Positions 1-64,000 of a DNA stretch of 64,000 nt are shown piece after piece. Source of the DNA: Gammaproteobacteria bacterium (GTDB taxonomy: Bacteria; Pseudomonadota; Gammaproteobacteria; Enterobacterales; Psychrobiaceae); assembly GCA_013214945.1 (NCBI GenBank), contig JABSRT010000018.1, positions 1 through 64,000 of the forward strand, written 5' to 3'. The position numbers and the translations under genes were made by a program. The notes under the pieces were generated by a model. It was not told where the DNA came from. It ran no database searches and worked only from the letters and a program-made list of their open reading frames with translations. Position 1 is the stretch's first letter. Each line of letters begins with the position of its first letter.

Positions 1-416
1 GTCGTTACTTTATCAGCACCGACTAATGCATCTCTTGGCACTAATACCGCCCATAGCTATACCATTACTGATAATGACGCTGCGCCAATGGTGGAATTTG
101 CTTCGAAAAAATCAAATGGTTTAGAGTCGCTAAGTGCTAAAAGCCTAACTGTAAATTTATCAGCTGTTTCAGCGCAAACAGTGACCGTCAAATATGTAGT
201 ATCGGGCACTGCGACAGGGTTAGGCACCGACTATAACTTGGCAAATGGCACGTTAACCTTTACCGCGGGGAAAACCTCTAAAACCATCATCATTAGTTCT
301 ATTATTGATGATGATTTAGATGAAACCGACGAAACGGTAGTCGTTACTTTATCAGCACCGACTAATGCATCTCTTGGCACTAATACCGCCCATAGCTATA
401 CCATTACTGATAATGA
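1..416 (+). repeat. Tandem repeat of a 339-bp Calx-beta coding unit
   Basis: Bases 1-77 recur without a mismatch at 340-416, exactly 339 bp (113 codons) later and in frame. The protein therefore carries tandem Calx-beta repeats. The first copy is cut by the window edge, so the total copy number cannot be seen. Confidence 0.9.
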
Positions 417-3396
417 TACGACGGCTATAGCGCTTACGATACAAGCCGATGAAAAAACAAAAATAGTTGGTGATGCTGATCCTAACTTAAGCTATCAACT
501 GATCTCAGGCAGCTTAGAGGATGGCGATGCGTTAACAGGCAGCCTCAGTCGAGCGGCCGGTGAAACAGCTGGTTCTTATGTGATAAGCCAAGGGAGCGTA
601 CAGGCAGATGCTAAATATTTAATCACTTATATCTCAGCTGCGTTAATTATTGCACCAGCAAATAATGCGCCAATTATTGCTGGCAGCCCTGCAATAACAG
701 TTAAAGAGAATAGCGCTTATAGCTTCACTCCGACAGTGACAGATGCTGATGCCAACGATAGTAAAACATTCTCTATTATCAATAAACCAAGTTGGGCATC
801 ATTTAATCCGGTTACTGGGGCATTAATTGGCACGCCAACCAGCAACTATGTTGGTATCACTAGTGGCATTGTTATCTCGGTAAAAGATAACAGTAATGCG
901 TCAGCGAGCTTGCCTAGCTTTAATCTAGAGGTGACCAGTGTCAATGAAGCGCCGATTGCTAATAATATTAGCGTTGAGGTCGCAGAAGATAATGAAATAG
1001 CGATCACACTTGAAGGTAGCGATGCTGATAACGATCAATTAACCTTTGTCATCACACAGCAGCCGGCACACGGTAGCTTGTCATTATCGAGTACAAGTGA
1101 TGCAACATGGCTCTATCAAGCTGATGAAAACTATCACGGCAGTGATGAATTTTATTATCAAGCCAAAGATACAGGCTTAAATTCAGACTCAGCACTCGTT
1201 AGCATTAACATTACGCCGGTCAATGACCAGCCATTGGCTGAAAATGATAATGTGACCGTTGAATATAACGACAATGGTAATTACGCCCTTGATGTCTTGG
1301 TCAACGACAGTGACATTGACGGTGATACGCTATCAATTGTGAGTGCCAGCGTTAATATTGGGTTAGTTGAGGTTGAGAATAATCAATTGACTTACAAATA
1401 TAATGGCGCGATTGAAGGGGAAGTTGAGCTTAGTTACTTAATTGACGATGGTTCAGGCTCAGAGAATAGTCGTGCTAAGGCAGCTGTAAAATTATTGATT
1501 ACAGACGCTGATAATACGCAGTTACCTATTATCACTTTACCCGCTGATATTGAATATAATGCTACCGCATTATTTACCAAAATAGACCTTGGTATCGCAA
1601 CGGCAATTGATAAAAATGGTCAAATAGTACCGGTATCTTTGGTCGATGGGATCAGTATGTTTAAACCCGGCAATAGTCTTGTTTATTGGAAGGCTGTTGA
1701 TGAAAATGGTCTTGAGCAAACAGCGACCCAAAAAGTAAAACTACGACCACTCATTACTATTGATAAAGATGCAGTCGCAGCAGAAGGGCAGCATTATAAC
1801 GTTGGGGTTTATCTCAATGGTACAGCACCAGACTACCCGGTTGTGATCCCTTATACGGTCAGTGGCAGTGCCGATGAAAACGATCACCTATTAACTTCCG
1901 GTGAGCTTGTTATCACTCAGGGTACTGAGGGTGTGATCGAAATTGAAACGCTGGTAGATAATCTAGATGAAAGCACCGAAACGGTTATTATTACGTTAGG
2001 CGGCGATAAAAACTATGGAGAAAAATCGCAATTTACTTTAACAATCACCGAAGAAAATATTGCGCCTGAGCTAAGTTACAGTGTACGGCAAAATGATGAG
2101 CAACGTTTATTGGTCGAGGCCAATAGTGCCGATGTTGTTATTCAATCAATGATTACAGATGCCAATACCAGCGACAGTCATACCTACTTATGGGAAAGCC
2201 ACGATGGACTATTAAATGATATCGATATCAATGAGGATAGCTTTACCTTTGCTACATCTGAATTAGCTCAAGGCATTTATCAAGTGACACTAACGGTTAC
2301 CGATGATGGCGTGCCGATGGAATCAACATCAACCATTATTTACTTAGAAGTTACCGCTGCGTTACCTACGTTGACTGATAATGATAGTGACGGCGATTTA
2401 ATCCCTGATAATATCGAGGGTTTTAGTGATACTGATTTAGATGGTATTCCTGATTATCTTGACAGTATTAACCCATGTAATGTTATGCCTGAGCAAGTGA
2501 CAGATCCGCGACTATTTTTAGTAGAAGGTGAATCGGGAGTTTGTTTACGTAAGGGCTTAACTGTTGCGAATAATGAAAGCGGCGGTATTCAACTGCAAGA
2601 TACAGAGGTTGTTACAGACCAAGATGCTAAAAATGTTGGTGGTTTGTTTGACTTTGCTGCCTATGGTTTACCATTAGCAGGTCAGTCATATAACTTGGTA
2701 TTACCGCAGCGTTTACCAATTCCTGAAGGTGCGATATACCGTAAATATACCGAAACTAATGGCTGGGTTGATTTCTTTGTTGATGATAAAAACTACTATT
2801 CATCAAGTCCAGGTGTGTTAGGTTTTTGTCCTCCGCCACTAGATGCAACGTGGGTCAAAGGTTTAGCGCATGGCGACTGGTGTGTGCAGGTTACTATTGA
2901 AGATGGTGGGCCAAACGATGATGATGGTGAGGCTAACAATACCATTGTAGACCCCGGTGGGGTTGCAGTAACGTTGAGCGAAAATCATCAGCCAAGTATT
3001 ACTTCTCGACAATTAACCCTAACATGGAACACCAGCATTAGCATTGATGTGCTGAGCGATTCAACGGATATCGATGGCGACTTACTTACAATTAGCAGTG
3101 CCAATGTTGATTTTGGAGAGGTGCTAATTGAAGGCGAGAAATTGTTTTATACACCAGCAGATAGTTTCGTTGGCACAGCATTGATTCTCTTTGGAGTTAA
3201 AGATAATCATGGTGGTACAGCGTATGGAACGGTGGAAATTCAAGTGACTGCAAATCAAGCAGCCCCAGTGGAAAATGAAACAACAGAGCTGACGATTAAT
3301 ACCAAAGGAGGTGGTTTTAGTTATTTTATATTATTGCTTAGTGGTCTAGCTTTGGTGTTTCGTCATATCCACAGAAAAAAGAGTAGGGCCGTGTAG
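1..3396 (+). CDS. Large Calx-beta/cadherin-like surface protein, C-terminal part (5' end outside window)
   Basis: The reading frame is open from base 1, so the true start is upstream; the first internal ATG is at 88. Counting from that ATG, I see Calx-beta repeats (residues 1-110), an MBG-type domain (about 112-190), a putative Ig/cadherin-like domain (about 195-285), Big_9/VCBS-like domains to about 470, a HYR-like and second Calx-beta region (about 475-660), a PKD-like stretch, a thrombospondin type 3-like Asp-rich linker (SDGDLIPDNIEGFSDTDLDG), a choice-of-anchor U domain (about 790-960) and a last cadherin-like domain. The C-terminus has a GGG motif, one hydrophobic helix and a basic tail, the layout of a GlyGly-CTERM signal processed by rhombosortase. 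It is probably an exported, calcium-dependent adhesin-like protein. Domain names come from recognised patterns, not a profile search. Confidence 0.85.
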   Translation, partial: VVTLSAPTNASLGTNTAHSYTITDNDAAPMVEFASKKSNGLESLSAKSLTVNLSAVSAQTVTVKYVVSGTATGLGTDYNLANGTLTFTAGKTSKTIIISSIIDDDLDETDETVVVTLSAPTNASLGTNTAHSYTITDNDTTAIALTIQADEKTKIVGDADPNLSYQLISGSLEDGDALTGSLSRAAGETAGSYVISQGSVQADAKYLITYISAALIIAPANNAPIIAGSPAITVKENSAYSFTPTVTDADANDSKTFSIINKPSWASFNPVTGALIGTPTSNYVGITSGIVISVKDNSNASASLPSFNLEVTSVNEAPIANNISVEVAEDNEIAITLEGSDADNDQLTFVITQQPAHGSLSLSSTSDATWLYQADENYHGSDEFYYQAKDTGLNSDSALVSINITPVNDQPLAENDNVTVEYNDNGNYALDVLVNDSDIDGDTLSIVSASVNIGLVEVENNQLTYKYNGAIEGEVELSYLIDDGSGSENSRAKAAVKLLITDADNTQLPIITLPADIEYNATALFTKIDLGIATAIDKNGQIVPVSLVDGISMFKPGNSLVYWKAVDENGLEQTATQKVKLRPLITIDKDAVAAEGQHYNVGVYLNGTAPDYPVVIPYTVSGSADENDHLLTSGELVITQGTEGVIEIETLVDNLDESTETVIITLGGDKNYGEKSQFTLTITEENIAPELSYSVRQNDEQRLLVEANSADVVIQSMITDANTSDSHTYLWESHDGLLNDIDINEDSFTFATSELAQGIYQVTLTVTDDGVPMESTSTIIYLEVTAALPTLTDNDSDGDLIPDNIEGFSDTDLDGIPDYLDSINPCNVMPEQVTDPRLFLVEGESGVCLRKGLTVANNESGGIQLQDTEVVTDQDAKNVGGLFDFAAYGLPLAGQSYNLVLPQRLPIPEGAIYRKYTETNGWVDFFVDDKNYYSSSPGVLGFCPPPLDATWVKGLAHGDWCVQVTIEDGGPNDDDGEANNTIVDPGGVAVTLSENHQPSITSRQLTLTWNTSISIDVLSDSTDIDGDLLTISSANVDFGEVLIEGEKLFYTPADSFVGTALILFGVKDNHGGTAYGTVEIQVTANQAAPVENETTELTINTKGGGFSYFILLLSGLALVFRHIHRKKSRAV

Positions 3397-3802
3397 TGAT
3401 AGGGTGAAGAAAAACTCACTTAATAGGAGTGGTTAGTTTTTTAACTGCATAGCTTGTAGAAACATAATTGGTGCTGTCATATGGTATCAATTATTCAAGT
3501 CCTAAAAACGCCATTCAATAATAAGCAGTGTGTTCGCTGCTTAGCATAAAGGCGTTGCAACCTTGGTTGTACAAAAACTGCTCGCTTGAAATGATTGGTA
3601 AACACTATAGTGGCAACTAGTTTGACAAACGTTGACAATATTTTTAGCGAGTTATCAGTTGAAAACCCACCCCGTTGTATCCACAATAATGAGTAGTATA
3701 AAAATAAAACTGAATAACTGTTCCTTATTATCCCTATGTTTTAAAACAATTATCAAGTGGATTTAATTGAGTTAGAATGGATGATTTCACTAGGGTCTTG
3801 AT
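3397..3802. other. Intergenic stretch, no gene supported
   Basis: This 406-bp gap separates the surface protein from the aldo/keto reductase. A 63-codon minus-strand frame at 3495-3686 has no recognisable domain or ribosome binding site and looks fortuitous. No clear terminator hairpin is visible. Confidence 0.5.
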
Positions 3803-4774
3803 ATGAAAACTATTCCATTATCTTCTTCGTTGAGTGAGGTGAGCACACTCGTTTATGGCTGCATGGGTTTTGGCGGCGGATGGGGACCAGAGCCAGTCAC
3901 TAAAAAGCATGTTCTAGCTGCACATGACGCAGTTGAGCAGGCGCTCTTAAGTGGAATTAATATTTTTGACCACGCTGACATTTATACGTTGGGCAAGGCC
4001 GAGTTAACGTTTGGGCAGGTACTTAAAGAGCGACCAGAATTACGCGAAAAAATTTATCTTCAGTCAAAATGCTCGATTCGGTTCGAAGACTCACAAGGCC
4101 CAGGTCGTTATGACATGTCTAAAGACTGGATTACCTCATCGGTAGAAGGCACGTTGAAGCGTCTTAATGTTGAATACTTGGACATGCTGTTGCTACATCG
4201 CCCTGATCCATTAATGGCAGCTGACGAAGTAGCTGAAGCACTGCACCAGCTCAAAGCGGCAGGGAAAGTACGCCACTTTGGTGTGTCTAACATGCACAGT
4301 CATCAAATGAACTTTTTGCAATCAGCACTAGACCAGCCGCTGGTGGCCAATCAAATTGAAATGAGCCTGTCGCAGTTAGATTGGTTAGAACAAGGCGTGT
4401 TGGCAGGTAACCCACAAGGTAAAGACGTTAACTTTGACCCCGCTTTATTAGATTATTGTCGTAAAAACAACGTGCAACTACAAGCTTGGGGAAGTTTATG
4501 TGGCGGGCTATTCACCGGAGTAGACACTGCTAACAAGCCGGCACATGTGCAACAAACAGCGGCACTGGTCACGACATTGAGCCAGCACTACAACGTGAGT
4601 AAAGAAGCGATAGTCATTGCGTGGTTAGCGATGCATCCTGCCAATATTCAGCCAATTATTGGTACCACAGATGTCGCACGTATTAAAAATTGTGGCGAAG
4701 GGGCCAAGTTAACCTTAAGCCGTGAACACTGGTATGCGCTTTATGTGAGTTCACGCGGTCAAGCATTGCCTTAA
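3803..4774 (+). CDS. Aldo/keto reductase (YdhF-like oxidoreductase)
   Basis: A 323-residue NADPH-dependent aldo/keto reductase with a TIM-barrel fold. The N-terminus has the VYGCMGFGGGWG strand and turn. The catalytic tetrad residues appear in order: Asp and Tyr in DHADIYTLG, Lys in LQSKCS, His in LLLHRPDPL. The late IIGTTDVARI segment fits the cofactor phosphate-binding region. Length matches the YdhF/TAS group. AGGG lies 7 bp before the ATG. It stands alone, convergent with the pilin operon, so the substrate (probably a small carbonyl compound) cannot be inferred. Confidence 0.88.
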   Translation: MKTIPLSSSLSEVSTLVYGCMGFGGGWGPEPVTKKHVLAAHDAVEQALLSGINIFDHADIYTLGKAELTFGQVLKERPELREKIYLQSKCSIRFEDSQGPGRYDMSKDWITSSVEGTLKRLNVEYLDMLLLHRPDPLMAADEVAEALHQLKAAGKVRHFGVSNMHSHQMNFLQSALDQPLVANQIEMSLSQLDWLEQGVLAGNPQGKDVNFDPALLDYCRKNNVQLQAWGSLCGGLFTGVDTANKPAHVQQTAALVTTLSQHYNVSKEAIVIAWLAMHPANIQPIIGTTDVARIKNCGEGAKLTLSREHWYALYVSSRGQALP

Positions 4775-4815
4775 TGGTAAGCTACAACCCAATAACAACT
4801 TAAGTTGCAACAGAG

Positions 4816-4862
4816 TGACACCCAAGTATTGATTTTAATCTTTTAAATTAATGGGTGTCCCT
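4816..4862. repeat. REP-like hairpin, copy A
   Basis: The arms GACACCCA (4817-4824) and TGGGTGTC (4852-4859) are perfect inverted repeats around an AT-rich core (ATTGATTTTAAT...AAATTAAT). The same layout recurs at 19221, 20480 and 21403. It sits between convergent genes and could also act as a bidirectional terminator, since T-rich sequence follows. Confidence 0.8.
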
Positions 4863-4900
4863 TTTTCATCATACTTTTCCTTTTTCATCAATAATCGAAA

Positions 4901-5323
4901 CTAGTCCTGCCAGCTCGATTTTTCGCCCCAAGTTCTAGCGCCGGTACTACCGAGCGTTAAGTTACCATTGTTTGCCTGTGGCGTGCCAGCTTGCGCCGTG
5001 GCTTTAAGGGAAAAAGCTTGGGCTGTGGCACTGGTAATACTCAGTACATAATATTTGTCCGTGCCGTCTTTTGGGACGTGGTTTGACACGGTAATGCTGC
5101 CGCCAGCTGAGGAGAAATTCGCGCCGGCATAACTGCTGTTTTCAGAGTAATAGCGTTCCATGGCCGCTGCTAAGCCCTCTAACGCAACTTTCGCTTGCGA
5201 ACGGTTGGTTTTAATTACCGAGCTTTGATAATTGGGGTAAACCAGCATGGTTAATATCCCAATAATAGCGACAACCACCATTAATTCAATCAGGCTAAAG
5301 CCCGTTTGTTTTGAGTTTTTCAT
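4901..5323 (-). CDS. pilE: Type IV minor pilin PilE
   Basis: A 140-residue type IV pilin-like protein. It has the class III leader ending in Gly-Phe (TGFSLIELMVVVAIIGIL), with Glu at mature position 5 and the hydrophobic N-terminal helix used for assembly. The PilD prepilin peptidase should cleave before Phe. The globular part (YSENSSYAGA... and a C-terminal Trp-containing tail) fits the PilE minor pilin group. It is the last gene of the fimT-pilVWXY1E operon, starting 2 bp after pilY1. Known role of the family: part of the pilus-initiating tip complex with PilVWX and PilY1. Confidence 0.9.
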   Translation of the reverse strand: MKNSKQTGFSLIELMVVVAIIGILTMLVYPNYQSSVIKTNRSQAKVALEGLAAAMERYYSENSSYAGANFSSAGGSITVSNHVPKDGTDKYYVLSITSATAQAFSLKATAQAGTPQANNGNLTLGSTGARTWGEKSSWQD

Positions 5324-5325
5324 GG

Positions 5326-8300
5326 TTATTCCTTGTCGGTCCAGAACATGGTTGTAGTATCAACCGTGTCATATTGAGTCACTTCTTTACCGACGACAAC
5401 GAGCTTGTTACCGTTAACTTTAACGATGATCGGATCCGCGGGTAAAGAGGCGGTTTTTAAATTAGCGTAGCGATCGGTAACCGAGCAAGAAACACCATGG
5501 TCACTGCATGATTGTCCGTCGACCGCGCCTTCTTCAACGGGGGAACCGTCATAGTAATTGATGCGATAAAGCCGCGATATTCCTGGAGTAACGACACAAT
5601 CGACAGTCTGAGGATCTGGCTCGAAGGTAGTAAACCAAATTTCTTGATTGGCGGTGGTACTCGACGAGAGCACTTTTTCACCGAGGTTTGATGCTAAATC
5701 AAGATACCAGCCATTTTTTGTCGCTAAAACAGTGCGGTCAATGGCGGTAAAGGCGCCATTGGTATCGCTACTGGTAATGTCCATTAAATTCAACGGGTCA
5801 TGCAGTAAGTCGCTGTGCGTCGTTGGTGTGGTCAGTGGGGTTTTTATTAAATAAAAATTATCTTCAATCGTTGTACTCAACGGGCTTGCATGAAACCCTG
5901 TGCCAATGGCAATCGCTAAGGTCGATTCGTCAAACATTGAGACATCGGGCGCATGGTAAAAGCGGCGATTTGTCGCAGCGGTATCACTGTTAAGATCGGC
6001 AATGACATCGCCCTTAATTAAGTTAGATGCGCTATTGCCATTGGTGATATCAAATCGCCACAATTGGCCGCCAACATCACCAATGTACATTTGGTCAGCA
6101 AGCTGGTCATTATCAACATCAATTACCTTGATGTCAGATGCAAAGCTGTAATTCATTTTCGCCATCGTTTCAGTGGCTAAATTACCAGAACCATCTTGAA
6201 TTGCAGATCCGCTACCCCACCATAATCTAGCGCCAGTGGCAGCATCGACAATATAAATAGCGCGCCCCATGGTGTCATCAGAGCGAATAAGCTTAGTATC
6301 TTGGGCTTTGTCATAACCGCCGGCAAAAATAAGCACATCTTTGGTGTTACTGCCGATTGCTATTTTTGTTTTTATCGGTTTAGACCAGCTTTGTCCAAGC
6401 TCTGTAAAATCATCCAAGTCACTGCTAATTTTCCAAACAAGTCTCGGCGCATTTTTGTCAGTGATGTCAAGGGCATAATAGCTGCGGCCACCACGGCGCA
6501 TGCCGACATAGAGATACTTTTTATCATCGATTAATGCACCAGTTATATCACCATCCAGTCCATAAATGTGGCCTAAAGTCGAGTGTTCACCGTTGTCGTA
6601 AAGGGTTTTCTGGTTTGCTAACAGCTCTTTAGGAATAAAGGCCCAGAGTTCTTCACCGTTGCTGGTATCGATAGCATGGAGCAAGCCTTGATTGTCGCCG
6701 ACAAACACAACATTTTCTTCAGTCGTGGTGCTTGTGTTGATGGTGTTATAAGAAACAGAAAAAGGGACAGAATGCAGCGGGTCATACATTTGGTAGCTAA
6801 CATCGTTATCGTCATCAAGTCCGCGTAAAAAATTAATGACCTTGTTTAAGTCATCACTGCTGGCGGCGCTTGGCAAGCCCAACATGGTATTGGTTAACAA
6901 GCTATTGGTTGTCACAACATGATTACTAGTATCACTTAATAAACCGTTGCCTAAGTTGGTATAAACATTACGCAATGCGCCTTCAAATTTGCTGGCTACA
7001 CCACCATCTTTAACCTCATCGCCGTCGGCAATTGTCGACCAAAAGCTTATCGAGTTGGCTTCGAACAGGCCTGTCGCGTCGTCAACGGCTACAGCCCCTG
7101 TAGAATCGACCACCTTTCCAGAACCATTTAATTCGTAACGCTTTAAGTTACCGTCCCATTGCACCTGCTTGCTTGGCTTAAATAATGAAAAATATAACTC
7201 ATTATCGTGGTTTAATCGATTAAAGCTGCTCACCGAAATACCGGCGGATGAAAACGAAGTATTTACATCTAAGATACTTGAAATAATAGTATTAAAGGCA
7301 CTAAGTAACCCTTCTGTTGAGCTGGCGGTATAATAATCACCACCACCATTGTCCGCACTTGCCAAGCTTTCAAGCCAAGTATCCGCGTGATTAAACCCGA
7401 TGGTATATAACTTACCGCTATCAACCGTGGTTGCTAAATCGGGGCGTAAATCACCGGTACGAATAAATTGAGCGAGTGTTGTACCACATTGTTTTCCGTT
7501 ACTGCCGGAGCAAGTGCCACCGGTCAACGATTCGATGGCCGTTTGTTCAGGAGCCGAACTTGATGGATAACCGTCAGTTAACAAAATTACATAATTATTA
7601 TCAGCGTCACAGGTCTGACTAATGGGTGATATGTAGGTGGGAGCGGTGCCGCTGGTAGAGATGGTTTCGTTTCTGCAGTTGTAACCGTTAGGGTGATAAC
7701 TAAGACAGTTTGCAGGAGTAGCAACGCTGTTATTGATGTACGAATTAGCGTGCGACACTCTGGCGTATTGATTATAGCCCCGGCTCAACCCAATATCGAC
7801 CGTTGAACCGGTCAGGTAACGAACCCCTTCATACAATGCATTAACCGTAGGGGTACCGCCTCTGGCATGAATTTTATCGATCACTGAAATCATGGCATCG
7901 CCAGCTGTTTGCTCTTCAATGGTAATGGGCGCTGTTTCAATCACTAACATCGCAGGATATTCATCCTTCTTGCTATACGCCGTTCTGTTGCCCTGAGTGT
8001 TGGTTAATTTTAAAACCAGACTATTACCACTTTCCCAATCTGCATGGGAGGTAATGGCACTAATAATCGATGTGATGTCGGGTGAGTTATACCATGAATT
8101 TTTCGACCAGTGGCCAAACGTCCACTCTACCGACTGACTGGTTGAGGAGCGGCTGCTAATGTTGTAATAGACCCGCTCGAATGTACTGGTATTGCCAGCG
8201 TTTTGTCCCGTGATTGTTGCCTTAGCGTTGTGTGTCTCATTTTCTTTGGCTTTTAACTGTAAATACGCCGATGTAATACTATGGTCTTTGGGAATGGTGA

Positions 8301-8766
8301 TATCAGTAAAGCGCAAGCCGATGATATTATCATTGGTGCTTGAAATGCTGTTCGCGCTTAAACTCTGAATATAACCATTTGAGTATTCAACTGAGTCATC
8401 CGTGTAGTCGCTGATTATTCGTGCCACGCCGTTAATGGTATGGGCTGGCACGGTTGAGTCGATGTTGGCAAAGGGGTAAATGACACTGCTGCTGGAGCCG
8501 CTAAATTGCATCAGCCCAACGTTGATATTTTCAGACGAATCAATTAGTTCAATCATAGCGTCCTGCATTTGCCTCATTCGAGATGAGTCTTTGCCATAAT
8601 CGATGATGCCCATTGAGCCCGAGCTGTCTAATATAAACAAAACATTGGGGATAGTGCCCGTCGAAAATAACACTTCAGTATCGTCAGCTTGTGCTGGGAA
8701 TAACGCAAGAGTAGGTAATAATAAGCCCAATACAAAACACGAAACTTTAGGTTGTAACTTACTCAT
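5326..8766 (-). CDS. pilY1: PilY1 type IV pilus tip-associated adhesin
   Basis: A 1146-residue secreted protein with an N-terminal signal peptide (cleavage near FPAQA-DD). A von Willebrand A-type domain follows; its MIDAS motif is in LFILDSSGSMG near residue 45, and the domain is split by insertions and continues to about residue 500 (YVILLTDGYPSS). The C-terminal half is the PilY1 beta-propeller (about 640-1010), with the calcium-binding loop DVDNDQLAD, which fits the DxDxN/DxxxD site known in Pseudomonas PilY1. It lies between pilX and pilE. Family role: tip adhesin, control of retraction and surface sensing. Length is typical. Confidence 0.93.
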   Translation of the reverse strand: MSKLQPKVSCFVLGLLLPTLALFPAQADDTEVLFSTGTIPNVLFILDSSGSMGIIDYGKDSSRMRQMQDAMIELIDSSENINVGLMQFSGSSSSVIYPFANIDSTVPAHTINGVARIISDYTDDSVEYSNGYIQSLSANSISSTNDNIIGLRFTDITIPKDHSITSAYLQLKAKENETHNAKATITGQNAGNTSTFERVYYNISSRSSTSQSVEWTFGHWSKNSWYNSPDITSIISAITSHADWESGNSLVLKLTNTQGNRTAYSKKDEYPAMLVIETAPITIEEQTAGDAMISVIDKIHARGGTPTVNALYEGVRYLTGSTVDIGLSRGYNQYARVSHANSYINNSVATPANCLSYHPNGYNCRNETISTSGTAPTYISPISQTCDADNNYVILLTDGYPSSSAPEQTAIESLTGGTCSGSNGKQCGTTLAQFIRTGDLRPDLATTVDSGKLYTIGFNHADTWLESLASADNGGGDYYTASSTEGLLSAFNTIISSILDVNTSFSSAGISVSSFNRLNHDNELYFSLFKPSKQVQWDGNLKRYELNGSGKVVDSTGAVAVDDATGLFEANSISFWSTIADGDEVKDGGVASKFEGALRNVYTNLGNGLLSDTSNHVVTTNSLLTNTMLGLPSAASSDDLNKVINFLRGLDDDNDVSYQMYDPLHSVPFSVSYNTINTSTTTEENVVFVGDNQGLLHAIDTSNGEELWAFIPKELLANQKTLYDNGEHSTLGHIYGLDGDITGALIDDKKYLYVGMRRGGRSYYALDITDKNAPRLVWKISSDLDDFTELGQSWSKPIKTKIAIGSNTKDVLIFAGGYDKAQDTKLIRSDDTMGRAIYIVDAATGARLWWGSGSAIQDGSGNLATETMAKMNYSFASDIKVIDVDNDQLADQMYIGDVGGQLWRFDITNGNSASNLIKGDVIADLNSDTAATNRRFYHAPDVSMFDESTLAIAIGTGFHASPLSTTIEDNFYLIKTPLTTPTTHSDLLHDPLNLMDITSSDTNGAFTAIDRTVLATKNGWYLDLASNLGEKVLSSSTTANQEIWFTTFEPDPQTVDCVVTPGISRLYRINYYDGSPVEEGAVDGQSCSDHGVSCSVTDRYANLKTASLPADPIIVKVNGNKLVVVGKEVTQYDTVDTTTMFWTDKE

Positions 8767-8777
8767 TATTTGCTCCG

Positions 8778-9251
8778 TTAATCATATTCTATGCCCTGTT
8801 CAATGTGGGTTTTTGCGCCTGAATCCGTCCATGCTTCACCGGTAATGACAAAGCGATGGCCAGATATGATGGTGGAGTTTTCATCGGCATTAAGCGAGTT
8901 GGCAAAATCGGTCGCCATGGTTGATATATAATTTATCTCGGTTGTTACCGTGATAATATTGCCGGCACTGCTGCTGAGACCATTGTCGTAATTGATGGTT
9001 GTGGTTGGCGAATTTAATGCGTTGGCTAATAATATTGAGTCGCCATCAATGACGTTAAGCAAGCGTGCTATACCACTTTCGCTGGCTTGAAATGTTTGAT
9101 TTTTTTGTTGAATGCTTGCCGCCATGTTTTGCTGTAACGAAGCATTATTGATCCCAGATGCTGCAATTACGGTAATAATGAGTAATACAACTAAGCAAAC
9201 GATAAGCGCAGCCCCTTGTTGATTTTTTAATGACACGCGTTGATTTATCAT
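8778..9251 (-). CDS. pilX: Type IV minor pilin PilX
   Basis: A 157-residue protein with the PilX N-terminal pattern: a short basic leader, QQGAALIVCLVVLLIITVIA as the transmembrane/assembly helix, then QNMAASIQQKNQTFQASESGI, the conserved segment after the helix. As in other PilX proteins the Gly-Phe/Glu5 pilin consensus is replaced by Gly-Ala-Ala. It sits 5 bp after pilW and 11 bp before pilY1, the standard minor-pilin order. Likely role: part of the PilVWX core that primes the pilus. Confidence 0.88.
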   Translation of the reverse strand: MINQRVSLKNQQGAALIVCLVVLLIITVIAASGINNASLQQNMAASIQQKNQTFQASESGIARLLNVIDGDSILLANALNSPTTTINYDNGLSSSAGNIITVTTEINYISTMATDFANSLNADENSTIISGHRFVITGEAWTDSGAKTHIEQGIEYD

Positions 9252-9256
9252 TGATA

Positions 9257-10348
9257 TTACCTATTTCTTAATACGATGCTGCTGCTGAATATTTGTCGCA
9301 ACCGTTTATCGTTCTGATGAACATTAATGCTCGAACCTGACACGCCGGTAATGTTGACATCTAATAACGAATAACTGTTGTTATCGACCGATTGGCGCAC
9401 ACTATTGTTACTGGTCAGCATTAAGGCGATTTTTATCGTTGTAACATCAGCCCAAATGCCAATGTCACTGGCCTTCGCAAAATTCATGTCGCCATTGGCA
9501 CTTTTCTCACCATAAAGAATTTGCATATTCTCGACCCCCTCGACAATTTCTTGGCTGTTAAACGTGTCATCGTCAAAATTTTCATTGGCTTGGTAAAGTG
9601 CGTATATTGGATCGCCATGCGCATTGTCGCGCCCGGTATCGGCGACAAAATAGCTAATTGAGTCAAACTGATAAAGCACGGTATCTTCATCGTAACTGTG
9701 GGCCAATGATGCTGAAGTATTTCCGGTAGTTGCAACACCATGAGTCACCACCGTTGTTACTCCCGAAACAGTGACATTGGTAGCAGCAAAAAGATCGGCA
9801 TTGACGCAGTCCGAGATCAACACCAAATCATCTTTGCTGATAAAATCGCTGATATCACCTGAGGTGGTAATATTGTTATTATTTTGAGTAATATTGCCGG
9901 TTAAAGCACTGTCGATTGAGGTCGCTATTTTAATGTTGAGTATATCGGTCCCCAATTTTGGGGAGCGCAGTTTAAGGTTGCCACCGACTGCATATTGAGT
10001 CGTTTGCCACCAATTGCTTGTCGTTGCATCGTAACCAATAACTTCATTGTCGATCACGCCACCAACGGGAGGTTTCGCCGCATTGACGTTAAATTCAGTC
10101 CCTGTCGCTGTTGAGCAGCCAAGGTAACCTGCCATGCGCACTTCTGTCGCGAGATAATTAAGGCTAAAGCGGCCACTCTCTTGTAATCTTGCCAAAGACT
10201 GAGCAAGACGGTCGGTTTGTTTAGCCGTGAAAAACGTAGAAAACACACTGCCGATGACAACTGACGTTAGCAACAACGCAATCATTAGCTCGATTAAACT
10301 AAAACCATTCTTTTGTCGGTTATTTTTAAACGTCGGGTATTTTATCAT
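9257..10348 (-). CDS. pilW: Type IV minor pilin PilW
   Basis: A 363-residue prepilin-like protein with leader and helix NGFSLIELMIALLLTSVVIG. The conserved segment FFTAKQTDRLAQSLARLQESGRFSLNYLATEVRMAGYLGC follows; this is the PilW hallmark (long helix, then R-x-AGY-x-GC). The C-terminal domain (ENMQILYGE) fits the family. It lies 5 bp from both pilV and pilX. Expected role: minor pilin of the priming complex with PilV and PilX. Confidence 0.9.
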   Translation of the reverse strand: MIKYPTFKNNRQKNGFSLIELMIALLLTSVVIGSVFSTFFTAKQTDRLAQSLARLQESGRFSLNYLATEVRMAGYLGCSTATGTEFNVNAAKPPVGGVIDNEVIGYDATTSNWWQTTQYAVGGNLKLRSPKLGTDILNIKIATSIDSALTGNITQNNNNITTSGDISDFISKDDLVLISDCVNADLFAATNVTVSGVTTVVTHGVATTGNTSASLAHSYDEDTVLYQFDSISYFVADTGRDNAHGDPIYALYQANENFDDDTFNSQEIVEGVENMQILYGEKSANGDMNFAKASDIGIWADVTTIKIALMLTSNNSVRQSVDNNSYSLLDVNITGVSGSSINVHQNDKRLRQIFSSSIVLRNR

Positions 10349-10353
10349 TAAAT

Positions 10354-10836
10354 CTATATCACCAGATTAATACTAAAGGTACTTGCGGTGGCACTTTCGC
10401 TTTGCCAGCTTACTTCTATGGTATAAATACCCGCCGATTGCGTCACAGTGCCTTTGCCCGTAGGAATTAAGCCGGTGGTGTTGGTTGTTGTTTTAATCTT
10501 CTGGCTCCATTCGAATTTATCCATGTTGACTATTTGCGCTGGCGTGCAAGGTGAACACGAGGTTTGGCTATAGCTGTTACTGGTGTCGATGCCGTCATAA
10601 GCTGATAATTGCGTGTCATTACTGCGCATGCGCTCTGCCATATCTTGAGTTAGCAATACAGCTTGAGAGCGGAAATAGGCATCACGGTTGTCTTTTAAGC
10701 TCATCAATTGCATTGCTGCAATCCCTAGCATTGCAACCGCTAAAATAGAAACGGCGATTAATACCTCTAACAGACTAAAACCTGAAGATTTTCGATAGGG
10801 TGGGTAACCACAGCGCTGGCTTTTTGTTAACTGCAT
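10354..10836 (-). CDS. pilV: Type IV minor pilin PilV
   Basis: A 160-residue prepilin-like protein with leader and helix SGFSLLEVLIAVSILAVAML, including Glu at mature position 5. The conserved PilV segment LTQDMAERMRSN follows at about residues 83-94. Its start overlaps the fimT stop by 10 bp, suggesting translational coupling. The CSPC motif in the middle may form a disulfide in the periplasm. Confidence 0.9.
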   Translation of the reverse strand: MQLTKSQRCGYPPYRKSSGFSLLEVLIAVSILAVAMLGIAAMQLMSLKDNRDAYFRSQAVLLTQDMAERMRSNDTQLSAYDGIDTSNSYSQTSCSPCTPAQIVNMDKFEWSQKIKTTTNTTGLIPTGKGTVTQSAGIYTIEVSWQSESATASTFSINLVI

Positions 10837-11408
10837 GATGATTCTGCCGCTGTCGCCTTTCGGATCTGGCCGCTCATATTCATGACAAGGCCGTGAATAT
10901 GTGAGCTACGATCATCACAAACCATGATTGAGCCTGTTTTTTCAGGTTTACCACTGGCCAAGAAAACAATTCTATGATTATTAAAACCACTAAAGTCCAA
11001 CTTGATCTTAGTGTCATTAATGGCGACTTGTTTCAATAAAACATCTGTTCCATCGATACTTCCCATCGTGCCAGCATCGGTAAAAACGATTAACTTAAAG
11101 CCCGATGAAGCATTAGAGCAAGACGTGCCGTTAACCGACTTGCATAGCGTGATATTTTCGCCGTGCCTTTTACTCGCATGCATCCGCGCATAGGCTGTCA
11201 AACCAACCATTTGGTTATAGGTGGTGCTTAGGCCATTATCTTTTACCATTGTATTTAAACTAGGTACACCAATGCTCATCGCAATGCCCATAATGGCAAT
11301 GGTAACCAAAAGTTCAATTAGGGTTAGCCCTGCCGATTTTTTTATCGCGTTTTTTCGTCGCATCAGTAACCCGGTGGTTCTAACTAAAGAGGTGTTAATA
11401 CTGAACAT
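10827..11408 (-). CDS. fimT: FimT/GspH-family pseudopilin
   Basis: A 193-residue pseudopilin with helix AGLTLIELLVTIAIMGIAMS and a GspH/FimT-type globular domain (LTAYARMHASKRHGENITLC...). It opens the minor-pilin operon. The start at 11408 has AAGGG 9 bp upstream but gives a 27-residue leader; an internal ATG at 11363 gives a more usual 12-residue leader with a weaker binding site. FimT proteins of some relatives bind DNA through a basic C-terminal tail during natural transformation; the end here (SGQIRKATAAESSCS) is only mildly basic, so that role is uncertain. Confidence 0.85.
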   Translation of the reverse strand: MFSINTSLVRTTGLLMRRKNAIKKSAGLTLIELLVTIAIMGIAMSIGVPSLNTMVKDNGLSTTYNQMVGLTAYARMHASKRHGENITLCKSVNGTSCSNASSGFKLIVFTDAGTMGSIDGTDVLLKQVAINDTKIKLDFSGFNNHRIVFLASGKPEKTGSIMVCDDRSSHIHGLVMNMSGQIRKATAAESSCS

Positions 11409-12159
11409 TGCTCATAACCCTTGCCACTTTTTGATTCCATATAGAGCACCGATCTAGTGTGCAGCCCAATTAATGTCGACTAAACTGTTCGACAGTGACT
11501 TGTGCTCAACATAAAGATTCAAGTGGTAAGTTAATAAGAAATTGAGGGCTCAAAGGCAAAGGATGATTAGCAAGAACAAGTCTGTACACAATTTTCCTTT
11601 AACCACTTAACCAAGCGTGATTTCTTATTTTTCATCCTGAGGTAAATAGAAATCAAGTAACGAGACTATGTTTAGGTCTTTAGTTACGCCGGTGACAACA
11701 TCATTGTGTACGACCGTTTGATCATTGAAGTAAAAACTAAGGCGGTACTATTAATAAATATGCAAAACAAGCGACTAATTATTGGTTAAATCAAATCGAT
11801 TTTTGACTTTTATCTGAGCAGTTTTTAACGATGTCGCATAGTAACTGAACAGTACGATTGAGTCGAGAGACTTTATAAAAATAAGAATTCACATGCTTAA
11901 TAATTGAACTGTATACGTTTTTTACGTGAACTGTTTTGAGGGTTACTTTGAAATGTTTATCTATAAATTAGCTTTGTGCCCTTTATAATGTACCAAGAAC
12001 TACGGACCAATCAGCGGCTAAATTACTCTTTTTAAGACGCTAAAATATCGCTGTAAATTAACACTGACTAGAGCGCTGACTAAAGGGTACTGAGTAAACT
12101 AGTACTCAGTAATCTAGCACTAAGTAAAATAGTACTCAGTAAAATAGTAATTCCCATTT
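11409..12159. other. Long intergenic stretch upstream of the pilin operon
   Basis: These 751 bp contain no credible ORF. The part next to fimT should hold the operon promoter, but I cannot assign -35/-10 boxes with confidence. The far end holds the 15-bp tandem repeat at 12088-12151. Confidence 0.5.
12088..12151. repeat. 15-bp tandem repeat (AGTACTCAGTAAAAT type)
   Basis: About four imperfect units in a row, each near AGTACTCAGTAAAAT, between the pilin operon and the downstream end of a GNAT gene. Similar short repeats built on AGTACT/AGTGCT occur at 51560, 56039 and 63629. Confidence 0.8.
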
Positions 12160-12675
12160 TCATTTATTTTGGGTCTTTGCTCGATATACCAGCACTCGAT
12201 TTTCTATGGTTTCATTGCCAAATTCAAAATGATATTCACCGACATCTTTGAACCCAAATTTTTTATAAAACCCCATCGATTCATTACGCACCCATGTATA
12301 CAGCCAAAAAGTATCACCATAGCGTATTTGAATTTCGGACAGCAGACTGGTACCAATATTTAGGCCTTGAAAAGCCGTATGAACATAGAGTTTTTCAATT
12401 TCAAAGCCATTTTTCTCAGGGCATGAGTATTCAGATTGATAACTCGACTCTAAATTTACCAGTGCGTAGCCCCGCAGGTATCTATCATCGACATAAACTA
12501 ACAGCTTATATTTTTTGTTCAACAGGGTTTCTTTAAAACTACTTTCTGTGAATGTAGACAATGCGAACCGAGCAACTTGGGAATTTATCCCATCAATTGC
12601 ATAAGCTTTAAGCCATACATCTAAAGACAATGCTGCCAAGGTTACGCAGTCATTTTCGTTAGCTTCTCTTATCAC
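12160..12675 (-). CDS. GNAT-family N-acetyltransferase
   Basis: A 171-residue GNAT protein. The acetyl-CoA binding region is FEIEKLYVHTAFQGLNIGTS (about residues 90-110; the usual Q/RxxGxG/A appears as QGLNIG). The C-terminal strand holds WVRNESMGFYKKFGF, typical of RimI/PhnO-like GNATs. It starts with GTG; no strong binding site is visible. It stands alone between the pilin intergenic region and the L,D-transpeptidase. The substrate is unknown. Confidence 0.8.
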   Translation of the reverse strand: MIREANENDCVTLAALSLDVWLKAYAIDGINSQVARFALSTFTESSFKETLLNKKYKLLVYVDDRYLRGYALVNLESSYQSEYSCPEKNGFEIEKLYVHTAFQGLNIGTSLLSEIQIRYGDTFWLYTWVRNESMGFYKKFGFKDVGEYHFEFGNETIENRVLVYRAKTQNK

Positions 12676-12852
12676 TACAACATTCCATAAGTATGCCAGC
12701 CTAATTTAATCAAAGAGTATTATTAAAAACAAAAGATTACCAGCACACTAGTACAAAATTAATACGTGACAGGTGAAGGTTTTTAGCCACGCGTTGTACT
12801 CGCATCTCGTAATTGCTAATCTACATTCTAATTCGATAAAGAGGCGGTACTA

Positions 12853-13398
12853 ATGGCGCAGAAAATACACATTGATGACATTTTGCAATCATACTTTCAG
12901 CAAAAACCAGCGCTAGAACAAGCTATTGTCGTAAACGTTGCGGATCAACAATGTTTGTTAATTGATAGGGCAGGTAAGGTACATAAAACCTACCAAGTAT
13001 CTACCGCCGCAGTGGGTATCAATAATGCCGCTGGTAGTAATGGCACGCCGGTTGGCTTGCACTCTGTGTGTGAGTTAATTGGTGATACACAACCATTGGG
13101 CCGGCGCTTTATTGGCAGAGTCGCAAATGATGAAATTATCGATATTGTTAAAGAGACTCCTAATATTGCGCCGACAGGGGATTATATCCTGACACGTATT
13201 CTAAGACTTAAAGGCGAAGAGCAAATCAATAATAGTGAAGGGGTTGATAGTTTCAAACGCTATGTTTATTTTCATGGCACCAATGAAGAATACTTAATCG
13301 GCACGCCAGCTTCACATGGCTGCATCCGAATGCGTAACGATGATATCGTAGAGATTTTCGGTTTAGTCGCACTAGATACGCCAGTTATTATTAGCTAA
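12853..13398 (+). CDS. L,D-transpeptidase (YkuD) domain protein
   Basis: A 181-residue protein formed almost wholly by a YkuD domain. The catalytic signature is near residues 145-167 (YFHGTNEEYLIGTPASHGCI, followed by RM), with the nucleophile Cys in SHGCIRM and a conserved His upstream. The family cross-links peptidoglycan stem peptides (3-3 links) or attaches lipoproteins. There is no signal peptide or membrane segment at the N-terminus, which is odd for an enzyme acting in the periplasm. GAGG lies 8 bp before the ATG, so the start looks right. Some related short YkuD proteins of this group also lack a visible signal. Confidence 0.82.
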   Translation: MAQKIHIDDILQSYFQQKPALEQAIVVNVADQQCLLIDRAGKVHKTYQVSTAAVGINNAAGSNGTPVGLHSVCELIGDTQPLGRRFIGRVANDEIIDIVKETPNIAPTGDYILTRILRLKGEEQINNSEGVDSFKRYVYFHGTNEEYLIGTPASHGCIRMRNDDIVEIFGLVALDTPVIIS

Positions 13399-13431
13399 CT
13401 TTTCAGTCAACGTAGGGAATTGCCAATAAAG

Positions 13432-13455
13432 CGCCGTCTCACAATAGAGACGGCG
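13432..13455. terminator. Hairpin between convergent genes
   Basis: CGCCGTCTC (13432-13440) pairs with GAGACGGCG (13447-13455) across a 6-base loop. It lies between the L,D-transpeptidase and the minus-strand dehydrogenase. There is no strong U tract, so termination strength is uncertain. Confidence 0.65.
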
Positions 13456-13462
13456 TCGGGGA

Positions 13463-15429
<1,967 letters not shown>

Positions 15430-15462
15430 AACTATTGTCTCTATTATTGTATTGGGAAAAAA

Positions 15463-16290
15463 CTACTGCTCACAGGCTTGGCGAATGTAACTAATGCTCT
15501 GGGCTACTGCGCTGATAGGATCTTCAAGATCCCAAATGGCCGGAGAAAATGGTTCGAAAGACACCAAGCCTTGGTAACCTGCGTTGTGCAGCTGTTTAAT
15601 CTGTTCAATGTTGCCAAGGCGATCTTTAGGCCCGACTAAAACGCGATGACCATCAAGCATGTCATTAAAGCTAATGTCCTCATCTTCTAAGCCCGAGATA
15701 TGCACAAGTCCTGTTTGCTGTGCAAATACCGATTGCTCAGCGGCGCCGCGATGATGAAAAGTGTCGTGTACAACAGAGAAGCAATCGCTGGCATCGATTG
15801 CTTCAATTGCCTCGATAGCTTCTTGCTTAAAACGTAATGAAGATATGGGAAAGCCGAGTGGTTCCACTAATCCTTTAATCTGGTGCTTATCTAAAATGGC
15901 TTTTAATGCGCTTAGCGCGTTGCGCAAATCGGCGCTTTTCTCTGCACTTTGTTCAACATGATTGCCATCGTTCAACGGGCAAAGCACTAGCGCTTTGGCA
16001 CCGCAGGCGCTGGCAAGTTCGGCAAGCGAGTCGGCTTGTGCTGCACGTTCGCTGTTCCAGATATTGAATGGGTACAACGCATTGATACTGATGATATCAA
16101 TGTTCAATTGAGCAGCTTTAGCGCCAATCGCTCGAGCCTCATTGAGAGAAGTAAGGCTATTGTCACCAATATCAGTACGTAACTCTACCGCGCTCAAACC
16201 GAGCTCTGCTGCAGCTTCTAGCAATTGAATTGGTGATAATGATGGTGCAACCATGTGATTGAGGGAAAAATTTAGTGGATAGCTTGGCAT
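15463..16290 (-). CDS. iolI: IolI-like TIM-barrel isomerase (2-keto-myo-inositol isomerase type)
   Basis: A 275-residue AP endonuclease 2-family TIM barrel. SLNHMVAPSLSPIQLLEAAA at the start, IISINALYPFN, ALVLCPLNDG and the metal ligands in LVEPLGFP, VVHDTFHHRG and VHISG are typical of proteins annotated as 2-keto-myo-inositol isomerase. It is the first gene of the minus-strand trio and is divergent from the sugar-binding protein gene. Transcription probably starts in the 16.3-16.5 kb region where two operator-like palindromes lie. A different keto-sugar substrate remains possible. Confidence 0.68.
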   Translation of the reverse strand: MPSYPLNFSLNHMVAPSLSPIQLLEAAAELGLSAVELRTDIGDNSLTSLNEARAIGAKAAQLNIDIISINALYPFNIWNSERAAQADSLAELASACGAKALVLCPLNDGNHVEQSAEKSADLRNALSALKAILDKHQIKGLVEPLGFPISSLRFKQEAIEAIEAIDASDCFSVVHDTFHHRGAAEQSVFAQQTGLVHISGLEDEDISFNDMLDGHRVLVGPKDRLGNIEQIKQLHNAGYQGLVSFEPFSPAIWDLEDPISAVAQSISYIRQACEQ

Positions 16291-16402
16291 ATTCTTATTC
16301 TCTTTAGTGAATGCCTTAACGGCTTTGGTTAATAGGTGATCCCATTGGGTTAAACGACTTAATCTAAGCGTAAATTAACCAATTTGAATTATTGGTGTCA
16401 AT

Positions 16403-16425
16403 CAATTACATCATTGGTGATGCAT
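16403..16425. promoter_or_regulatory. Operator-like site 1 (LacI-type)
   Basis: CATCA-TTGG-TGATG (16409-16422) is a perfect inverted repeat. The overlapping 13-mer CAATTACATCATT (16403-16415) is the reverse complement of a 13-mer in site 2. The palindrome centre lies near 16415.5, about 125 bp upstream of the iolI-like start. Binding by the nearby LacI-family protein is inferred. Confidence 0.62.
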
Positions 16426-16465
16426 ATCAAATCAAAAGACATCATTTGGCTGTTTTTACCATTCA

Positions 16466-16489
16466 CTAATGATGTAATTGCATCATTAG
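16466..16489. promoter_or_regulatory. Operator-like site 2 (LacI-type)
   Basis: CTAATGATG (16466-16474) and CATCATTAG (16481-16489) are perfect 9-bp arms around TAATTG. AATGATGTAATTG (16468-16480) matches site 1 on the other strand. The centres of the two sites are 62 bp apart, close to six helical turns, which would suit looping by a tetrameric LacI-type repressor. Confidence 0.68.
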
Positions 16490-16901
16490 CGAATTACTTT
16501 TAATTATTTTTTTATTGTATAAATCACTGCTTCGAACCGAGGGGGTTTAGCTTTATTGTTTGTGGTGAATGCTCAGGGAATATCAGAGTTTCGGCAAAAT
16601 AACGGCTAGTTCTATAGCCTATTTAATACGAAGAATTGTTGTGTTTTTTATATTGGAAAATTGTGAAAAATACAGATTTAAGCTTTTTTCAAATTTGACA
16701 ATGAATGGTCTGCTTGGCAGAGTGAAATGCATATTCCGTATACAAAACGTTCGAAATTATTTTTTCGTAAATTTTAAGTTGGAATATAAAAGCTAGTAAA
16801 TATAGTGCTTTAAGCGTGTTTTTATGCTGAAAGTTCTGTCGGTGTGTTATGGTGTAAAAACATGCTGGCCATTAATTAAAAAATAAAAGGATAATAAAAT
16901 A

Positions 16902-17831
16902 ATGAAAAAACTAGTATTAACGGCTCTAGCAGTCTCAGCAATTTCAGCGCCAATATCAGCAGGTGAACTTAAAATAGGCGTTTCTATGGCAGCCTTTGAC
17001 GATAACTTTTTAACCACTTTACGTTACGGTATTGAAGCTGCAGCCGAAAGTGAAAAAGCGTTTGTTCAAATTGAAGATGGCAAGAATGATGTAGGCGCAC
17101 AGCTTAACCAAATTCAGAATTTTATCGCATTAGGCGTTGATGCGATTATCGTCAATCCCGTTGATACAGATGCGACGATTTCGATTAGTGATGACGCACA
17201 AGCGGCGGGTATTCCACTTATTTATGTCAATCGACAGCCGATCAATGTCAAGCAGTTGCCAGACAATCAGGCGTTTGTTGCATCTAACGAACTGGAGTCT
17301 GGGACTTTTCAAACCGAAGAAGTTTGCCGTTTGTTAGGTGGTAAAGGAAATATTGTGGTGATGATGGGAGAGCTCTCTAATCAGGCGGCATTACAGCGCA
17401 CTAAAGATATTCACGATGTGATTAAACGGCCAGAGTGTAACGGGCTAAAGATTGTAGCAGAGCAAACAGCACTGTGGTCACGTACTAAAGGAAATGACTT
17501 GATGACTAACTGGATCTCAGCGGGCATCGAGTTTGATGCGGTGATTTCAAACAACGATGAGATGGCAATTGGTGCGATTCAGGCATTAAAAGCGTCAGGT
17601 CGTAGCATGGACAGTGTAGTAGTCGCTGGCATTGATGCAACAGCTGATGCATTAGCGTCGATGAAAGCGGGCGATTTAGATGTAACTGTTTTCCAAAATG
17701 CGGCAGGTCAAGGTCGCGGTGCTGTCTATGCGGCTATTATGTTGGCGCAAGGCAAAGAGGTTGAGCAGAAAGTTTGGATCCCTTTTGAGCTAGTAACACC
17801 AAAGAACCTTGCTAAGTACATGGCTAACTAG
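16902..17831 (+). CDS. Periplasmic sugar-binding protein (ribose/inositol type, ABC transporter)
   Basis: A 309-residue type 1 periplasmic binding protein with a Sec signal peptide (cleavage near ISAG-ELK). The fold markers are IGVSMAAFDDNFLTTLRYGI, IQNFIALGVDAIIVNPVDTD, IPLIYVNRQP, AVISNNDEMAIGAIQALK and VVAGIDATADALASMKAG. It resembles the IbpA/MocB/RbsB group that binds inositol, rhizopine or ribose. It is divergent from the iolI-like gene and shares the palindrome-bearing promoter region. No ATPase or permease gene lies nearby, so its transporter must be elsewhere. AAGGA is 10 bp upstream of the ATG. Confidence 0.85.
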   Translation: MKKLVLTALAVSAISAPISAGELKIGVSMAAFDDNFLTTLRYGIEAAAESEKAFVQIEDGKNDVGAQLNQIQNFIALGVDAIIVNPVDTDATISISDDAQAAGIPLIYVNRQPINVKQLPDNQAFVASNELESGTFQTEEVCRLLGGKGNIVVMMGELSNQAALQRTKDIHDVIKRPECNGLKIVAEQTALWSRTKGNDLMTNWISAGIEFDAVISNNDEMAIGAIQALKASGRSMDSVVVAGIDATADALASMKAGDLDVTVFQNAAGQGRGAVYAAIMLAQGKEVEQKVWIPFELVTPKNLAKYMAN

Positions 17832-18018
17832 TCAATTTAAATAACCGGCATTCAGGTTAAATATCTATCTAGCAGACCTCAGTTTAATGTAGTCGTTAAG
17901 CTGAGGTCGCAAACAGGAGTACACCAAGAGTTACAAGTAATGCCTGTCGATGATCAAACTTATTTGGTATTCAACTAAGCAACTCAACTCAAATCAAGTT
18001 AATACATGTCTAATGCGG

Positions 18019-19050
18019 TTAGATATTCTCAGAGATATATAATTCAGAAGGTACGTAGATCGTATTATTTAAGACAGGGCCTCGCGCTAAAAAAGCGCGG
18101 TTGAGCATTGCTATTGCCTCTTGCGCGACACGTTCTACCGGCGTAGCAATAACCATATTGACGATACCGTCTCTTAATGCATCACGGGTCGCAGGCATTA
18201 ACTCGTTGCAAATAGTCACCAAGTTATCGGGTGTTTCTTCTGATCGCAAAGTCGAAATCATGCCACTTACTCCTCCTCCAGCACTGTAAATACCCACTAA
18301 ATTAGGATGATCAGCCAATAGTTGCGCAGTTGCTTCTGCGGCCAGTCTATCGTCATCGAGGTTTAAAATCGGGGGTAACAGCGTGAAACCACCACCAAAT
18401 TCACGAAAGTAAGAGATAAAGCTTATTTCAGCTATTTCCTGATTTAAGTAGCGGTGGCTACCTAACAAAATTGCGACTTCACCGGATTTCTTAGCAAGAC
18501 TAGAAATAGCCCAACCAGCTGTACGACCTACCTTACGACTGTCTTGTCCGATATGGCCACTTTGAACCGGAGATGAAAGTGGAGAGAGCAAAGTGATAAC
18601 AGGCTTGCCTTGGTAGATTATTTTTTCGACTTCTTTGTTAACGGTATGATGATCAAGAGAAACGAGCACAATAGCATCGGCTTTCGCCGCTTGCTGTTTT
18701 AGCTGCTCGGCAATATGACTTGGGGATACCTCAGCCATAAAGACAATGGAAACCTCGAGTTGAAAATCCATTAATTGGGAAGACGCTTGTTCAATGGCCA
18801 AGCCGAGCGATTGATAGAAAAAGTCTGAACTGCGTTGTAATAAACACACGACTCGTTTTATCGGCTTGGACTCTTTATGGCGTATTTTGAGTAACCCTGC
18901 CGCGTGATAACCTATTTTTTCTGCCGCAATTAATACTCGCTGTGCTGTTGCATCTCTAACCGTTGAGCGGTTATTTAATACACGATCAACAGTGGCACTG
19001 CTGACATTAGCGGCTTGGGCTAAATCGCGAATAGTTGGGCGTTTAGACAT
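18019..19050 (-). CDS. LacI-family transcriptional regulator of the sugar cluster
   Basis: A 343-residue regulator when started at the ATG at 19050 (MSKRPTIRDLAQAANVSSAT); an in-frame ATG 75 bp upstream would add 25 residues absent from the family. The N-terminal helix-turn-helix and hinge (VDRVLNNRSTVRDATAQRVL) are of LacI type. The rest is a periplasmic-binding-protein-like sensor domain (VVCLLQRSSDFFYQSLGLAI, ADAIVLVSLDHH, LVGIYSAGGGVSGM) related to AraR/RbsR-like sensors. It lies downstream of and convergent with the sugar-binding protein gene. It probably binds the paired palindromes at 16.4 kb with an inositol- or sugar-derived effector; this is inference. Confidence 0.85.
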   Translation of the reverse strand: MSKRPTIRDLAQAANVSSATVDRVLNNRSTVRDATAQRVLIAAEKIGYHAAGLLKIRHKESKPIKRVVCLLQRSSDFFYQSLGLAIEQASSQLMDFQLEVSIVFMAEVSPSHIAEQLKQQAAKADAIVLVSLDHHTVNKEVEKIIYQGKPVITLLSPLSSPVQSGHIGQDSRKVGRTAGWAISSLAKKSGEVAILLGSHRYLNQEIAEISFISYFREFGGGFTLLPPILNLDDDRLAAEATAQLLADHPNLVGIYSAGGGVSGMISTLRSEETPDNLVTICNELMPATRDALRDGIVNMVIATPVERVAQEAIAMLNRAFLARGPVLNNTIYVPSELYISENI

Positions 19051-19155
19051 AAAGGAGTCCATAGATAGGTTAAAGCACTGATTATATAAGCTTATAGCGA
19101 TAAAACAAGTTAGGACACTCAACAATTACCAGTTAGGCAGAGCTTGTAGCGGTAC

Positions 19156-19270
19156 TGTAGTAGTACAGTGAATTTGACCACCTAACAAGAGGTGATATAC
19201 ACAGAAAAGTAACAACTAAATGACACTCAAGATTGATTTTAATGATTTAAATTAATGAGTGTCCCTTATT
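19156..19270. repeat. 115-bp long repeat, copy 1
   Basis: Bases 19156-19270 match 21338-21452 in the same orientation with few differences: AGTACAGTGAA, a CACCTAAC...GAGGTG mini-hairpin, TATACACAGAAAAGTAACAA and then a REP-like hairpin. The copy ends inside the stop codon of the cupin gene. The pair brackets the cupin, LysE and secreted-protein genes. Confidence 0.88.
19221..19265. repeat. REP-like hairpin, copy B
   Basis: The arms GACACTCA (19222-19229) and TGAGTGTC (19255-19262) bracket an AT-rich core. It is the distal part of the 115-bp repeat and abuts the cupin gene stop codon. Confidence 0.82.
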
Positions 19271-19616
19271 CTGCCAATTTCAAGAAATCGCCATCAATTA
19301 TCAGTAGATGAACGCCTCCTTTGGTAATTGAACGATGAGAACTAAGATCATCAGAAACAATATATGACATGCCTTCACTCAAAGTGGATTGAGTACCGTC
19401 TTTGAATTCATTTATAACTTCACCCTTTAAGCAGTAAACTATGTGACCTTTTTCACACCAATGATCAGCTTTATAATTCTCAGAATATTCAACATATCTC
19501 ACACGTAAACCACCAAACTGCATTGTTTGCCAATAGGCAGTGCCAGTGATACCAAAATGCTCAGTTTTCGCGATACTTTGCCAGTCAATCGTCTGAAAAG
19601 GAATATTGCTACTCAT
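19266..19616 (-). CDS. DHCW-motif cupin-fold protein
   Basis: A 116-residue single-domain cupin. The centre has YKADHWCEKGHIVYCLKGE, a close relative of the DHCW signature that names this small family, followed by the second cupin strand pair (SLEGMSYIVSDD-like region). Such proteins are cytosolic; their function is not known, though the cupin fold often binds a metal or small ligand. AAGGTG lies 9 bp before the ATG. The LysE gene lies 30 bp upstream on the same strand, so the two may be cotranscribed. Confidence 0.72.
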   Translation of the reverse strand: MSSNIPFQTIDWQSIAKTEHFGITGTAYWQTMQFGGLRVRYVEYSENYKADHWCEKGHIVYCLKGEVINEFKDGTQSTLSEGMSYIVSDDLSSHRSITKGGVHLLIIDGDFLKLAE

Positions 19617-19646
19617 AGATACTCACACCTTATTTACTCAATAACA

Positions 19647-20279
19647 TTAGAAATTTAGAATCAACTTAAGACTACAAAAGCCAATTAAGCCACCAGTCAT
19701 ATAATCAATCCACTTCTTACTTCCAGTATAAATATTTTGTGATTTTTTAGAAGAAAAAACAAAAACAACCACTAAGTTCCAACCAATAGACACCACTCCC
19801 ACTACTAAAATCGACCAAACCTTTAAAGTCGTAGTAATGTCAGGTGTATAAAGTGTGGCGAAAACACTTGAAAAAAAGATTAAGCTTTTAGGGTTTCCTA
19901 AATTGGTCAACAAGCCCGATAAGTACCCTGAAAAAACATTTAGATCTGCGGATACTTCGATATTTTTAGCCAGTGGTGCCTTTGCATTCTTTAATGTTTT
20001 AAAAGCGATATACAATAAGTACATACCGCCAAAAATTTGTAATGCTCGTTGCGAACCTTGAAATTGAGCCAGCACCAATCCAAGTCCCATTGCAGCAAGA
20101 CCAGACCAAAACACACTAGCTGTCGAAACACCCAACGCGACAAATGTAGCGTACAACCTCGACTTACCAGCGGCAGCCACTGAGATAATTAAAAAGTTCG
20201 GTCCCGGACTTACTGCCAGCATAAAATATATGCCAGCAATAGTTATCAAAAAGTTCAATTCGTTCATCTGGATTTCCAT
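19647..20279 (-). CDS. LysE/RhtB-family amino acid exporter
   Basis: A 210-residue inner-membrane protein with about six hydrophobic helices. The hallmark SPGPNFLIISVAAAGKSR (about residues 24-41) and GVSTASVFWSGLAAMG follow the LysE/RhtB pattern, and GNPKSLIFFSSVFA marks the middle loop. The family exports amino acids such as homoserine, threonine or lysine. An ATG at 20267 (MNELNFL...) has a better-placed GGA than the first ATG at 20279 and may be the true start. It is upstream of the cupin gene on the same strand. Confidence 0.83.
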   Translation of the reverse strand: MEIQMNELNFLITIAGIYFMLAVSPGPNFLIISVAAAGKSRLYATFVALGVSTASVFWSGLAAMGLGLVLAQFQGSQRALQIFGGMYLLYIAFKTLKNAKAPLAKNIEVSADLNVFSGYLSGLLTNLGNPKSLIFFSSVFATLYTPDITTTLKVWSILVVGVVSIGWNLVVVFVFSSKKSQNIYTGSKKWIDYMTGGLIGFCSLKLILNF

Positions 20280-20854
20280 ATTTTAAGTAACCGTAACTTC
20301 TTATAGATCAGTAAATGTATATATGAAATATCACGATATCCAAGCTTATTAATTACAGGTTACCCTCTATGTCAGCAGCATTGAGCCTGAATTTCTAGCA
20401 TAAAAACAATAATTGAAATTATCTAACATTTCAATCGTTTCATTTGTCTACGGAGATACTTTTATTCGTAACAACTAAAGGACACTCATGAGATTGATTT
20501 TAATAATCTAAATTAATGGGTGTCCTTATTTACCCATTAACTCGCCGTATTGTCCTAATGCATTTATCATCAATCTTATTTCTTTATTTTAAGAATAAAA
20601 CCATATAGTTGAGCGTTTATTGCGCTATTAATTTGTAGGTGGTGAATTACGTTATGGAATAGATTTGGCGTGAAACGGCTACTCGTGCAAGGATAATAGT
20701 TACGTGACCAAAGTCACTGTGCCACTACAAAGTGGTGTATCCAATATTGGTGTAGTGTATTATCCCCGCCCCTATTTAGGCGGCTAGTCCCGCGATATAT
20801 ATTGCAATATTCTAAATAGAAACCGTAATACTGATTAATCTAAAAAGGTTCAAT
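20280..20854. other. Repeat- and hairpin-bearing intergenic stretch
   Basis: These 575 bp hold the REP-like hairpin C and a structured segment at 20723-20783: CACTAC/GTAGTG arms enclosing CCAATATTGG, then CCGCC...GGCGG. No ORF is supported. The last 60 bp should include the promoter of the secreted-protein gene. Confidence 0.55.
20480..20525. repeat. REP-like hairpin, copy C
   Basis: GGACACTCA and TGGGTGTCC bracket an AT-rich core (ATTGATTTTAATAATCTAAA), with one arm mismatch. AACAACTAAA lies just upstream, as in copies B and D, but the rest of the 115-bp repeat is absent here. Confidence 0.8.
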
Positions 20855-21253
20855 ATGAAAATTAAAATTTTGTTTTTCTTGTCTTGTATACTCGCTTTTA
20901 CCAGCACAAGTTCATTCGCTGGTAACCCTGGACAGAATGCAATGAATTGTTTAAGCGCGTCAACTAACTCTAAAAGTTATGATAATCTTGTTTTTAAAAA
21001 TACATGTTCTAGTCGAATTTTTGTCGTTTGGTGTGGCGATTTAAAGCACAGTAAAAAAGAATGTGGGGATGGACCAAAAGACACGTACTATACTCACTCT
21101 GCTAATATAGCTGCTTATTCTAAAAAAACAAAAACACTAAAACGTGGTGGTTCGTATTCTTATGCTGCTTGTAAGGGAAGAATCAGTTTTGGAAGTAAAG
21201 GAATTAAACACCCTGCAAATAAAAGAGGCCGATTTACCTGTACAAGAACATAA
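20855..21253 (+). CDS. Small secreted cysteine-containing protein, no known family
   Basis: A 132-residue protein with a clear Sec signal peptide (MKIKILFFLSCILAFTST, cleavage near SSFAG-NPG). The mature part of about 110 residues is basic and holds six cysteines (NCLS, NTCSS, VWCGD, KKECG, AACKG, FTCTR), enough for three disulfides. AAAGG lies 6 bp before the ATG, supporting expression. It is AT-rich, and REP-like hairpins lie on both sides. I do not recognise the family; the FKNTCSSRIFVVWC stretch looks like those small periplasmic proteins that carry disulfide pairs, but no function is claimed. Confidence 0.68.
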   Translation: MKIKILFFLSCILAFTSTSSFAGNPGQNAMNCLSASTNSKSYDNLVFKNTCSSRIFVVWCGDLKHSKKECGDGPKDTYYTHSANIAAYSKKTKTLKRGGSYSYAACKGRISFGSKGIKHPANKRGRFTCTRT

Positions 21254-21337
21254 GTATTTAGAGTAACCATTAATAGGTTTAACTCAAACATTAGCGAGTT
21301 AAACCTATTAATGTCCACCTGCCTTTACGGCTTCCAG

Positions 21338-21452
21338 TGCAGTGGTACAGTGAACTTGGTCACCTAACTTGAGGTGATATACACAGAAAAGTAACAACTA
21401 AATGACACTCAAGATTGATTTTAATGATCTAAATTAATGAGTGTCCCTTATT
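21338..21452. repeat. 115-bp long repeat, copy 2
   Basis: Direct-orientation match to 19156-19270, about 2.2 kb away, with a handful of substitutions in the first 40 bp and one in the hairpin core. It separates the secreted-protein gene from the membrane-protein/HEPN pair. Confidence 0.88.
21403..21447. repeat. REP-like hairpin, copy D
   Basis: GACACTCA and TGAGTGTC arms with the same core as copy B (one base different). It lies between convergent genes and may help terminate both. Confidence 0.82.
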
Positions 21453-21473
21453 CACATGTTGATATTATATTTG

Positions 21474-22016
21474 TTATTCAGTTTCAACTGAGTTGGAAAC
21501 TAGAACAGTATTTTTATTGGGTTGCTTTATTACATTAGCTAAAGCGGAAAAACTCATTGTAGGTTTACCAGATGCGATATTAACCCGACTAAAATACTTG
21601 CTTTGCCAATGCCAAAACTCAGTCTCGAAGTATTTACCTAAATATTTAGCATCAGCCTCTTTGATATCAATCATAAAGTTTAGCTTTTTATAGAAGTGCT
21701 CTATTTTAGATATTTTTTGCCATTCTTCTGGTGTAAGTTGGTGATAGAGGTTGTCCCATGATGGGCAGTCTAACTCATCGATTGCTTTCCTGAGTGCTTT
21801 ACCTGCATCATTTCGAATTTGAATGTAGCTTGGGGATGTATATTCTTGTATAAGATCAAGTGCTCTGTTCTTTCTTTCACGATTTGTTTCGTGAATAACG
21901 ATCAATGAAGCTGACAAACCAGCACCAATAGCGGCACCTAATAATGCCGCGCCCACACTTCCAGTTAATGCCCCAACTATTGCGGAAAACACACTTGTTA
22001 CAGTTATAACTTCCAT
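21474..22016 (-). CDS. Small membrane protein of unknown function (DUF4760-like)
   Basis: A 180-residue protein. Residues 1-45 contain a Gly/Ala-rich hydrophobic hairpin (FSAIVGALTGSVGAALLGAA, then IGAGLSASLIVIHE), followed by a charged helical cytosolic region (RERKNRALDLIQEYTSPSYI, LTPEEWQKISKIEHFYKKLN, ETEFWHWQSKY). The RALDLIQEYTSP...KISKIEHFYKKL pattern resembles DUF4760-type membrane proteins, a tentative match. GGA lies 6 bp before the ATG. The HEPN gene is 71 bp upstream on the same strand, so the two may form one unit. Confidence 0.62.
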   Translation of the reverse strand: MEVITVTSVFSAIVGALTGSVGAALLGAAIGAGLSASLIVIHETNRERKNRALDLIQEYTSPSYIQIRNDAGKALRKAIDELDCPSWDNLYHQLTPEEWQKISKIEHFYKKLNFMIDIKEADAKYLGKYFETEFWHWQSKYFSRVNIASGKPTMSFSALANVIKQPNKNTVLVSNSVETE

Positions 22017-22087
22017 AAATATTCCATAGTCAATTATTGATTTAATGTACTGTACTGTATGACGCCAACTTAAGCTGCAGATAACGC

Positions 22088-22621
22088 TTAGACCGACTCT
22101 AAAGCTTTATCTGTTATATCAACAAGTTCAGATATAAATCTTACACATTTATCTAGTTCATTTCTTTTAATTAAATCGGGTTTTGTAATATCAACTTGAG
22201 ATCGGTGAACCGCTTCCCCTCTGCGCTTTAGCCAGCCATCTAAGGTTTGCTTTACTTGCTTAGGAGTTTGGTAGCTATTCCATACCCAACTTTCAGTAAC
22301 ATTGACATCAAAAAATTCTTCAAAGATCTCTTTGGTTTTTTGTGAACCTGGATTATGAAACATTTTCAATTTTGATGAGAATTGACGCTCAAGATAGTTA
22401 CCAATATGGCAGCCTTGCAGTGCACCAAATTTATTAGTAAATAACTCAGTTGCAATATCTTCTACATAGGTTTCCCAAGCTGTCAAAGTCATTATCAACG
22501 CTGCCCGTTTTAGTGCTTCAGGTGGCGATGCATCATCTTTAACATTCAATAAGTCGTAACATTGTGCGAGTTCTTTCGCATCTGTTATTGCGAGTTTAAA
22601 GTTGTTTAATGAAATGGACAT
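22088..22621 (-). CDS. HEPN-domain protein (RiboL-PSP-HEPN-like), putative RNase
   Basis: A 177-residue all-helical protein. The conserved early motif LTAWETYVEDIA (residues 46-57) and the C-terminal RRGEAVHR (133-140), which gives the R-x4-H signature (Arg134, His139), fit the RiboL-PSP-HEPN/MAE_28990 group. HEPN proteins with R-x4-6-H are metal-independent RNases in many toxin-antitoxin and phage-defence systems. No MNT nucleotidyltransferase or other known antitoxin adjoins; the only same-strand partner is the membrane protein downstream. AAGGAG is 12 bp before the ATG. RNase activity and a defence role are inference. Confidence 0.72.
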   Translation of the reverse strand: MSISLNNFKLAITDAKELAQCYDLLNVKDDASPPEALKRAALIMTLTAWETYVEDIATELFTNKFGALQGCHIGNYLERQFSSKLKMFHNPGSQKTKEIFEEFFDVNVTESWVWNSYQTPKQVKQTLDGWLKRRGEAVHRSQVDITKPDLIKRNELDKCVRFISELVDITDKALESV

Positions 22622-22990
22622 TTATGGGGATATCTCCTTGGCATATTAACAATATATTATCCAAATTCCGCAATAAGCCCGAAATTGAAACAACAATTTG
22701 AAGCAGACTCTAAACCTAAAATCAAATTAACACAATGACTTAAGATAAGATTGCTAACAAAGCGTTAAAAATAGCCCTGAAGAAAAATTGCCCACGGGCT
22801 TATTGGAAACACTGCGCTAGATACACACAGCAAAAAAAATTTAAGAGCCTTTGTACCAACTAGCTAAAAACATTTGAGGGATGGAGAGAGTTGAGTTGTT
22901 AGCCCTAACAACAGCCAAGTTGATAGCTGTAATTAGGACTTTAATGAGAGCCTTAGTTAGGGCTTTAGTTTGGGGGCGGTGAGTAGAGCA
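22622..22990. other. Intergenic stretch between HEPN gene and liu operon
   Basis: These 369 bp contain no ORF. Bases 22893-22975 hold degenerate direct repeats around TTAGGACTTTAATGAGAGCC / TTAGTTAGGGCTTTAGTT and the palindrome GTTAGCCCTAAC. Nothing else is recognised. Confidence 0.5.
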
Positions 22991-23890
22991 CTAAACCGCA
23001 GGCTTTAACGCCAAGGCCACTTTTGAATTAGGTACTTTTCCTAGAGCTTTGCTGATATCCCAGCCAGCACTGACCAGTTTTTCAAGGTCGACTCCGCTGA
23101 TAATGCCAAGGCCGTTTAACATGTAAACTAATTCCTCTGTTGCAACATTGCCCGACGCACCCTTAGCGTAAGGGCAGCCGCCGAGTCCTGCCACTGCGCT
23201 ATCAACTACGCTAATGCCTAGTTCTAACGCGCTGTAAATGTTGGCTAATGCTTGGCCGTAGGTATCGTGAAAATGTACCGCGAGTTTATCAACCGGTACT
23301 ACCTTAATTACTTCGGTTAACATGGTTTTTACGGCGAGTGGCGTACCCACGCCCACGGTATCGCCAAGGCTTATTTCATAACAGCCCATTTGGTAAAGTC
23401 TTTGCGCGACCATCGCTACTTTTTCAGGCGCAATCTCTCCGTCGTAAGGGCAACCTAAGACACAAGACACGTAACCTCGCACCCGCAATCCTGCTTGCTC
23501 GGCACGTGCCATTAATGGTTCAAAGCGTTGTAGTGATTCTTCGACACTGCAATTGATATTCTTTTGGCTAAAGCTTTCTGACGCCGCGCCAAACACTGCT
23601 ACCTCATCAGCGCCCGCCGCAATGGCGGCTTCTAAACCTTTAAGGTTGGGCGTTAGCGCCGAATAAGTAATGCCATCGCCACGTTCAATTCGGCTAAATA
23701 GCGTGCTGCTGTCGGCCATTTGTGGCACCCATTTCGGTGATACAAAGCTGCCTGTTTCAATCATCTTTAGCCCTGTTTCACTCAAAGCGTTGACTAAGGT
23801 GATTTTATCTTCAAGGCTAACCGCGGCTTCATTTTGCAAGCCGTCGCGGGCACCCACTTCAACAATTTTTACAAATTTTGGTAACGCCAT
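22991..23890 (-). CDS. liuE: Hydroxymethylglutaryl-CoA lyase
   Basis: A 299-residue TIM-barrel enzyme that cleaves HMG-CoA into acetoacetate and acetyl-CoA, the last step of leucine breakdown. [14 protein letters not shown] at the start (metal ligand Asp and catalytic Arg), [12 protein letters not shown] (metal-binding His pair) and [14 protein letters not shown] (catalytic Cys signature) are intact. It starts 3 bp after liuD in the liuRABCDE operon. Length is normal. Confidence 0.95.
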
Positions 23891-23893
23891 GAG

Positions 23894-25894
23894 TTACTCC
23901 TGAGCCTCAAATTCGACCAACAGTTGACCGTCTTTTACCATATCACCGTCGTGATAAAATATCTCAGTTACCGTGCCATCGTATGGCGCGGTAATGGCGT
24001 ATTCCATTTTCATCGCTTCCATGATCACTAAGCTATCACCAGCTTTGACGGTTTGATTTTCTTGGCACATGACACTAACAATGGTGCCATTCATTGGCGC
24101 GGTCAGTTTTGACTCGGCTTCTTCACTGACAAATTCGGTGCTGCCGTGACCTTTAATCGAGAAATGATGAATGTCTTGCTTAATAAATAAACTGACATGC
24201 TGATCGGTTTGATCAAGCAGTAAATTGATTTTATGGCCATTAATGGTGGCGCTTAACTGATCATCACTAAGTTGGCCACTGACCGTTAACTTCACATTGT
24301 CAAAATCAAAGTGATAACTGTCGTTATTTTGGGTGACATGAATAAAATGAGCAATGCCGTGTTGATCAGTCAGTTCAAGCTGGTGGCTTGGCAATTCATT
24401 TAAACGCCAGCCGCTGGTATTAGCCCAAGGTGAAAAAGGATCGTTACATTGGGTACTCGCAACCTTATTGTGTTGCTGGCGGCCAAGCAAAATGGCCAAG
24501 CTTGCCAAGGCGAGGGCACGGTGACTGGTATCAGTTGCTGGGCTAAACAGTAAGTCGGTGTGCTTTTCAATAAAGCCGGTATTGAGCTGTGCCTGTGCAA
24601 ACGGCTCGGCACCAACAAGGTTGGTTAAAAAGCCAAGATTCGTTTTTAAACCGCCAATCCGATATTCGTCAAGCGCATGCAACATTCGAGCAATGGCGCG
24701 TTCACGGGTCTCGTCCCATACAATTAATTTGGCAATCATCGGATCGTAAAAACTGCTGACTTCGTCATTTTGACGAACCCCAGTATCAACTCGCACATGG
24801 CGCGATTGTTGGGGCTGGCGCAAATAATTAAGTTGGCCGGTCGCCGGTAAAAACTCGTTGTCAGGATCTTCGGCATAAATACGCACTTCAATCGAGTGAC
24901 CATCAACCGTTACTTGCTCTTGCGTTAAAGGCAGGTGCTCGCCGCTGGCTACTTTTAACTGCCACGCGACTAAATCTTGGCCGGTGATCATTTCAGTAAC
25001 CGGATGCTCAACTTGCAAGCGGGTATTCATTTCCATGAAGTAAAACGAGCCGTCTTCGTCGTATAAGAACTCAACCGTGCCAGCGCCTTGATAATTAATC
25101 GCTTTTGCTGCAGCGACGGCTGCTTCACCCATCGCCACTTTGATTTCGCTTGGCATATTAGGGGCAGGCGCTTCTTCGATCACTTTTTGGTGACGGCGCT
25201 GAATTGAACAATCACGTTCTGACAAATAAATACAGTTGCCGTGATTGTCGGCAAACACCTGAATTTCAACGTGACGGGGTTTGGTTAGGTAGCGCTCAAT
25301 GAGCATTTTGTCGTTACCAAAACCGGCCATTGCTTCACGTTTGGTTGAAGCTAGTGCCGTGTCAAATTCGTCAAGGTTCCAGACCACACGCATGCCTTTG
25401 CCACCACCGCCATAGGCTGCTTTGAGCAGTTGCGGGTAACCAACAAGTTCAGATTGCTGCTTTAAGAACGCTGGATCTTGGTTGTCACCGTGGTAACCGG
25501 GCACTAACGGCACACCCGCATCGGTCATAATGATTTTGGCCGCACTTTTAGATCCCATCGCGTCAATAGCGCCAACCGGGGGGCCAATAAATACGATACC
25601 TTGCGCTTGACAGGCTTTGGCAAATTCGACGTTTTCAGACATAAAACCGTAACCGGGGTGAATAGCTTGTGCGCCCGACTCGCGAGCCGCGGCTAAAATA
25701 CGATCCATTCTAAGGTAAGAGTCTTTCGACGGTGATGGCCCAATATGGAATGCTTCATCGGCCATGGCGACATGGCGTGCGTCTTTATCTGCATCAGAAT
25801 AAATCGCGACGCAGCGTACCCCCATTTTGTGAGCGGTTTCGATAATACGACACGCAATTTCACCGCGGTTAGCAATTAAAATTTTATCAAACAT
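23894..25894 (-). CDS. liuD: Methylcrotonyl-CoA carboxylase, biotin-carboxylase/BCCP (alpha) subunit
   Basis: A 666-residue biotin-dependent carboxylase subunit. Residues 1-445 form the ATP-grasp biotin carboxylase (KILIANRGEIACRI, the Gly-rich loop KAAYGGGGKGMRVV, MEMNTRLQVEHPVTE). The C-terminal biotinyl domain has VIMEAMKMEYAI, where the Lys in AMKM is biotinylated. With LiuB it carboxylates 3-methylcrotonyl-CoA. It lies between liuC (4 bp) and liuE (3 bp). Context picks this substrate over propionyl- or acetyl-CoA. Confidence 0.94.
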   Translation of the reverse strand: MFDKILIANRGEIACRIIETAHKMGVRCVAIYSDADKDARHVAMADEAFHIGPSPSKDSYLRMDRILAAARESGAQAIHPGYGFMSENVEFAKACQAQGIVFIGPPVGAIDAMGSKSAAKIIMTDAGVPLVPGYHGDNQDPAFLKQQSELVGYPQLLKAAYGGGGKGMRVVWNLDEFDTALASTKREAMAGFGNDKMLIERYLTKPRHVEIQVFADNHGNCIYLSERDCSIQRRHQKVIEEAPAPNMPSEIKVAMGEAAVAAAKAINYQGAGTVEFLYDEDGSFYFMEMNTRLQVEHPVTEMITGQDLVAWQLKVASGEHLPLTQEQVTVDGHSIEVRIYAEDPDNEFLPATGQLNYLRQPQQSRHVRVDTGVRQNDEVSSFYDPMIAKLIVWDETRERAIARMLHALDEYRIGGLKTNLGFLTNLVGAEPFAQAQLNTGFIEKHTDLLFSPATDTSHRALALASLAILLGRQQHNKVASTQCNDPFSPWANTSGWRLNELPSHQLELTDQHGIAHFIHVTQNNDSYHFDFDNVKLTVSGQLSDDQLSATINGHKINLLLDQTDQHVSLFIKQDIHHFSIKGHGSTEFVSEEAESKLTAPMNGTIVSVMCQENQTVKAGDSLVIMEAMKMEYAITAPYDGTVTEIFYHDGDMVKDGQLLVEFEAQE

Positions 25895-25898
25895 AATG

Positions 25899-26693
25899 TT
25901 ATTCCTTGACCCAAGACGGCGTTCGTTTGTCTAAAAATGCGTTGAGGCCTTCTTGGCCTTCGTCTGATACACGAATGGTGGCAATGCGCTCTGTGGTGCC
26001 ATGGATAATTCTTGAGTCAACGGGTTTTGAGCTGACAAATTCAATTAACTCTTTGGCTGCGGCCATCGCCGCGGGGCTGTTGCCAAGCAACGAATCAATA
26101 ATCGGGGTGACGCCCTTGTCTAAATCATCAACCACTTGATGAACCAAACCAAAGTCGACGGCTTGCTGCGCTTTAAATCGCTCGGCGGTTAAAAAGTAGC
26201 GCCGTGCTTGGCGTTGGCCCATCGCGGCGACCACATAAGGGCTGATAGCCGCTGGAATTAAGCCAATTTTAACTTCACTGAGGCAAAAGCTGGCTTGTGG
26301 GGTCGCCAGTGCAATATCGCAACAGGCTACTAGGCCTACTGCACCGCCAAAAGCCGCGCCTTGTACTAGCGCAATGGTTGGTTTTGGAAAAAAGTTGATC
26401 GCGGCCATTAATTTGGCCAGTAGCGCAGCGTCATCAATATTTTGCTGGAAATTATTATTGACCATGGCGCGCATCCAATTAACATCGGCACCCGCAGAGA
26501 AGTTTTTACCCTTAGAACGTAAGACAACGCCACGCACGTTATCGTCATATTTTAAGGTTGAAAAGGCATTCATCAGTTCGGTTATCATGACATCGTCAAA
26601 GGCGTTATGCACTTCAACGCGGGTCATGGTAATGGTGGCAATGGCACGGCTATCAATTGTTACGGTAAGGTATTTATAGTCAGTGGTATTCAT
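25899..26693 (-). CDS. liuC: Methylglutaconyl-CoA hydratase (enoyl-CoA hydratase family)
   Basis: A 264-residue crotonase-fold protein. The oxyanion-hole segment LRSKGKNFSAGADVNWM and the CoA-side segment QGAAFGGAVGLVACCDIALA, with the Glu in LSEVKIGLIPA, follow the family. Position between the two carboxylase subunit genes identifies it as 3-methylglutaconyl-CoA hydratase of the leucine pathway, converting methylglutaconyl-CoA to HMG-CoA. It is separated by 8 bp from liuB. Confidence 0.93.
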   Translation of the reverse strand: MNTTDYKYLTVTIDSRAIATITMTRVEVHNAFDDVMITELMNAFSTLKYDDNVRGVVLRSKGKNFSAGADVNWMRAMVNNNFQQNIDDAALLAKLMAAINFFPKPTIALVQGAAFGGAVGLVACCDIALATPQASFCLSEVKIGLIPAAISPYVVAAMGQRQARRYFLTAERFKAQQAVDFGLVHQVVDDLDKGVTPIIDSLLGNSPAAMAAAKELIEFVSSKPVDSRIIHGTTERIATIRVSDEGQEGLNAFLDKRTPSWVKE

Positions 26694-26701
26694 GGCGGCC
26701 C

Positions 26702-28309
26702 CTAAATTCTGAAAATGCCAAATTGAGTGTCTTCAATTGGCGCGTTTAATGCGGCGGAAATGGCCAGCCCAAGCACTTGACGTGTTTGCGCCGGATCAAT
26801 AATGCCATCGTCCCATAAACGGGCACTGGCATAATACGGATTACCTTGCTCTTCATACTGTTTAATAATCGGCTGCTTAAATTGCGCTTCTTGTTCGGCG
26901 GTCATCGACTCACCTTTGCGGGCTAAGCCATCTTTCTTAACTTGGGTTAATACACCAGCGGCTTGCTCGCCACCCATCACCGAAATTCTGGCGTTGGGCC
27001 ACATCCACATCATAGTCGGATCATAAGCGCGGCCACACATGCCGTAGTTGCCTGCGCCATAACTGCCACCAATTAACACGGTAAATTTAGGCACCTTGGC
27101 ACAAGATACCGCAGTAACCATTTTCGCGCCATGTTTGGCAATGCCTTCGGCTTCGTACTTTTGGCCAACCATAAAGCCGGTAATATTTTGTAAAAACACC
27201 AACGGAATTTTGCGCTGACAACACAATTGAATAAAGTGAGTGCCTTTTTGAGCTGATTCAGAAAACAAGATCCCGTTATTGGCAATAATGCCCACCGGAT
27301 AACCGTGAATACGAGCAAAACCACAAACCAGCGTGGTGCCGTAATATTGCTTAAATTCATCAAAGTCGGAGCCATCAACCACGCGCGCTATTACTTCTCG
27401 CACGTCGAACGGCTTTTTCAAGTCGGTGCCAACAATGCCGTAAAGCTCTTTGGCGTCAAATAACGGTTCAACACTTGGCAGCAAGCTGATGTTGGGCTGC
27501 TTAACGTGGTTAAGGCGGCTGATGCTTGAACGAATAATTTGCAAGGCGTGTTCATCGTTTTGAGCGTAATGATCGGCCACGCCTGATACTTTACAATGAA
27601 CATCGGCGCCGCCTAAGTCTTCGGCGCTAACGACTTCGCCGGTGGCTGCTTTTACCAATGGCGGACCCGCTAAGAATATAGTGCCTTGCTCTTTAACGAT
27701 AATCGACTCGTCGGCCATCGCGGGCATGTAAGCGCCACCGGCGGTACACAAGCCCATCACCGAGGCTATTTGTGCAATGCCTTTGGCCGACATGTTGGCT
27801 TGGTTAAAGAAAATTCGGCCAAAGTGATCGCGATCAGGAAATACTTCATCTTGGCGTGGCAAAAACGCGCCGCCAGAGTCGACTAAATAAATGCAGGGCA
27901 GGTGACAACGTTCGGCAATGTCTTGGGCGCGCAAGTGCTTTTTAACCGTTAACGGGTAATAGGTGCCGCCTTTTACTGTGGCGTCATTTGCCACAATCAT
28001 GCACTCAATGCCGCTGACTCGGCCAATGCCAGCAATAACTCCAGCGCAAGGCACAAAGTCTTCGTAACATTGCCACGCGGCAAATTGACTAAGTTCTAAA
28101 AACGCCGAGCCATTATCAAGTAGGGCGTTAATGCGGTCACGCGCCAACATTTTTCCGCGTGATTGGTGACGTTGCCGCGCAACCTCACCGCCGCCTTGTT
28201 TTAAGGTTTCAAGGTTGTCATTAAGCTGAGTAACCAGTGTTTGCATCGCGTCAGACTTGGCGATAAATTCTTGACTACGGGAATTGATTTTTGAAGCGAT
28301 AATTGCCAC
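26702..28309 (-). CDS. liuB: Methylcrotonyl-CoA carboxylase, carboxyltransferase (beta) subunit
   Basis: A 535-residue carboxyltransferase with the N- and C-lobe crotonase-like folds. [22 protein letters not shown] near the start is cited here only in part; inner motifs include [37 protein letters not shown] and [20 protein letters not shown], all typical of MCC beta. It transfers CO2 from biotin on LiuD to 3-methylcrotonyl-CoA. A 92-bp gap separates it from liuA, the largest in the operon. Confidence 0.95.
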
Positions 28310-28401
28310 GAGCGAGCTCCTGATAATCGCTGGGCCACAAGGGCCCAGCAGATGAAAAAGGGATAATAAGAAAGGTTCGAGTTATGTAACCGGTACTTAG
28401 G

Positions 28402-29571
28402 CTATTTAGACTCGTTAAATAATTCGCGGCCAATTAACATCCGGCGAATTTCAGAGGTGCCTGCGCCAATTTCATACAGCTTAGCATCGCGTAATAAACG
28501 ACCCGCGGCAAACTCGTTAATGTAACCATTGCCACCGAGCAGTTGAATGGTGTCTAAGGCCATTTTAGTGGCAAGTTCAGCACTGAATAAGATAACAGCG
28601 GCGCTGTCTTTGCGGGTGGCTTCACCACGGGCACAAGACTGAGCCACAGCATAAACGTAGGCTTTTGCTGCGTTCATTTGGGTGTACATGTCGGCTATTT
28701 TGCCTTGCACGAGTTGAAACTCACCAATCGATTGTCCAAACTGCACGCGGTCGTGAATGTAAGGTACAACTAAGTCCATGCACGCGTCCATAATGCCTAA
28801 TGGGCCACCGGCTAGCACTAAGCGTTCGTAATCAAGGCCACTCATTAACACTTTAACGCCGTTATTTAATCCGCCTAAAATGTTTTCTTCTGGTACTTCG
28901 CAGTCTTGAAATACTAGCTCGCAAGTATTTGAGCCGCGCATGCCTAATTTGTCGAGTTTTTGCGCTTGAGTAAAGCCTTTAAAGCCACGTTCGATAATGA
29001 ATGCGGTAATGCCATGCGCACCTTTATCAAGATCTGTTTTGGCATACACGACATAAGTTTGAGCGTCGGGGCCGTTGGTGATCCACATTTTTGTGCCGTT
29101 TAAAATGTAACGGTCGCCGTCTTTGCGGGCATGAAGTTTCATTGATACGACGTCAGAACCAGCATTGGGCTCACTCATGGCTAGTGCGCCAACATGCTCA
29201 CCACTGATAAGTTTTGGTAGGTATTTTTCTTTTTGGGCTTGGTTGCCGTTACGGTTGATTTGATTAACACATAAATTTGAATGGGCACCGTACGACAGGC
29301 CAACCGACGCCGACGCGCGGCTGATTTCTTGCATTGCTACTACATGGGCTAAGTAGCCCATATCAACTCCACCGAATTCTTCCGCTACGGTAACGCCTAA
29401 TAAGCCCATATCACCGAATTTACGCCATAAGTCCGCTGGAAATTCGTTGTCTTTGTCAATTTGTTCGGCGCGCGGCGCTATTTCATCGGTGGCAAATGCG
29501 TTGACGGTATCGCGCAGCATGTCGATGGTTTCACCGAGGCCAAAGTTAAGTGAGCTAAAGGTTGATTGCAT
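28402..29571 (-). CDS. liuA: Isovaleryl-CoA dehydrogenase
   Basis: A 389-residue acyl-CoA dehydrogenase that oxidises isovaleryl-CoA to 3-methylcrotonyl-CoA with FAD and electron-transferring flavoprotein. Signatures [17 protein letters not shown] and [17 protein letters not shown] bind flavin and substrate; [19 protein letters not shown] holds the region with the IVD-type catalytic Glu (here YERL); [13 protein letters not shown] lies near the C-terminus. It follows liuR by 32 bp and opens the catabolic part of the operon. Confidence 0.95.
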
Positions 29572-29603
29572 GTCAGTCTCCGTTGTGCCGACATTTGCGA
29601 CGG

Positions 29604-29990
29604 CTAAGTTAAGTCTTTTAATTCGCTTTTACAGCGAGCCTCCACCGAACTCAACTCCATTAGTACTACAGTTATGTCTTCCATTTGTTGTTGCAGATGA
29701 TCTTTTTTCTCATCGATTAAACTTAACATGGTGTGTAACTGCTGCACGCTAGAGCGATCGGCGTCGTATAATTCGAATAAACGACGAGTTTCTGCTAACG
29801 AAAAACCTAATCGTTTACCCCGTAAAATTAATTTCAGTCTGACTCTGTCTTGTGGGCTATAAATACGTGTTTGGCCACGACGATTAGGTTTGATCAAACT
29901 TTGATCTTCATAAAACCTAATGCTTCTGGTTGTGACATCAAACTCTTTTGCCAGCTCACTAATTGAGTAGCTCTTTTGTGGTTCATTCAT
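29604..29990 (-). CDS. liuR: MerR-family regulator LiuR
   Basis: A 128-residue MerR-type regulator. The winged helix-turn-helix is [20 protein letters not shown] (about residues 8-27) with wing [16 protein letters not shown], then a long coiled-coil dimerisation helix (about 80-118). There is no cysteine-rich metal loop, as expected for LiuR, which senses branched-chain acyl-CoA intermediates in relatives. It is the first gene of the liu operon and probably regulates itself through the site at 30024-30048. Confidence 0.92.
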
Positions 29991-30023
29991 TACTAGTCAT
30001 CCTGCTATTGACTACACCTTATA

Positions 30024-30048
30024 TGAAGTTTACGTAAAGGTAAAGTTC
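30024..30048 (-). promoter_or_regulatory. Predicted LiuR site upstream of liuR
   Basis: The segment contains TTTACGTAAA (palindromic) within TTTACGTAAAGGTAAAG on the plus strand, 34 bp upstream of the liuR start. A TATAAG -10-like box follows on the minus strand. Its 12-mer ACGTAAAGGTAA recurs on the minus strand at the second site. Confidence 0.72.
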
Positions 30049-30292
30049 GTTTGGGCGCAAGTTATATATTGTTGTTATCTGAATTAATTTTATCGACCTT
30101 TCTACCGGACTGATTATCGATTTTTTTACTGGAGTTAGTGTATTACTTTCGCGTTATTTCGTCACCCGCTGCCTAGTGCTTTAGTGGTGATTATTTAAGT
30201 TAAATTGGCGCTAAAGCCATAATTTTTACTGAAAATAAGCCGGTTTAGCCGCTGTTAGCGCTAAGTCTAACACGCTAAGGTCTAATAATTTA

Positions 30293-30312
30293 CAGTTACC
30301 TTTACGTGTTAG
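30293..30312 (+). promoter_or_regulatory. Predicted LiuR site upstream of the acyl-CoA synthetase gene
   Basis: CAGTTACCTTTACGTGTTAG shares TTACCTTTACGT, the reverse complement of ACGTAAAGGTAA in the first site. A TTTACA/TAGTAAT-like promoter overlaps it, about 70 bp before the GTG start. Confidence 0.6.
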
Positions 30313-30378
30313 TAATAGTTGCACAGTCGTAGTCGTCATAATAAAACCTTGTCATTAAATGTGTAACAGGAGCATCTT

Positions 30379-32280
30379 GTGGAACAGAGTGAAACCTATC
30401 AGCAACTTTATCGTCGTTCAATTGAACAGCCTGAACAATTTTGGGCTGAGGCAGCCGAGCAAATTAGTTGGAGCAAACCTTGGGATAAGGTTTTAGATAC
30501 CAGCGATAAGCCCTATTATCGTTGGTTTAGCGGCGCGATGCTTAATACTTGTTACAATGCGGTTGACCGCCATGTTGAAGCGGGATTTGGTCAGCAAGTC
30601 GCGATTATTTATGACTCTCCCGTTACCGCTACCAAACAGAAAATAACCTACCTTGAGTTACAGGGTCAAGTGGCCAAACTCGCTGGCGTGTTAGCCGGAC
30701 TTGGCGTGGTGAAAGGCGATCGGGTGGTCATTTACATGCCAATGATCCCGCAAACCTTAGTGGGCATGCTCGCTTGCGCACGTTTAGGGGCTATTCACTC
30801 GGTTGTGTTTGGCGGTTTTGCGGCCAACGAACTGGCCAGTAGAATTGATGACGCCAAACCCAAGGTAATTTTGGCGGCTTCTTGTGGCATTGAACCAAAC
30901 AGACAAGTTGCCTACAAACCACTGCTTGACGAAGCGTTAGCGATTGCGTCGCATAAACCAACCAATACGATTATCTATCAGCGTCCGCAGTTGCTGGCAG
31001 CGATGACCCCAGGTCGAGATCTAGATTGGCAAGAGGCTAGCGACGCGGCCAAACCGCACCCTTGTGTTGATGTAGCGGCAACCGATCCGCTTTATATTTT
31101 ATATACCTCGGGCACCACGGGCCAACCTAAAGGGGTGGTGCGTGACAATGGTGGGCATGCGGTTGCGCTTGCGTGGTCGATGAAACATATTTATAACGTT
31201 AAGCCCGGTGATGTATTTTGGGCGGCCAGTGATGTCGGCTGGGTGGTTGGCCATTCTTACATTTGTTATGGGCCATTAATTAATCGTTGCACCACGGTGT
31301 TGTTTGAAGGAAAACCCGTTGGCACACCAGACGCTGGCACGTTTTGGCGGGTAATTGAAGAATATCAGGTTAAAAGCTTCTTTACTGCGCCAACGGCATT
31401 TCGCGCGATAAAGGGCATAGATCCTGAAGGTCTGTTGATTGATAAATACGACATCAGTTGTCTTAATGCCTTGTATTTAGCGGGCGAGCGCTGCGATCCG
31501 GCAACGCTAAGCTGGGCTCAGAAAAAACTCAAAATACCCGTGGTCGATCATTGGTGGCAAACTGAAACTGGCTGGTCTATTGCCGCTAATTTATTGGGCA
31601 GTTGTCCTGCGCCAATAAAAGCGGGCTCACCGACCCGAGCAGTGCCTGGTTATAACGTTGCCGTGCTCGACTCTGATGGTGAGCCTGTACCAGCGGGGCA
31701 GTCGGGTTTAATTGTGATTAAATTGCCATTACCACCGGGCACCTTGCCGACGCTTTGGCAAAACAATCAACGCTATTATGATGCTTATTTGAGTCAGTTC
31801 GACGGTTATTATCTTACTGGGGATGCGGGATATATTGATGAAGACGACTATTTGTGGATTATGAATCGGATTGACGATGTCATTAATGTCGCCGGTCATC
31901 GTTTGTCGACTGGGCGCTTAGAAGAAGCTTTAAGCAATCATAAAAGTGTCGCTGAAGTTGCAGTTATTGGGGTGAACGATCAGCTAAAAGGCGAATTACC
32001 TTTAGGCTTAGTGGTGCTCAACAGCGAGTGTCAGCTAAGTATCAAGGAAATTGAGCAGCAGTTGATAGCGCAGGTTCGCAATGAAGTTGGGCCTGTCGCG
32101 GCATTTAAATTGATTGCGGTGGTCGATAAATTACCGAAAACCCGTTCTGGTAAAATTTTACGCGCGACCATGAAAAGCATTGCCAATAATCAAGAATATG
32201 GCATACCGGCAACGATTGAAGATGTGTCGGTGTTGCGTTCAATTGAGCAATCGCTGCAAAATCTGGGTTACGCGCAGTAG
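30379..32280 (+). CDS. Propionyl-CoA synthetase-type acyl-CoA synthetase (PrpE-like)
   Basis: A 633-residue AMP-forming acyl-CoA synthetase. It starts at GTG with AGGAG 6 bp upstream. The N-terminal ACAS_N region has the YYRWFSGAMLNTCYNAVDRH stretch typical of PrpE-like enzymes. The P-loop LYTSGTTGQPKGVVRDNGGH, A5-type DHWWQTETGW, YLTGDAGYIDEDDYLWIMNR with the hinge, and the acetylatable Lys in KTRSGKILRATMK are all present. It activates a short acid (propionate, acetate or a branched acid) for CoA metabolism. Position opposite liuR with a shared motif suggests LiuR control. Confidence 0.88.
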   Translation: MEQSETYQQLYRRSIEQPEQFWAEAAEQISWSKPWDKVLDTSDKPYYRWFSGAMLNTCYNAVDRHVEAGFGQQVAIIYDSPVTATKQKITYLELQGQVAKLAGVLAGLGVVKGDRVVIYMPMIPQTLVGMLACARLGAIHSVVFGGFAANELASRIDDAKPKVILAASCGIEPNRQVAYKPLLDEALAIASHKPTNTIIYQRPQLLAAMTPGRDLDWQEASDAAKPHPCVDVAATDPLYILYTSGTTGQPKGVVRDNGGHAVALAWSMKHIYNVKPGDVFWAASDVGWVVGHSYICYGPLINRCTTVLFEGKPVGTPDAGTFWRVIEEYQVKSFFTAPTAFRAIKGIDPEGLLIDKYDISCLNALYLAGERCDPATLSWAQKKLKIPVVDHWWQTETGWSIAANLLGSCPAPIKAGSPTRAVPGYNVAVLDSDGEPVPAGQSGLIVIKLPLPPGTLPTLWQNNQRYYDAYLSQFDGYYLTGDAGYIDEDDYLWIMNRIDDVINVAGHRLSTGRLEEALSNHKSVAEVAVIGVNDQLKGELPLGLVVLNSECQLSIKEIEQQLIAQVRNEVGPVAAFKLIAVVDKLPKTRSGKILRATMKSIANNQEYGIPATIEDVSVLRSIEQSLQNLGYAQ

Positions 32281-32366
32281 CAATATTAGTAGACTCGGTC
32301 ATAAGGCTAGTGACCGAGTGCTATTTTGCGTTATCATAAGCTGTCTAAGGTAAACCGAGCAAAACA

Positions 32367-32732
32367 TTGGCCGAACAAGTACAAATGAATTTATTGTCTT
32401 TCCAGCGAAAAACAATCAACTCTTATCAACTAAAGGCCGACATTCGGGCCACTGGCGCGGTATTAATGCGCAAAGGGCGCTCGCGCAACTGGATTTTACA
32501 GGCCGATAACGAACAGATACAACAGATTATCGCGCACATTGAGCAAGCAGAGCAGCCAAGCTGGTTGTGGTTAATCAAGGTGCTTAATAAGCAGCATCAG
32601 CAGTTAACGAGTCAGCAATTACTCAATCTTGTTGAACGTAATCCGGCGATATCGCTTAATCAATTAATCGGTTTAACCAATTGTACCCGCGCGCAAGCGA
32701 GAGAGGCAATGGATCAGTTTGAATGGCTGTAG
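32367..32732 (+). CDS. RRF-like family protein (PF12614-type)
   Basis: A 121-residue basic protein found in gammaproteobacteria and annotated as ribosome recycling factor family protein, although it is not Frr itself. Recognised segments are SFQRKTINSYQLKADIRATG and LMRKGRSRNWILQAD, then a C-terminal helical half (NPAISLNQLIGLTNCTRAQA) that looks like a small helix-turn-helix. The frame can start at TTG (32367) or ATG (32385); neither has a clear binding site. A strong hairpin terminator follows. Function is unknown. Confidence 0.6.
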   Translation: MAEQVQMNLLSFQRKTINSYQLKADIRATGAVLMRKGRSRNWILQADNEQIQQIIAHIEQAEQPSWLWLIKVLNKQHQQLTSQQLLNLVERNPAISLNQLIGLTNCTRAQAREAMDQFEWL

Positions 32733-32788
32733 CCCTAGCTATTTACATTAGTTAACGCCGCTTGCAGGAAGTTAAACCATTAAGATCA

Positions 32789-32824
32789 AAAAAGGAGCTG
32801 TTATCTCTAACAGCTCCTTTTTTT
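32789..32824. terminator. Bidirectional rho-independent terminator
   Basis: AAAAGGAGCTGTTA pairs with TAACAGCTCCTTTT around a 4-base loop, followed by T7 on the plus strand and A-rich sequence for the minus strand. It serves the RRF-like gene and the convergent DUF3622 gene. Confidence 0.9.
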
Positions 32825-32860
32825 AACTCTTAAGCACCAATTCGTGATTGGTGTTAACGC

Positions 32861-33073
32861 TTAGTTAGAGCGTCGTGCATTACGTCGCTTAAGGTTTTCT
32901 AAGAATGATACTAGCTCTGTTTGAGCCCACTGCGTTGCTTCAGCTTCAGTAGCAAAACCATCTTGGGTTTTTGATACGATAGTTTCGCGTGCTGTTTTAC
33001 GTCTTACGATTTGTGCAGTCCAAGTCTCGTTGTCTTGTTCAATGCGGTAATCGAATTTTTTACCTTTACTCAT
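32861..33073 (-). CDS. DUF3622 family small protein
   Basis: A 70-residue protein when started at MSKGKKFDYRIEQ (33073), preceded by GGGA; an upstream in-frame ATG would add 23 residues not expected in the family. EDNETWTAQIVRRKT-like sequence, SKTQDGFATEAEATQWAQTE and the basic tail NLKRRNARRSN match DUF3622, a short cytosolic gammaproteobacterial family of unknown function. Confidence 0.75.
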   Translation of the reverse strand: MSKGKKFDYRIEQDNETWTAQIVRRKTARETIVSKTQDGFATEAEATQWAQTELVSFLENLKRRNARRSN

Positions 33074-33342
33074 GTCGCTTGTTTCCCGGCGGTCGTTGAT
33101 TATTAGGGCTATAAATGGCGTTTTTTTATTCAATAATGCCACGCCAAATTGCTATGGGGGCAATTCTACCGTAAAGCGAGAGCTTGGGCACTAAAAAAAC
33201 GTAAAAATAGGGTAAAGATCGTGTTTTATTTGCTAAACTGCCTCGGTGTTTTGGGTGTTGTGAACACTTGTTTATTTATTATATCAACAGTCTGATAGGC
33301 GAGGGGTTTGCCCCGTCGAGATTGCAGCTGTACGGAGTACAA

Positions 33343-33870
33343 ATGTTAAAAATTATTGCTTATGTTGTGCTCGCACTTTTTTTAGCCTTAGTGGCGGTGT
33401 ATTTTTGGGTTGAAGCGCAACGAAAAAAAGAAAAAGAAGAGAAACAACAAGCTATCGCGCTGCAAATCAGTACGATGAAAGACAACTTTAAGAAAGACCT
33501 AAACCAGATGGTCTCAGATCAGTTATTAAGCAAAGCAGGCAGTGATAGTATTTATCGCATTGCTAATAACTTTTTTGTTTTTCAACCGATCAGTGACGAT
33601 AACATCTTTTATTGCGAACAAATTTTATGCCGAGTGCGCGATGCTTTACCGATGCTCAATGGTGAGGCCAACAATTTAGAACAAGCACAAGAATTTACCA
33701 GTCTGTTTGTTCAATCGTTGCCAACAGATGCCGGTGGCTACAATGCGCATTTTTATCGGATGCGACTACCTGAATTAATTTCCCAGCTGACGACTTATCA
33801 AGAACAAGCGGGCGAAACTAAATCACAAACCCTGCCACAAGCTGAATCTGTAGCTGAGCATGTGGCATAA
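33343..33870 (+). CDS. Single-pass membrane protein of unknown function
   Basis: A 175-residue protein when started at the ATG at 33343, which has GGAG 6 bp upstream; the longer frame from 33268 lacks such a site. One N-terminal transmembrane helix (IIAYVVLALFLALVAVYFWV) is followed by a Lys/Glu-rich stretch (EAQRKKEKEEKQQ) and a helical domain (about 45-155). I do not recognise a named domain. It may be an inner-membrane-anchored cytosolic protein. The DUF2913-like gene follows 82 bp later. Confidence 0.68.
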   Translation: MLKIIAYVVLALFLALVAVYFWVEAQRKKEKEEKQQAIALQISTMKDNFKKDLNQMVSDQLLSKAGSDSIYRIANNFFVFQPISDDNIFYCEQILCRVRDALPMLNGEANNLEQAQEFTSLFVQSLPTDAGGYNAHFYRMRLPELISQLTTYQEQAGETKSQTLPQAESVAEHVA

Positions 33871-33952
33871 CATTTATTAAAATAAACACTCGCGTCATCA
33901 TGCTTTATAGGGATAACGCGAGTGTGGTTAACATTATTATTAGGAAATTAAG

Positions 33953-34600
33953 ATGGCTTTATTTTGTCAGGAAATCTATCGAGTGGTGAGTGACGGCCTG
34001 AGTGATCTAACCCAGGCGCAAGAGGCCGGAAAAACCCCGACCAATCCACTGAGTGAAAATCATTTTTTTAGTGCTTGGATCACCAAAGCATTAAAATCGC
34101 ATCGGTTCGACATTTGTGTCGTTCCGCCGCTGTCTGGTTGGCAACGCCAAGCAAGAACCCAAGGAGTTCAAGCGGGTCTTAAACAACAATTTTTAGCGAT
34201 ACAACGAACTTATGCGCCAATTTTGGTGGATAATAACGAAAGTAAGCCAATCGTTAAAACCCAGTTTACTAAGCTAACTGAATTGCTAACTACTGCTGAC
34301 TGGCAAGTGACAATTGAGCTTGAAGTTGGAAAAAAGTTGAGCCTTAGATCTAGTGGGTTGTCTTCGTTGGTGATCTGTAGCAAACGTTGGTCGGTTGCTT
34401 TTGATGACGATGGTCAATTGATTAAACCGATTTCGTTATATGTCCGTGGTGACACTCAAGGTTTGATCGATTTGGCGCATAGCGTTGATTTGTTATTGCA
34501 TAAGAAAACCGACTACAAATCAGCGGTAAAATATCATGGTCAATACCTGATCCATCCATTGAATAATGGCAGTGATTTACCTTGTATTATTAGTGAATAA
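33953..34600 (+). CDS. DUF2913-like protein
   Basis: A 215-residue cytosolic protein with no signal or membrane segment. NPLSENHFFSAWITKALKSH near residues 31-50, followed by FDICVVPPLSGWQRQARTQG, resembles the start of DUF2913 proteins of Vibrio and relatives. The match is from memory and tentative. AGGAAATTAAG lies just upstream of the ATG. No function is known. Confidence 0.58.
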   Translation: MALFCQEIYRVVSDGLSDLTQAQEAGKTPTNPLSENHFFSAWITKALKSHRFDICVVPPLSGWQRQARTQGVQAGLKQQFLAIQRTYAPILVDNNESKPIVKTQFTKLTELLTTADWQVTIELEVGKKLSLRSSGLSSLVICSKRWSVAFDDDGQLIKPISLYVRGDTQGLIDLAHSVDLLLHKKTDYKSAVKYHGQYLIHPLNNGSDLPCIISE

Positions 34601-34690
34601 ACTAGTTGTTATTCGGTAATCTGATTAGCTTAGTTTTAAACGGTTACAAAACCTATATCTAGAACACAGGTTAAGTAATAATGCTGGCGC

Positions 34691-34712
34691 GCGAGATAAC
34701 GTATTATCTCGC
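34691..34712. terminator. Hairpin between convergent genes
   Basis: GCGAGATAA (34691-34699) pairs with TTATCTCGC (34704-34712) around CGTA. It lies between the DUF2913-like gene and ppiC; no strong U tract follows. Confidence 0.6.
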
Positions 34713-34757
34713 GGCTAGTGGAAATGTTATGCGGGCAGTTTTGACGTTAAACGAGGA

Positions 34758-35036
34758 TTAGTTACGGTAAAGCGTCTTAATTAAATGAAAACCAAATTGG
34801 GTTCTAACAGGACCATGCACTTCTAAAATCGCTTTTTTAAACACGACATCGTCAAAAGCCTTAACCATTTGTCCAGGCTTAAACTCGCCCAAATCACCAC
34901 CTTTTTTCCCCGAAGGACACGTTGAATACTTTTTTGCTAGGGTCGCGAAACTTTCACCTTTGGCTAACAATTTTTTGATTTTTTCGGCTTCTGGTTTGGT
35001 TTTAACTAAAATATGTACTGCGCAGGCTTTAGCCAT
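34758..35036 (-). CDS. ppiC: Peptidyl-prolyl cis-trans isomerase PpiC (parvulin)
   Basis: A 92-residue single-domain parvulin starting at the second of two adjacent ATGs (MAKACAVHILVKTKPEAE), matching the Escherichia coli PpiC start. KKYSTCPSGKKGGDLGEFKP, FKKAILEVHGPVRTQFGFHL and IKTLYRN fit PpiC almost residue for residue. It is cytosolic and speeds prolyl isomerisation. It follows sapF by 21 bp and could be cotranscribed with the sap genes. Confidence 0.93.
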   Translation of the reverse strand: MAKACAVHILVKTKPEAEKIKKLLAKGESFATLAKKYSTCPSGKKGGDLGEFKPGQMVKAFDDVVFKKAILEVHGPVRTQFGFHLIKTLYRN

Positions 35037-35057
35037 CATGTTTTCTCTTAAAAAATA

Positions 35058-35825
35058 TCAACAGTCGATATTATAAAGTAATTTTTTAGATACGTCGTTT
35101 GTTGGCGCATTTAAAATTTGCTTAGCATCACCAAACTCAATCATTTTACCTTGATCCAATACCATAATTTTATCGCTAATATGACGCACTATATTCATGT
35201 TGTTCGATACAAACACGTAAGACAGTCCCATATCGTATTGCAGTTTCAATAATAAGTTAATGATTTGAGAACGAACTGACATGTCTAACACCGACAAGGC
35301 TTCGTCGGCCACAATAATGTGTGGGTCTAACATTAAGGCTCGGGCAACCCCAATGCGTTGCTTTTGGCCACCTGAAATCATGTGGGGATAAAAATGGGCA
35401 TGCTCGGGCAATAACCCCACCTGACGCAGTTTGCTGTAGACTTCTTTTTCGCGGTCTTTTTTATTAATATCGGTCGCAAAAATTAACGGCTCCTCAAGCA
35501 AATTACCAATTCTGATCCTTGGGTTAAGCGAGGTATCAGCGTCTTGAAAAATCATTCGGATATAGCGACAGCGTTGGCGGTGGTTTTTTGATTCAAGCTG
35601 TTCGCCTTCAAGAATAATTTCACCGGCACTGCGTTGTTCTGCGCCAACTAAAATGCGGGCTAAAGTCGATTTACCTGAGCCACTGCTGCCAATAACAGAC
35701 AGGGTTTGTTGCTCAGCCAATGAAAAAGAAATGGGTCCTAATGCATGTTTATATTGGGGAATTAACCATTTATAACCTGTGTGAAATGATTTTTTTAGGT
35801 CATTGACCTCAAGCAGGTTAGTCAT
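35058..35825 (-). CDS. sapF: Peptide ABC transporter ATPase SapF
   Basis: A 255-residue ABC ATPase. Walker A is GSSGSGKSTLA (about residue 48), the signature MISGGQKQRIGVARAL and Walker B IIVADEALSVLD. FKKSFHTGYKW at the start resembles SapF/DppF-type subunits. It pairs with SapD to power the SapBC permease, which in enterics imports antimicrobial and other peptides or exports putrescine. Last of the sapABCDF operon, overlapping sapD by 1 bp. Confidence 0.92.
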   Translation of the reverse strand: MTNLLEVNDLKKSFHTGYKWLIPQYKHALGPISFSLAEQQTLSVIGSSGSGKSTLARILVGAEQRSAGEIILEGEQLESKNHRQRCRYIRMIFQDADTSLNPRIRIGNLLEEPLIFATDINKKDREKEVYSKLRQVGLLPEHAHFYPHMISGGQKQRIGVARALMLDPHIIVADEALSVLDMSVRSQIINLLLKLQYDMGLSYVFVSNNMNIVRHISDKIMVLDQGKMIEFGDAKQILNAPTNDVSKKLLYNIDC

Positions 35826-36826
35826 TATTGGGACTCAGCGTTGTCATAAGTAATGGGGAAGTGGCAAGAGTAGAAATGGCCATTCTTCTCTTTCATTTTT
35901 GGCATTTCGACACAACGGCGTTGCGCATTGGGGCAGCGAGGGCCTAGCCGGCAGCCGATCGGCAAATGTTGCATGGTCGGCACACAGCCAGACAGCGAGC
36001 TAAGCTGAGATTTATGACTTAGTTTGTCATCAAAATGCGGCATGCTGCGCAACAGCGCAATGGTATAAGGGTGAAATGGCCGGCTAAATATTTGCTTGGT
36101 TTGACCCGACTCAACGGTTTGACCGCTATACATTACGGTGATTTTTTGGGTCCAATGTTCAATGTACTCCAAATCATGGCTGATTAGCAGTATTGATACA
36201 TCATTGATTTTATTTAATTTTTTAAATAATTTAAATATTTGAGCCTGAGCGCCACTTTCTAATACCGTGGTTGGTTCGTCGGCAATTAACAGCCGGGGTT
36301 TGTAAGCTATCGCCATCGCGATTAATACGCGCTGACACATGCCTTCAGTTAACTCGTCTGGGTAACTGTCCATGACGTGGCGGTGATTATCTATTCCTAC
36401 TTTATGCAATAATTGACGGATCCGTACTTCGCGCCACTGTTTTCTCTGCCAAAACGGGACGTCGGGGGCGATGGTCGCCAACGACTCGTGCATTTGATGA
36501 CCCACTGTGTCATTAGGATCAAGACAAGTAGAAGGATCTTGAAATACCATGGCTATTTCGCTGCCCATTAACTTGCGCCGTTCACGAGCGGTAAGTGACA
36601 GCAAATCGATGCCGTTATAACGCAGGCGATCAGCCGAGACCCGCCAGCGGTTACTTAAAATACCCATGATCGCTTTTGCGACTAACGATTTTCCTGAGCC
36701 CGATTCGCCGACCAAGCCACGAATTTCGCCGGGATCAATCTGTAAATTTACCCGATCGACCGCTTTAATTTTGCCGTCAGGGGTATCAAGTTCAATGGTT
36801 AAATTTCGGATGTCGAGTAAAGGCAT
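35825..36826 (-). CDS. sapD: Peptide ABC transporter ATPase SapD
   Basis: A 333-residue ABC ATPase. Walker A is GESGSGKSLVAKAI, and the Q-loop VFQDPSTCLDPN, Walker B LLIADEPTTVLE and the C-terminal oligopeptide-type extension with a cysteine cluster (GCRLGPRCPNAQRRC) match SapD/DppD. The canonical LSGGQ signature is replaced by LTEGMCQRVLIAM, as known in SapD of other bacteria. It overlaps both sapC and sapF by single bases. Confidence 0.92.
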   Translation of the reverse strand: MPLLDIRNLTIELDTPDGKIKAVDRVNLQIDPGEIRGLVGESGSGKSLVAKAIMGILSNRWRVSADRLRYNGIDLLSLTARERRKLMGSEIAMVFQDPSTCLDPNDTVGHQMHESLATIAPDVPFWQRKQWREVRIRQLLHKVGIDNHRHVMDSYPDELTEGMCQRVLIAMAIAYKPRLLIADEPTTVLESGAQAQIFKLFKKLNKINDVSILLISHDLEYIEHWTQKITVMYSGQTVESGQTKQIFSRPFHPYTIALLRSMPHFDDKLSHKSQLSSLSGCVPTMQHLPIGCRLGPRCPNAQRRCVEMPKMKEKNGHFYSCHFPITYDNAESQ

Positions 36827-37719
36827 TAATCGATCCTCTCTTTGAGGGCACGTTGCAGACCGTTTCCTATCATGTTGATTGATAACACACTACAAAAAAT
36901 GGCCAAACCAGGGATCGCGACATTCCACGGCGCTAAAAATATTAAGTCGAGCCCTTCAGATAACATCGCGCCCCATTCTGAACGTGGCGATTGCGCCCCT
37001 AGTTTTAAAAAACCTAAGGTCGCAATATCAATGATAGCAATTGAGATTGATAAGGTAATTTGAATCACTAGTGCATCGAGAATATTGGGTAAAATAGAAT
37101 GAAAAAATATTTGCGATTTATTGGCGCCATCGAGCTTGGTCGCGGTGACATATTCTTTTGATAACTCATGATGTACTGCGTTATGGGTTGCACGCATAAA
37201 TTGCGGGGTTAATGAAATGCCAACGGCTAACATCACATTGGTGATGCCAGGTCCGCTGATAGCGACAAAGACTATCGCTAGCAACAACGATGGAATAGCC
37301 AGGGTAGCATCGAGAATATGGTTGAGAATACTCGATTGCAGGCCATGACTCATACCCGAGAATATGCCAATGATACAGCCAAAAAACAAGGCAATAAAGG
37401 TCACTAAAATACTGGAACCAAAGGTTGTTCTGGTGCCATAAATGAGGTTTGAAAAGATGTCTCTTCCTAGGTCATCGGTACCAAAGAAAAAAGCAACATG
37501 TCCTTCGGGATGCCACGACGGAGGCATCAGCAAGGCGCTAGAATGTTGATAGCCCTGTGGGTAAGGGGCCAACAAAGGGGCAAAAATGCTAATTAACATA
37601 AAAATGGCAAAAATCCACAGACCGAGCATGGCCAATGGTGATGCTGCAAAGTTACGCCAAATTTGCTGCAACGGCGAAGGAATAATCTCATCCTGATAAA
37701 TGTGGCTAGTTCTTGCCAT
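36826..37719 (-). CDS. sapC: Peptide ABC transporter permease SapC
   Basis: A 297-residue inner-membrane permease with six hydrophobic helices. The ATG at 37719 has GGAG 8 bp upstream and is preferred to an in-frame TTG at 37749. FGTDDLGRDIFSNLIYGTRTT and the EAA-type loop EYVTATKLDGANKSQIFFHS are typical of the DppC/SapC family. It overlaps sapB by 14 bp, suggesting coupled translation. Confidence 0.92.
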   Translation of the reverse strand: MARTSHIYQDEIIPSPLQQIWRNFAASPLAMLGLWIFAIFMLISIFAPLLAPYPQGYQHSSALLMPPSWHPEGHVAFFFGTDDLGRDIFSNLIYGTRTTFGSSILVTFIALFFGCIIGIFSGMSHGLQSSILNHILDATLAIPSLLLAIVFVAISGPGITNVMLAVGISLTPQFMRATHNAVHHELSKEYVTATKLDGANKSQIFFHSILPNILDALVIQITLSISIAIIDIATLGFLKLGAQSPRSEWGAMLSEGLDLIFLAPWNVAIPGLAIFCSVLSINMIGNGLQRALKERID

Positions 37720-38737
37720 GACGAAGGCTCCGGCGTTTGGTGGTGCCAACGATAGCGATTAAATCACTGACGATAGAAATAACGATAATCAATCCGGCGC
37801 AAATTAAAATACCCGCACTTATCACCGGGAAATCCCGTTGATAAATAGCCGACATTAACCAGGTGCCGATACCGGGCCATGAAAAAATAACTTCGGTGAC
37901 CATCGCACTGGTTAACAAGGTACTCAACTGCAAACTTACTTGTGCTAATACTGGCTGCATCGCGTTGGGCAGGGCATGGTGCAATACTATGATCAGCGGT
38001 GATACCCCACGGGCTTCTGCGGCTTTGATGTGATTGGTATTAAGCTCTTCTAACATCGCAGCACGGGTAATGCGTATAACCACGGTGATGGGGAATAAGG
38101 CCAAGGTAACCGTCGGCATAACTAAATGAAAAAAGGCATCGCGTAAGGCCTGCGCCTTACTGGTTAAATCAGATAACATGATATCAATTAGGGTAAAGCC
38201 GGTGACCGGTTCAATTTGATAGAGTAAATTCAGTCGACCAGCGACTGGCAGTAGTTGAAATTCGAGTCCTAAAAACATAATGCCGATTACACCGAGCCAA
38301 AAAATAGGGATTGAATAGCAGACTAGGCTAACGGAAACAATCAACATATCGGACAGTTTTTTATAACGAAATGCCGCCAGTACCCCAAAAGGGATCCCGA
38401 TAAACAAGGCCAAAATCATCGCATAAATACACAGTTCAATGGTAGCGGGCAAGCGTTGGGTGATTTCGTTAAGGATCGGTTGAGCCGAGGTTAACGAAAG
38501 CCCGAAGTTACCACTGAGACGTTCGGTGGCAAAGGCAAGGTATTGATTAATCACCGAACCATCAAGCTGGTATTGCTGATCTAATAGTTCAAGTTGATGA
38601 AAGGTCGGGCTGGTAATACCGCTTAAGTTGACTAAGGGATCACCGGGTAAGGCTTTGTGCATTAAAAACACCAGCAAAAATAAAATGGCCAGTGTCAACA
38701 CGAACAAATTAAACCGTCGGGCTATGTAAAACCACAT
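37706..38737 (-). CDS. sapB: Peptide ABC transporter permease SapB
   Basis: A 343-residue permease with six hydrophobic helices. It opens with MWFYIARRFNLFVLTLAILF as in DppB/SapB proteins; the loop HIKAAEARGVSPLIIVLHHA contains the EAA motif that contacts the ATPases. It starts 2 bp after sapA and pairs with SapC. A binding-protein-dependent oligopeptide-type importer is expected. Confidence 0.92.
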   Translation of the reverse strand: MWFYIARRFNLFVLTLAILFLLVFLMHKALPGDPLVNLSGITSPTFHQLELLDQQYQLDGSVINQYLAFATERLSGNFGLSLTSAQPILNEITQRLPATIELCIYAMILALFIGIPFGVLAAFRYKKLSDMLIVSVSLVCYSIPIFWLGVIGIMFLGLEFQLLPVAGRLNLLYQIEPVTGFTLIDIMLSDLTSKAQALRDAFFHLVMPTVTLALFPITVVIRITRAAMLEELNTNHIKAAEARGVSPLIIVLHHALPNAMQPVLAQVSLQLSTLLTSAMVTEVIFSWPGIGTWLMSAIYQRDFPVISAGILICAGLIIVISIVSDLIAIVGTTKRRSLRHGKN

Positions 38738-38739
38738 AA

Positions 38740-40380
38740 TTAAAATTTCTCCTTAGTAATGCGGTGGCTTTTAGCAAAAGAAATACCGCCGTAAGGATTA
38801 AGAGATATGCCACCGACTGTTCGGTCACGCACTTGAAAACGTAATGCATGTGCTATTGGCACCAAAGGCACTTCATCATAAAGCATTTGCTGCGCTTGCC
38901 GATAGAAATCGACGCGTTTACCCAGATTGGTGTGACCGCTCGCGGCATTAAGTAATTGATCAAATTGGGGTTGACACCAATTAACCCGATTATTACCAGA
39001 CATCAGTGCGGCGCAGCTTAAAATTGGTCGGAAGAAATTATCGGGATCGGAATTGTCGGCAGTCCAACCTAACAAGACCGAGTCATATTGATATTCATTG
39101 AGCTTGTTCATGAATACCCCCCAGCCGTAACTGACTATTTTAACCTTAACGCCGATTTCAGCCAGTTGACCTTGAATTAATTCGGCCATTTTTACCGCAT
39201 TAGGATTATAAATACGCTGCGCTGGAGCTGCCCATAAGGTCATTTCAAAACCGTTTGGAAAACCAGCATCGGCTAACATTTTTCGTGCTTTGCGTGGGTT
39301 GTATTCATAAATAGGCAGCTGTCGATGATAGGCCCATGATAACGGTGGTAAGACGGTTTTTGCAGTAGTGGCACTGCCGTAATAAACAGCTTTTACAATG
39401 GCTCGTTTGTTGATCGCATGGGCCAAAGCTTGGCGAACAATTAAGCGGTCAAATGGCGGCGCTTGGTTGTTAAACGCCCAGTAGGCAACGTTAAGCCCTG
39501 TTTGCACTTGCAATTCTAATTTTATATTACGACGAATAACGTCTAGTTCGCTCGATTGTGGCAAAGCAGATACGTCACAGTCACCCGTCATTATTTTGGC
39601 GATGCGGTTGGTGCTTTTTGGCGTAATATCATAAACCAATTGCTTAATTTGTGGTGCACCATTCCAATAGTGCTCATTACTTTTGTAACGAATAAAGTTG
39701 TCTTTGTAGTGAGACTCTAAAATAAAGGGTCCGGTGCCAACAGGTTTAATATCGATTAATTGCGGCTGGCCAGCCGATAATAAATAGTCGCCATATTCTT
39801 GCGATAATATCACCGCAAAATCGGTCGCTAAGTTGGCTAAAAAGGAGCTGTCTCGGCTACTTAAATGAAAAGTAACGGTGTGTGGGTCAATTACTTCAAT
39901 TCTATTGATCGTATTAGGTAAATCTATGCTGTTGAAAAAGGGATAGTTGCCACCGGAAACATCGTGATAAGGGTGGGTTGGGGTAATAATACGATTGAAA
40001 CTAAACGCCACATCAATGGCAGAAAAAAGACGTGAGGGTTTAAAAAATTTGGTTTGATGAAAAACCACATCATCACGTAAAGCAAACGTGTAGGTACGGC
40101 CGTCGTCTGAAATCGACCAACTTTTAGCCAGTGCCGGTTCAAGCTTACCTAATCTTGGATTATATTCGACCAAGCGGTTATATAACTGATTTGAGGTCGC
40201 GTCAATGGTGGTGCCAATGGTCGTTAATTGTGGATTAAAGACCGAAGGATCACCTTCAGAGCAATATACTAAACCCTGTTCACGCTGAGTATTATCCTCG
40301 GCTGATGGCGAACAACCAAATTGAGCGAAAATAGCGCTAACTAGGACTAGTTTGGTGGATAATCTTGAAATTTTATTCAT
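38740..40380 (-). CDS. sapA: Peptide-binding protein SapA
   Basis: A 546-residue extracytoplasmic solute-binding protein family 5 member. The N-terminus (LVLVSAIFAQFGCSPSAEDN) is a signal sequence with a possible but weak lipobox at FGC. The fold markers LVYCSEGDPSVFNPQLTTIG, AKSWSISDDGRTYTFALRDD and VNWCQPQFDQLLNAA match SapA. It would deliver peptides to SapBC in the periplasm. It is the first gene of sapABCDF, 92 bp after pspF. Confidence 0.92.
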   Translation of the reverse strand: MNKISRLSTKLVLVSAIFAQFGCSPSAEDNTQREQGLVYCSEGDPSVFNPQLTTIGTTIDATSNQLYNRLVEYNPRLGKLEPALAKSWSISDDGRTYTFALRDDVVFHQTKFFKPSRLFSAIDVAFSFNRIITPTHPYHDVSGGNYPFFNSIDLPNTINRIEVIDPHTVTFHLSSRDSSFLANLATDFAVILSQEYGDYLLSAGQPQLIDIKPVGTGPFILESHYKDNFIRYKSNEHYWNGAPQIKQLVYDITPKSTNRIAKIMTGDCDVSALPQSSELDVIRRNIKLELQVQTGLNVAYWAFNNQAPPFDRLIVRQALAHAINKRAIVKAVYYGSATTAKTVLPPLSWAYHRQLPIYEYNPRKARKMLADAGFPNGFEMTLWAAPAQRIYNPNAVKMAELIQGQLAEIGVKVKIVSYGWGVFMNKLNEYQYDSVLLGWTADNSDPDNFFRPILSCAALMSGNNRVNWCQPQFDQLLNAASGHTNLGKRVDFYRQAQQMLYDEVPLVPIAHALRFQVRDRTVGGISLNPYGGISFAKSHRITKEKF

Positions 40381-40472
40381 GCTGTTTTGTCGCGGCTGCC
40401 GATTACTAGTAATGTAACGCTCAATGCCAATAACATCAATAAATTTAGCCCATTACCCCTGAGTATTTAGGG

Positions 40473-41522
40473 TTAAATCTGGTATTTTTTTAATAGGCCG
40501 CGTAACTGATGATAAGTGATGCCTAAAAGCTTGGCTGCTTGTTGTTGATTATGGCGGCTGGTGCTCAACGCTTGGCTAATTAAGTTCATCTCAAAATCGG
40601 CACTAACCGTTTTAAAACACAAGGGGAAATCGGGAGCGCTAATTGGATCAATTACTTGAATATTGGTCAATGGTTCGATAGGTAAATGATGATTTTGTTG
40701 CGGCATATTTGTGGTGGTGTCGCCATTTTGTTGTGGCCGAAACGGTGAATCAAAAGCATCGAGAATAATATCTTGCACCGGTGACGTCGGATCCTGATGA
40801 CGATAAAGAGAGCGCTCAACAACATTTTTTAGCTCTCGCACATTGCCGGGCCAGTGATAGCTTTGCAAGCTTTGTTGGGCTGACGCTGAAAAACCGGCGA
40901 AATACTCATATTGCAGTTGTCTTGCCATGTTTATCGCAAAAGTTTGAGCCAATAGCATGATATCGCCAGTGCGGCTGCGTAAAGGCGGCAGGGTAATAAC
41001 ATCGAAGGCTAAGCGATCTAATAAATCGGCTCTAAAATGACCTTGCATCACCAATTGCGGTAAATCTTGATTGGTTGCACAAATTAGCCGGACATCGGTG
41101 TTAACGGGCTGGTTACCACCAACCCGTTCAAATTCACCATATTCAATGACATTGAGTAATTTTTGTTGGATTAAACTCGACGTATTAGCGAGTTCGTCAA
41201 TAAACAAGCTGCCTTGGTCGGCGCGTTCAAAACGGCCTAAATGACGTTTGTTGGCTCCCGTAAAAGCACCTGATTCATGACCAAACAGTTCACTTTCGAG
41301 CACGTTTTCATTGAGCGTGGCGCAATTGAGTTTTAAATATGATTGCTGCCAGCGTTTAGACAAATAATGAAGACGTTCGGCAATTAGCTCCTTGCCAGTG
41401 CCGCGTTCGCCAATGATTAAGACCGGTTTATCGATCTGAGCGACCAATGAAACATGATCTAATACTTCTAAAAAGCAACTTGCTTGACCAATCAGGTTAT
41501 CTTTACGACTAAATCTATTCAT
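40473..41522 (-). CDS. pspF: Sigma-54 activator PspF
   Basis: A 349-residue AAA+ enhancer-binding protein without an N-terminal sensor domain, as is normal for PspF, which is held in check by PspA. Walker A is GERGTGKELIAE, the sigma-54 contact loop ESGAFTGANKRH (GAFTGA), Walker B QGSLFIDELANT, and the arginine fingers lie in RADLLDRLAFDV. The C-terminal Fis-type helix-turn-helix is HNQQQAAKLLGITYHQLRGL. It is divergent from pspA, whose sigma-54 promoter it should activate under envelope stress. Confidence 0.94.
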   Translation of the reverse strand: MNRFSRKDNLIGQASCFLEVLDHVSLVAQIDKPVLIIGERGTGKELIAERLHYLSKRWQQSYLKLNCATLNENVLESELFGHESGAFTGANKRHLGRFERADQGSLFIDELANTSSLIQQKLLNVIEYGEFERVGGNQPVNTDVRLICATNQDLPQLVMQGHFRADLLDRLAFDVITLPPLRSRTGDIMLLAQTFAINMARQLQYEYFAGFSASAQQSLQSYHWPGNVRELKNVVERSLYRHQDPTSPVQDIILDAFDSPFRPQQNGDTTTNMPQQNHHLPIEPLTNIQVIDPISAPDFPLCFKTVSADFEMNLISQALSTSRHNQQQAAKLLGITYHQLRGLLKKYQI

Positions 41523-41665
41523 TGGCGATTATCACTAGTTTGTGGCTGATTTGACTAATTTATAGTCTATCAGACTAATTTAATAATGGGTTGTTTTTAT
41601 TGTGATAGTAGGTTTGTGTGGTTTTGTGGTTATATTTCAATCTGTTAGGTTGTTACGTTTGAGGT

Positions 41666-41681
41666 TGGCACTATTTCTGCT
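41666..41681 (+). promoter_or_regulatory. Sigma-54 promoter of pspABC
   Basis: TGGCACTATTTCTGCT fits the -24/-12 consensus, with GG at 41667-41668 and GC at 41679-41680, the required spacing. It lies 66 bp upstream of the pspA start. PspF binding sites are expected further upstream (41530-41640), but I cannot delimit them. Confidence 0.85.
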
Positions 41682-41746
41682 ATGTAGAGCATAAGTTGGA
41701 TAAACCAGCATCGATGATTTTATAGCAATTAGTTAAGAGGTGTATG

Positions 41747-42409
41747 ATGGGAATTTTTAGTCGATTTGCCGATATCGTTAATTCGAATATCACGTCTTTG
41801 TTAGATAAAGCGGAAGATCCAAGCAAAATGGTGCGCTTAATCATTCAAGAAATGGAAGATACCTTAGTTGAGGTGCGTTCAAATTCAGCACGAATTTTGG
41901 CCGATAAAAAACAATTGCAACGTCGGATCATACGAGCAACTAGTTTAGTCGATGACTGGCACAATAAAGCGGAATTAGCGTTGAGCAAAAATCGTGATGA
42001 TCTCGCTCGGGCAGCGTTAATTGAAAAGCAAAAATCCAGTCAACAAAGTCAGCTGTTGGCGCAAGATATGTTACATATCGAGGAGCAACTTGAACTGCTT
42101 AAAAGTGAAATAAGCCAGCTGCAACTTAAACTAGACGAAGCGCGAGCCCGTAAAAAGTCGATGGTTGTGCGTAAAGACACAGCAACTACTCGCTTGCAGG
42201 TAAAACAGCAACTCGACCGGACTAAAGTTGCGCAAACGGTTGAAAAGTTTGAGCAGTATGAGCGTCGTATTGAAGACATTGAAGCGCAAGTTGACGCTCA
42301 AGATTTAGGTAGTAGTGCGCTTAATGAGCAATTTGCCGAGTTAGCGGCCCAAGACAGCGTTAGTGAAGAGCTGGCGGCAATGAAACAACAATTAGCCGAT
42401 AAGCAATAA
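41747..42409 (+). CDS. pspA: Phage shock protein A
   Basis: A 220-residue coiled-coil ESCRT-III-like protein, started at the second ATG (MGIFSRFADIVNSNITSLLD), which has AGAGG 6 bp upstream. KAEDPSKMVRLIIQEMEDTL and the long heptad region to about residue 190 are typical. PspA binds PspF in the cytosol and repairs stressed inner membrane. First gene of pspABC. Confidence 0.95.
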   Translation: MGIFSRFADIVNSNITSLLDKAEDPSKMVRLIIQEMEDTLVEVRSNSARILADKKQLQRRIIRATSLVDDWHNKAELALSKNRDDLARAALIEKQKSSQQSQLLAQDMLHIEEQLELLKSEISQLQLKLDEARARKKSMVVRKDTATTRLQVKQQLDRTKVAQTVEKFEQYERRIEDIEAQVDAQDLGSSALNEQFAELAAQDSVSEELAAMKQQLADKQ

Positions 42410-42446
42410 TCGCCGCCCGCAGAATTTTTAGATTAAGGATGTACAG

Positions 42447-42698
42447 ATGATGAATTTAGGTGTGGTCGAGCTACTCAATAATTTAACGATATTACCGATC
42501 CTGTTTTTAATCTTTGTCGCGCCGTTATGGTTGTTTTTACATTATCGTAGCAAGCGTCAAGTTAGCCAAGGGCTAAGCTATGAACAAGTTGAGCAATTAA
42601 CCGTATTAAGCGGCCAGGCTGACACCATGGCTAAACGTATTTCGGTGCTCGAATTACTGCTTGATCACGAAGCACCGCATTGGAGGGAGCGATCATGA
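42447..42698 (+). CDS. pspB: Phage shock protein B
   Basis: An 83-residue inner-membrane protein: one N-terminal helix (LTILPILFLIFVAPLWLFLH) followed by a basic stretch and a leucine-zipper-like helix (VEQLTVLSGQADTMAKRISV). HEAPHWRER at the C-terminus matches the DAENPNWR-type end of PspB. With PspC it relays membrane stress to PspA. The adjacent second ATG is an equally possible start. Confidence 0.93.
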   Translation: MMNLGVVELLNNLTILPILFLIFVAPLWLFLHYRSKRQVSQGLSYEQVEQLTVLSGQADTMAKRISVLELLLDHEAPHWRERS

Positions 42699-43096
42699 GC
42701 CAAGGTAAACAACCCAACGTGCTTTACCGCATTCCAGAGCAAGGGCGCATTGCTGGTGTTTGCGCAGGTGTCGGCGAACGCTTTGGGGTTGAAGTTTGGT
42801 TAATTCGGATTGGCGCGGTTTCAGCCTTTTTTCTTGGCGTGCCCTTTATGCCGGTACTTTATATTGCCGCGTGGTTATTGCTAGATAAAAAACCTGCAGT
42901 ACAGCGTGAGCAACCGCAAGGGTTTGAGCATACCGTGTCGGTTAAATCTAAGGTGTGGCAGCAAGGACAATTGCCCCAAGCGGCCTTTAAAGAGCTGGAA
43001 CAGCAGTTCAATCAAATTGAACTACGGTTACAACAAATGGAGAGTTACGTAACGTCTGCTGAATTTAACTTGTCCAACGAAATTAACAAATTGTAG
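42695..43096 (+). CDS. pspC: Phage shock protein C
   Basis: A 133-residue PspC-domain protein starting at 42695, where GGAGG lies 8 bp upstream and the ATGA overlaps the pspB stop. LYRIPEQGRIAGVCAGVGERF is the PspC hallmark, followed by a membrane helix (IGAVSAFFLGVPFMPVLYIA) and a C-terminal coiled coil (AAFKELEQQFNQIELRLQQM). It partners PspB as stress sensor. Confidence 0.94.
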   Translation: MSQGKQPNVLYRIPEQGRIAGVCAGVGERFGVEVWLIRIGAVSAFFLGVPFMPVLYIAAWLLLDKKPAVQREQPQGFEHTVSVKSKVWQQGQLPQAAFKELEQQFNQIELRLQQMESYVTSAEFNLSNEINKL

Positions 43097-43359
43097 TGAA
43101 GTAGTTTAAATAAGTCGCTTAAAGTGACTGGCTTAAAGAGACAATCTCAACTTTTTGTTAACGTTGTAGTGGCGACAGCGAATTAAATATAAGCATAAAA
43201 CAGTTGCTTGTCATTAATAAATGACTGAAAATCCTGAGCAATAAAATGCCGTATGCTTGCTGTTTATTAGCACTAACATTGTTGGACTATCGCAATAGTT
43301 AGTATAACAAAGCCGTAATATACAAACTAAATTTGCTCTAAAGCTTAGGAAAAGAAGTA

Positions 43360-43959
43360 ATGAAATTGAAAATTGGTGTGTTTTTTATGTTATTGGTCAG
43401 TGCAACCTTTGCTCATGCTGGGCAAGAGTTACTAGTGACCCAAAAGACTTTTATGGATATAACGATTGGTGGCAAACCTGCTGGGCGGATAGTGATCGGT
43501 CTATTTGGTGAAACCGTGCCTAAGACGGTGAAAAATTTCTCTGAGCTATCTACTCATGCGAACGGCTTTGGTTATAAAGGGTCTAAATTTCATCGAGTGA
43601 TTAATAATTTTATGATCCAGGGTGGTGATTTCACCAATGGCAATGGCACCGGCGGTAAATCGATTTATGGCGGCCAATTTGCCGATGAAAATTTCAAACT
43701 TTCTCATGCGGGTGCTGGTTGGTTATCAATGGCTAATCGAGGCCCTAACACCAATACTTCACAATTTTTTATTACCTTAAAGCAAACAGCTTGGTTAGAC
43801 GGTCGCCACACCGTTTTTGGTAAAGTCATTGAAGGTATGGATATCATAAAACAAATTGAAAAAGTTCAAACTGACTCGCGCGACCGACCAATCAAGCAGG
43901 TTCAAATCGCTGATTCTGGTGTATTAGCACTGGCTGAACCTTTTGTGGTGACTCAGTAA
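43360..43959 (+). CDS. Periplasmic cyclophilin-type peptidyl-prolyl isomerase
   Basis: A 199-residue cyclophilin with a signal peptide (cleavage near AHAG-QELL). The active-site segments are [20 protein letters not shown] (catalytic Arg, Phe, Gln), [18 protein letters not shown] and [12 protein letters not shown]. The layout is closer to eukaryotic-type cyclophilins than to short PpiA/PpiB because of the long [17 protein letters not shown] insert. It should help fold exported proteins. A single-gene unit with a strong downstream terminator. Confidence 0.92.
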
Positions 43960-44003
43960 CATAGAGTTTGTCATGTTGAACTTTAAGTTGGCCGGCTGAT
44001 ATG

Positions 44004-44032
44004 AAAAAGGAACGAAATTCGTTCCTTTTTTT
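44004..44032. terminator. Bidirectional rho-independent terminator
   Basis: AAAAAGGAACGA pairs with TCGTTCCTTTTT around AAT, with a T run after it. It lies between the cyclophilin gene and convergent bcp. Confidence 0.9.
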
Positions 44033-44059
44033 GTGTCAAAATTTAATTGAGAGTCTGCG

Positions 44060-44524
44060 TTATTGAGCATTTTCTAGGTAGTTTAAAACAACTTCGTGAT
44101 GATCTTTCGTTTTAAATTTATTAAAGATATGAGCTAAATTACCTTGCTCATCAATTAGAAAAGAAGTTCTTACTACGCCCATACTTTCGCGGCCCATAAA
44201 CTTCTTTAGTTGCCACACGCCATAAGCTTCACATACGCTGTGATCTTCATCGCCCAACAAAGTAAAGTTAAGAGATTGTTTGGTAATGAAGTTGGTTAAT
44301 TTCTTTGGCGTGTCTGGGCTTATACCCAAGGTAACGACATTGTGCTGTGCTAACAATGTCTGAGAATCTCTTAACGCACAGGCTTGGGTAGTGCAACCTG
44401 GCGTTGAAGCGCGAGGATAGAAAAATACCAAGACTTTTTTGCCGCTGTAATCACTTAATGAAACACTCGAATTGTCTTGATCATTGAGGGTGAAATTTGG
44501 TGCTGCTGTGCCGATTTCTAACAT
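44060..44524 (-). CDS. bcp: Thiol peroxidase Bcp (peroxiredoxin Q type)
   Basis: A 154-residue thioredoxin-fold peroxiredoxin. PRASTPGCTTQACALRDS holds the peroxidatic Cys and, five residues on, the resolving Cys, as in E. coli Bcp. It reduces hydrogen peroxide and organic peroxides in the cytosol using thioredoxin. It lies downstream of gcvR on the same strand (141 bp), the usual bcp-gcvR order next to dapA. Confidence 0.93.
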   Translation of the reverse strand: MLEIGTAAPNFTLNDQDNSSVSLSDYSGKKVLVFFYPRASTPGCTTQACALRDSQTLLAQHNVVTLGISPDTPKKLTNFITKQSLNFTLLGDEDHSVCEAYGVWQLKKFMGRESMGVVRTSFLIDEQGNLAHIFNKFKTKDHHEVVLNYLENAQ

Positions 44525-44665
44525 GCTATTTTCCTAACTATTACGTGATTTATTATCATTAGCGGCTTTAGGTATAATATAATTAACTACCGCGTTTCAA
44601 CATTAAATTTTATTGTTGAACTTTGCCCTGCTCAATGAGTCTTTAATGGGTAATTTAAATTTGAT

Positions 44666-45175
44666 TCAATCAGTTGATATAATATTAACGGTTAAATTTA
44701 AACTATGGGCCAAGGTGGTGAAGTCATCGCTTAACTGGGTAAACTCCACGGAAGCTGGCAATCGTATTTGCATTGAAATTTGCTGTTGACCGTCTTTGGC
44801 TTGAGTTCGCAAACTGGCCAAATCAACATGACGCTTAGCTAAGTATTCGGTAAACTTTCCAATGCAGCCAGGGGCATCTTGGCCTTGAATTTGAACTGAA
44901 GCATTAGACGCATAATTGACAAGTTTGTGTTCACTGGTTCTTTTTATTAATGTAATGAGCTCTAATTCGGCGCTGCGCGCTGATAAATCGGCTTCAAAAC
45001 GTGTGATGGCATTCCATTGACCACTGAGTAACAAAATGAAAGTACATTCGTTACCAAATACAGCCATGCGGCTGTCAACTATGCTGCAGTTTGAATCAGT
45101 TGCGAGTGTGGTTAACTCATTAACAATGCCTGGACGATCGGTCCCCATGGCGGTTACCACCAAAAAATTTGTCAT
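44666..45175 (-). CDS. gcvR: Glycine cleavage system repressor GcvR
   Basis: A 169-residue protein of two ACT domains (about 5-75 and 90-165). MGTDRPGIVNELTTLATDSN and QDAPGCIGKFTEYLAKRHVD are the two glycine-binding-type ACT starts. In E. coli GcvR binds GcvA to repress the gcv operon when glycine is low. It is divergent from dapA, conserved synteny in gammaproteobacteria. Confidence 0.88.
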   Translation of the reverse strand: MTNFLVVTAMGTDRPGIVNELTTLATDSNCSIVDSRMAVFGNECTFILLLSGQWNAITRFEADLSARSAELELITLIKRTSEHKLVNYASNASVQIQGQDAPGCIGKFTEYLAKRHVDLASLRTQAKDGQQQISMQIRLPASVEFTQLSDDFTTLAHSLNLTVNIISTD

Positions 45176-45346
45176 ATTTAGCTTGGCCCTAGTGAATATT
45201 GTTTTTATCTAGTTCAATTAAAAATTTGTTGGTGTTGAAAATTGAAAAAATATTTTATCATAGTTAAAGGATAAGGCGATTAATTCCTTGAGTTTATTAG
45301 TCTTGAACCTTAACATAGCCTACCGAGATTATCAGAGGATTTGTAG

Positions 45347-46225
45347 ATGTTATCTGGCAGTATTGTTGCATTAGTGACGCCATTTTTACCAAACGGTGAT
45401 GTGGATTATAAAAATTTAGAACGTCTTGTTGAAATGCATATAAAACAAGGTACCGATGGAATTGTGGCTGTTGGCACCTCAGGCGAGTCGACAACACTGA
45501 GTATGAAAGAACATGTTGCCGTTGTTACAGCGGTCGTTAATGTTGCCGCTGGGCGAGTGCCTGTAATAGGTGGTAATGGGTCAAACTCAACCGCAGAAGC
45601 TATCGAGCTAACTCAGTTGTTAAAGAGTTCAGGTGTCGTAGCAATGCTGGGTGTTACTCCTTACTACAACAAACCGACCCAAAAAGGTTTAATTGCGCAT
45701 TTTACGGCGATAGCAGAGTCAACCGATATCCCGCAAATTTTGTATAACGTACCGGGACGAACGTGTTGTGATCTGTTGCCTGAAACCGTGGCAATCTTGG
45801 CAAAAATTGACAACATCGTTGGCATTAAAGAAGCGACCGGTGATGTATCGCGTTTGGCACAAATAAAAGCCTTGGTCGGTGATGACTTTTTAACCTTTAG
45901 CGGCGATGACGCCACCGGGTTAGAATTTATGTTGCTTGGCGGCAATGGTGTTATTTCTGTCACCAACAATGTAGCGCCAAAGTTAATGAGCGACATGTGT
46001 CGTTTTGCATTAGCAGGTGAGAAAGAGCAGGCGCAAGCGATTAATGAACAGCTTAGTGCCTTACACAATGATTTATTCGTGGAAGCAAACCCTATTCCAG
46101 TTAAATGGTGTGTTCACCAATTAAAGCTGATAGACAATGGTCATGTGCGTTTACCATTAACTGAACTTTCGCAAGAGCATCACGGTTTATTGACCGCAGC
46201 AATGAAGCAGGCTGGCGTCCTTTAG
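45347..46225 (+). CDS. dapA: 4-hydroxy-tetrahydrodipicolinate synthase
   Basis: A 292-residue aldolase that condenses pyruvate with aspartate semialdehyde in lysine and peptidoglycan precursor synthesis. [10 protein letters not shown], the Tyr of [12 protein letters not shown], the Tyr/Arg of [12 protein letters not shown] and the Schiff-base Lys in VGIKEATGD are intact. GAGG lies 8 bp before the ATG. bamC follows 12 bp later, as in many relatives. Confidence 0.97.
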
Positions 46226-46237
46226 GTTGGAGAAACC

Positions 46238-47314
46238 ATGAGAAATATTACTGTAGCTCTTTGCTGTGGCCTGTTTATGACTGGTTGTAGTAGTTTTACT
46301 GAACGTAACCAAAGTACCGGTAGCTTTGACTATGTCGCTGAGCAAGAGGCAAAAGCCTTAACGCTGCCAGCAGGTTATAGCGCTATTGAGTTAAGCAATC
46401 AATATAGTATTCCAGTGTTGGCCACAACGGCTAACAGTGCATTAGTTGGTCATAAGCTTGATATTCGCGCGCCCGCATTAGCAATGGCGGTAGCACCTGA
46501 GTCATTAATATCGCAAAATCGTCAACAAACAGAAATTGTGTTTGAGTCATTTAAGAATGTAACTGAGTTTCGTGCCGATCTGTGGAAAAAAATCACCGGA
46601 TTTGTCGACGTTCAAACGTATGGTATTAGCATGTCACGTGAGGGTAGTAGCTTAACCACGCGTAACATTGAATCAGATCCTTTTTTCATGCAAATATTTG
46701 GCTTAGAAGAGCAAACACTGACTCAGCAATATCAGTTTGAGCTTAATGTTGCACCGCAAGGCCACCGCGCTAACGTCGCGGTAAAGTTGGTTAAACACCA
46801 GCAACAAGGTCAAGACATTGAACTTAACCAGTTTGCTCAGCGCCGTTACGAAACAAGAATGCTCAATGCTTTCTTGTCGCATCTGCAATCGTTAGAGCAA
46901 ACCGATAAGGTTGCTACTATCGTTAAGGCAAAACCTGCCGTGGCGATGGAGTTAGGTTTTGATGACGAACAAAATGTCGCGTACATTATTAAGTCGCCTT
47001 TTGAGCCTACTTGGGAAAAGTTAGCGGTTATATTACCTAAATTAGGGTTTATGATTAAAGATCGCGATAAAACGCTTGGTACTTACTTTGTTAATTTTGA
47101 ACAACAAAATCCAAATTATTTAGCTGTCTTATTTAAAGTAAAGCAAATAATGCCGATTTATTTAGCGGAAGGGAAATACCAGATTAAGTTGCAAGAATCA
47201 GGCGCGCGCAGCGTGCTAACGATTATTGATAACACTGGTGAGGCTCTGACGGCAGATAAAATGGCCCAAATGAGCAAGAGTATTAAAGAACGATTTGCCA
47301 AAAAAGCAGAATAA
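46238..47314 (+). CDS. bamC: Outer membrane assembly lipoprotein BamC
   Basis: A 358-residue lipoprotein with signal and lipobox CCGLFMTGCSSF (lipidated Cys17). After an unstructured N-terminal stretch come two helix-grip domains (about residues 95-215 and 230-350), the known BamC layout. It binds BamD in the BAM complex on the periplasmic face. It follows dapA in one operon and is ended by a strong terminator. Confidence 0.9.
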   Translation: MRNITVALCCGLFMTGCSSFTERNQSTGSFDYVAEQEAKALTLPAGYSAIELSNQYSIPVLATTANSALVGHKLDIRAPALAMAVAPESLISQNRQQTEIVFESFKNVTEFRADLWKKITGFVDVQTYGISMSREGSSLTTRNIESDPFFMQIFGLEEQTLTQQYQFELNVAPQGHRANVAVKLVKHQQQGQDIELNQFAQRRYETRMLNAFLSHLQSLEQTDKVATIVKAKPAVAMELGFDDEQNVAYIIKSPFEPTWEKLAVILPKLGFMIKDRDKTLGTYFVNFEQQNPNYLAVLFKVKQIMPIYLAEGKYQIKLQESGARSVLTIIDNTGEALTADKMAQMSKSIKERFAKKAE

Positions 47315-47336
47315 TTAGCCCTGACTAATTATCTTT

Positions 47337-47374
47337 AAAAGCCCCGTGCATTGCTAATGCACGGGGCTTTTTGT
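47337..47374 (+). terminator. Rho-independent terminator after bamC
   Basis: AAAAGCCCCGTGCAT pairs with ATGCACGGGGCTTTTT around TGCTA, with a T run. It ends the dapA-bamC operon. Confidence 0.93.
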
Positions 47375-47514
47375 GCTCAGTAAAAAATATTCATATATAA
47401 ATCAATAGACAAATCAAGTAGTAGCTTTGGTACTGCAGCTGTAGTATGGTACTTTAACGTCAAGGGAAGCCTATTTTCTAGACAAGTGGCAGCCGTCAGT
47501 AAAGGAGGATTAAG

Positions 47515-48018
47515 GTGCAGCAGTTAAAAATAAGAACAGCAACCGCTAATGATTCAGCTGAAATTAGCGCGTTAATATCTCGTAATACCAAAATGCTATT
47601 AAATGATGATTTCGATGAAGACGGCTTAGAGTTCTTTTTACGCAGTGTCGAAACTCAGTCGATTCGTGAGTATATGGATCAAGGCTTTTTTTATTTAGTC
47701 GCCCAAGAAGCTAAACGTATCGTTGGGGTGATTGCGATTAAAGATAACCGTCACATGTTTCATCTCTTTGTTGATCAGAACCACCATAAATGTGGGATTG
47801 CAAAGATGTTGTGGGAGCAGATGAAAGCACATAGTCTCGAGCAAGGAAATGATGGTACTTTTACCTTAAATTCGACCACCTATGCACTGCCAATTTATCA
47901 ACGCTGGGGTTTTGAAGTGATCAGTGAAGCTAAACATGCGTATGGGATCCGTTACACGCCAATGAAATTGGTCGTTAAACAGGTTCAACTAGAAACGGTT
48001 GATGGGCAAAATAATTAA
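47515..48018 (+). CDS. GNAT-family N-acetyltransferase
   Basis: A 167-residue GNAT protein with a GTG start preceded by GGAGG 6 bp upstream. The acetyl-CoA site is HLFVDQNHHKCGIAKMLWEQ (here H-H-K-C-G-I in place of Q/RxxGxG/A), and the end strand STTYALPIYQRWGF fits the family. IRTATANDSAEISALISRNT at the start is typical of single-domain GNATs. Substrate unknown. Its own terminator follows. Confidence 0.83.
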   Translation: MQQLKIRTATANDSAEISALISRNTKMLLNDDFDEDGLEFFLRSVETQSIREYMDQGFFYLVAQEAKRIVGVIAIKDNRHMFHLFVDQNHHKCGIAKMLWEQMKAHSLEQGNDGTFTLNSTTYALPIYQRWGFEVISEAKHAYGIRYTPMKLVVKQVQLETVDGQNN

Positions 48019-48040
48019 ATTTGCACTGGAAATTTTTTAC

Positions 48041-48073
48041 AAAAAAGCACCTGATAATTCAGGTGCTTTTTTT
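48041..48073. terminator. Bidirectional rho-independent terminator
   Basis: AAAAAAGCACCTGA pairs with TCAGGTGCTTTTTT around TAAT, between the GNAT gene and the convergent helicase gene. Confidence 0.92.
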
Positions 48074-48094
48074 CATATTAGCGAGCTGGTAAGT

Positions 48095-49321
48095 TTAGCG
48101 GCGACGTTTGTTGTTACCGCCAAAGGCACGGTCTTGGGCACGGCGCTTTTGCGCTGTGTTGGTGTTTTTCTTGTTGCTAAATACCTTGGTTAAATCAGGT
48201 TCAAAGCCAGGGATCCATTCTTGCGCAATGCGGGTATCAAGAACTGCCTCGACGGCTTCAAGCAAGTAGGTTTCTTCAACGCTTAATAACGAAATAGCTA
48301 AACCACTGCTGCCTGCACGGCCAGTACGGCCAACTCGGTGGATATAATCTTCAGCAATGTAAGGCAATTCGTAGTTAATTACATATTGTAATTGGTCGAT
48401 ATCAAGACCACGTGCTGCAACATCGGTTGCGACTAAGGCACGAATTTTCCCTTCTTTAAACTCTGCTAATGCCCGCTCACGTGCTCCTTGAGATTTGTCG
48501 CCGTGAATTGACTGGGTTTTAATGCCGTCTTTACACATCTCTTTGGCGAGTGCATCACAACCTTGACGGGTGCGGGTGAAAATAAGCACCTGTTTCCAAT
48601 TTCTTGAGCCAATTAGGTATGACGTTAGTTCGCGCTTGCGGTGGCTGTCGACCCCATAAACCACTTGTTCTACTTGCGAAGCGGCAGTATTACGTTGGTC
48701 AACTTCAATCAGTTTTGGATCATTGAGCATAGTTTTGCTCAGGCTAAAAATGGCATCATCGAAGGTTGCTGAAAATAACATCGTTTGGCGCTGCGATGGC
48801 ATCCGCTTTAAAATCCGTTTAATGTCGATAATAAATCCCATATCGAGCATGCGATCGGCTTCGTCAAAGACCAAGTGCTCGATATCGTCTAAAGACACAG
48901 TGCCTTTAACTAAATGATCAAGTAAACGGCCAGGCGTAGCGACTAAGATATCAGCTCCGGCTTTTAGTGCCGTAATTTGGGGATTAATGCTAACACCACC
49001 GTAAGCAATCGCCGTGTTAAGCTCAGTAAACTCGCCGTACGTTAGAAAGCTTTGATAAACTTGCTGAGCCAGTTCGCGGGTCGGGGTTAAGATTAACGCC
49101 CGTAACTTCTGCTTGGCAGGGGCCGATTGCGCTAGCTGCTGTAAAATTGGTAGTGCAAAGGCGGCCGTTTTACCGGTACCAGTCTGGGCACCAGCCATTA
49201 CATCTTGCTTGTTTAAAATGGCAGGAATGGCTTCGGCCTGAATTGGTGTAGGTTTATCATAACCTTGCTTTGACAATGCTTTAATTAAATTTTGATTAAG
49301 ATCTAACGCGGAAAAACCCAT
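48095..49321 (-). CDS. rhlE: DEAD-box RNA helicase, RhlE type
   Basis: A 408-residue helicase. Q motif KQGYDKPTPIQAEAIPAIL, motif I AQTGTGKTAAF, motif Ib TPGR, motif II DEAD, motif III SAT, motif V ATDVAARGLDID and motif VI YIHRVGRTGRAG are all present. The short basic C-terminal tail (KNTNTAQKRRAQDRAF...KRRR) is of RhlE type. It unwinds RNA in ribosome biogenesis or decay. AGG lies 5 bp before the ATG. Confidence 0.9.
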   Translation of the reverse strand: MGFSALDLNQNLIKALSKQGYDKPTPIQAEAIPAILNKQDVMAGAQTGTGKTAAFALPILQQLAQSAPAKQKLRALILTPTRELAQQVYQSFLTYGEFTELNTAIAYGGVSINPQITALKAGADILVATPGRLLDHLVKGTVSLDDIEHLVFDEADRMLDMGFIIDIKRILKRMPSQRQTMLFSATFDDAIFSLSKTMLNDPKLIEVDQRNTAASQVEQVVYGVDSHRKRELTSYLIGSRNWKQVLIFTRTRQGCDALAKEMCKDGIKTQSIHGDKSQGARERALAEFKEGKIRALVATDVAARGLDIDQLQYVINYELPYIAEDYIHRVGRTGRAGSSGLAISLLSVEETYLLEAVEAVLDTRIAQEWIPGFEPDLTKVFSNKKNTNTAQKRRAQDRAFGGNNKRRR

Positions 49322-49400
49322 AACAACCTACCCAATAACACGACTGAAAAAATATTTGGCGCAGTGTATCAGATAATTGGGCTTAGGTTCGTTATAGATC

Positions 49401-51125
49401 TCACAAGATTAAGCTATTTTGAGGCGATTGGTCGATATTTATGCCTGGACCACTGAGCAGGTTAATAAAGGCATCGGCCATTGTCACTTGGTGATCAAAA
49501 TGATCGGTTGAATCACGCAATGCATCGTAGCCTTCTTTGCCTGCTAAGGTGTAACCCGACGAAACGCCGCGGTATTGTTGGTCGTCATCGATTGTGTGCC
49601 ATTGCTGGTCGCGATAAATTTGCAACGAACTAATGCGTTGCTGCGCTGGGCTGGCGGCCTGATATTCAAAGCGTAATTTATGGGTATAGGGATAACTGCC
49701 ACTGCCAGTACCGTTAACCCCATTGTCAATCGCGTTATTAATTGCGCCTTCTAATGCTTGTTTTAACACTTTACCGGTCACGACATAACTAATAATAGAA
49801 ATAGCAAAGGGTAATAACCGACCACATATTTCAGCTTGAGTGAGTTGTCCGGCATTAATTGAGACGCGAACCCCGCCGGCATTGTGAATTGCAAAATCGA
49901 TTGGTTTATCTTTGCTGGCGCTATGATAAAAGCCTTGAGCTACTAATGGCGCAATTTCGCTACCATAAGGTAACTGCGCCGTTGGCAGCCGAGTGTGGCT
50001 TAGTGGTGTGTCGATGGTCGTTACTACCTTGCCGCGCATTTTGTCGACGGCAGGGCGGTAACGGACATTAATCAGTTGGGTAATGTGGTCATCAGCGCCT
50101 AATTGGCTAAAGCAGCTGCTGGCCTTGATAAAATTCGTCATGGCTAAATGGGCGCTATTGCTAACAGCATTGTTTTCAATAGTGGCTTGCCAGTCATCGT
50201 TAATCATAAACTTGACCCCCCCCCGCATGTTAGTAACGAGCCCGTGTTGGTCAAAGTCTATTTCACAACAACCAATCGATTCGGCGTGTTGGCCGCCGTG
50301 TAAGATCAGGGTGTTATTAACCCGCTCGTCGGCGCATCCGGTGCTAGGCAGGTTAAGCTCACTAAAGTCGCCAGAAAGGGTATGAGTGTGGCCGCCAACA
50401 ATGACACTGATGCCATCGACAGCTTGTGCTAGCGCCTTGTCACCTTGATAACCGAGATGGCTTAATACCACAATGTGTTTTATGCCTTGCTGGTGTAAGT
50501 GGCGCACGGTGTTTTGGGTGGTGGTGATGGCATTAACAAAATGACAATCAGGATCGGGGCAGCCAATTTTGGCCATTTGATCTAATGTGATGCCGACAAT
50601 CGCGATTTGCGTGTGTTGGCCATGCTCGCCTAATAATGGTTTAACGAGGTAATTGGCAATTTGGCGCTGGTTATCATAATAATATAAATTGGAGTGTGGT
50701 TTTAATGGCGCCGCTTTAGTTTGATCTTCCTGGCTTAGATCCATGTTGCCAGCTAGTACCGGAAAGCCGACTCGTTTAAGAAAATCGGCAATGGGGCTAT
50801 TGCCCAAGTCAAACTCATGATTGCCAATGGTCATTGCGTCTGGTTGCAGGCAATTGAGCAAGGTGGCGTTCGCTTCGCCTTTAAAGCAGCTAAAATACAG
50901 GCTGCCTTGAAAACTGTCACCGGCATGTAAAAATAACGCGGTTTGTTGCAGCTTAGCTGCGCGTTGTCTTAAGGCTTGCACGGCGCTAGCGATGTTGGCA
51001 TATCCACCACAGTGAGCATCGAGTCGGTATTTGAGTTGATCGATCGTAATCTCAAAATGTAATAACGATGGTTCAAAATGGGAATGGGTATCATTAATGT
51101 GCGCTAAGTGCAGGGTGTAAGTCAT
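49401..51125 (-). CDS. 5'-nucleotidase/UshA-family metallophosphoesterase, apparently cytosolic
   Basis: A 574-residue protein: calcineurin-like metallophosphoesterase domain (about 1-290; HINDTHSHFE, AGDSFQGS, IGNHEFDLGN, VVLSHLGYQGD, VIVGGHTHT) and a 5_nucleotid_C domain (about 350-540; IHNAGGVRVSINAG, NNAIDNGVNGTGSGSYPYTH). The family hydrolyses nucleotides or cyclic nucleotides, usually outside the cytosol. Here the protein starts MTYTLHLAHINDTHSH, with no signal peptide, and no upstream in-frame extension is visible. A run of nine G lies at 50216-50224 between the two domains (about residue 301). Single-gene unit. Confidence 0.85.
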   Translation of the reverse strand: MTYTLHLAHINDTHSHFEPSLLHFEITIDQLKYRLDAHCGGYANIASAVQALRQRAAKLQQTALFLHAGDSFQGSLYFSCFKGEANATLLNCLQPDAMTIGNHEFDLGNSPIADFLKRVGFPVLAGNMDLSQEDQTKAAPLKPHSNLYYYDNQRQIANYLVKPLLGEHGQHTQIAIVGITLDQMAKIGCPDPDCHFVNAITTTQNTVRHLHQQGIKHIVVLSHLGYQGDKALAQAVDGISVIVGGHTHTLSGDFSELNLPSTGCADERVNNTLILHGGQHAESIGCCEIDFDQHGLVTNMRGGVKFMINDDWQATIENNAVSNSAHLAMTNFIKASSCFSQLGADDHITQLINVRYRPAVDKMRGKVVTTIDTPLSHTRLPTAQLPYGSEIAPLVAQGFYHSASKDKPIDFAIHNAGGVRVSINAGQLTQAEICGRLLPFAISIISYVVTGKVLKQALEGAINNAIDNGVNGTGSGSYPYTHKLRFEYQAASPAQQRISSLQIYRDQQWHTIDDDQQYRGVSSGYTLAGKEGYDALRDSTDHFDHQVTMADAFINLLSGPGINIDQSPQNSLIL

Positions 51126-51306
51126 AAAATCTCCAGCTAAAGAAAGATTTTAGCCTATCTTATTAGTCAATTACTAGTGTTAAGCCTGTTTCATCACTTT
51201 GTGTTTTCGTTGTCATTTGATTGTCACGGTATCGTCATTTCACTTTCACAGTATTGTCACACAGATTTATTATTTTGTTTCATAGCCTAATAAGTCGGAG
51301 CATATA

Positions 51307-51498
51307 ATGAAAAGCAATTGGTCAGCACCAGAAGTGGCATTTGAATTTGAGTCAGAGCAAGTTTTGCCGCATAAACAGCGTCGGTCAAAGCCGCGTAAAT
51401 GGCGTGAAATTGAGGCATTTAAAGATCGTGAGCGATTACGGCGCGAGTTGTCACTATACGACGGTTATGACTACAAATATGAATATGACAGTGAATAG
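51307..51498 (+). CDS. DUF3545 family small protein
   Basis: A 63-residue acidic/basic protein. KPRKWREIEAFKDRERLRRE is the DUF3545 core, and the acidic, tyrosine-rich tail YDGYDYKYEYDSE follows. GGAG lies 7 bp before the ATG. It is a cytosolic family of unknown function in Vibrio and Alteromonadales. A second frame at 51341-51538 overlaps but has no support. Confidence 0.78.
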   Translation: MKSNWSAPEVAFEFESEQVLPHKQRRSKPRKWREIEAFKDRERLRRELSLYDGYDYKYEYDSE

Positions 51499-51559
51499 CT
51501 CGGGAAGTAGTGCGGTGAATGTACTGAGAGAGTATTGAGAGAGAGTTGTGAGTAGGATT

Positions 51560-51626
51560 AACACTAGTGTTTTAAATAGTGTTTTAAAGAATGCTGTAAA
51601 TAGTCCAGTAAAGAGTGCTGTAAAGA
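51560..51626. repeat. Short imperfect tandem repeats (TAGTGTTTTAAA / GTGCTGTAAAGAA)
   Basis: TAGTGTTTTAAA occurs twice in a row, then AATGCTGTAAA, CCAGTAAAG and GTGCTGTAAAGAA, a decayed array with roughly 12-15 bp period. It lies just before the hairpin terminator and recalls the arrays at 12088, 56039 and 63629. Confidence 0.65.
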
Positions 51627-51662
51627 ATAACCGCTACGGTTGAGAGCTAAGTAGCGGTTATT
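51626..51662. terminator. Bidirectional rho-independent terminator
   Basis: AATAACCGCTAC pairs with GTAGCGGTTATT around a 13-base loop, followed by a short T run. It lies between DUF3545 and the convergent end of the ars operon. Confidence 0.85.
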
Positions 51663-51696
51663 TTATGGTTTACTGGTAATGAAGCCAGTCAATTAA

Positions 51697-52275
51697 TTAA
51701 GCGAGCGCTTGCTGCACTAAACTTAATTCATTGGCACCAAAGTTGATTTTTAATGCCAGTTGATGACCATTGTCAGACATTTTTGCCCAGGTTTTTTGGA
51801 CAATGCGAATGATTTTTTCATCGTCATGTGCCTGCGCAAAATCAACAAATTGAAACTCAAGAAACACTAAACACGCCGCATCTTCCATCAGCTGGGTATC
51901 AGGGTTTGACTTAATATCCTTTTTACGGACAATGTCGTAAACCTTATCGCAACTGACTTGATCATAACCATTATCGGCCATCGCTTGCGCCGCTTTTTCG
52001 CCGTGATACTTACCTTGGGCAATCCGCCATTTATAATAACCGGCGCGGTTCATTTCAAAGTCTGCGCGTGGTAACTGCCAGCGGCATAAATGCTGCGAGC
52101 GCGCGGCAATTTGGGCAAACTCACTTGGGGCATCGGTTAATTTGTTAAGCCAGGTTGTCATCTGCTGAGCATAAAGTAGCTCATTGGCGATTTCGTTACC
52201 ATTGTCAATTACCTGAGTGGGATCCGCTTGGTGTAATAAATCGATCGCGGCTAATGTGTTGATTAATTTGCTCAT
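51697..52275 (-). CDS. DUF4202 family protein, last gene of the ars operon
   Basis: A 192-residue protein started at MSKLINTLAAIDLLHQADP (52275), with AAGG 7 bp upstream; an in-frame start 42 bp earlier would overlap arsJ. ARSQHLCRWQLPRADFEMNR and YYKWRIAQGKYHGEKAA, then VYDIVRKKD, LMEDAACLVFLEFQF are the conserved DUF4202 parts; the spaced His/Asp residues look like a metal site of HD type, which is only a suggestion. It lies 10 bp after arsJ, so cotranscription with arsR-gapdh-arsJ is likely. Function unknown. Confidence 0.8.
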   Translation of the reverse strand: MSKLINTLAAIDLLHQADPTQVIDNGNEIANELLYAQQMTTWLNKLTDAPSEFAQIAARSQHLCRWQLPRADFEMNRAGYYKWRIAQGKYHGEKAAQAMADNGYDQVSCDKVYDIVRKKDIKSNPDTQLMEDAACLVFLEFQFVDFAQAHDDEKIIRIVQKTWAKMSDNGHQLALKINFGANELSLVQQALA

Positions 52276-52285
52276 AATTAAACCT

Positions 52286-53509
52286 TTATAATATATTCTT
52301 GCGATATTTTTGGTCATTATGTCTTGGAAGCGATATTGAAATCAATGCCGCAATCAAAATAAATAGCCCAGAAATTATCAGACAAGCGATTAAACCCGCT
52401 TGGCCATAAACCCAGCCAGACAATAACGTGCCCAGTAATCGACCTAACGCATTGGCCATGTAATAAAAGCCGATATCAAGTGAGCTGGCGTCCTCTTGGG
52501 CATAACTCACAATTAAATAGCTATGAATTGATGAGTTTACCGCAAACACAATGCCAAATATGATCAAGCCGATGATTAAACACCAAGCAACGGCAATTTC
52601 AAAATTGAGCGCTAGGGCAATCAGCAAAGGGATGGCTGATAATGCCAAGGCCCAACGTTGCGCTGACTGGCCGTCAGGCAGTTGACCACTGAGCCGGCGC
52701 GTTATCAGCGGCGCAACACTTTGAATTAAGCCATAACCGATAATCCAGCTTGCCAGAAATGCGCCCACCTGATAATGATCCCAGCCTAATTGGTCGGCTA
52801 AAAATACCGGTAACGCGATTACAAACCAAACATCGCGCGCGCCAAATAAGAACATCCGGGCGGCTGATAAACAGTTAACCTGACGGGTTTTGGCAAACAA
52901 CTGACTAAACTTAGGCTTGGCCGATGCCTTGCCCAAATCTTGGGTTAAGCAAAATAAACTGACTAACCAAACGGCAGTTAAAGCCAGCGCCATCACTAAA
53001 ATGGCCTGACTAAAACCAATTAGACTTAATAACAGCGAACCAACAAAAAAGCCAATGCCTTTGAGAGTATTTTTCGAACCCGTTAGCAGAGATACCCAGC
53101 GATAAAGCTGATTTTGTGCATCTGCAGGCAACAAGGTTTTTATTGCACTTTTGGCACTCATTTTATTGAGATCTTTAGCGATGCCACTGAGCGCTTGCGC
53201 CGCCATTACCCAACCGACACTTAAAAAATCGGTTGGCACCAGCAGCATCACTAACGCAAATACCTGCAAACCAAGGCCGATATTCATGGTGCGATTAAGA
53301 CCAACCAGCGCGCCAAGGTAGCCGCCAACTAAATTGGTTACCACCCCAAAAAATTCATAAAACACAAACAACATTGCAATGGCGAGCGGGCTATATCCGA
53401 GCTGATAAAAATGCAAGATAACCAACATTCTTAACGCGCCATCGGTCAAGGTAAAGGCCCAATAATTACCGGTCACAATCAGGTATTGTTTCAAGGGGGT
53501 GTTAAGCAC
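52286..53509 (-). CDS. arsJ: ArsJ organoarsenical (1-arseno-3-phosphoglycerate) efflux MFS transporter
   Basis: A 407-residue major facilitator with about 12 hydrophobic helices. The opening [20 protein letters not shown] and the segment [20 protein letters not shown] are conserved in ArsJ. It overlaps the GAPDH gene by 8 bp. In the known pathway GAPDH forms 1-arseno-3-phosphoglycerate from arsenate and ArsJ exports it, after which the product breaks down outside the cell. This gives arsenate resistance without a reductase. Confidence 0.92.
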
Positions 53510-54521
53510 TGTCTTGATCCATGAGTCCGACCATAATGACTAACTCGGCCGCGCGGTTGGCATAACCCCATTCATTGTCATACCAAACATAGAGTTTAAC
53601 TTGGGTCTGATTTACCACCATGGTCGACGGTGCATCAATAATCGATGAACGGGCATCGGTTCGATAATCAATCGATACCAGCGGGCGCTCTTCATAGCCT
53701 AAAATATCTTTTAACTCACCGCGGCTAGCGTCGCGCAGCAGTTGGTTTATTTCTTCGACGCTGGTGGCGCGCTCCATCTCAAACACACAGTCGGTGAGTG
53801 ACGCATTGGCCAGTGGCACTCGAATAGCATGGCCGTTAAGCTTTCCTGCAAGTTCTGGGAAAATATGGGTAATGGCGGTCGCAGACCCCGTGGTGGTCGG
53901 AATAAGGCTCATGCCACAAGCGCGCGCGCGGCGTAAGTCTTTGTGTGGGGCGTCTAAAATAGTTTGAGTATTGGTAATGTCATGAATCGTGGTCATTGAA
54001 CCATGTTTAATGCCAATGCTTTCGTGTAATACCTTAACCACTGGCGCTAGACAGTTAGTCGTACAAGATGCAGCGGTAATGATCGGATGAATCGCTTTGT
54101 CATATAAATGATGATTAACGCCCATCACCACATTTAAAATACCGGGTTCTTTAACCGGGGCTGTGACCACCACGCGTTTTACGCCCTGATCAAGATAAGC
54201 TTGCAACAAGGCGGTGGTTTTCATCTTGCCTGAGGCTTCTAAAACCACGTCACAAGCAGACCAGTCGGTTTCGTTAATCGTTTGATTGTGGGTGACCTTA
54301 ATCTGGTGTTGGTCAATAATCATCAGATCGTCACGGCTGGTGGCTTCAAAATTCCAGCGACCGTGAACCGAATCAAAATTAATTAAATGCGCTAAGGTCG
54401 CAACGTCGCCCGCGGGATCGTTTATTTGGACAATTTCAACCTGATCGCTTAACCACGCAACTCGCATTGCTAGGCGACCCATTCGGCCAAAGCCGTTAAT
54501 ACCCATTTTAATTTTTTTCAT
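53502..54521 (-). CDS. ArsJ-associated glyceraldehyde-3-phosphate dehydrogenase
   Basis: A 339-residue GAPDH started at [20 protein letters not shown] (54521), 13 bp after arsR; a longer in-frame start would run into arsR. The Rossmann GxGxxG is NGFGRMG, the catalytic Cys is in [13 protein letters not shown], and the sugar-binding part is [32 protein letters not shown] closes the protein. In this operon it is the arsenate-using paralogue rather than the glycolytic enzyme. Confidence 0.93.
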
Positions 54522-54534
54522 TATAGTGTTTCCA

Positions 54535-54882
54535 TTATTCGCAGCAGCTAATGATGCGTGCAGGGCGTTGACCCATGGCTTCAAGGCGATTGATATCGGC
54601 TTTGATATATGCGGCGTTATTGCTCAGTGTTTGCACAATGGTACTGTGTGCCCAATTGACTAACTCGCTATTGAGTCGGTAGAAAATCCACTGACCCTGA
54701 CGGCGATCGCTTAAGATCCCTAGGCTTTTTAGTTGGGCTAAATGGCGCGAGACTTTTGGCTGACCAAGATCTAATGCCGTTACCAATTCGCACACACATA
54801 ATTCTTGGTAATGGCTAATTAACAACAGGCTTTTTAGCCGGGTATCGTCGGCCAATGCTTTATAAAATTGAACAGGATTCAT
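54535..54882 (-). CDS. arsR: ArsR-family arsenic-responsive repressor
   Basis: A 115-residue winged-helix repressor. [20 protein letters not shown] opens the ArsR fold; [20 protein letters not shown] holds the CVC pair that binds As(III) in the recognition-helix region; [11 protein letters not shown] is the C-terminal dimer helix. An additional Cys-Cys pair ends the protein (IISCCE). It is first in the ars operon, and a palindrome for self-regulation lies upstream. Confidence 0.92.
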
Positions 54883-54965
54883 TAATATTCCAACGGTTAA
54901 ATATTGGTGATTTATTATCTATTTATGCACAATCCATTACTGGTAAAAATAGTACATGGGGTAAA

Positions 54966-54991
54966 ACATATATACGATAAATCATATATGT
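54966..54991. promoter_or_regulatory. Predicted ArsR operator
   Basis: ACATATAT (54966-54973) and ATATATGT (54984-54991) are perfect arms 10 bp apart, centred about 97 bp upstream of the arsR start. It lies in the divergent region shared with the EamA gene. ArsR operators are typically AT-rich dyads of this size; binding is inferred. Confidence 0.55.
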
Positions 54992-55119
54992 GTTTTTCCG
55001 TATGTGCAATGTAATATTTTCGGTCAATTTAATGTTTGGGATCAAAACAGCAAGAATCGGGTTGTAGCACTGATTTTAGCTGGTCATACTGTGGTTTGAA
55101 TCGATCAAGAGGTAACATC

Positions 55120-56013
55120 ATGACATCCGTTAACTTTATGCGACTATTATTGCTTGCTGCATTGTGGGGCGGCTCGTTTTTATTAATGCGGGTGACGGCA
55201 GGTACTTTAGGCCCAACCATGCTTATTGGTGGCCGGGTTGGATTTGCTGCGTTATTTTTGCTGGCGATTGGCTTTTATTTAAAGCGCCAGCTGGTGTTTA
55301 GACGCCACTGGCAGCATTTTTTTATTATTGGATTTTTTAATTCCGCCTTGCCGTTTTTACTGTTTGCTTATGCCGCACAAACATTAACCGCGGCCACAAT
55401 GTCGGTGGTCAATGCAACAGCGCCTATTTGGGGCGCTATTATTGGCGCTATTTGGACTAAAACAGCCTTAAATCGTCAAACGGTAATTGGGCTGGGACTC
55501 GGCATCGCTGGTGTCAGTATTTTGGTCGGTTTGCAGGCTAATTTTGATTTAAGCGTTGCTATTATTCCTATTTCGGCTGCGACACTCGCAGCGGTAAGTT
55601 ACGGTATAGCGACCAATTACGCTAAATCTGCACCAGCGGTTAGTTCATTTGATAATGCCCATGGCAGCATGTGGGCTGCCACGCTGATAATTGTGCCACT
55701 GTTACCCTTTTTTCCAGCCACCGAGCCGGTCAGTTCATCAATAGTATTGGCGGTTATTGCGCTTGGCGTATTATGTACTGGCGTGGCGTATTTGTTGTAT
55801 TTTAAATTAATTGCCGACGTTGGCGCAGCACCGGCGTTGTCAGTAACATTTTTAGTGCCGGTATTTGGTATTTTATGGGGTTACTTATTTTTAGACGAGT
55901 CGGTTGGCTGGCATACGGTAGCCGGATCGGCGTTAGTTATCTGGGGCACGATGTTAGTCACTGGCTTTTCAGTGCAGACGTTTTTCAAAGAAAGGAAGGC
56001 GAGTTATGAATAG
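55120..56013 (+). CDS. EamA-family (DMT) permease
   Basis: A 297-residue inner-membrane protein with ten hydrophobic helices in two EamA repeats. The ATG at 55120 (MTSVNFMRLLLLAALWGGSF) has AGAGG 7 bp upstream, better than the in-frame ATG at 55036. LWGGSFLLMRVTAG and LLFAYAAQTLTAATMSVVNA are conserved first-repeat parts; YLFLDESVGWHTVAGSALVI closes the second. Substrate unknown. The Ada-like gene overlaps its end by 8 bp, so they form one unit. Confidence 0.87.
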   Translation: MTSVNFMRLLLLAALWGGSFLLMRVTAGTLGPTMLIGGRVGFAALFLLAIGFYLKRQLVFRRHWQHFFIIGFFNSALPFLLFAYAAQTLTAATMSVVNATAPIWGAIIGAIWTKTALNRQTVIGLGLGIAGVSILVGLQANFDLSVAIIPISAATLAAVSYGIATNYAKSAPAVSSFDNAHGSMWAATLIIVPLLPFFPATEPVSSSIVLAVIALGVLCTGVAYLLYFKLIADVGAAPALSVTFLVPVFGILWGYLFLDESVGWHTVAGSALVIWGTMLVTGFSVQTFFKERKASYE

Positions 56014-56956
56014 CAAAGTAACCGGATTAATCGATGATGAAAGCTCTGACGAAAGTACTAATAAAAGTACTATCAAAAGTGCTATCAAAAGCACTAATGA
56101 AAATACTAATGAAAATATAGCCCATCAGCATTATGAGGTGATAAGCCGAGCAATTGCCTATATCCGCGGACATGTTCAAGACCAGCCAAGTTTACAACAG
56201 ATTGCAGAGGCCGTTCATTTAAGTGAATTTCATTTACAGCGGGTATTTGCTAGTTGGGCTGGCATTTCACCGAAACGTTTTTTACAGTTTGTAACTAAAG
56301 AGCGGGCACTGGCTCAGCTGGCACAGTCGCAAGACTTACTTAATGTCGCGTTAGAGTCGGGGTTGTCAGGTACTGGTCGACTGCATGATTTACTGGTTAC
56401 CTGTGAAGCGATGACCCCAGGGCAAATAAAAACGCTCGGCAAAGACTTAACAATTTCGTATGGCCGGGCAATGACGCCCTTTGGCGCAGCTATTTTTGCG
56501 TGGACCGGGCGCGGGTTGTGTCATCTTGAATTTCTTGACCATGATAGCGAGCGCGATTATCAAATTGAGGTCGAGCAATTAAGATTGTCGTGGCCATACG
56601 CCTCGCTCAAAGCCGATGCTAAACAGGCGAACGAATTAGCCGCGACAATTTTTAATGCGCCGTTAACCCCTGGCAAAATCCATTTGGTGGTTAAAGGCAC
56701 TAATTTTCAACTTAAAGTGTGGCAAGCCTTGCTTAAAACCAGTGGCGATCAGTTAGTATCCTACGGTCAATTAGCCAATATGGCGGGATCACCTAAGGCC
56801 CAGCGGGCGGTTGGCAGTGCATTGGCAGCCAATAACATTGCTTTATTAATCCCTTGTCATCGGGTAATTCGCGGCAACGGTGAACTGGGTAATTATCGCT
56901 GGGGTGAAAATAGAAAACTGGCCATTCAGCTGTGGCAACACAGTAATGCCATTTAA
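56006..56956 (+). CDS. AraC-type HTH plus methylated-DNA-cysteine methyltransferase (Ada-like fusion)
   Basis: A 316-residue fusion. Residues 1-40 are a Ser/Thr/Asn/Lys linker built from a 4-residue repeat. An AraC-type helix-turn-helix follows (about 45-145; PSLQQIAEAVHLSEFHLQRV), then a connector and the MGMT domain (about 225-316). The acceptor Cys is in ALLIPCHRVIRGNGELGNYR. The Ada N-terminal zinc domain for phosphotriester repair is absent, as in many bacterial Ada-like proteins. It should remove O6-alkylguanine damage and may regulate genes. It overlaps the EamA gene by 8 bp. Confidence 0.9.
   Translation: MNSKVTGLIDDESSDESTNKSTIKSAIKSTNENTNENIAHQHYEVISRAIAYIRGHVQDQPSLQQIAEAVHLSEFHLQRVFASWAGISPKRFLQFVTKERALAQLAQSQDLLNVALESGLSGTGRLHDLLVTCEAMTPGQIKTLGKDLTISYGRAMTPFGAAIFAWTGRGLCHLEFLDHDSERDYQIEVEQLRLSWPYASLKADAKQANELAATIFNAPLTPGKIHLVVKGTNFQLKVWQALLKTSGDQLVSYGQLANMAGSPKAQRAVGSALAANNIALLIPCHRVIRGNGELGNYRWGENRKLAIQLWQHSNAI
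56039..56122 (+). repeat. In-frame 12-bp minisatellite in the Ada-like gene
   Basis: Seven consecutive 12-bp units related to AAAAGTACTAAT (GAAAGCTCTGAC, GAAAGTACTAAT, AAAAGTACTATC, AAAAGTGCTATC, AAAAGCACTAAT, GAAAATACTAAT, GAAAATATAGCC) encode ESSD-ESTN-KSTI-KSAI-KSTN-ENTN-ENIA. Copy changes stay in frame because 12 is a multiple of three. Confidence 0.92.
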
Positions 56957-56970
56957 GAAGTATTTAATAA

Positions 56971-58280
56971 GGGACAGCCATAACTAAATCGTTGATATAA
57001 AGCATTGGCTAAGCTTATAGGTATGACTATTGAAGTATCAAAAATACTCATCTCAGATGTGAGCTAACGATATATTCACTAAATTTTCAGAGTTGGCTTC
57101 ATTTATTAACACCCGATTGAATTTTGGACAAAGCGGTGCCGGAGATAACTATTACCTATTTGGTATTATGATTATTAATCGATTAACAGGGGTGCTTACA
57201 CCAACTCTTACCGTGACTATGGGCAAAGTCGCGTAAATGTTCATTCGTGCCAGCAAAGCTGCCATATTGCCGCCTAAAATGTTTAACAGCTGTTAGCCAG
57301 TCATCTTCAGCAATACCTAGTGTTGTTAGTATTTTGGGCTCATCTGAATCAATATAGCTGGTTTTGTTAGGGTCTACATGACGGCCACTCCAATCAACCA
57401 ATTCAAAATAATCGCTATAGCTAAATGGAATAACTTTTGTATTATTAGTACCAGCGAATGGCAGCAGGGTCTTTGGTTGCTCGGCTACAGAGGTATCCGG
57501 ATTGGTAGTGGCGTCTTGTTTCTGATGGGATTTATATTGGACAATACGTTTTTGAATCGAGGTGAAATTACTTTCAGATACGTTGGATGCTACGCCTGCT
57601 CGAATAGGATTTAAATCAACATAAGCCATACAGCTAAGCAGAGCTATATCATCAAGTAACGCCTGAGATTTAAAACGGCCTTCCCAAAAACGCCCGGTAC
57701 ATTTATCTTCTTTATTTGCTTGTCGCGCAATATGTTCATTCAAACATTTCATGTACCAAGATATGTCGTAAAGCCTTGCCCGCCATAGCTCAACGAGTTT
57801 TTCTACCGCGATAAAATGAGCAGGGCTTATTGTATCTTCGGTTAGGTACTGGTCGACTAATAAATGGCCATTAAACAAACGGTACCAACGCTCGATAACT
57901 TCATCCATTGACCAGATATCTGCTGCCACCTTATCGACGTGAAGTACCAGATGATAATGATTGCTCATCACCGCATAAGCGGCAATGTTAACTGAAAAAA
58001 CATCAGACAAAGTGGTGAATCTATCGACTAGCCACTGTCTGCGGTGGTCAAAGTTTTTACCGCTAACGTCATCATCACCACACAAATAACTGCGTCGAAC
58101 ACAACGGTTGATAACGTGATAAAAACTGGTTGCGGTTAAATCAATTTGAGAATGTCTTGCGCGGGTCATGTTTCACCTCAGCTAGTCGACTGTAACACCG
58201 AGAGTATAGGACACGGATGGTGTAAACTCTCACAAATTAGCTAGGTTACTGTAAAATCAATAATATAGTTATGGGTGTCC
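56971..58280 (-). mobile_element. REP-associated Y1 transposase unit with terminal inverted repeats
   Basis: The left end (56971-56986, GGGACAGCCATAACTA) and right end (58265-58280, TAGTTATGGGTGTCCC) are inverted copies with 15 of 16 matches; the similarity runs on to about 26 bp (22 matches). Between them lies one Y1 transposase gene. The unit sits between the Ada-like gene (stop at 56956) and the methyltransferase gene. The ends share the core GGGACAC(C/T)CAT with the four hairpins listed elsewhere. Boundaries are inferred from the repeats. Confidence 0.7.
57183..58169 (-). CDS. REP-associated tyrosine transposase (Y1/IS200-like, RAYT)
   Basis: A 328-residue HUH single-strand nuclease of the RAYT group. 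The start TRARHSQIDLTATSFYHVIN and RCVRRSYLCG, the HUH motif in AYAVMSNHYHLVLHV (about residue 75) and AYVDLNPIRAGV, the conserved helix with the tyrosine, are all intact. The gene appears full length with no frameshift, so it may be active. RAYTs act on palindromic REP sequences; hairpins with matching arm sequences occur elsewhere in this window. Confidence 0.87.
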   Translation of the reverse strand: MTRARHSQIDLTATSFYHVINRCVRRSYLCGDDDVSGKNFDHRRQWLVDRFTTLSDVFSVNIAAYAVMSNHYHLVLHVDKVAADIWSMDEVIERWYRLFNGHLLVDQYLTEDTISPAHFIAVEKLVELWRARLYDISWYMKCLNEHIARQANKEDKCTGRFWEGRFKSQALLDDIALLSCMAYVDLNPIRAGVASNVSESNFTSIQKRIVQYKSHQKQDATTNPDTSVAEQPKTLLPFAGTNNTKVIPFSYSDYFELVDWSGRHVDPNKTSYIDSDEPKILTTLGIAEDDWLTAVKHFRRQYGSFAGTNEHLRDFAHSHGKSWCKHPC

Positions 58281-58347
58281 CAAGTTAAGGTCCCATGTTA
58301 ATGTTATTCTACTGCTTGATGGTAATTAATAAGTTAAAGGATACATA

Positions 58348-58980
58348 ATGGACGTAGATTTTTGGCACCAAAAGTGGAGACTTAACCAAATAGCTTTTCA
58401 TATGCACAAAGCTAATCCGATGTTGGTGCAGTATTTTAGTCGGCTAAATTTGGTGGCTGGTAATCGAGTATTTGTGCCATTGTGTGGCAAAACACTCGAT
58501 ATTGGTTGGTTGTTGGCTCAAGGTTACCAAGTAGTCGGGGCCGAATTAAGCCAAAGTGCCATTGAACAGTTATTTGTTGATCTGGATGTTACTCCAACAA
58601 TTACTGCTGTTGGTGAACTCAAACGTTATAGCGGCACTAACATCGATATTTTTGTGGGTAATATCTTTGCATTGACCGCTGATATTTTAGGGCGGGTTGA
58701 TGCGGTTTATGATCGCGCCGCGCTGGTGGCATTGCCAAAAGAAATGCGTAATAACTACGTTAGTCAAATCCTTGAAATTACCAAGACCGCGCCGCAATTG
58801 TTGCTAACTTTTGAGTATGATCAATCTTTGCTGAGCGGTCCGCCATTTTCATTATCAAAAAATGAAGTAGCTCAGCAATATCAAGCATCTTATACCTTGT
58901 CAGAACTGGTTTCGTTTAATATCGCTGGTGGTTTAAAGGGTAAATGTCCAGCGCTGGAAACGGTCTGGTTGCTGCAATAG
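58348..58980 (+). CDS. tpm: Thiopurine S-methyltransferase
   Basis: A 210-residue SAM-dependent methyltransferase. MDVDFWHQKWRLNQIAFHMH is the typical start; RVFVPLCGKTLDIGWLLAQG is the SAM motif I variant of the TPMT family, then VVGAELSQSAIEQLF and DAVYDRAALVALPKEMRNNY. Bacterial Tpm acts on thiol, selenium or tellurium compounds in the cytosol. AAAGGA lies 7 bp before the ATG. Single-gene unit just right of the transposase. Confidence 0.92.
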   Translation: MDVDFWHQKWRLNQIAFHMHKANPMLVQYFSRLNLVAGNRVFVPLCGKTLDIGWLLAQGYQVVGAELSQSAIEQLFVDLDVTPTITAVGELKRYSGTNIDIFVGNIFALTADILGRVDAVYDRAALVALPKEMRNNYVSQILEITKTAPQLLLTFEYDQSLLSGPPFSLSKNEVAQQYQASYTLSELVSFNIAGGLKGKCPALETVWLLQ

Positions 58981-59093
58981 CTGGGCGCTCGATGTTGCTA
59001 GGTTAAATAGCTGCGGCTAATCAACTATAACAGCGCTAGTGCATGGTAAATTTGCTATCATGGATTTTTTTATGATGCCTGATAAGGTCTACT

Positions 59094-60218
59094 ATGCAAA
59101 TTAGCCACAATTTCGACGGCGGCAATATCCGTTGTATCGATGTCAGCGATGCCAGCAATATTCAATTAGAAATCCCCAAAGACAATAACTCTGATTTTTA
59201 TCAGTGGTTTTATTTTAAGTTAAGCGGTGCTAAAAATCTTGATTGCCGGTTGAATTTTGTTAATGCCGCTAATGCTGCATATGTCGATGGTTGGCCAGAC
59301 TACCAAGCCGTTGCTTCGTATGATCGCCAAACGTGGTTTCGGGTTGCTACTGATTTTGATGGTTCGGTCTTAACCATTAATCACACTCCTGAATGCGATG
59401 TGGTGTATTACGCCTACTTTGCGCCTTATCCGATGGAACGCCATCATGATCTTATTGCTAATGCACAATTGAGCGATTTGGTTGAGCATACTCATTTGGG
59501 TTACACCCTCGATGGTCAAGACATGGATTTGCTACGCGTTGGTGAGCCGGGCGCTGGTAAAAAGATTTGCTGGTTGATTGCGCGGCAACATCCGGGTGAA
59601 ACGATGGCGCAGTGGTGGATGGAAGGCATGATTAATGCGTTGCTCGATCCTGAAGACCCAATTTCGCGGGCGTTGCTCGATCAAGCGGTGTTTTATGTGG
59701 TACCAAACATGAATCCTGATGGTAGTCGTCGTGGTAATTTACGTACTAATGCGGCCGGCGCCAATTTAAACCGCGAATGGCAAAACCCGAGCATGGAATA
59801 TAGCCCTGAAGTATTTTTAGTTCGCCAGAAAATGCAACAAACTGGGTTAGATTTTTGTCTTGATGTGCATGGCGATGAAGCCTTGCCTTATAACTTTATT
59901 GCTGGAGCCGAAGGCATACCAAGTTGGAATGAACAGCGCCAAGCTGAACTAGACCATTACCAACAAGCGTTAGTTAATGCCAGCCCTGATTTTCAAACTG
60001 ACATTGGTTATGAAAAAGATCTACCGGGTCAGGCATTAATGACAGTTGGTACTAATTATATTGCTGAACACTTCAATTGTTTGGCGATGACGCTGGAAAT
60101 GCCCTTTAAAGATACCGTTGATACCCCAGATGAAGAGATGGGTTGGTCGCCTGAACGTTCGCGTAAATTAGGTGTAGCCAGTCTTAATGCGCTTTATCAA
60201 ACCTTAGCAAAATTGTAA
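59094..60218 (+). CDS. M14 zinc carboxypeptidase, cytosolic CPD6-like
   Basis: A 374-residue protein with an N-terminal beta domain (about 1-125, the pepdidase_M14_N type) and an M14 carboxypeptidase domain. Zinc ligands are in ARQHPGETMAQWW (His, Glu) and LDVHGDEALPYNF (His); substrate residues in NMNPDGSRRGNLRTNAAGAN and the catalytic Glu in LTLEMPFKDT. No signal peptide is visible, so it is probably cytosolic like the CCP-type M14D group, which trim C-terminal residues from proteins or peptides. Natural substrate unknown. Confidence 0.9.
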   Translation: MQISHNFDGGNIRCIDVSDASNIQLEIPKDNNSDFYQWFYFKLSGAKNLDCRLNFVNAANAAYVDGWPDYQAVASYDRQTWFRVATDFDGSVLTINHTPECDVVYYAYFAPYPMERHHDLIANAQLSDLVEHTHLGYTLDGQDMDLLRVGEPGAGKKICWLIARQHPGETMAQWWMEGMINALLDPEDPISRALLDQAVFYVVPNMNPDGSRRGNLRTNAAGANLNREWQNPSMEYSPEVFLVRQKMQQTGLDFCLDVHGDEALPYNFIAGAEGIPSWNEQRQAELDHYQQALVNASPDFQTDIGYEKDLPGQALMTVGTNYIAEHFNCLAMTLEMPFKDTVDTPDEEMGWSPERSRKLGVASLNALYQTLAKL

Positions 60219-60234
60219 TAAGTTGATAATATCT

Positions 60235-60258
60235 GATGACAGAGCAAACTCTGTCATC
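60235..60258. terminator. Hairpin between convergent genes
   Basis: GATGACAGAG (60235-60244) pairs with CTCTGTCATC (60249-60258) around CAAA. It lies between the carboxypeptidase and the GGDEF-EAL gene; only a weak T run follows. Confidence 0.75.
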
Positions 60259-60264
60259 GGGTTA

Positions 60265-62604
60265 TTAAGCTTCATCACGACCATTGAGGATAAATTGCAG
60301 CTCAAAGTCGGCGCAGGTCAAAGGTTTAGCGACATGGAATCCTTGACCAAATTCACAGCCCATCTCTTGCAATAACATCAATTGCTGTTTATTTTCGATG
60401 CCTTCGGCAACCACCCGTGTACCGAGCTTTTTTGCCATAGTTACTATGGTATCGCATAACACAAAATCATCATTTTCACTGGTCATGCTATGAACAAACT
60501 GACGGTCTATTTTTAGATAATCGATGTTAAATTTCTTAATATAGGCTAGCGAGGAATACCCCGTACCAAAATCATCGATAGCAATTTCAATGCCCAGTGT
60601 GCGTAAATTATTGAGGATATCAATAATATCGGCTTGGGAATCCATCAGAATGTTTTCGGTGATCTCAATAATAATACTTGAATGGTCAACGCCCGGCTCG
60701 GTCAGTACGTCAAGCCAGCGCTGAGCGGGCTTAGTATTATTATATTGAACCGGCGAGGTATTAACGCTGATTTGAAACGAGTGGCCAAGCTGTTTTTTCC
60801 AGTGTGCTGCCTGACTCAGCGCCTGATTGATTACCCATTCACCGATCGGAATAATTAATCCCGTTTCTTCAGCCAAGCCAATAAACTCGTCGGGGTTAAC
60901 TAAACCACGTTGTGGATGAAACCAACGGATCAGTGCTTCGGCTTTGTTAATTTGTCCGCTATGAAGATCGATAATCGGTTGATAATATAGAACGAATTCG
61001 TCGTTAGCCAATGCTTGGTGTAAGTCATTGATTAAAGACATTCGAGCACGCGACGCTTTTAGCATATTATACGTAAAGAAATGGTAGCAATCGCGGCCGA
61101 GTCCTTTGGCATGGTACATTGCCTGATCGGAATTTTTCATTAAGCATTCGATATTATCGGCATCATTAGGGTACAAACTAATGCCGATGCTCGCTGAAAT
61201 ATGGACGATGTCCTGACCTAACGAAAAAGGTAAGGTCAATTGCACCATGATCTGCTGGGCCACACGTTCAATTTCGGCGCAGTTGTTAAGCTCGGCTAAA
61301 ATGACGATAAATTCATCGCCACCAAATCGCGCCACCGTGTCGACCGGCCGGACACTGAGTTGGATCCTTTTTGCGCTTTCAATTAACAGGGCGTCGCCTT
61401 CAGCATGACCTAGGGTGTCATTAACCTCTTTAAAACGGTCGAGATCGATAAACATCACCGCAACCTGTTGCTGAGATCGTTTGGCATTAACCATAGCCGT
61501 CGCAAGATGCTCACGGCACAATTGTCTATTTGGTAAGCCAGTTAAGGCGTCGTAGTTGGCCTGATGCCAAATCAGCTTGTTGGCTTGGTCTCGCTCAATG
61601 GCAATGCTGGCCAAATGGGCCGATTGCTCGATTAATCGAAACTCAAGTTCACTGGGAACGGTAATTTTTTGATGGTAAATCGCAAAAGTGCCAAGCACGT
61701 CACCATGGACGCTAAGAATAGGTTGCGACCAACAAGCACCAAGATTTGCTCGTTTGGTCAACGGGGTAGCGCCGACCCAGTAGGGGTGGCTAGCAATGTC
61801 GCTAACGACAAACCGCTGCGCTCGAAAAGCCGCCGTACCGCAAGAACCAACATTGTCGCCAATCGCTAAGCCGTCAACGGCATCATTGTAGAAATCGGGC
61901 AAGGATGGAGCAATGCCATTGCAAAAGTGGGTTTTTTGTTGATTTAGTTGCAAGATGCTGCAGAGCATTTTCGGAAATTCTTGTTCAACCCCGGTAATGA
62001 TTGAGCGCAACACTGTCATTATCGGTTTACCCTGAGCAACTAACTCTAAGGTATGATTTCTTAACTTGCTTAATTGATTGTTACTGCGTAGTTGCTGCGA
62101 CATTTGGGCTAACTGCTGTGAGTCAATCGCATCATTTGAAATTTTTGGCGCAAGCAGCGTCGTTAGCGTACTGGCCAGATCAATTAAACTATCAATCTCT
62201 GCGGCAGTGAGTTCGCGTGGCTGTTGGTCTGAAATCGACAAACAACCAATGCATTCTCCGTGACTGTTATGCAAAGGTACAGCGGCGAAAAAGCGGATGT
62301 TAGGGCGTTCGACAACGGAGGTTAACTTGATTGCGATAGGATCGCTAATCGTATCGTTTATAATCAAGGGCGCGTCAGTTTGCTTGGTATATTCAATAAA
62401 AGTACTAAGCGATGCTGGCAGATCTTGTGCTAAATGTGGCATAGACATGAAACGCTGGGCCTGCTCATCACCTAAGAAAAGGGTTACCTGCGAGGCATTT
62501 AAACATGCGTTGGTAATACGTAAGATCCGTTCGATTGACTCGGACTTAATTAACTCATCACTAACACTAGACTTGTGGCAATGTGCGGCAATAGTAGCGC
62601 TCAA
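60265..62604 (-). CDS. GAF-GAF-GGDEF-EAL cyclic-di-GMP enzyme
   Basis: A 779-residue cytosolic signalling protein without membrane segments. Two GAF domains (about 25-160 and 190-345), a diguanylate cyclase domain (about 360-515) with intact RFGGDEF, and an EAL phosphodiesterase domain (about 530-775) with EALIRW, NILMDSQAD and DDFGTGYSSLAY follow in order. The RPVD motif five residues before GGDEF fits the inhibitory I-site. Both catalytic sites look intact, so it could make or break c-di-GMP according to the GAF signal. Single-gene unit. Confidence 0.93.
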   Translation of the reverse strand: MSATIAAHCHKSSVSDELIKSESIERILRITNACLNASQVTLFLGDEQAQRFMSMPHLAQDLPASLSTFIEYTKQTDAPLIINDTISDPIAIKLTSVVERPNIRFFAAVPLHNSHGECIGCLSISDQQPRELTAAEIDSLIDLASTLTTLLAPKISNDAIDSQQLAQMSQQLRSNNQLSKLRNHTLELVAQGKPIMTVLRSIITGVEQEFPKMLCSILQLNQQKTHFCNGIAPSLPDFYNDAVDGLAIGDNVGSCGTAAFRAQRFVVSDIASHPYWVGATPLTKRANLGACWSQPILSVHGDVLGTFAIYHQKITVPSELEFRLIEQSAHLASIAIERDQANKLIWHQANYDALTGLPNRQLCREHLATAMVNAKRSQQQVAVMFIDLDRFKEVNDTLGHAEGDALLIESAKRIQLSVRPVDTVARFGGDEFIVILAELNNCAEIERVAQQIMVQLTLPFSLGQDIVHISASIGISLYPNDADNIECLMKNSDQAMYHAKGLGRDCYHFFTYNMLKASRARMSLINDLHQALANDEFVLYYQPIIDLHSGQINKAEALIRWFHPQRGLVNPDEFIGLAEETGLIIPIGEWVINQALSQAAHWKKQLGHSFQISVNTSPVQYNNTKPAQRWLDVLTEPGVDHSSIIIEITENILMDSQADIIDILNNLRTLGIEIAIDDFGTGYSSLAYIKKFNIDYLKIDRQFVHSMTSENDDFVLCDTIVTMAKKLGTRVVAEGIENKQQLMLLQEMGCEFGQGFHVAKPLTCADFELQFILNGRDEA

Positions 62605-62962
62605 AATAATTCCTTGGTATTGAATCTGATCATAAATACTCTAATACTAAACGGTCGTTATTTGAGTAAAACTAGCACTAATGGCTTATATTTTCAATGT
62701 CAGATTAGTTAAGCGCAGTCTAGATGGTGATATTCGTGGCGTTGTAATCGAGAAATTCAACTTGCATAACAGCTAACAGATATTCAAACGATTATCATGG
62801 CACAATAGATGTTAGGTGTGTCAGCTCCCACTAAATGACTGAATCTGTGGTGGCATTTAGTGGCTTATTAATAGAAAAATTATTCGAATACTGAGTGTGA
62901 GCAAGATTATTACCATCGCTATCAGTAAATATGTTCGGTCGTTATTTTTCAGTTGTTCAAAC
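62605..62962. other. Intergenic stretch
   Basis: This 358-bp gap precedes the GGDEF-EAL gene and should hold its promoter. A 62-codon frame at 62857-63045 (minus) encodes one hydrophobic helix near its end but overlaps the next gene and has no binding site; it is not called. Confidence 0.45.
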
Positions 62963-63391
62963 CTAAGTCGATGATGATTCAATAGATATTTTTGGGACAT
63001 AGACAAAGCTGTATTCCTGATCCTGACACAAGTCGATTTGATCAAGCACGAAGGTCGGTTTTTCCATCACACTTTGCTCTAGGTAGTACTGGTAATCACT
63101 GTTTTTACCATTGCAAAGGGCGAAATTTAACGTTAATTCGTATTTATACTTTAATTTAAGGTGCGATTGAGAGAACTTAATATAATGGCTAAGCACGAAG
63201 TAAAAATATTTGTAACTGAGTGTGATGATCAGAATGATCCCGACCATGATTAGCCAATAATCGACGTTGTGCCTAAAACTAATCGATTTCACTAAGATTA
63301 GATCAATGTTTAATAAGGTCAAAACCGCGATTAAGCCGCCGAAGTGATATTTTAGCTAAAATGAATGAGCATCAGCCGCCGTATCTTTCAT
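62963..63391 (-). pseudogene. Small two-helix membrane protein, probably interrupted by an amber stop
   Basis: From 63322 a TTG-started frame gives 119 residues with two hydrophobic helices (about 1-14 and YWLIMVGIILIITLSYKYFY) and a polar C-terminal domain (LKLKYKYELTLNF...FVYVPKISIESSST). Upstream in the same frame lies ATG at 63391, encoding MKDTAADAHSF, then TAG, then LKYHFGGLIAVLTLLN. Reading TAG as a mutated TGG would restore a 142-residue protein with a normal ATG and a complete first helix. No family is recognised. It may instead be a real gene using TTG. Confidence 0.4.
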
Positions 63392-63695
63392 GGTTTGGGT
63401 TAAACACTCTAACTGTTTTCTATTACGTCCATTTATTTTGTCTCTAAATCACGACTGGCAAGGTCAACAGCAGGGGAGAATGCTTTTACCATAGTCTAAT
63501 TTTTAACGTGCAAGACACATTTATCTGGTGAGGTAATATCTGGTGGCTAAAGTTAGAAAAGAAGGGCAGGGGCAGAGCAAAGGGGCCAAACTCTCAGTTA
63601 CCTGACAGGTGGCACCCTAACTTTATAAGTACTCTTTTTAAACGTTATTTAAGTACTTTTTTTAATATTATTTAAGTACTTTATAAATTAGCGTC
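63392..63695. other. Intergenic stretch with AT-rich repeat
   Basis: No gene is supported in these 304 bp. The right end carries the direct repeat described at 63629-63690. Confidence 0.5.
63629..63690. repeat. AT-rich direct repeat of 23-24 bp
   Basis: GTACTCTTTTTAAACGTTAT + TTAA is followed by GTACTTTTTTTAATATTAT + TTAA and a third partial unit GTACTTTATAAATTA. It lies directly downstream of the DUF2750 gene. Confidence 0.75.
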
Positions 63696-64000
63696 TTATT
63701 TGCTTAACGCTTCAACAGTCGCTAATTCTAATGAAAATTTTGATAATTCCATTTCAACGCAATCTTGTTCTTCGTGCCAGTTAACCCCAATCATCACGCC
63801 ATCTTCGTTTAAGTCTTTTTGCCAAAACTCAAACCAGTCATTGAATGATATTTGCGCCGGCGAAAAATCTTGCCATTCGCCATTACAATGTTGCTGCGCT
63901 AGCTCTTGTGAAGACCACAGTGGCATTACATCTGTTTTCTCGAAATTAATTGAGTCGACAATTACCCAGTCTTGGGTTGATTTATCTTGCAGGCCCCAGA
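63696..64000 (-). CDS. DUF2750 family protein, N-terminal end outside window
   Basis: The frame is open from the stop at 63696 to the window end, beyond the internal ATG at 63926; the extra codons read WGLQDKSTQDWVIVDSINFE, which is the expected DUF2750 pattern, so the true start lies past 64000. MPLWSSQELAQQHCNGEWQD and the C-terminal WHEEQDCVEMELSKFSLEL complete the domain. It is a small cytosolic protein of unknown function. Confidence 0.78.
   Translation of the reverse strand, partial: WGLQDKSTQDWVIVDSINFEKTDVMPLWSSQELAQQHCNGEWQDFSPAQISFNDWFEFWQKDLNEDGVMIGVNWHEEQDCVEMELSKFSLELATVEALSK

Follow-up and report, generated by a model that had tools for sequence, protein, structure and literature searches.

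A small mobile element of marine bacteria with a Y1 HUH transposase and matching inverted ends, and hairpins probably derived from its relatives

The transposase unit and its ends

The window, a 64,000-nucleotide stretch of a gammaproteobacterial contig, contains a unit at positions 56971–58281 that lies between an AraC-HTH/methyltransferase gene (56006–56956, plus strand) and tpm (58348–58980, plus strand). The unit holds a Y1 HUH transposase gene at 57183–58169 on the minus strand, an open frame of 328 amino acids, bounded by two inverted repeats: the left repeat, downstream of the gene and called RE (56971–56986, plus strand), reads GGGACAGCCATAACTA, and the right repeat, upstream of the gene and called LE (58266–58281, minus strand), reads GGGACACCCATAACTA inward. 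The two are identical at 15 of 16 positions, while shuffling the 350-bp flanks 12 times gave best matches of 12–13 of 16, and their likeness reaches about 26 nt inward (ATTGAT and GTTGAT). The 16-bp inverted repeats around a RAYT gene that a sequence-only reading of the window had proposed are thus real, including their weaker extension; of the limits it gave, the left one at 56971 stands and the right one moves out by one base to 58281. The search of the window against Rfam gave no match, and the single LE and RE ends folded no better than shuffled sequences and form no stable hairpin of their own.

The protein carries HYH at residues 71–73 and a candidate catalytic tyrosine, Y183, in YVDLNP, in which Y183, N187 and P188 make up the Y---NP motif. 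Across 55 sequences, H71, H73, Y183, N187, P188 and Y254 were invariant. The Pfam model Y1_Tnp matched the window protein weakly and was found in 53 of the 55 relatives (E up to 0.1); the NCBIfam model REP_Tyr_transpos matched all 55 (E up to 0.001), the window protein scoring under the model cut-off. A sequence search of the PDB with the single window protein gave no match. We predicted its structure (pLDDT 87), and in a fold search with the model the top match was 4er8, a REP-associated transposase (Z 13.0, 156 residues, rmsd 2.8), followed by IS608 and ISDra2. By motif and fold, the protein is a TnpAREP.

Proteins of the published subclass 2.3 of TnpAREP (Quentin et al. 2018, PMC6006769) have a median length of about 325 amino acids, a core interrupted by two insertions, and a long C-terminal tail. 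In our model, the first core strand (16–22) is followed by a helix at 43–57, and strand 71–78 is separated from the next core helix (136–154) by helices at 80–132, so that both insertions, b1-aA and b3-aC, are present as judged by anatomy rather than by the authors' profile; residues 200–328 form a long tail after the core. The protein fits subclass 2.3 by length, hosts, copy number and anatomy.

To place the ends, we collected 178 copies from the source genome, its relatives and named gammaproteobacteria, and found inverted GGACASNCA ends at fixed distances from the gene in most of them. The core, [GAT]GACA[CG]NCA, faces inward and lies mostly 60–130 nt before the start codon and 160–260 nt after the stop codon; in the unit itself the distances are about 110 and 212 nt. 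On the expected strand we counted 180 cores upstream and 159 downstream, against 13 and 11 on the opposite strand, a tally of pattern occurrences in which the LE core is present in 126 and the RE core in 104 of the 178 copies. The unit's repeats read GGGACAC and GGGACAG, with three G and not four; some relatives have GGGGACAC. The family, which the sequence-only reading had singled out as deserving definition, can be described as subclass 2.3 or TIRYT-like, with ends conserved across gammaproteobacteria.

Hairpins in the window and their parentage

Four hairpins lie elsewhere in the window, at 4817–4859, 19222–19263, 20481–20524 and 21404–21445 (hairpins 1 to 4). Their arms read GACAC(C/T)CA and TG(A/G)GTGTC around an AT-rich core containing ATTGATTTTA, as had been described from the letters alone, and each has, as single-stranded DNA, a better fold than any of its 200 shuffled versions (z −3.5 to −4.6). 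Hairpins 2 and 4 are part of two copies of a 116-bp repeat (19156–19271 and 21338–21453, both plus strand, 93% identical). These repeats start at an IS3-like tip and stop at the hairpin's right edge, and five further copies of the IS3-like part are present in the genome. A scan of the 4.7-Mb genome with the strict hairpin pattern found just these four places, and one with the reversed control pattern found none; hairpin 2 together with its flank, used as a DNA query, returned the same four hairpins plus copies of the IS3-like neighbor. The four-copy family is confined to 16.6 kb of one contig and absent elsewhere in its own genome; similar hairpins of other sequence are found in relatives.

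We compared the hairpin arms with transposase ends. The right arms matched them better than shuffles did (P values 0.0005–0.0055) and the left arms more weakly (0.016–0.06). Among 340 ends, the right arms of hairpins 2 and 4 matched best the RE of paralogue C26 (copy L007) and that of hairpin 3 the RE of paralogue C9 (L006); for hairpin 1, the right arm came closest to an end from another organism, and the left arms of all four had their best matches, with low scores, in other organisms. Over 119 genomes, hairpins of paired ends numbered 53 against 24 for the reversed-pattern control where the gene is present and 33 against 47 where it is absent (Fisher test, P value 0.0004), sums of per-genome tables in which the excess comes mostly from a few genomes (G110, G022, G039 and the source genome, G000). 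Absence of the hairpins outside the window, one of the outcomes named beforehand as refuting the sequence-only reading, was observed in part, as this family is lacking in the rest of its own genome. On this evidence from sequence, the hairpins are most likely short LE/RE derivatives, REPIN- or MITE-like, of related elements, and their parents were probably copies of the C26 and C9 type rather than the unit at 56971–58281.

Two other origins of the hairpins have to be weighed. They could be features of gene ends, such as terminators, or part of another mobile element, the IS3-like remnant of the 116-bp repeats, with a convergent likeness to transposase ends: three of the four lie just downstream of gene stops, the two within the 116-bp repeats follow an IS3-like tip, and the weak left-arm matches are in keeping with such an origin. 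We regard this as unlikely, as the right arms beat their shuffles, three of them have their best match of 340 in an end from the same genome, and the excess of such hairpins over the control is seen in gene-holding genomes alone. The suggestion that the unit's own transposase generated and moved the four hairpins draws on their position on the same contig, 35–52 kb away, and on ATTGATTTTA and GACACCCA, which the hairpins have in common with the right end of the unit; it appears quite improbable, since for hairpins 2, 3 and 4 the end most similar to the right arm belongs to a different copy in this genome. Direct derivation of the hairpins from the unit likewise found no support when the arms were matched against the 340 ends. 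Of the idea that the hairpins are small relatives mobilized by this transposase, the relationship is retained, as the arms carry ends of the superfamily, and the attribution to this particular enzyme is not.

Copies, mobility and end fragments

The source genome contains about 10 long or full copies of the gene, with amino acid identities of 56–89%, and the gene was present in 47 of the 119 genomes searched; in G100, three copies that are 99.8% identical at the DNA level share one chromosome. We compared pairs of copies with at least 85% DNA identity and took as evidence on mobility those at 85–98% identity and at unrelated sites. In one sort of pair, similarity begins 0–9 nt outside the LE core and stops 0–8 nt outside the RE core, the sequences being unrelated beyond. 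The breaks fall at 0 and +6 nt in L127/L132 (92% identity), −7 and +8 nt in L213/L221 (92%), −5 and +5 nt in L177/L179 (91%), −9 and +7 nt in L090/L091 (91%) and −1 and +2 nt in L003/L004 (90%); in L211/L212 (98%), similarity starts at −1 nt at LE and ends just past the RE motif, and L079/L080 and L205/L216, among others, similarly break near both cores. In the other sort of pair, similarity already fails well within one of the ends, a pattern that divergence or truncation of a copy would produce. Pairs at 100% identity, such as L071/L173, represent the same locus twice and are uninformative on mobility. The right ends of the three G100 copies are not all intact, one being 33 nt and another 6 nt short.

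Because in several pairs the similar copies, at unrelated sites, cease to resemble each other either right at the two ends or no more than about 10 nt beyond them, we conclude that the unit moves: it is a small mobile element of marine bacteria, with a Y1 HUH transposase and matching inverted ends. That the gene is instead a RAYT that has been domesticated or is passed on passively, its copies spreading through gene transfer or homologous recombination and the repeats serving as binding or regulatory sites, is highly improbable, for although about half of the long copies in the source genome have no more than 56–64% identity with the window protein, the likeness within pairs of similar copies is limited to the unit, ending on both sides at the cores or up to about 10 nt outside them, and copies 99.8% identical coexist within one genome.

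An exact empty site was not found for any copy. For the unit itself (56970/58282), where the sequence-only reading had advised looking for one, none of 9 relatives from the genus aligned across the junction. A search for empty sites in Aeromonas gave no match that spanned a junction. Pseudoalteromonas CF6-2 has a syntenic icd–ilvI site without the element where two P. shioyasakiensis strains carry it, the divergent flanks blurring the junction. An insertion of copy L003 into one gene was rejected, as the sequence compared joined two different genes and the matches cover only parts.

Taken together, the unit is very likely an autonomous, IS-like element of about 1.3 kb with one Y1 HUH TnpAREP gene and short inverted ends, to whose C26- and C9-type relatives the hairpins probably owe their origin. 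What the analysis shows of this are the conserved ends and catalytic residues, discrete unit boundaries in several pairs of copies, the presence of multiple copies, and the predicted fold. In the movement itself, Tyr183 would make a single-strand nick at the outer border of both ends, and the excised strand would be transferred to a new place, as by the IS200/IS605 and TnpAREP enzymes.

About a third of the copies (61 of 178) have more than one core in the same orientation at an end. In the examples that we read, the repeat starts several nucleotides beyond the core on the outer side and breaks off on the inner side at a point that varies. In G100, the three 99.8% identical copies (L109, G100:C1:3349914-3359001) share a stretch of 10.5 kb with seven short LE-anchored fragments; two of the copies form a tandem. 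Fragments of both sides were seen in G024 and G048, some cut by contig ends. In Aeromonas, L107 (G073) and L282 (G140) are by their right flank the same insertion in two species, with different tandem end duplications; the left flank of L104 (G054) matches many places in other Aeromonas genomes and is perhaps a repeated cassette region. Solo ends of the unit's own type occur in the source genome at G000:C3:83538, C13:51540 and C7:194233, the last about 0.9 kb from a full copy.

In G110 and G039, 20-kb segments with a copy (L361–L365 and L386–L391, the copy masked) contained 3–23 solo cores against 0–6 elsewhere (P value 7e-6, Mann–Whitney test), a comparison that is not independent of the choice of these genomes, which were picked because their hairpins looked clustered; the control pattern gave 1–5 against 0–5. 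The segments near copies are also lower in GC, and some of the solo cores are repeated within what is perhaps a single gene (L387). Local hopping with a decay over distance was rejected, the density of solo ends being flat from 0.35 to 13 kb, and the resemblance of solo ends to the local copy was not significant (P value 0.07). The clustering may come from local movement or from accumulation in islands.

The tandem one-end-anchored pieces and the regional solo ends tentatively suggest that subclass 2.3 may comprise separate, TIR-bounded autonomous single-strand elements that shed end fragments, a possibility that we consider less likely than not. If true, subclass 2.3 would be a still-existing intermediate form linking IS200-type elements with RAYT/REP systems that shows how REP-like repeats originate, the end-anchored fragments giving a possible route from transposon ends to such repeats.

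Comparison with known systems

The Y1 HUH fold is shared with the IS200/IS605 elements IS608 and ISDra2. Those elements carry subterminal hairpins and lack terminal inverted repeats, whereas the unit terminates in inverted repeats that form no stable hairpin of their own; by its ends the unit is not IS200/IS605, given the inverted repeats and the folding of single ends no better than shuffles. Like the REPINs and REPs that accompany RAYTs, the short inverted end pairs of the window are candidate non-autonomous derivatives, but REPs number in the hundreds genome-wide and here four copies lie in one region.

The anatomy of the protein is like that of subclass 2.3, for which the published survey (Quentin et al. 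2018, PMC6006769) reported no identifiable REP-like flanking structures and low similarity between copies within a genome; for the whole of class 2, it notes that autonomous movement lacks formal evidence. Here, in contrast, conserved inverted ends bound the genes. Similarity between copies gives a mixed picture, with 56–89% amino acid identity in the source genome but 99.8% DNA identity between some copies in G100. The survey left open on which DNA subclass 2.3 acts and whether class 2 genes move themselves; the conserved ends and the unit boundaries offer a concrete candidate substrate and evidence that the unit moves.

The closest published arrangement is that of TIRYTs and TIRtrons, in which a RAYT-like gene is flanked by long inverted repeats and members of the repeat family occur singly, as dimers or in clusters (Di Nocera et al. 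2013, PMC3733652). Their repeats have the motif GGGGWSAS (PMC3733652), and the ends here have GGACASNCA, preceded in the unit's own repeats by a third G. The 26 published examples were assigned to subclasses 2.1, 2.2 and 2.5, not 2.3 (Quentin et al. 2018, PMC6006769). A RAYT-like gene bounded by terminal inverted repeats is common to both; the arrangement is that of the published TIRYT/TIRtron, and the unit works as a TIRtron would whose enzyme is of the Y1 HUH type.
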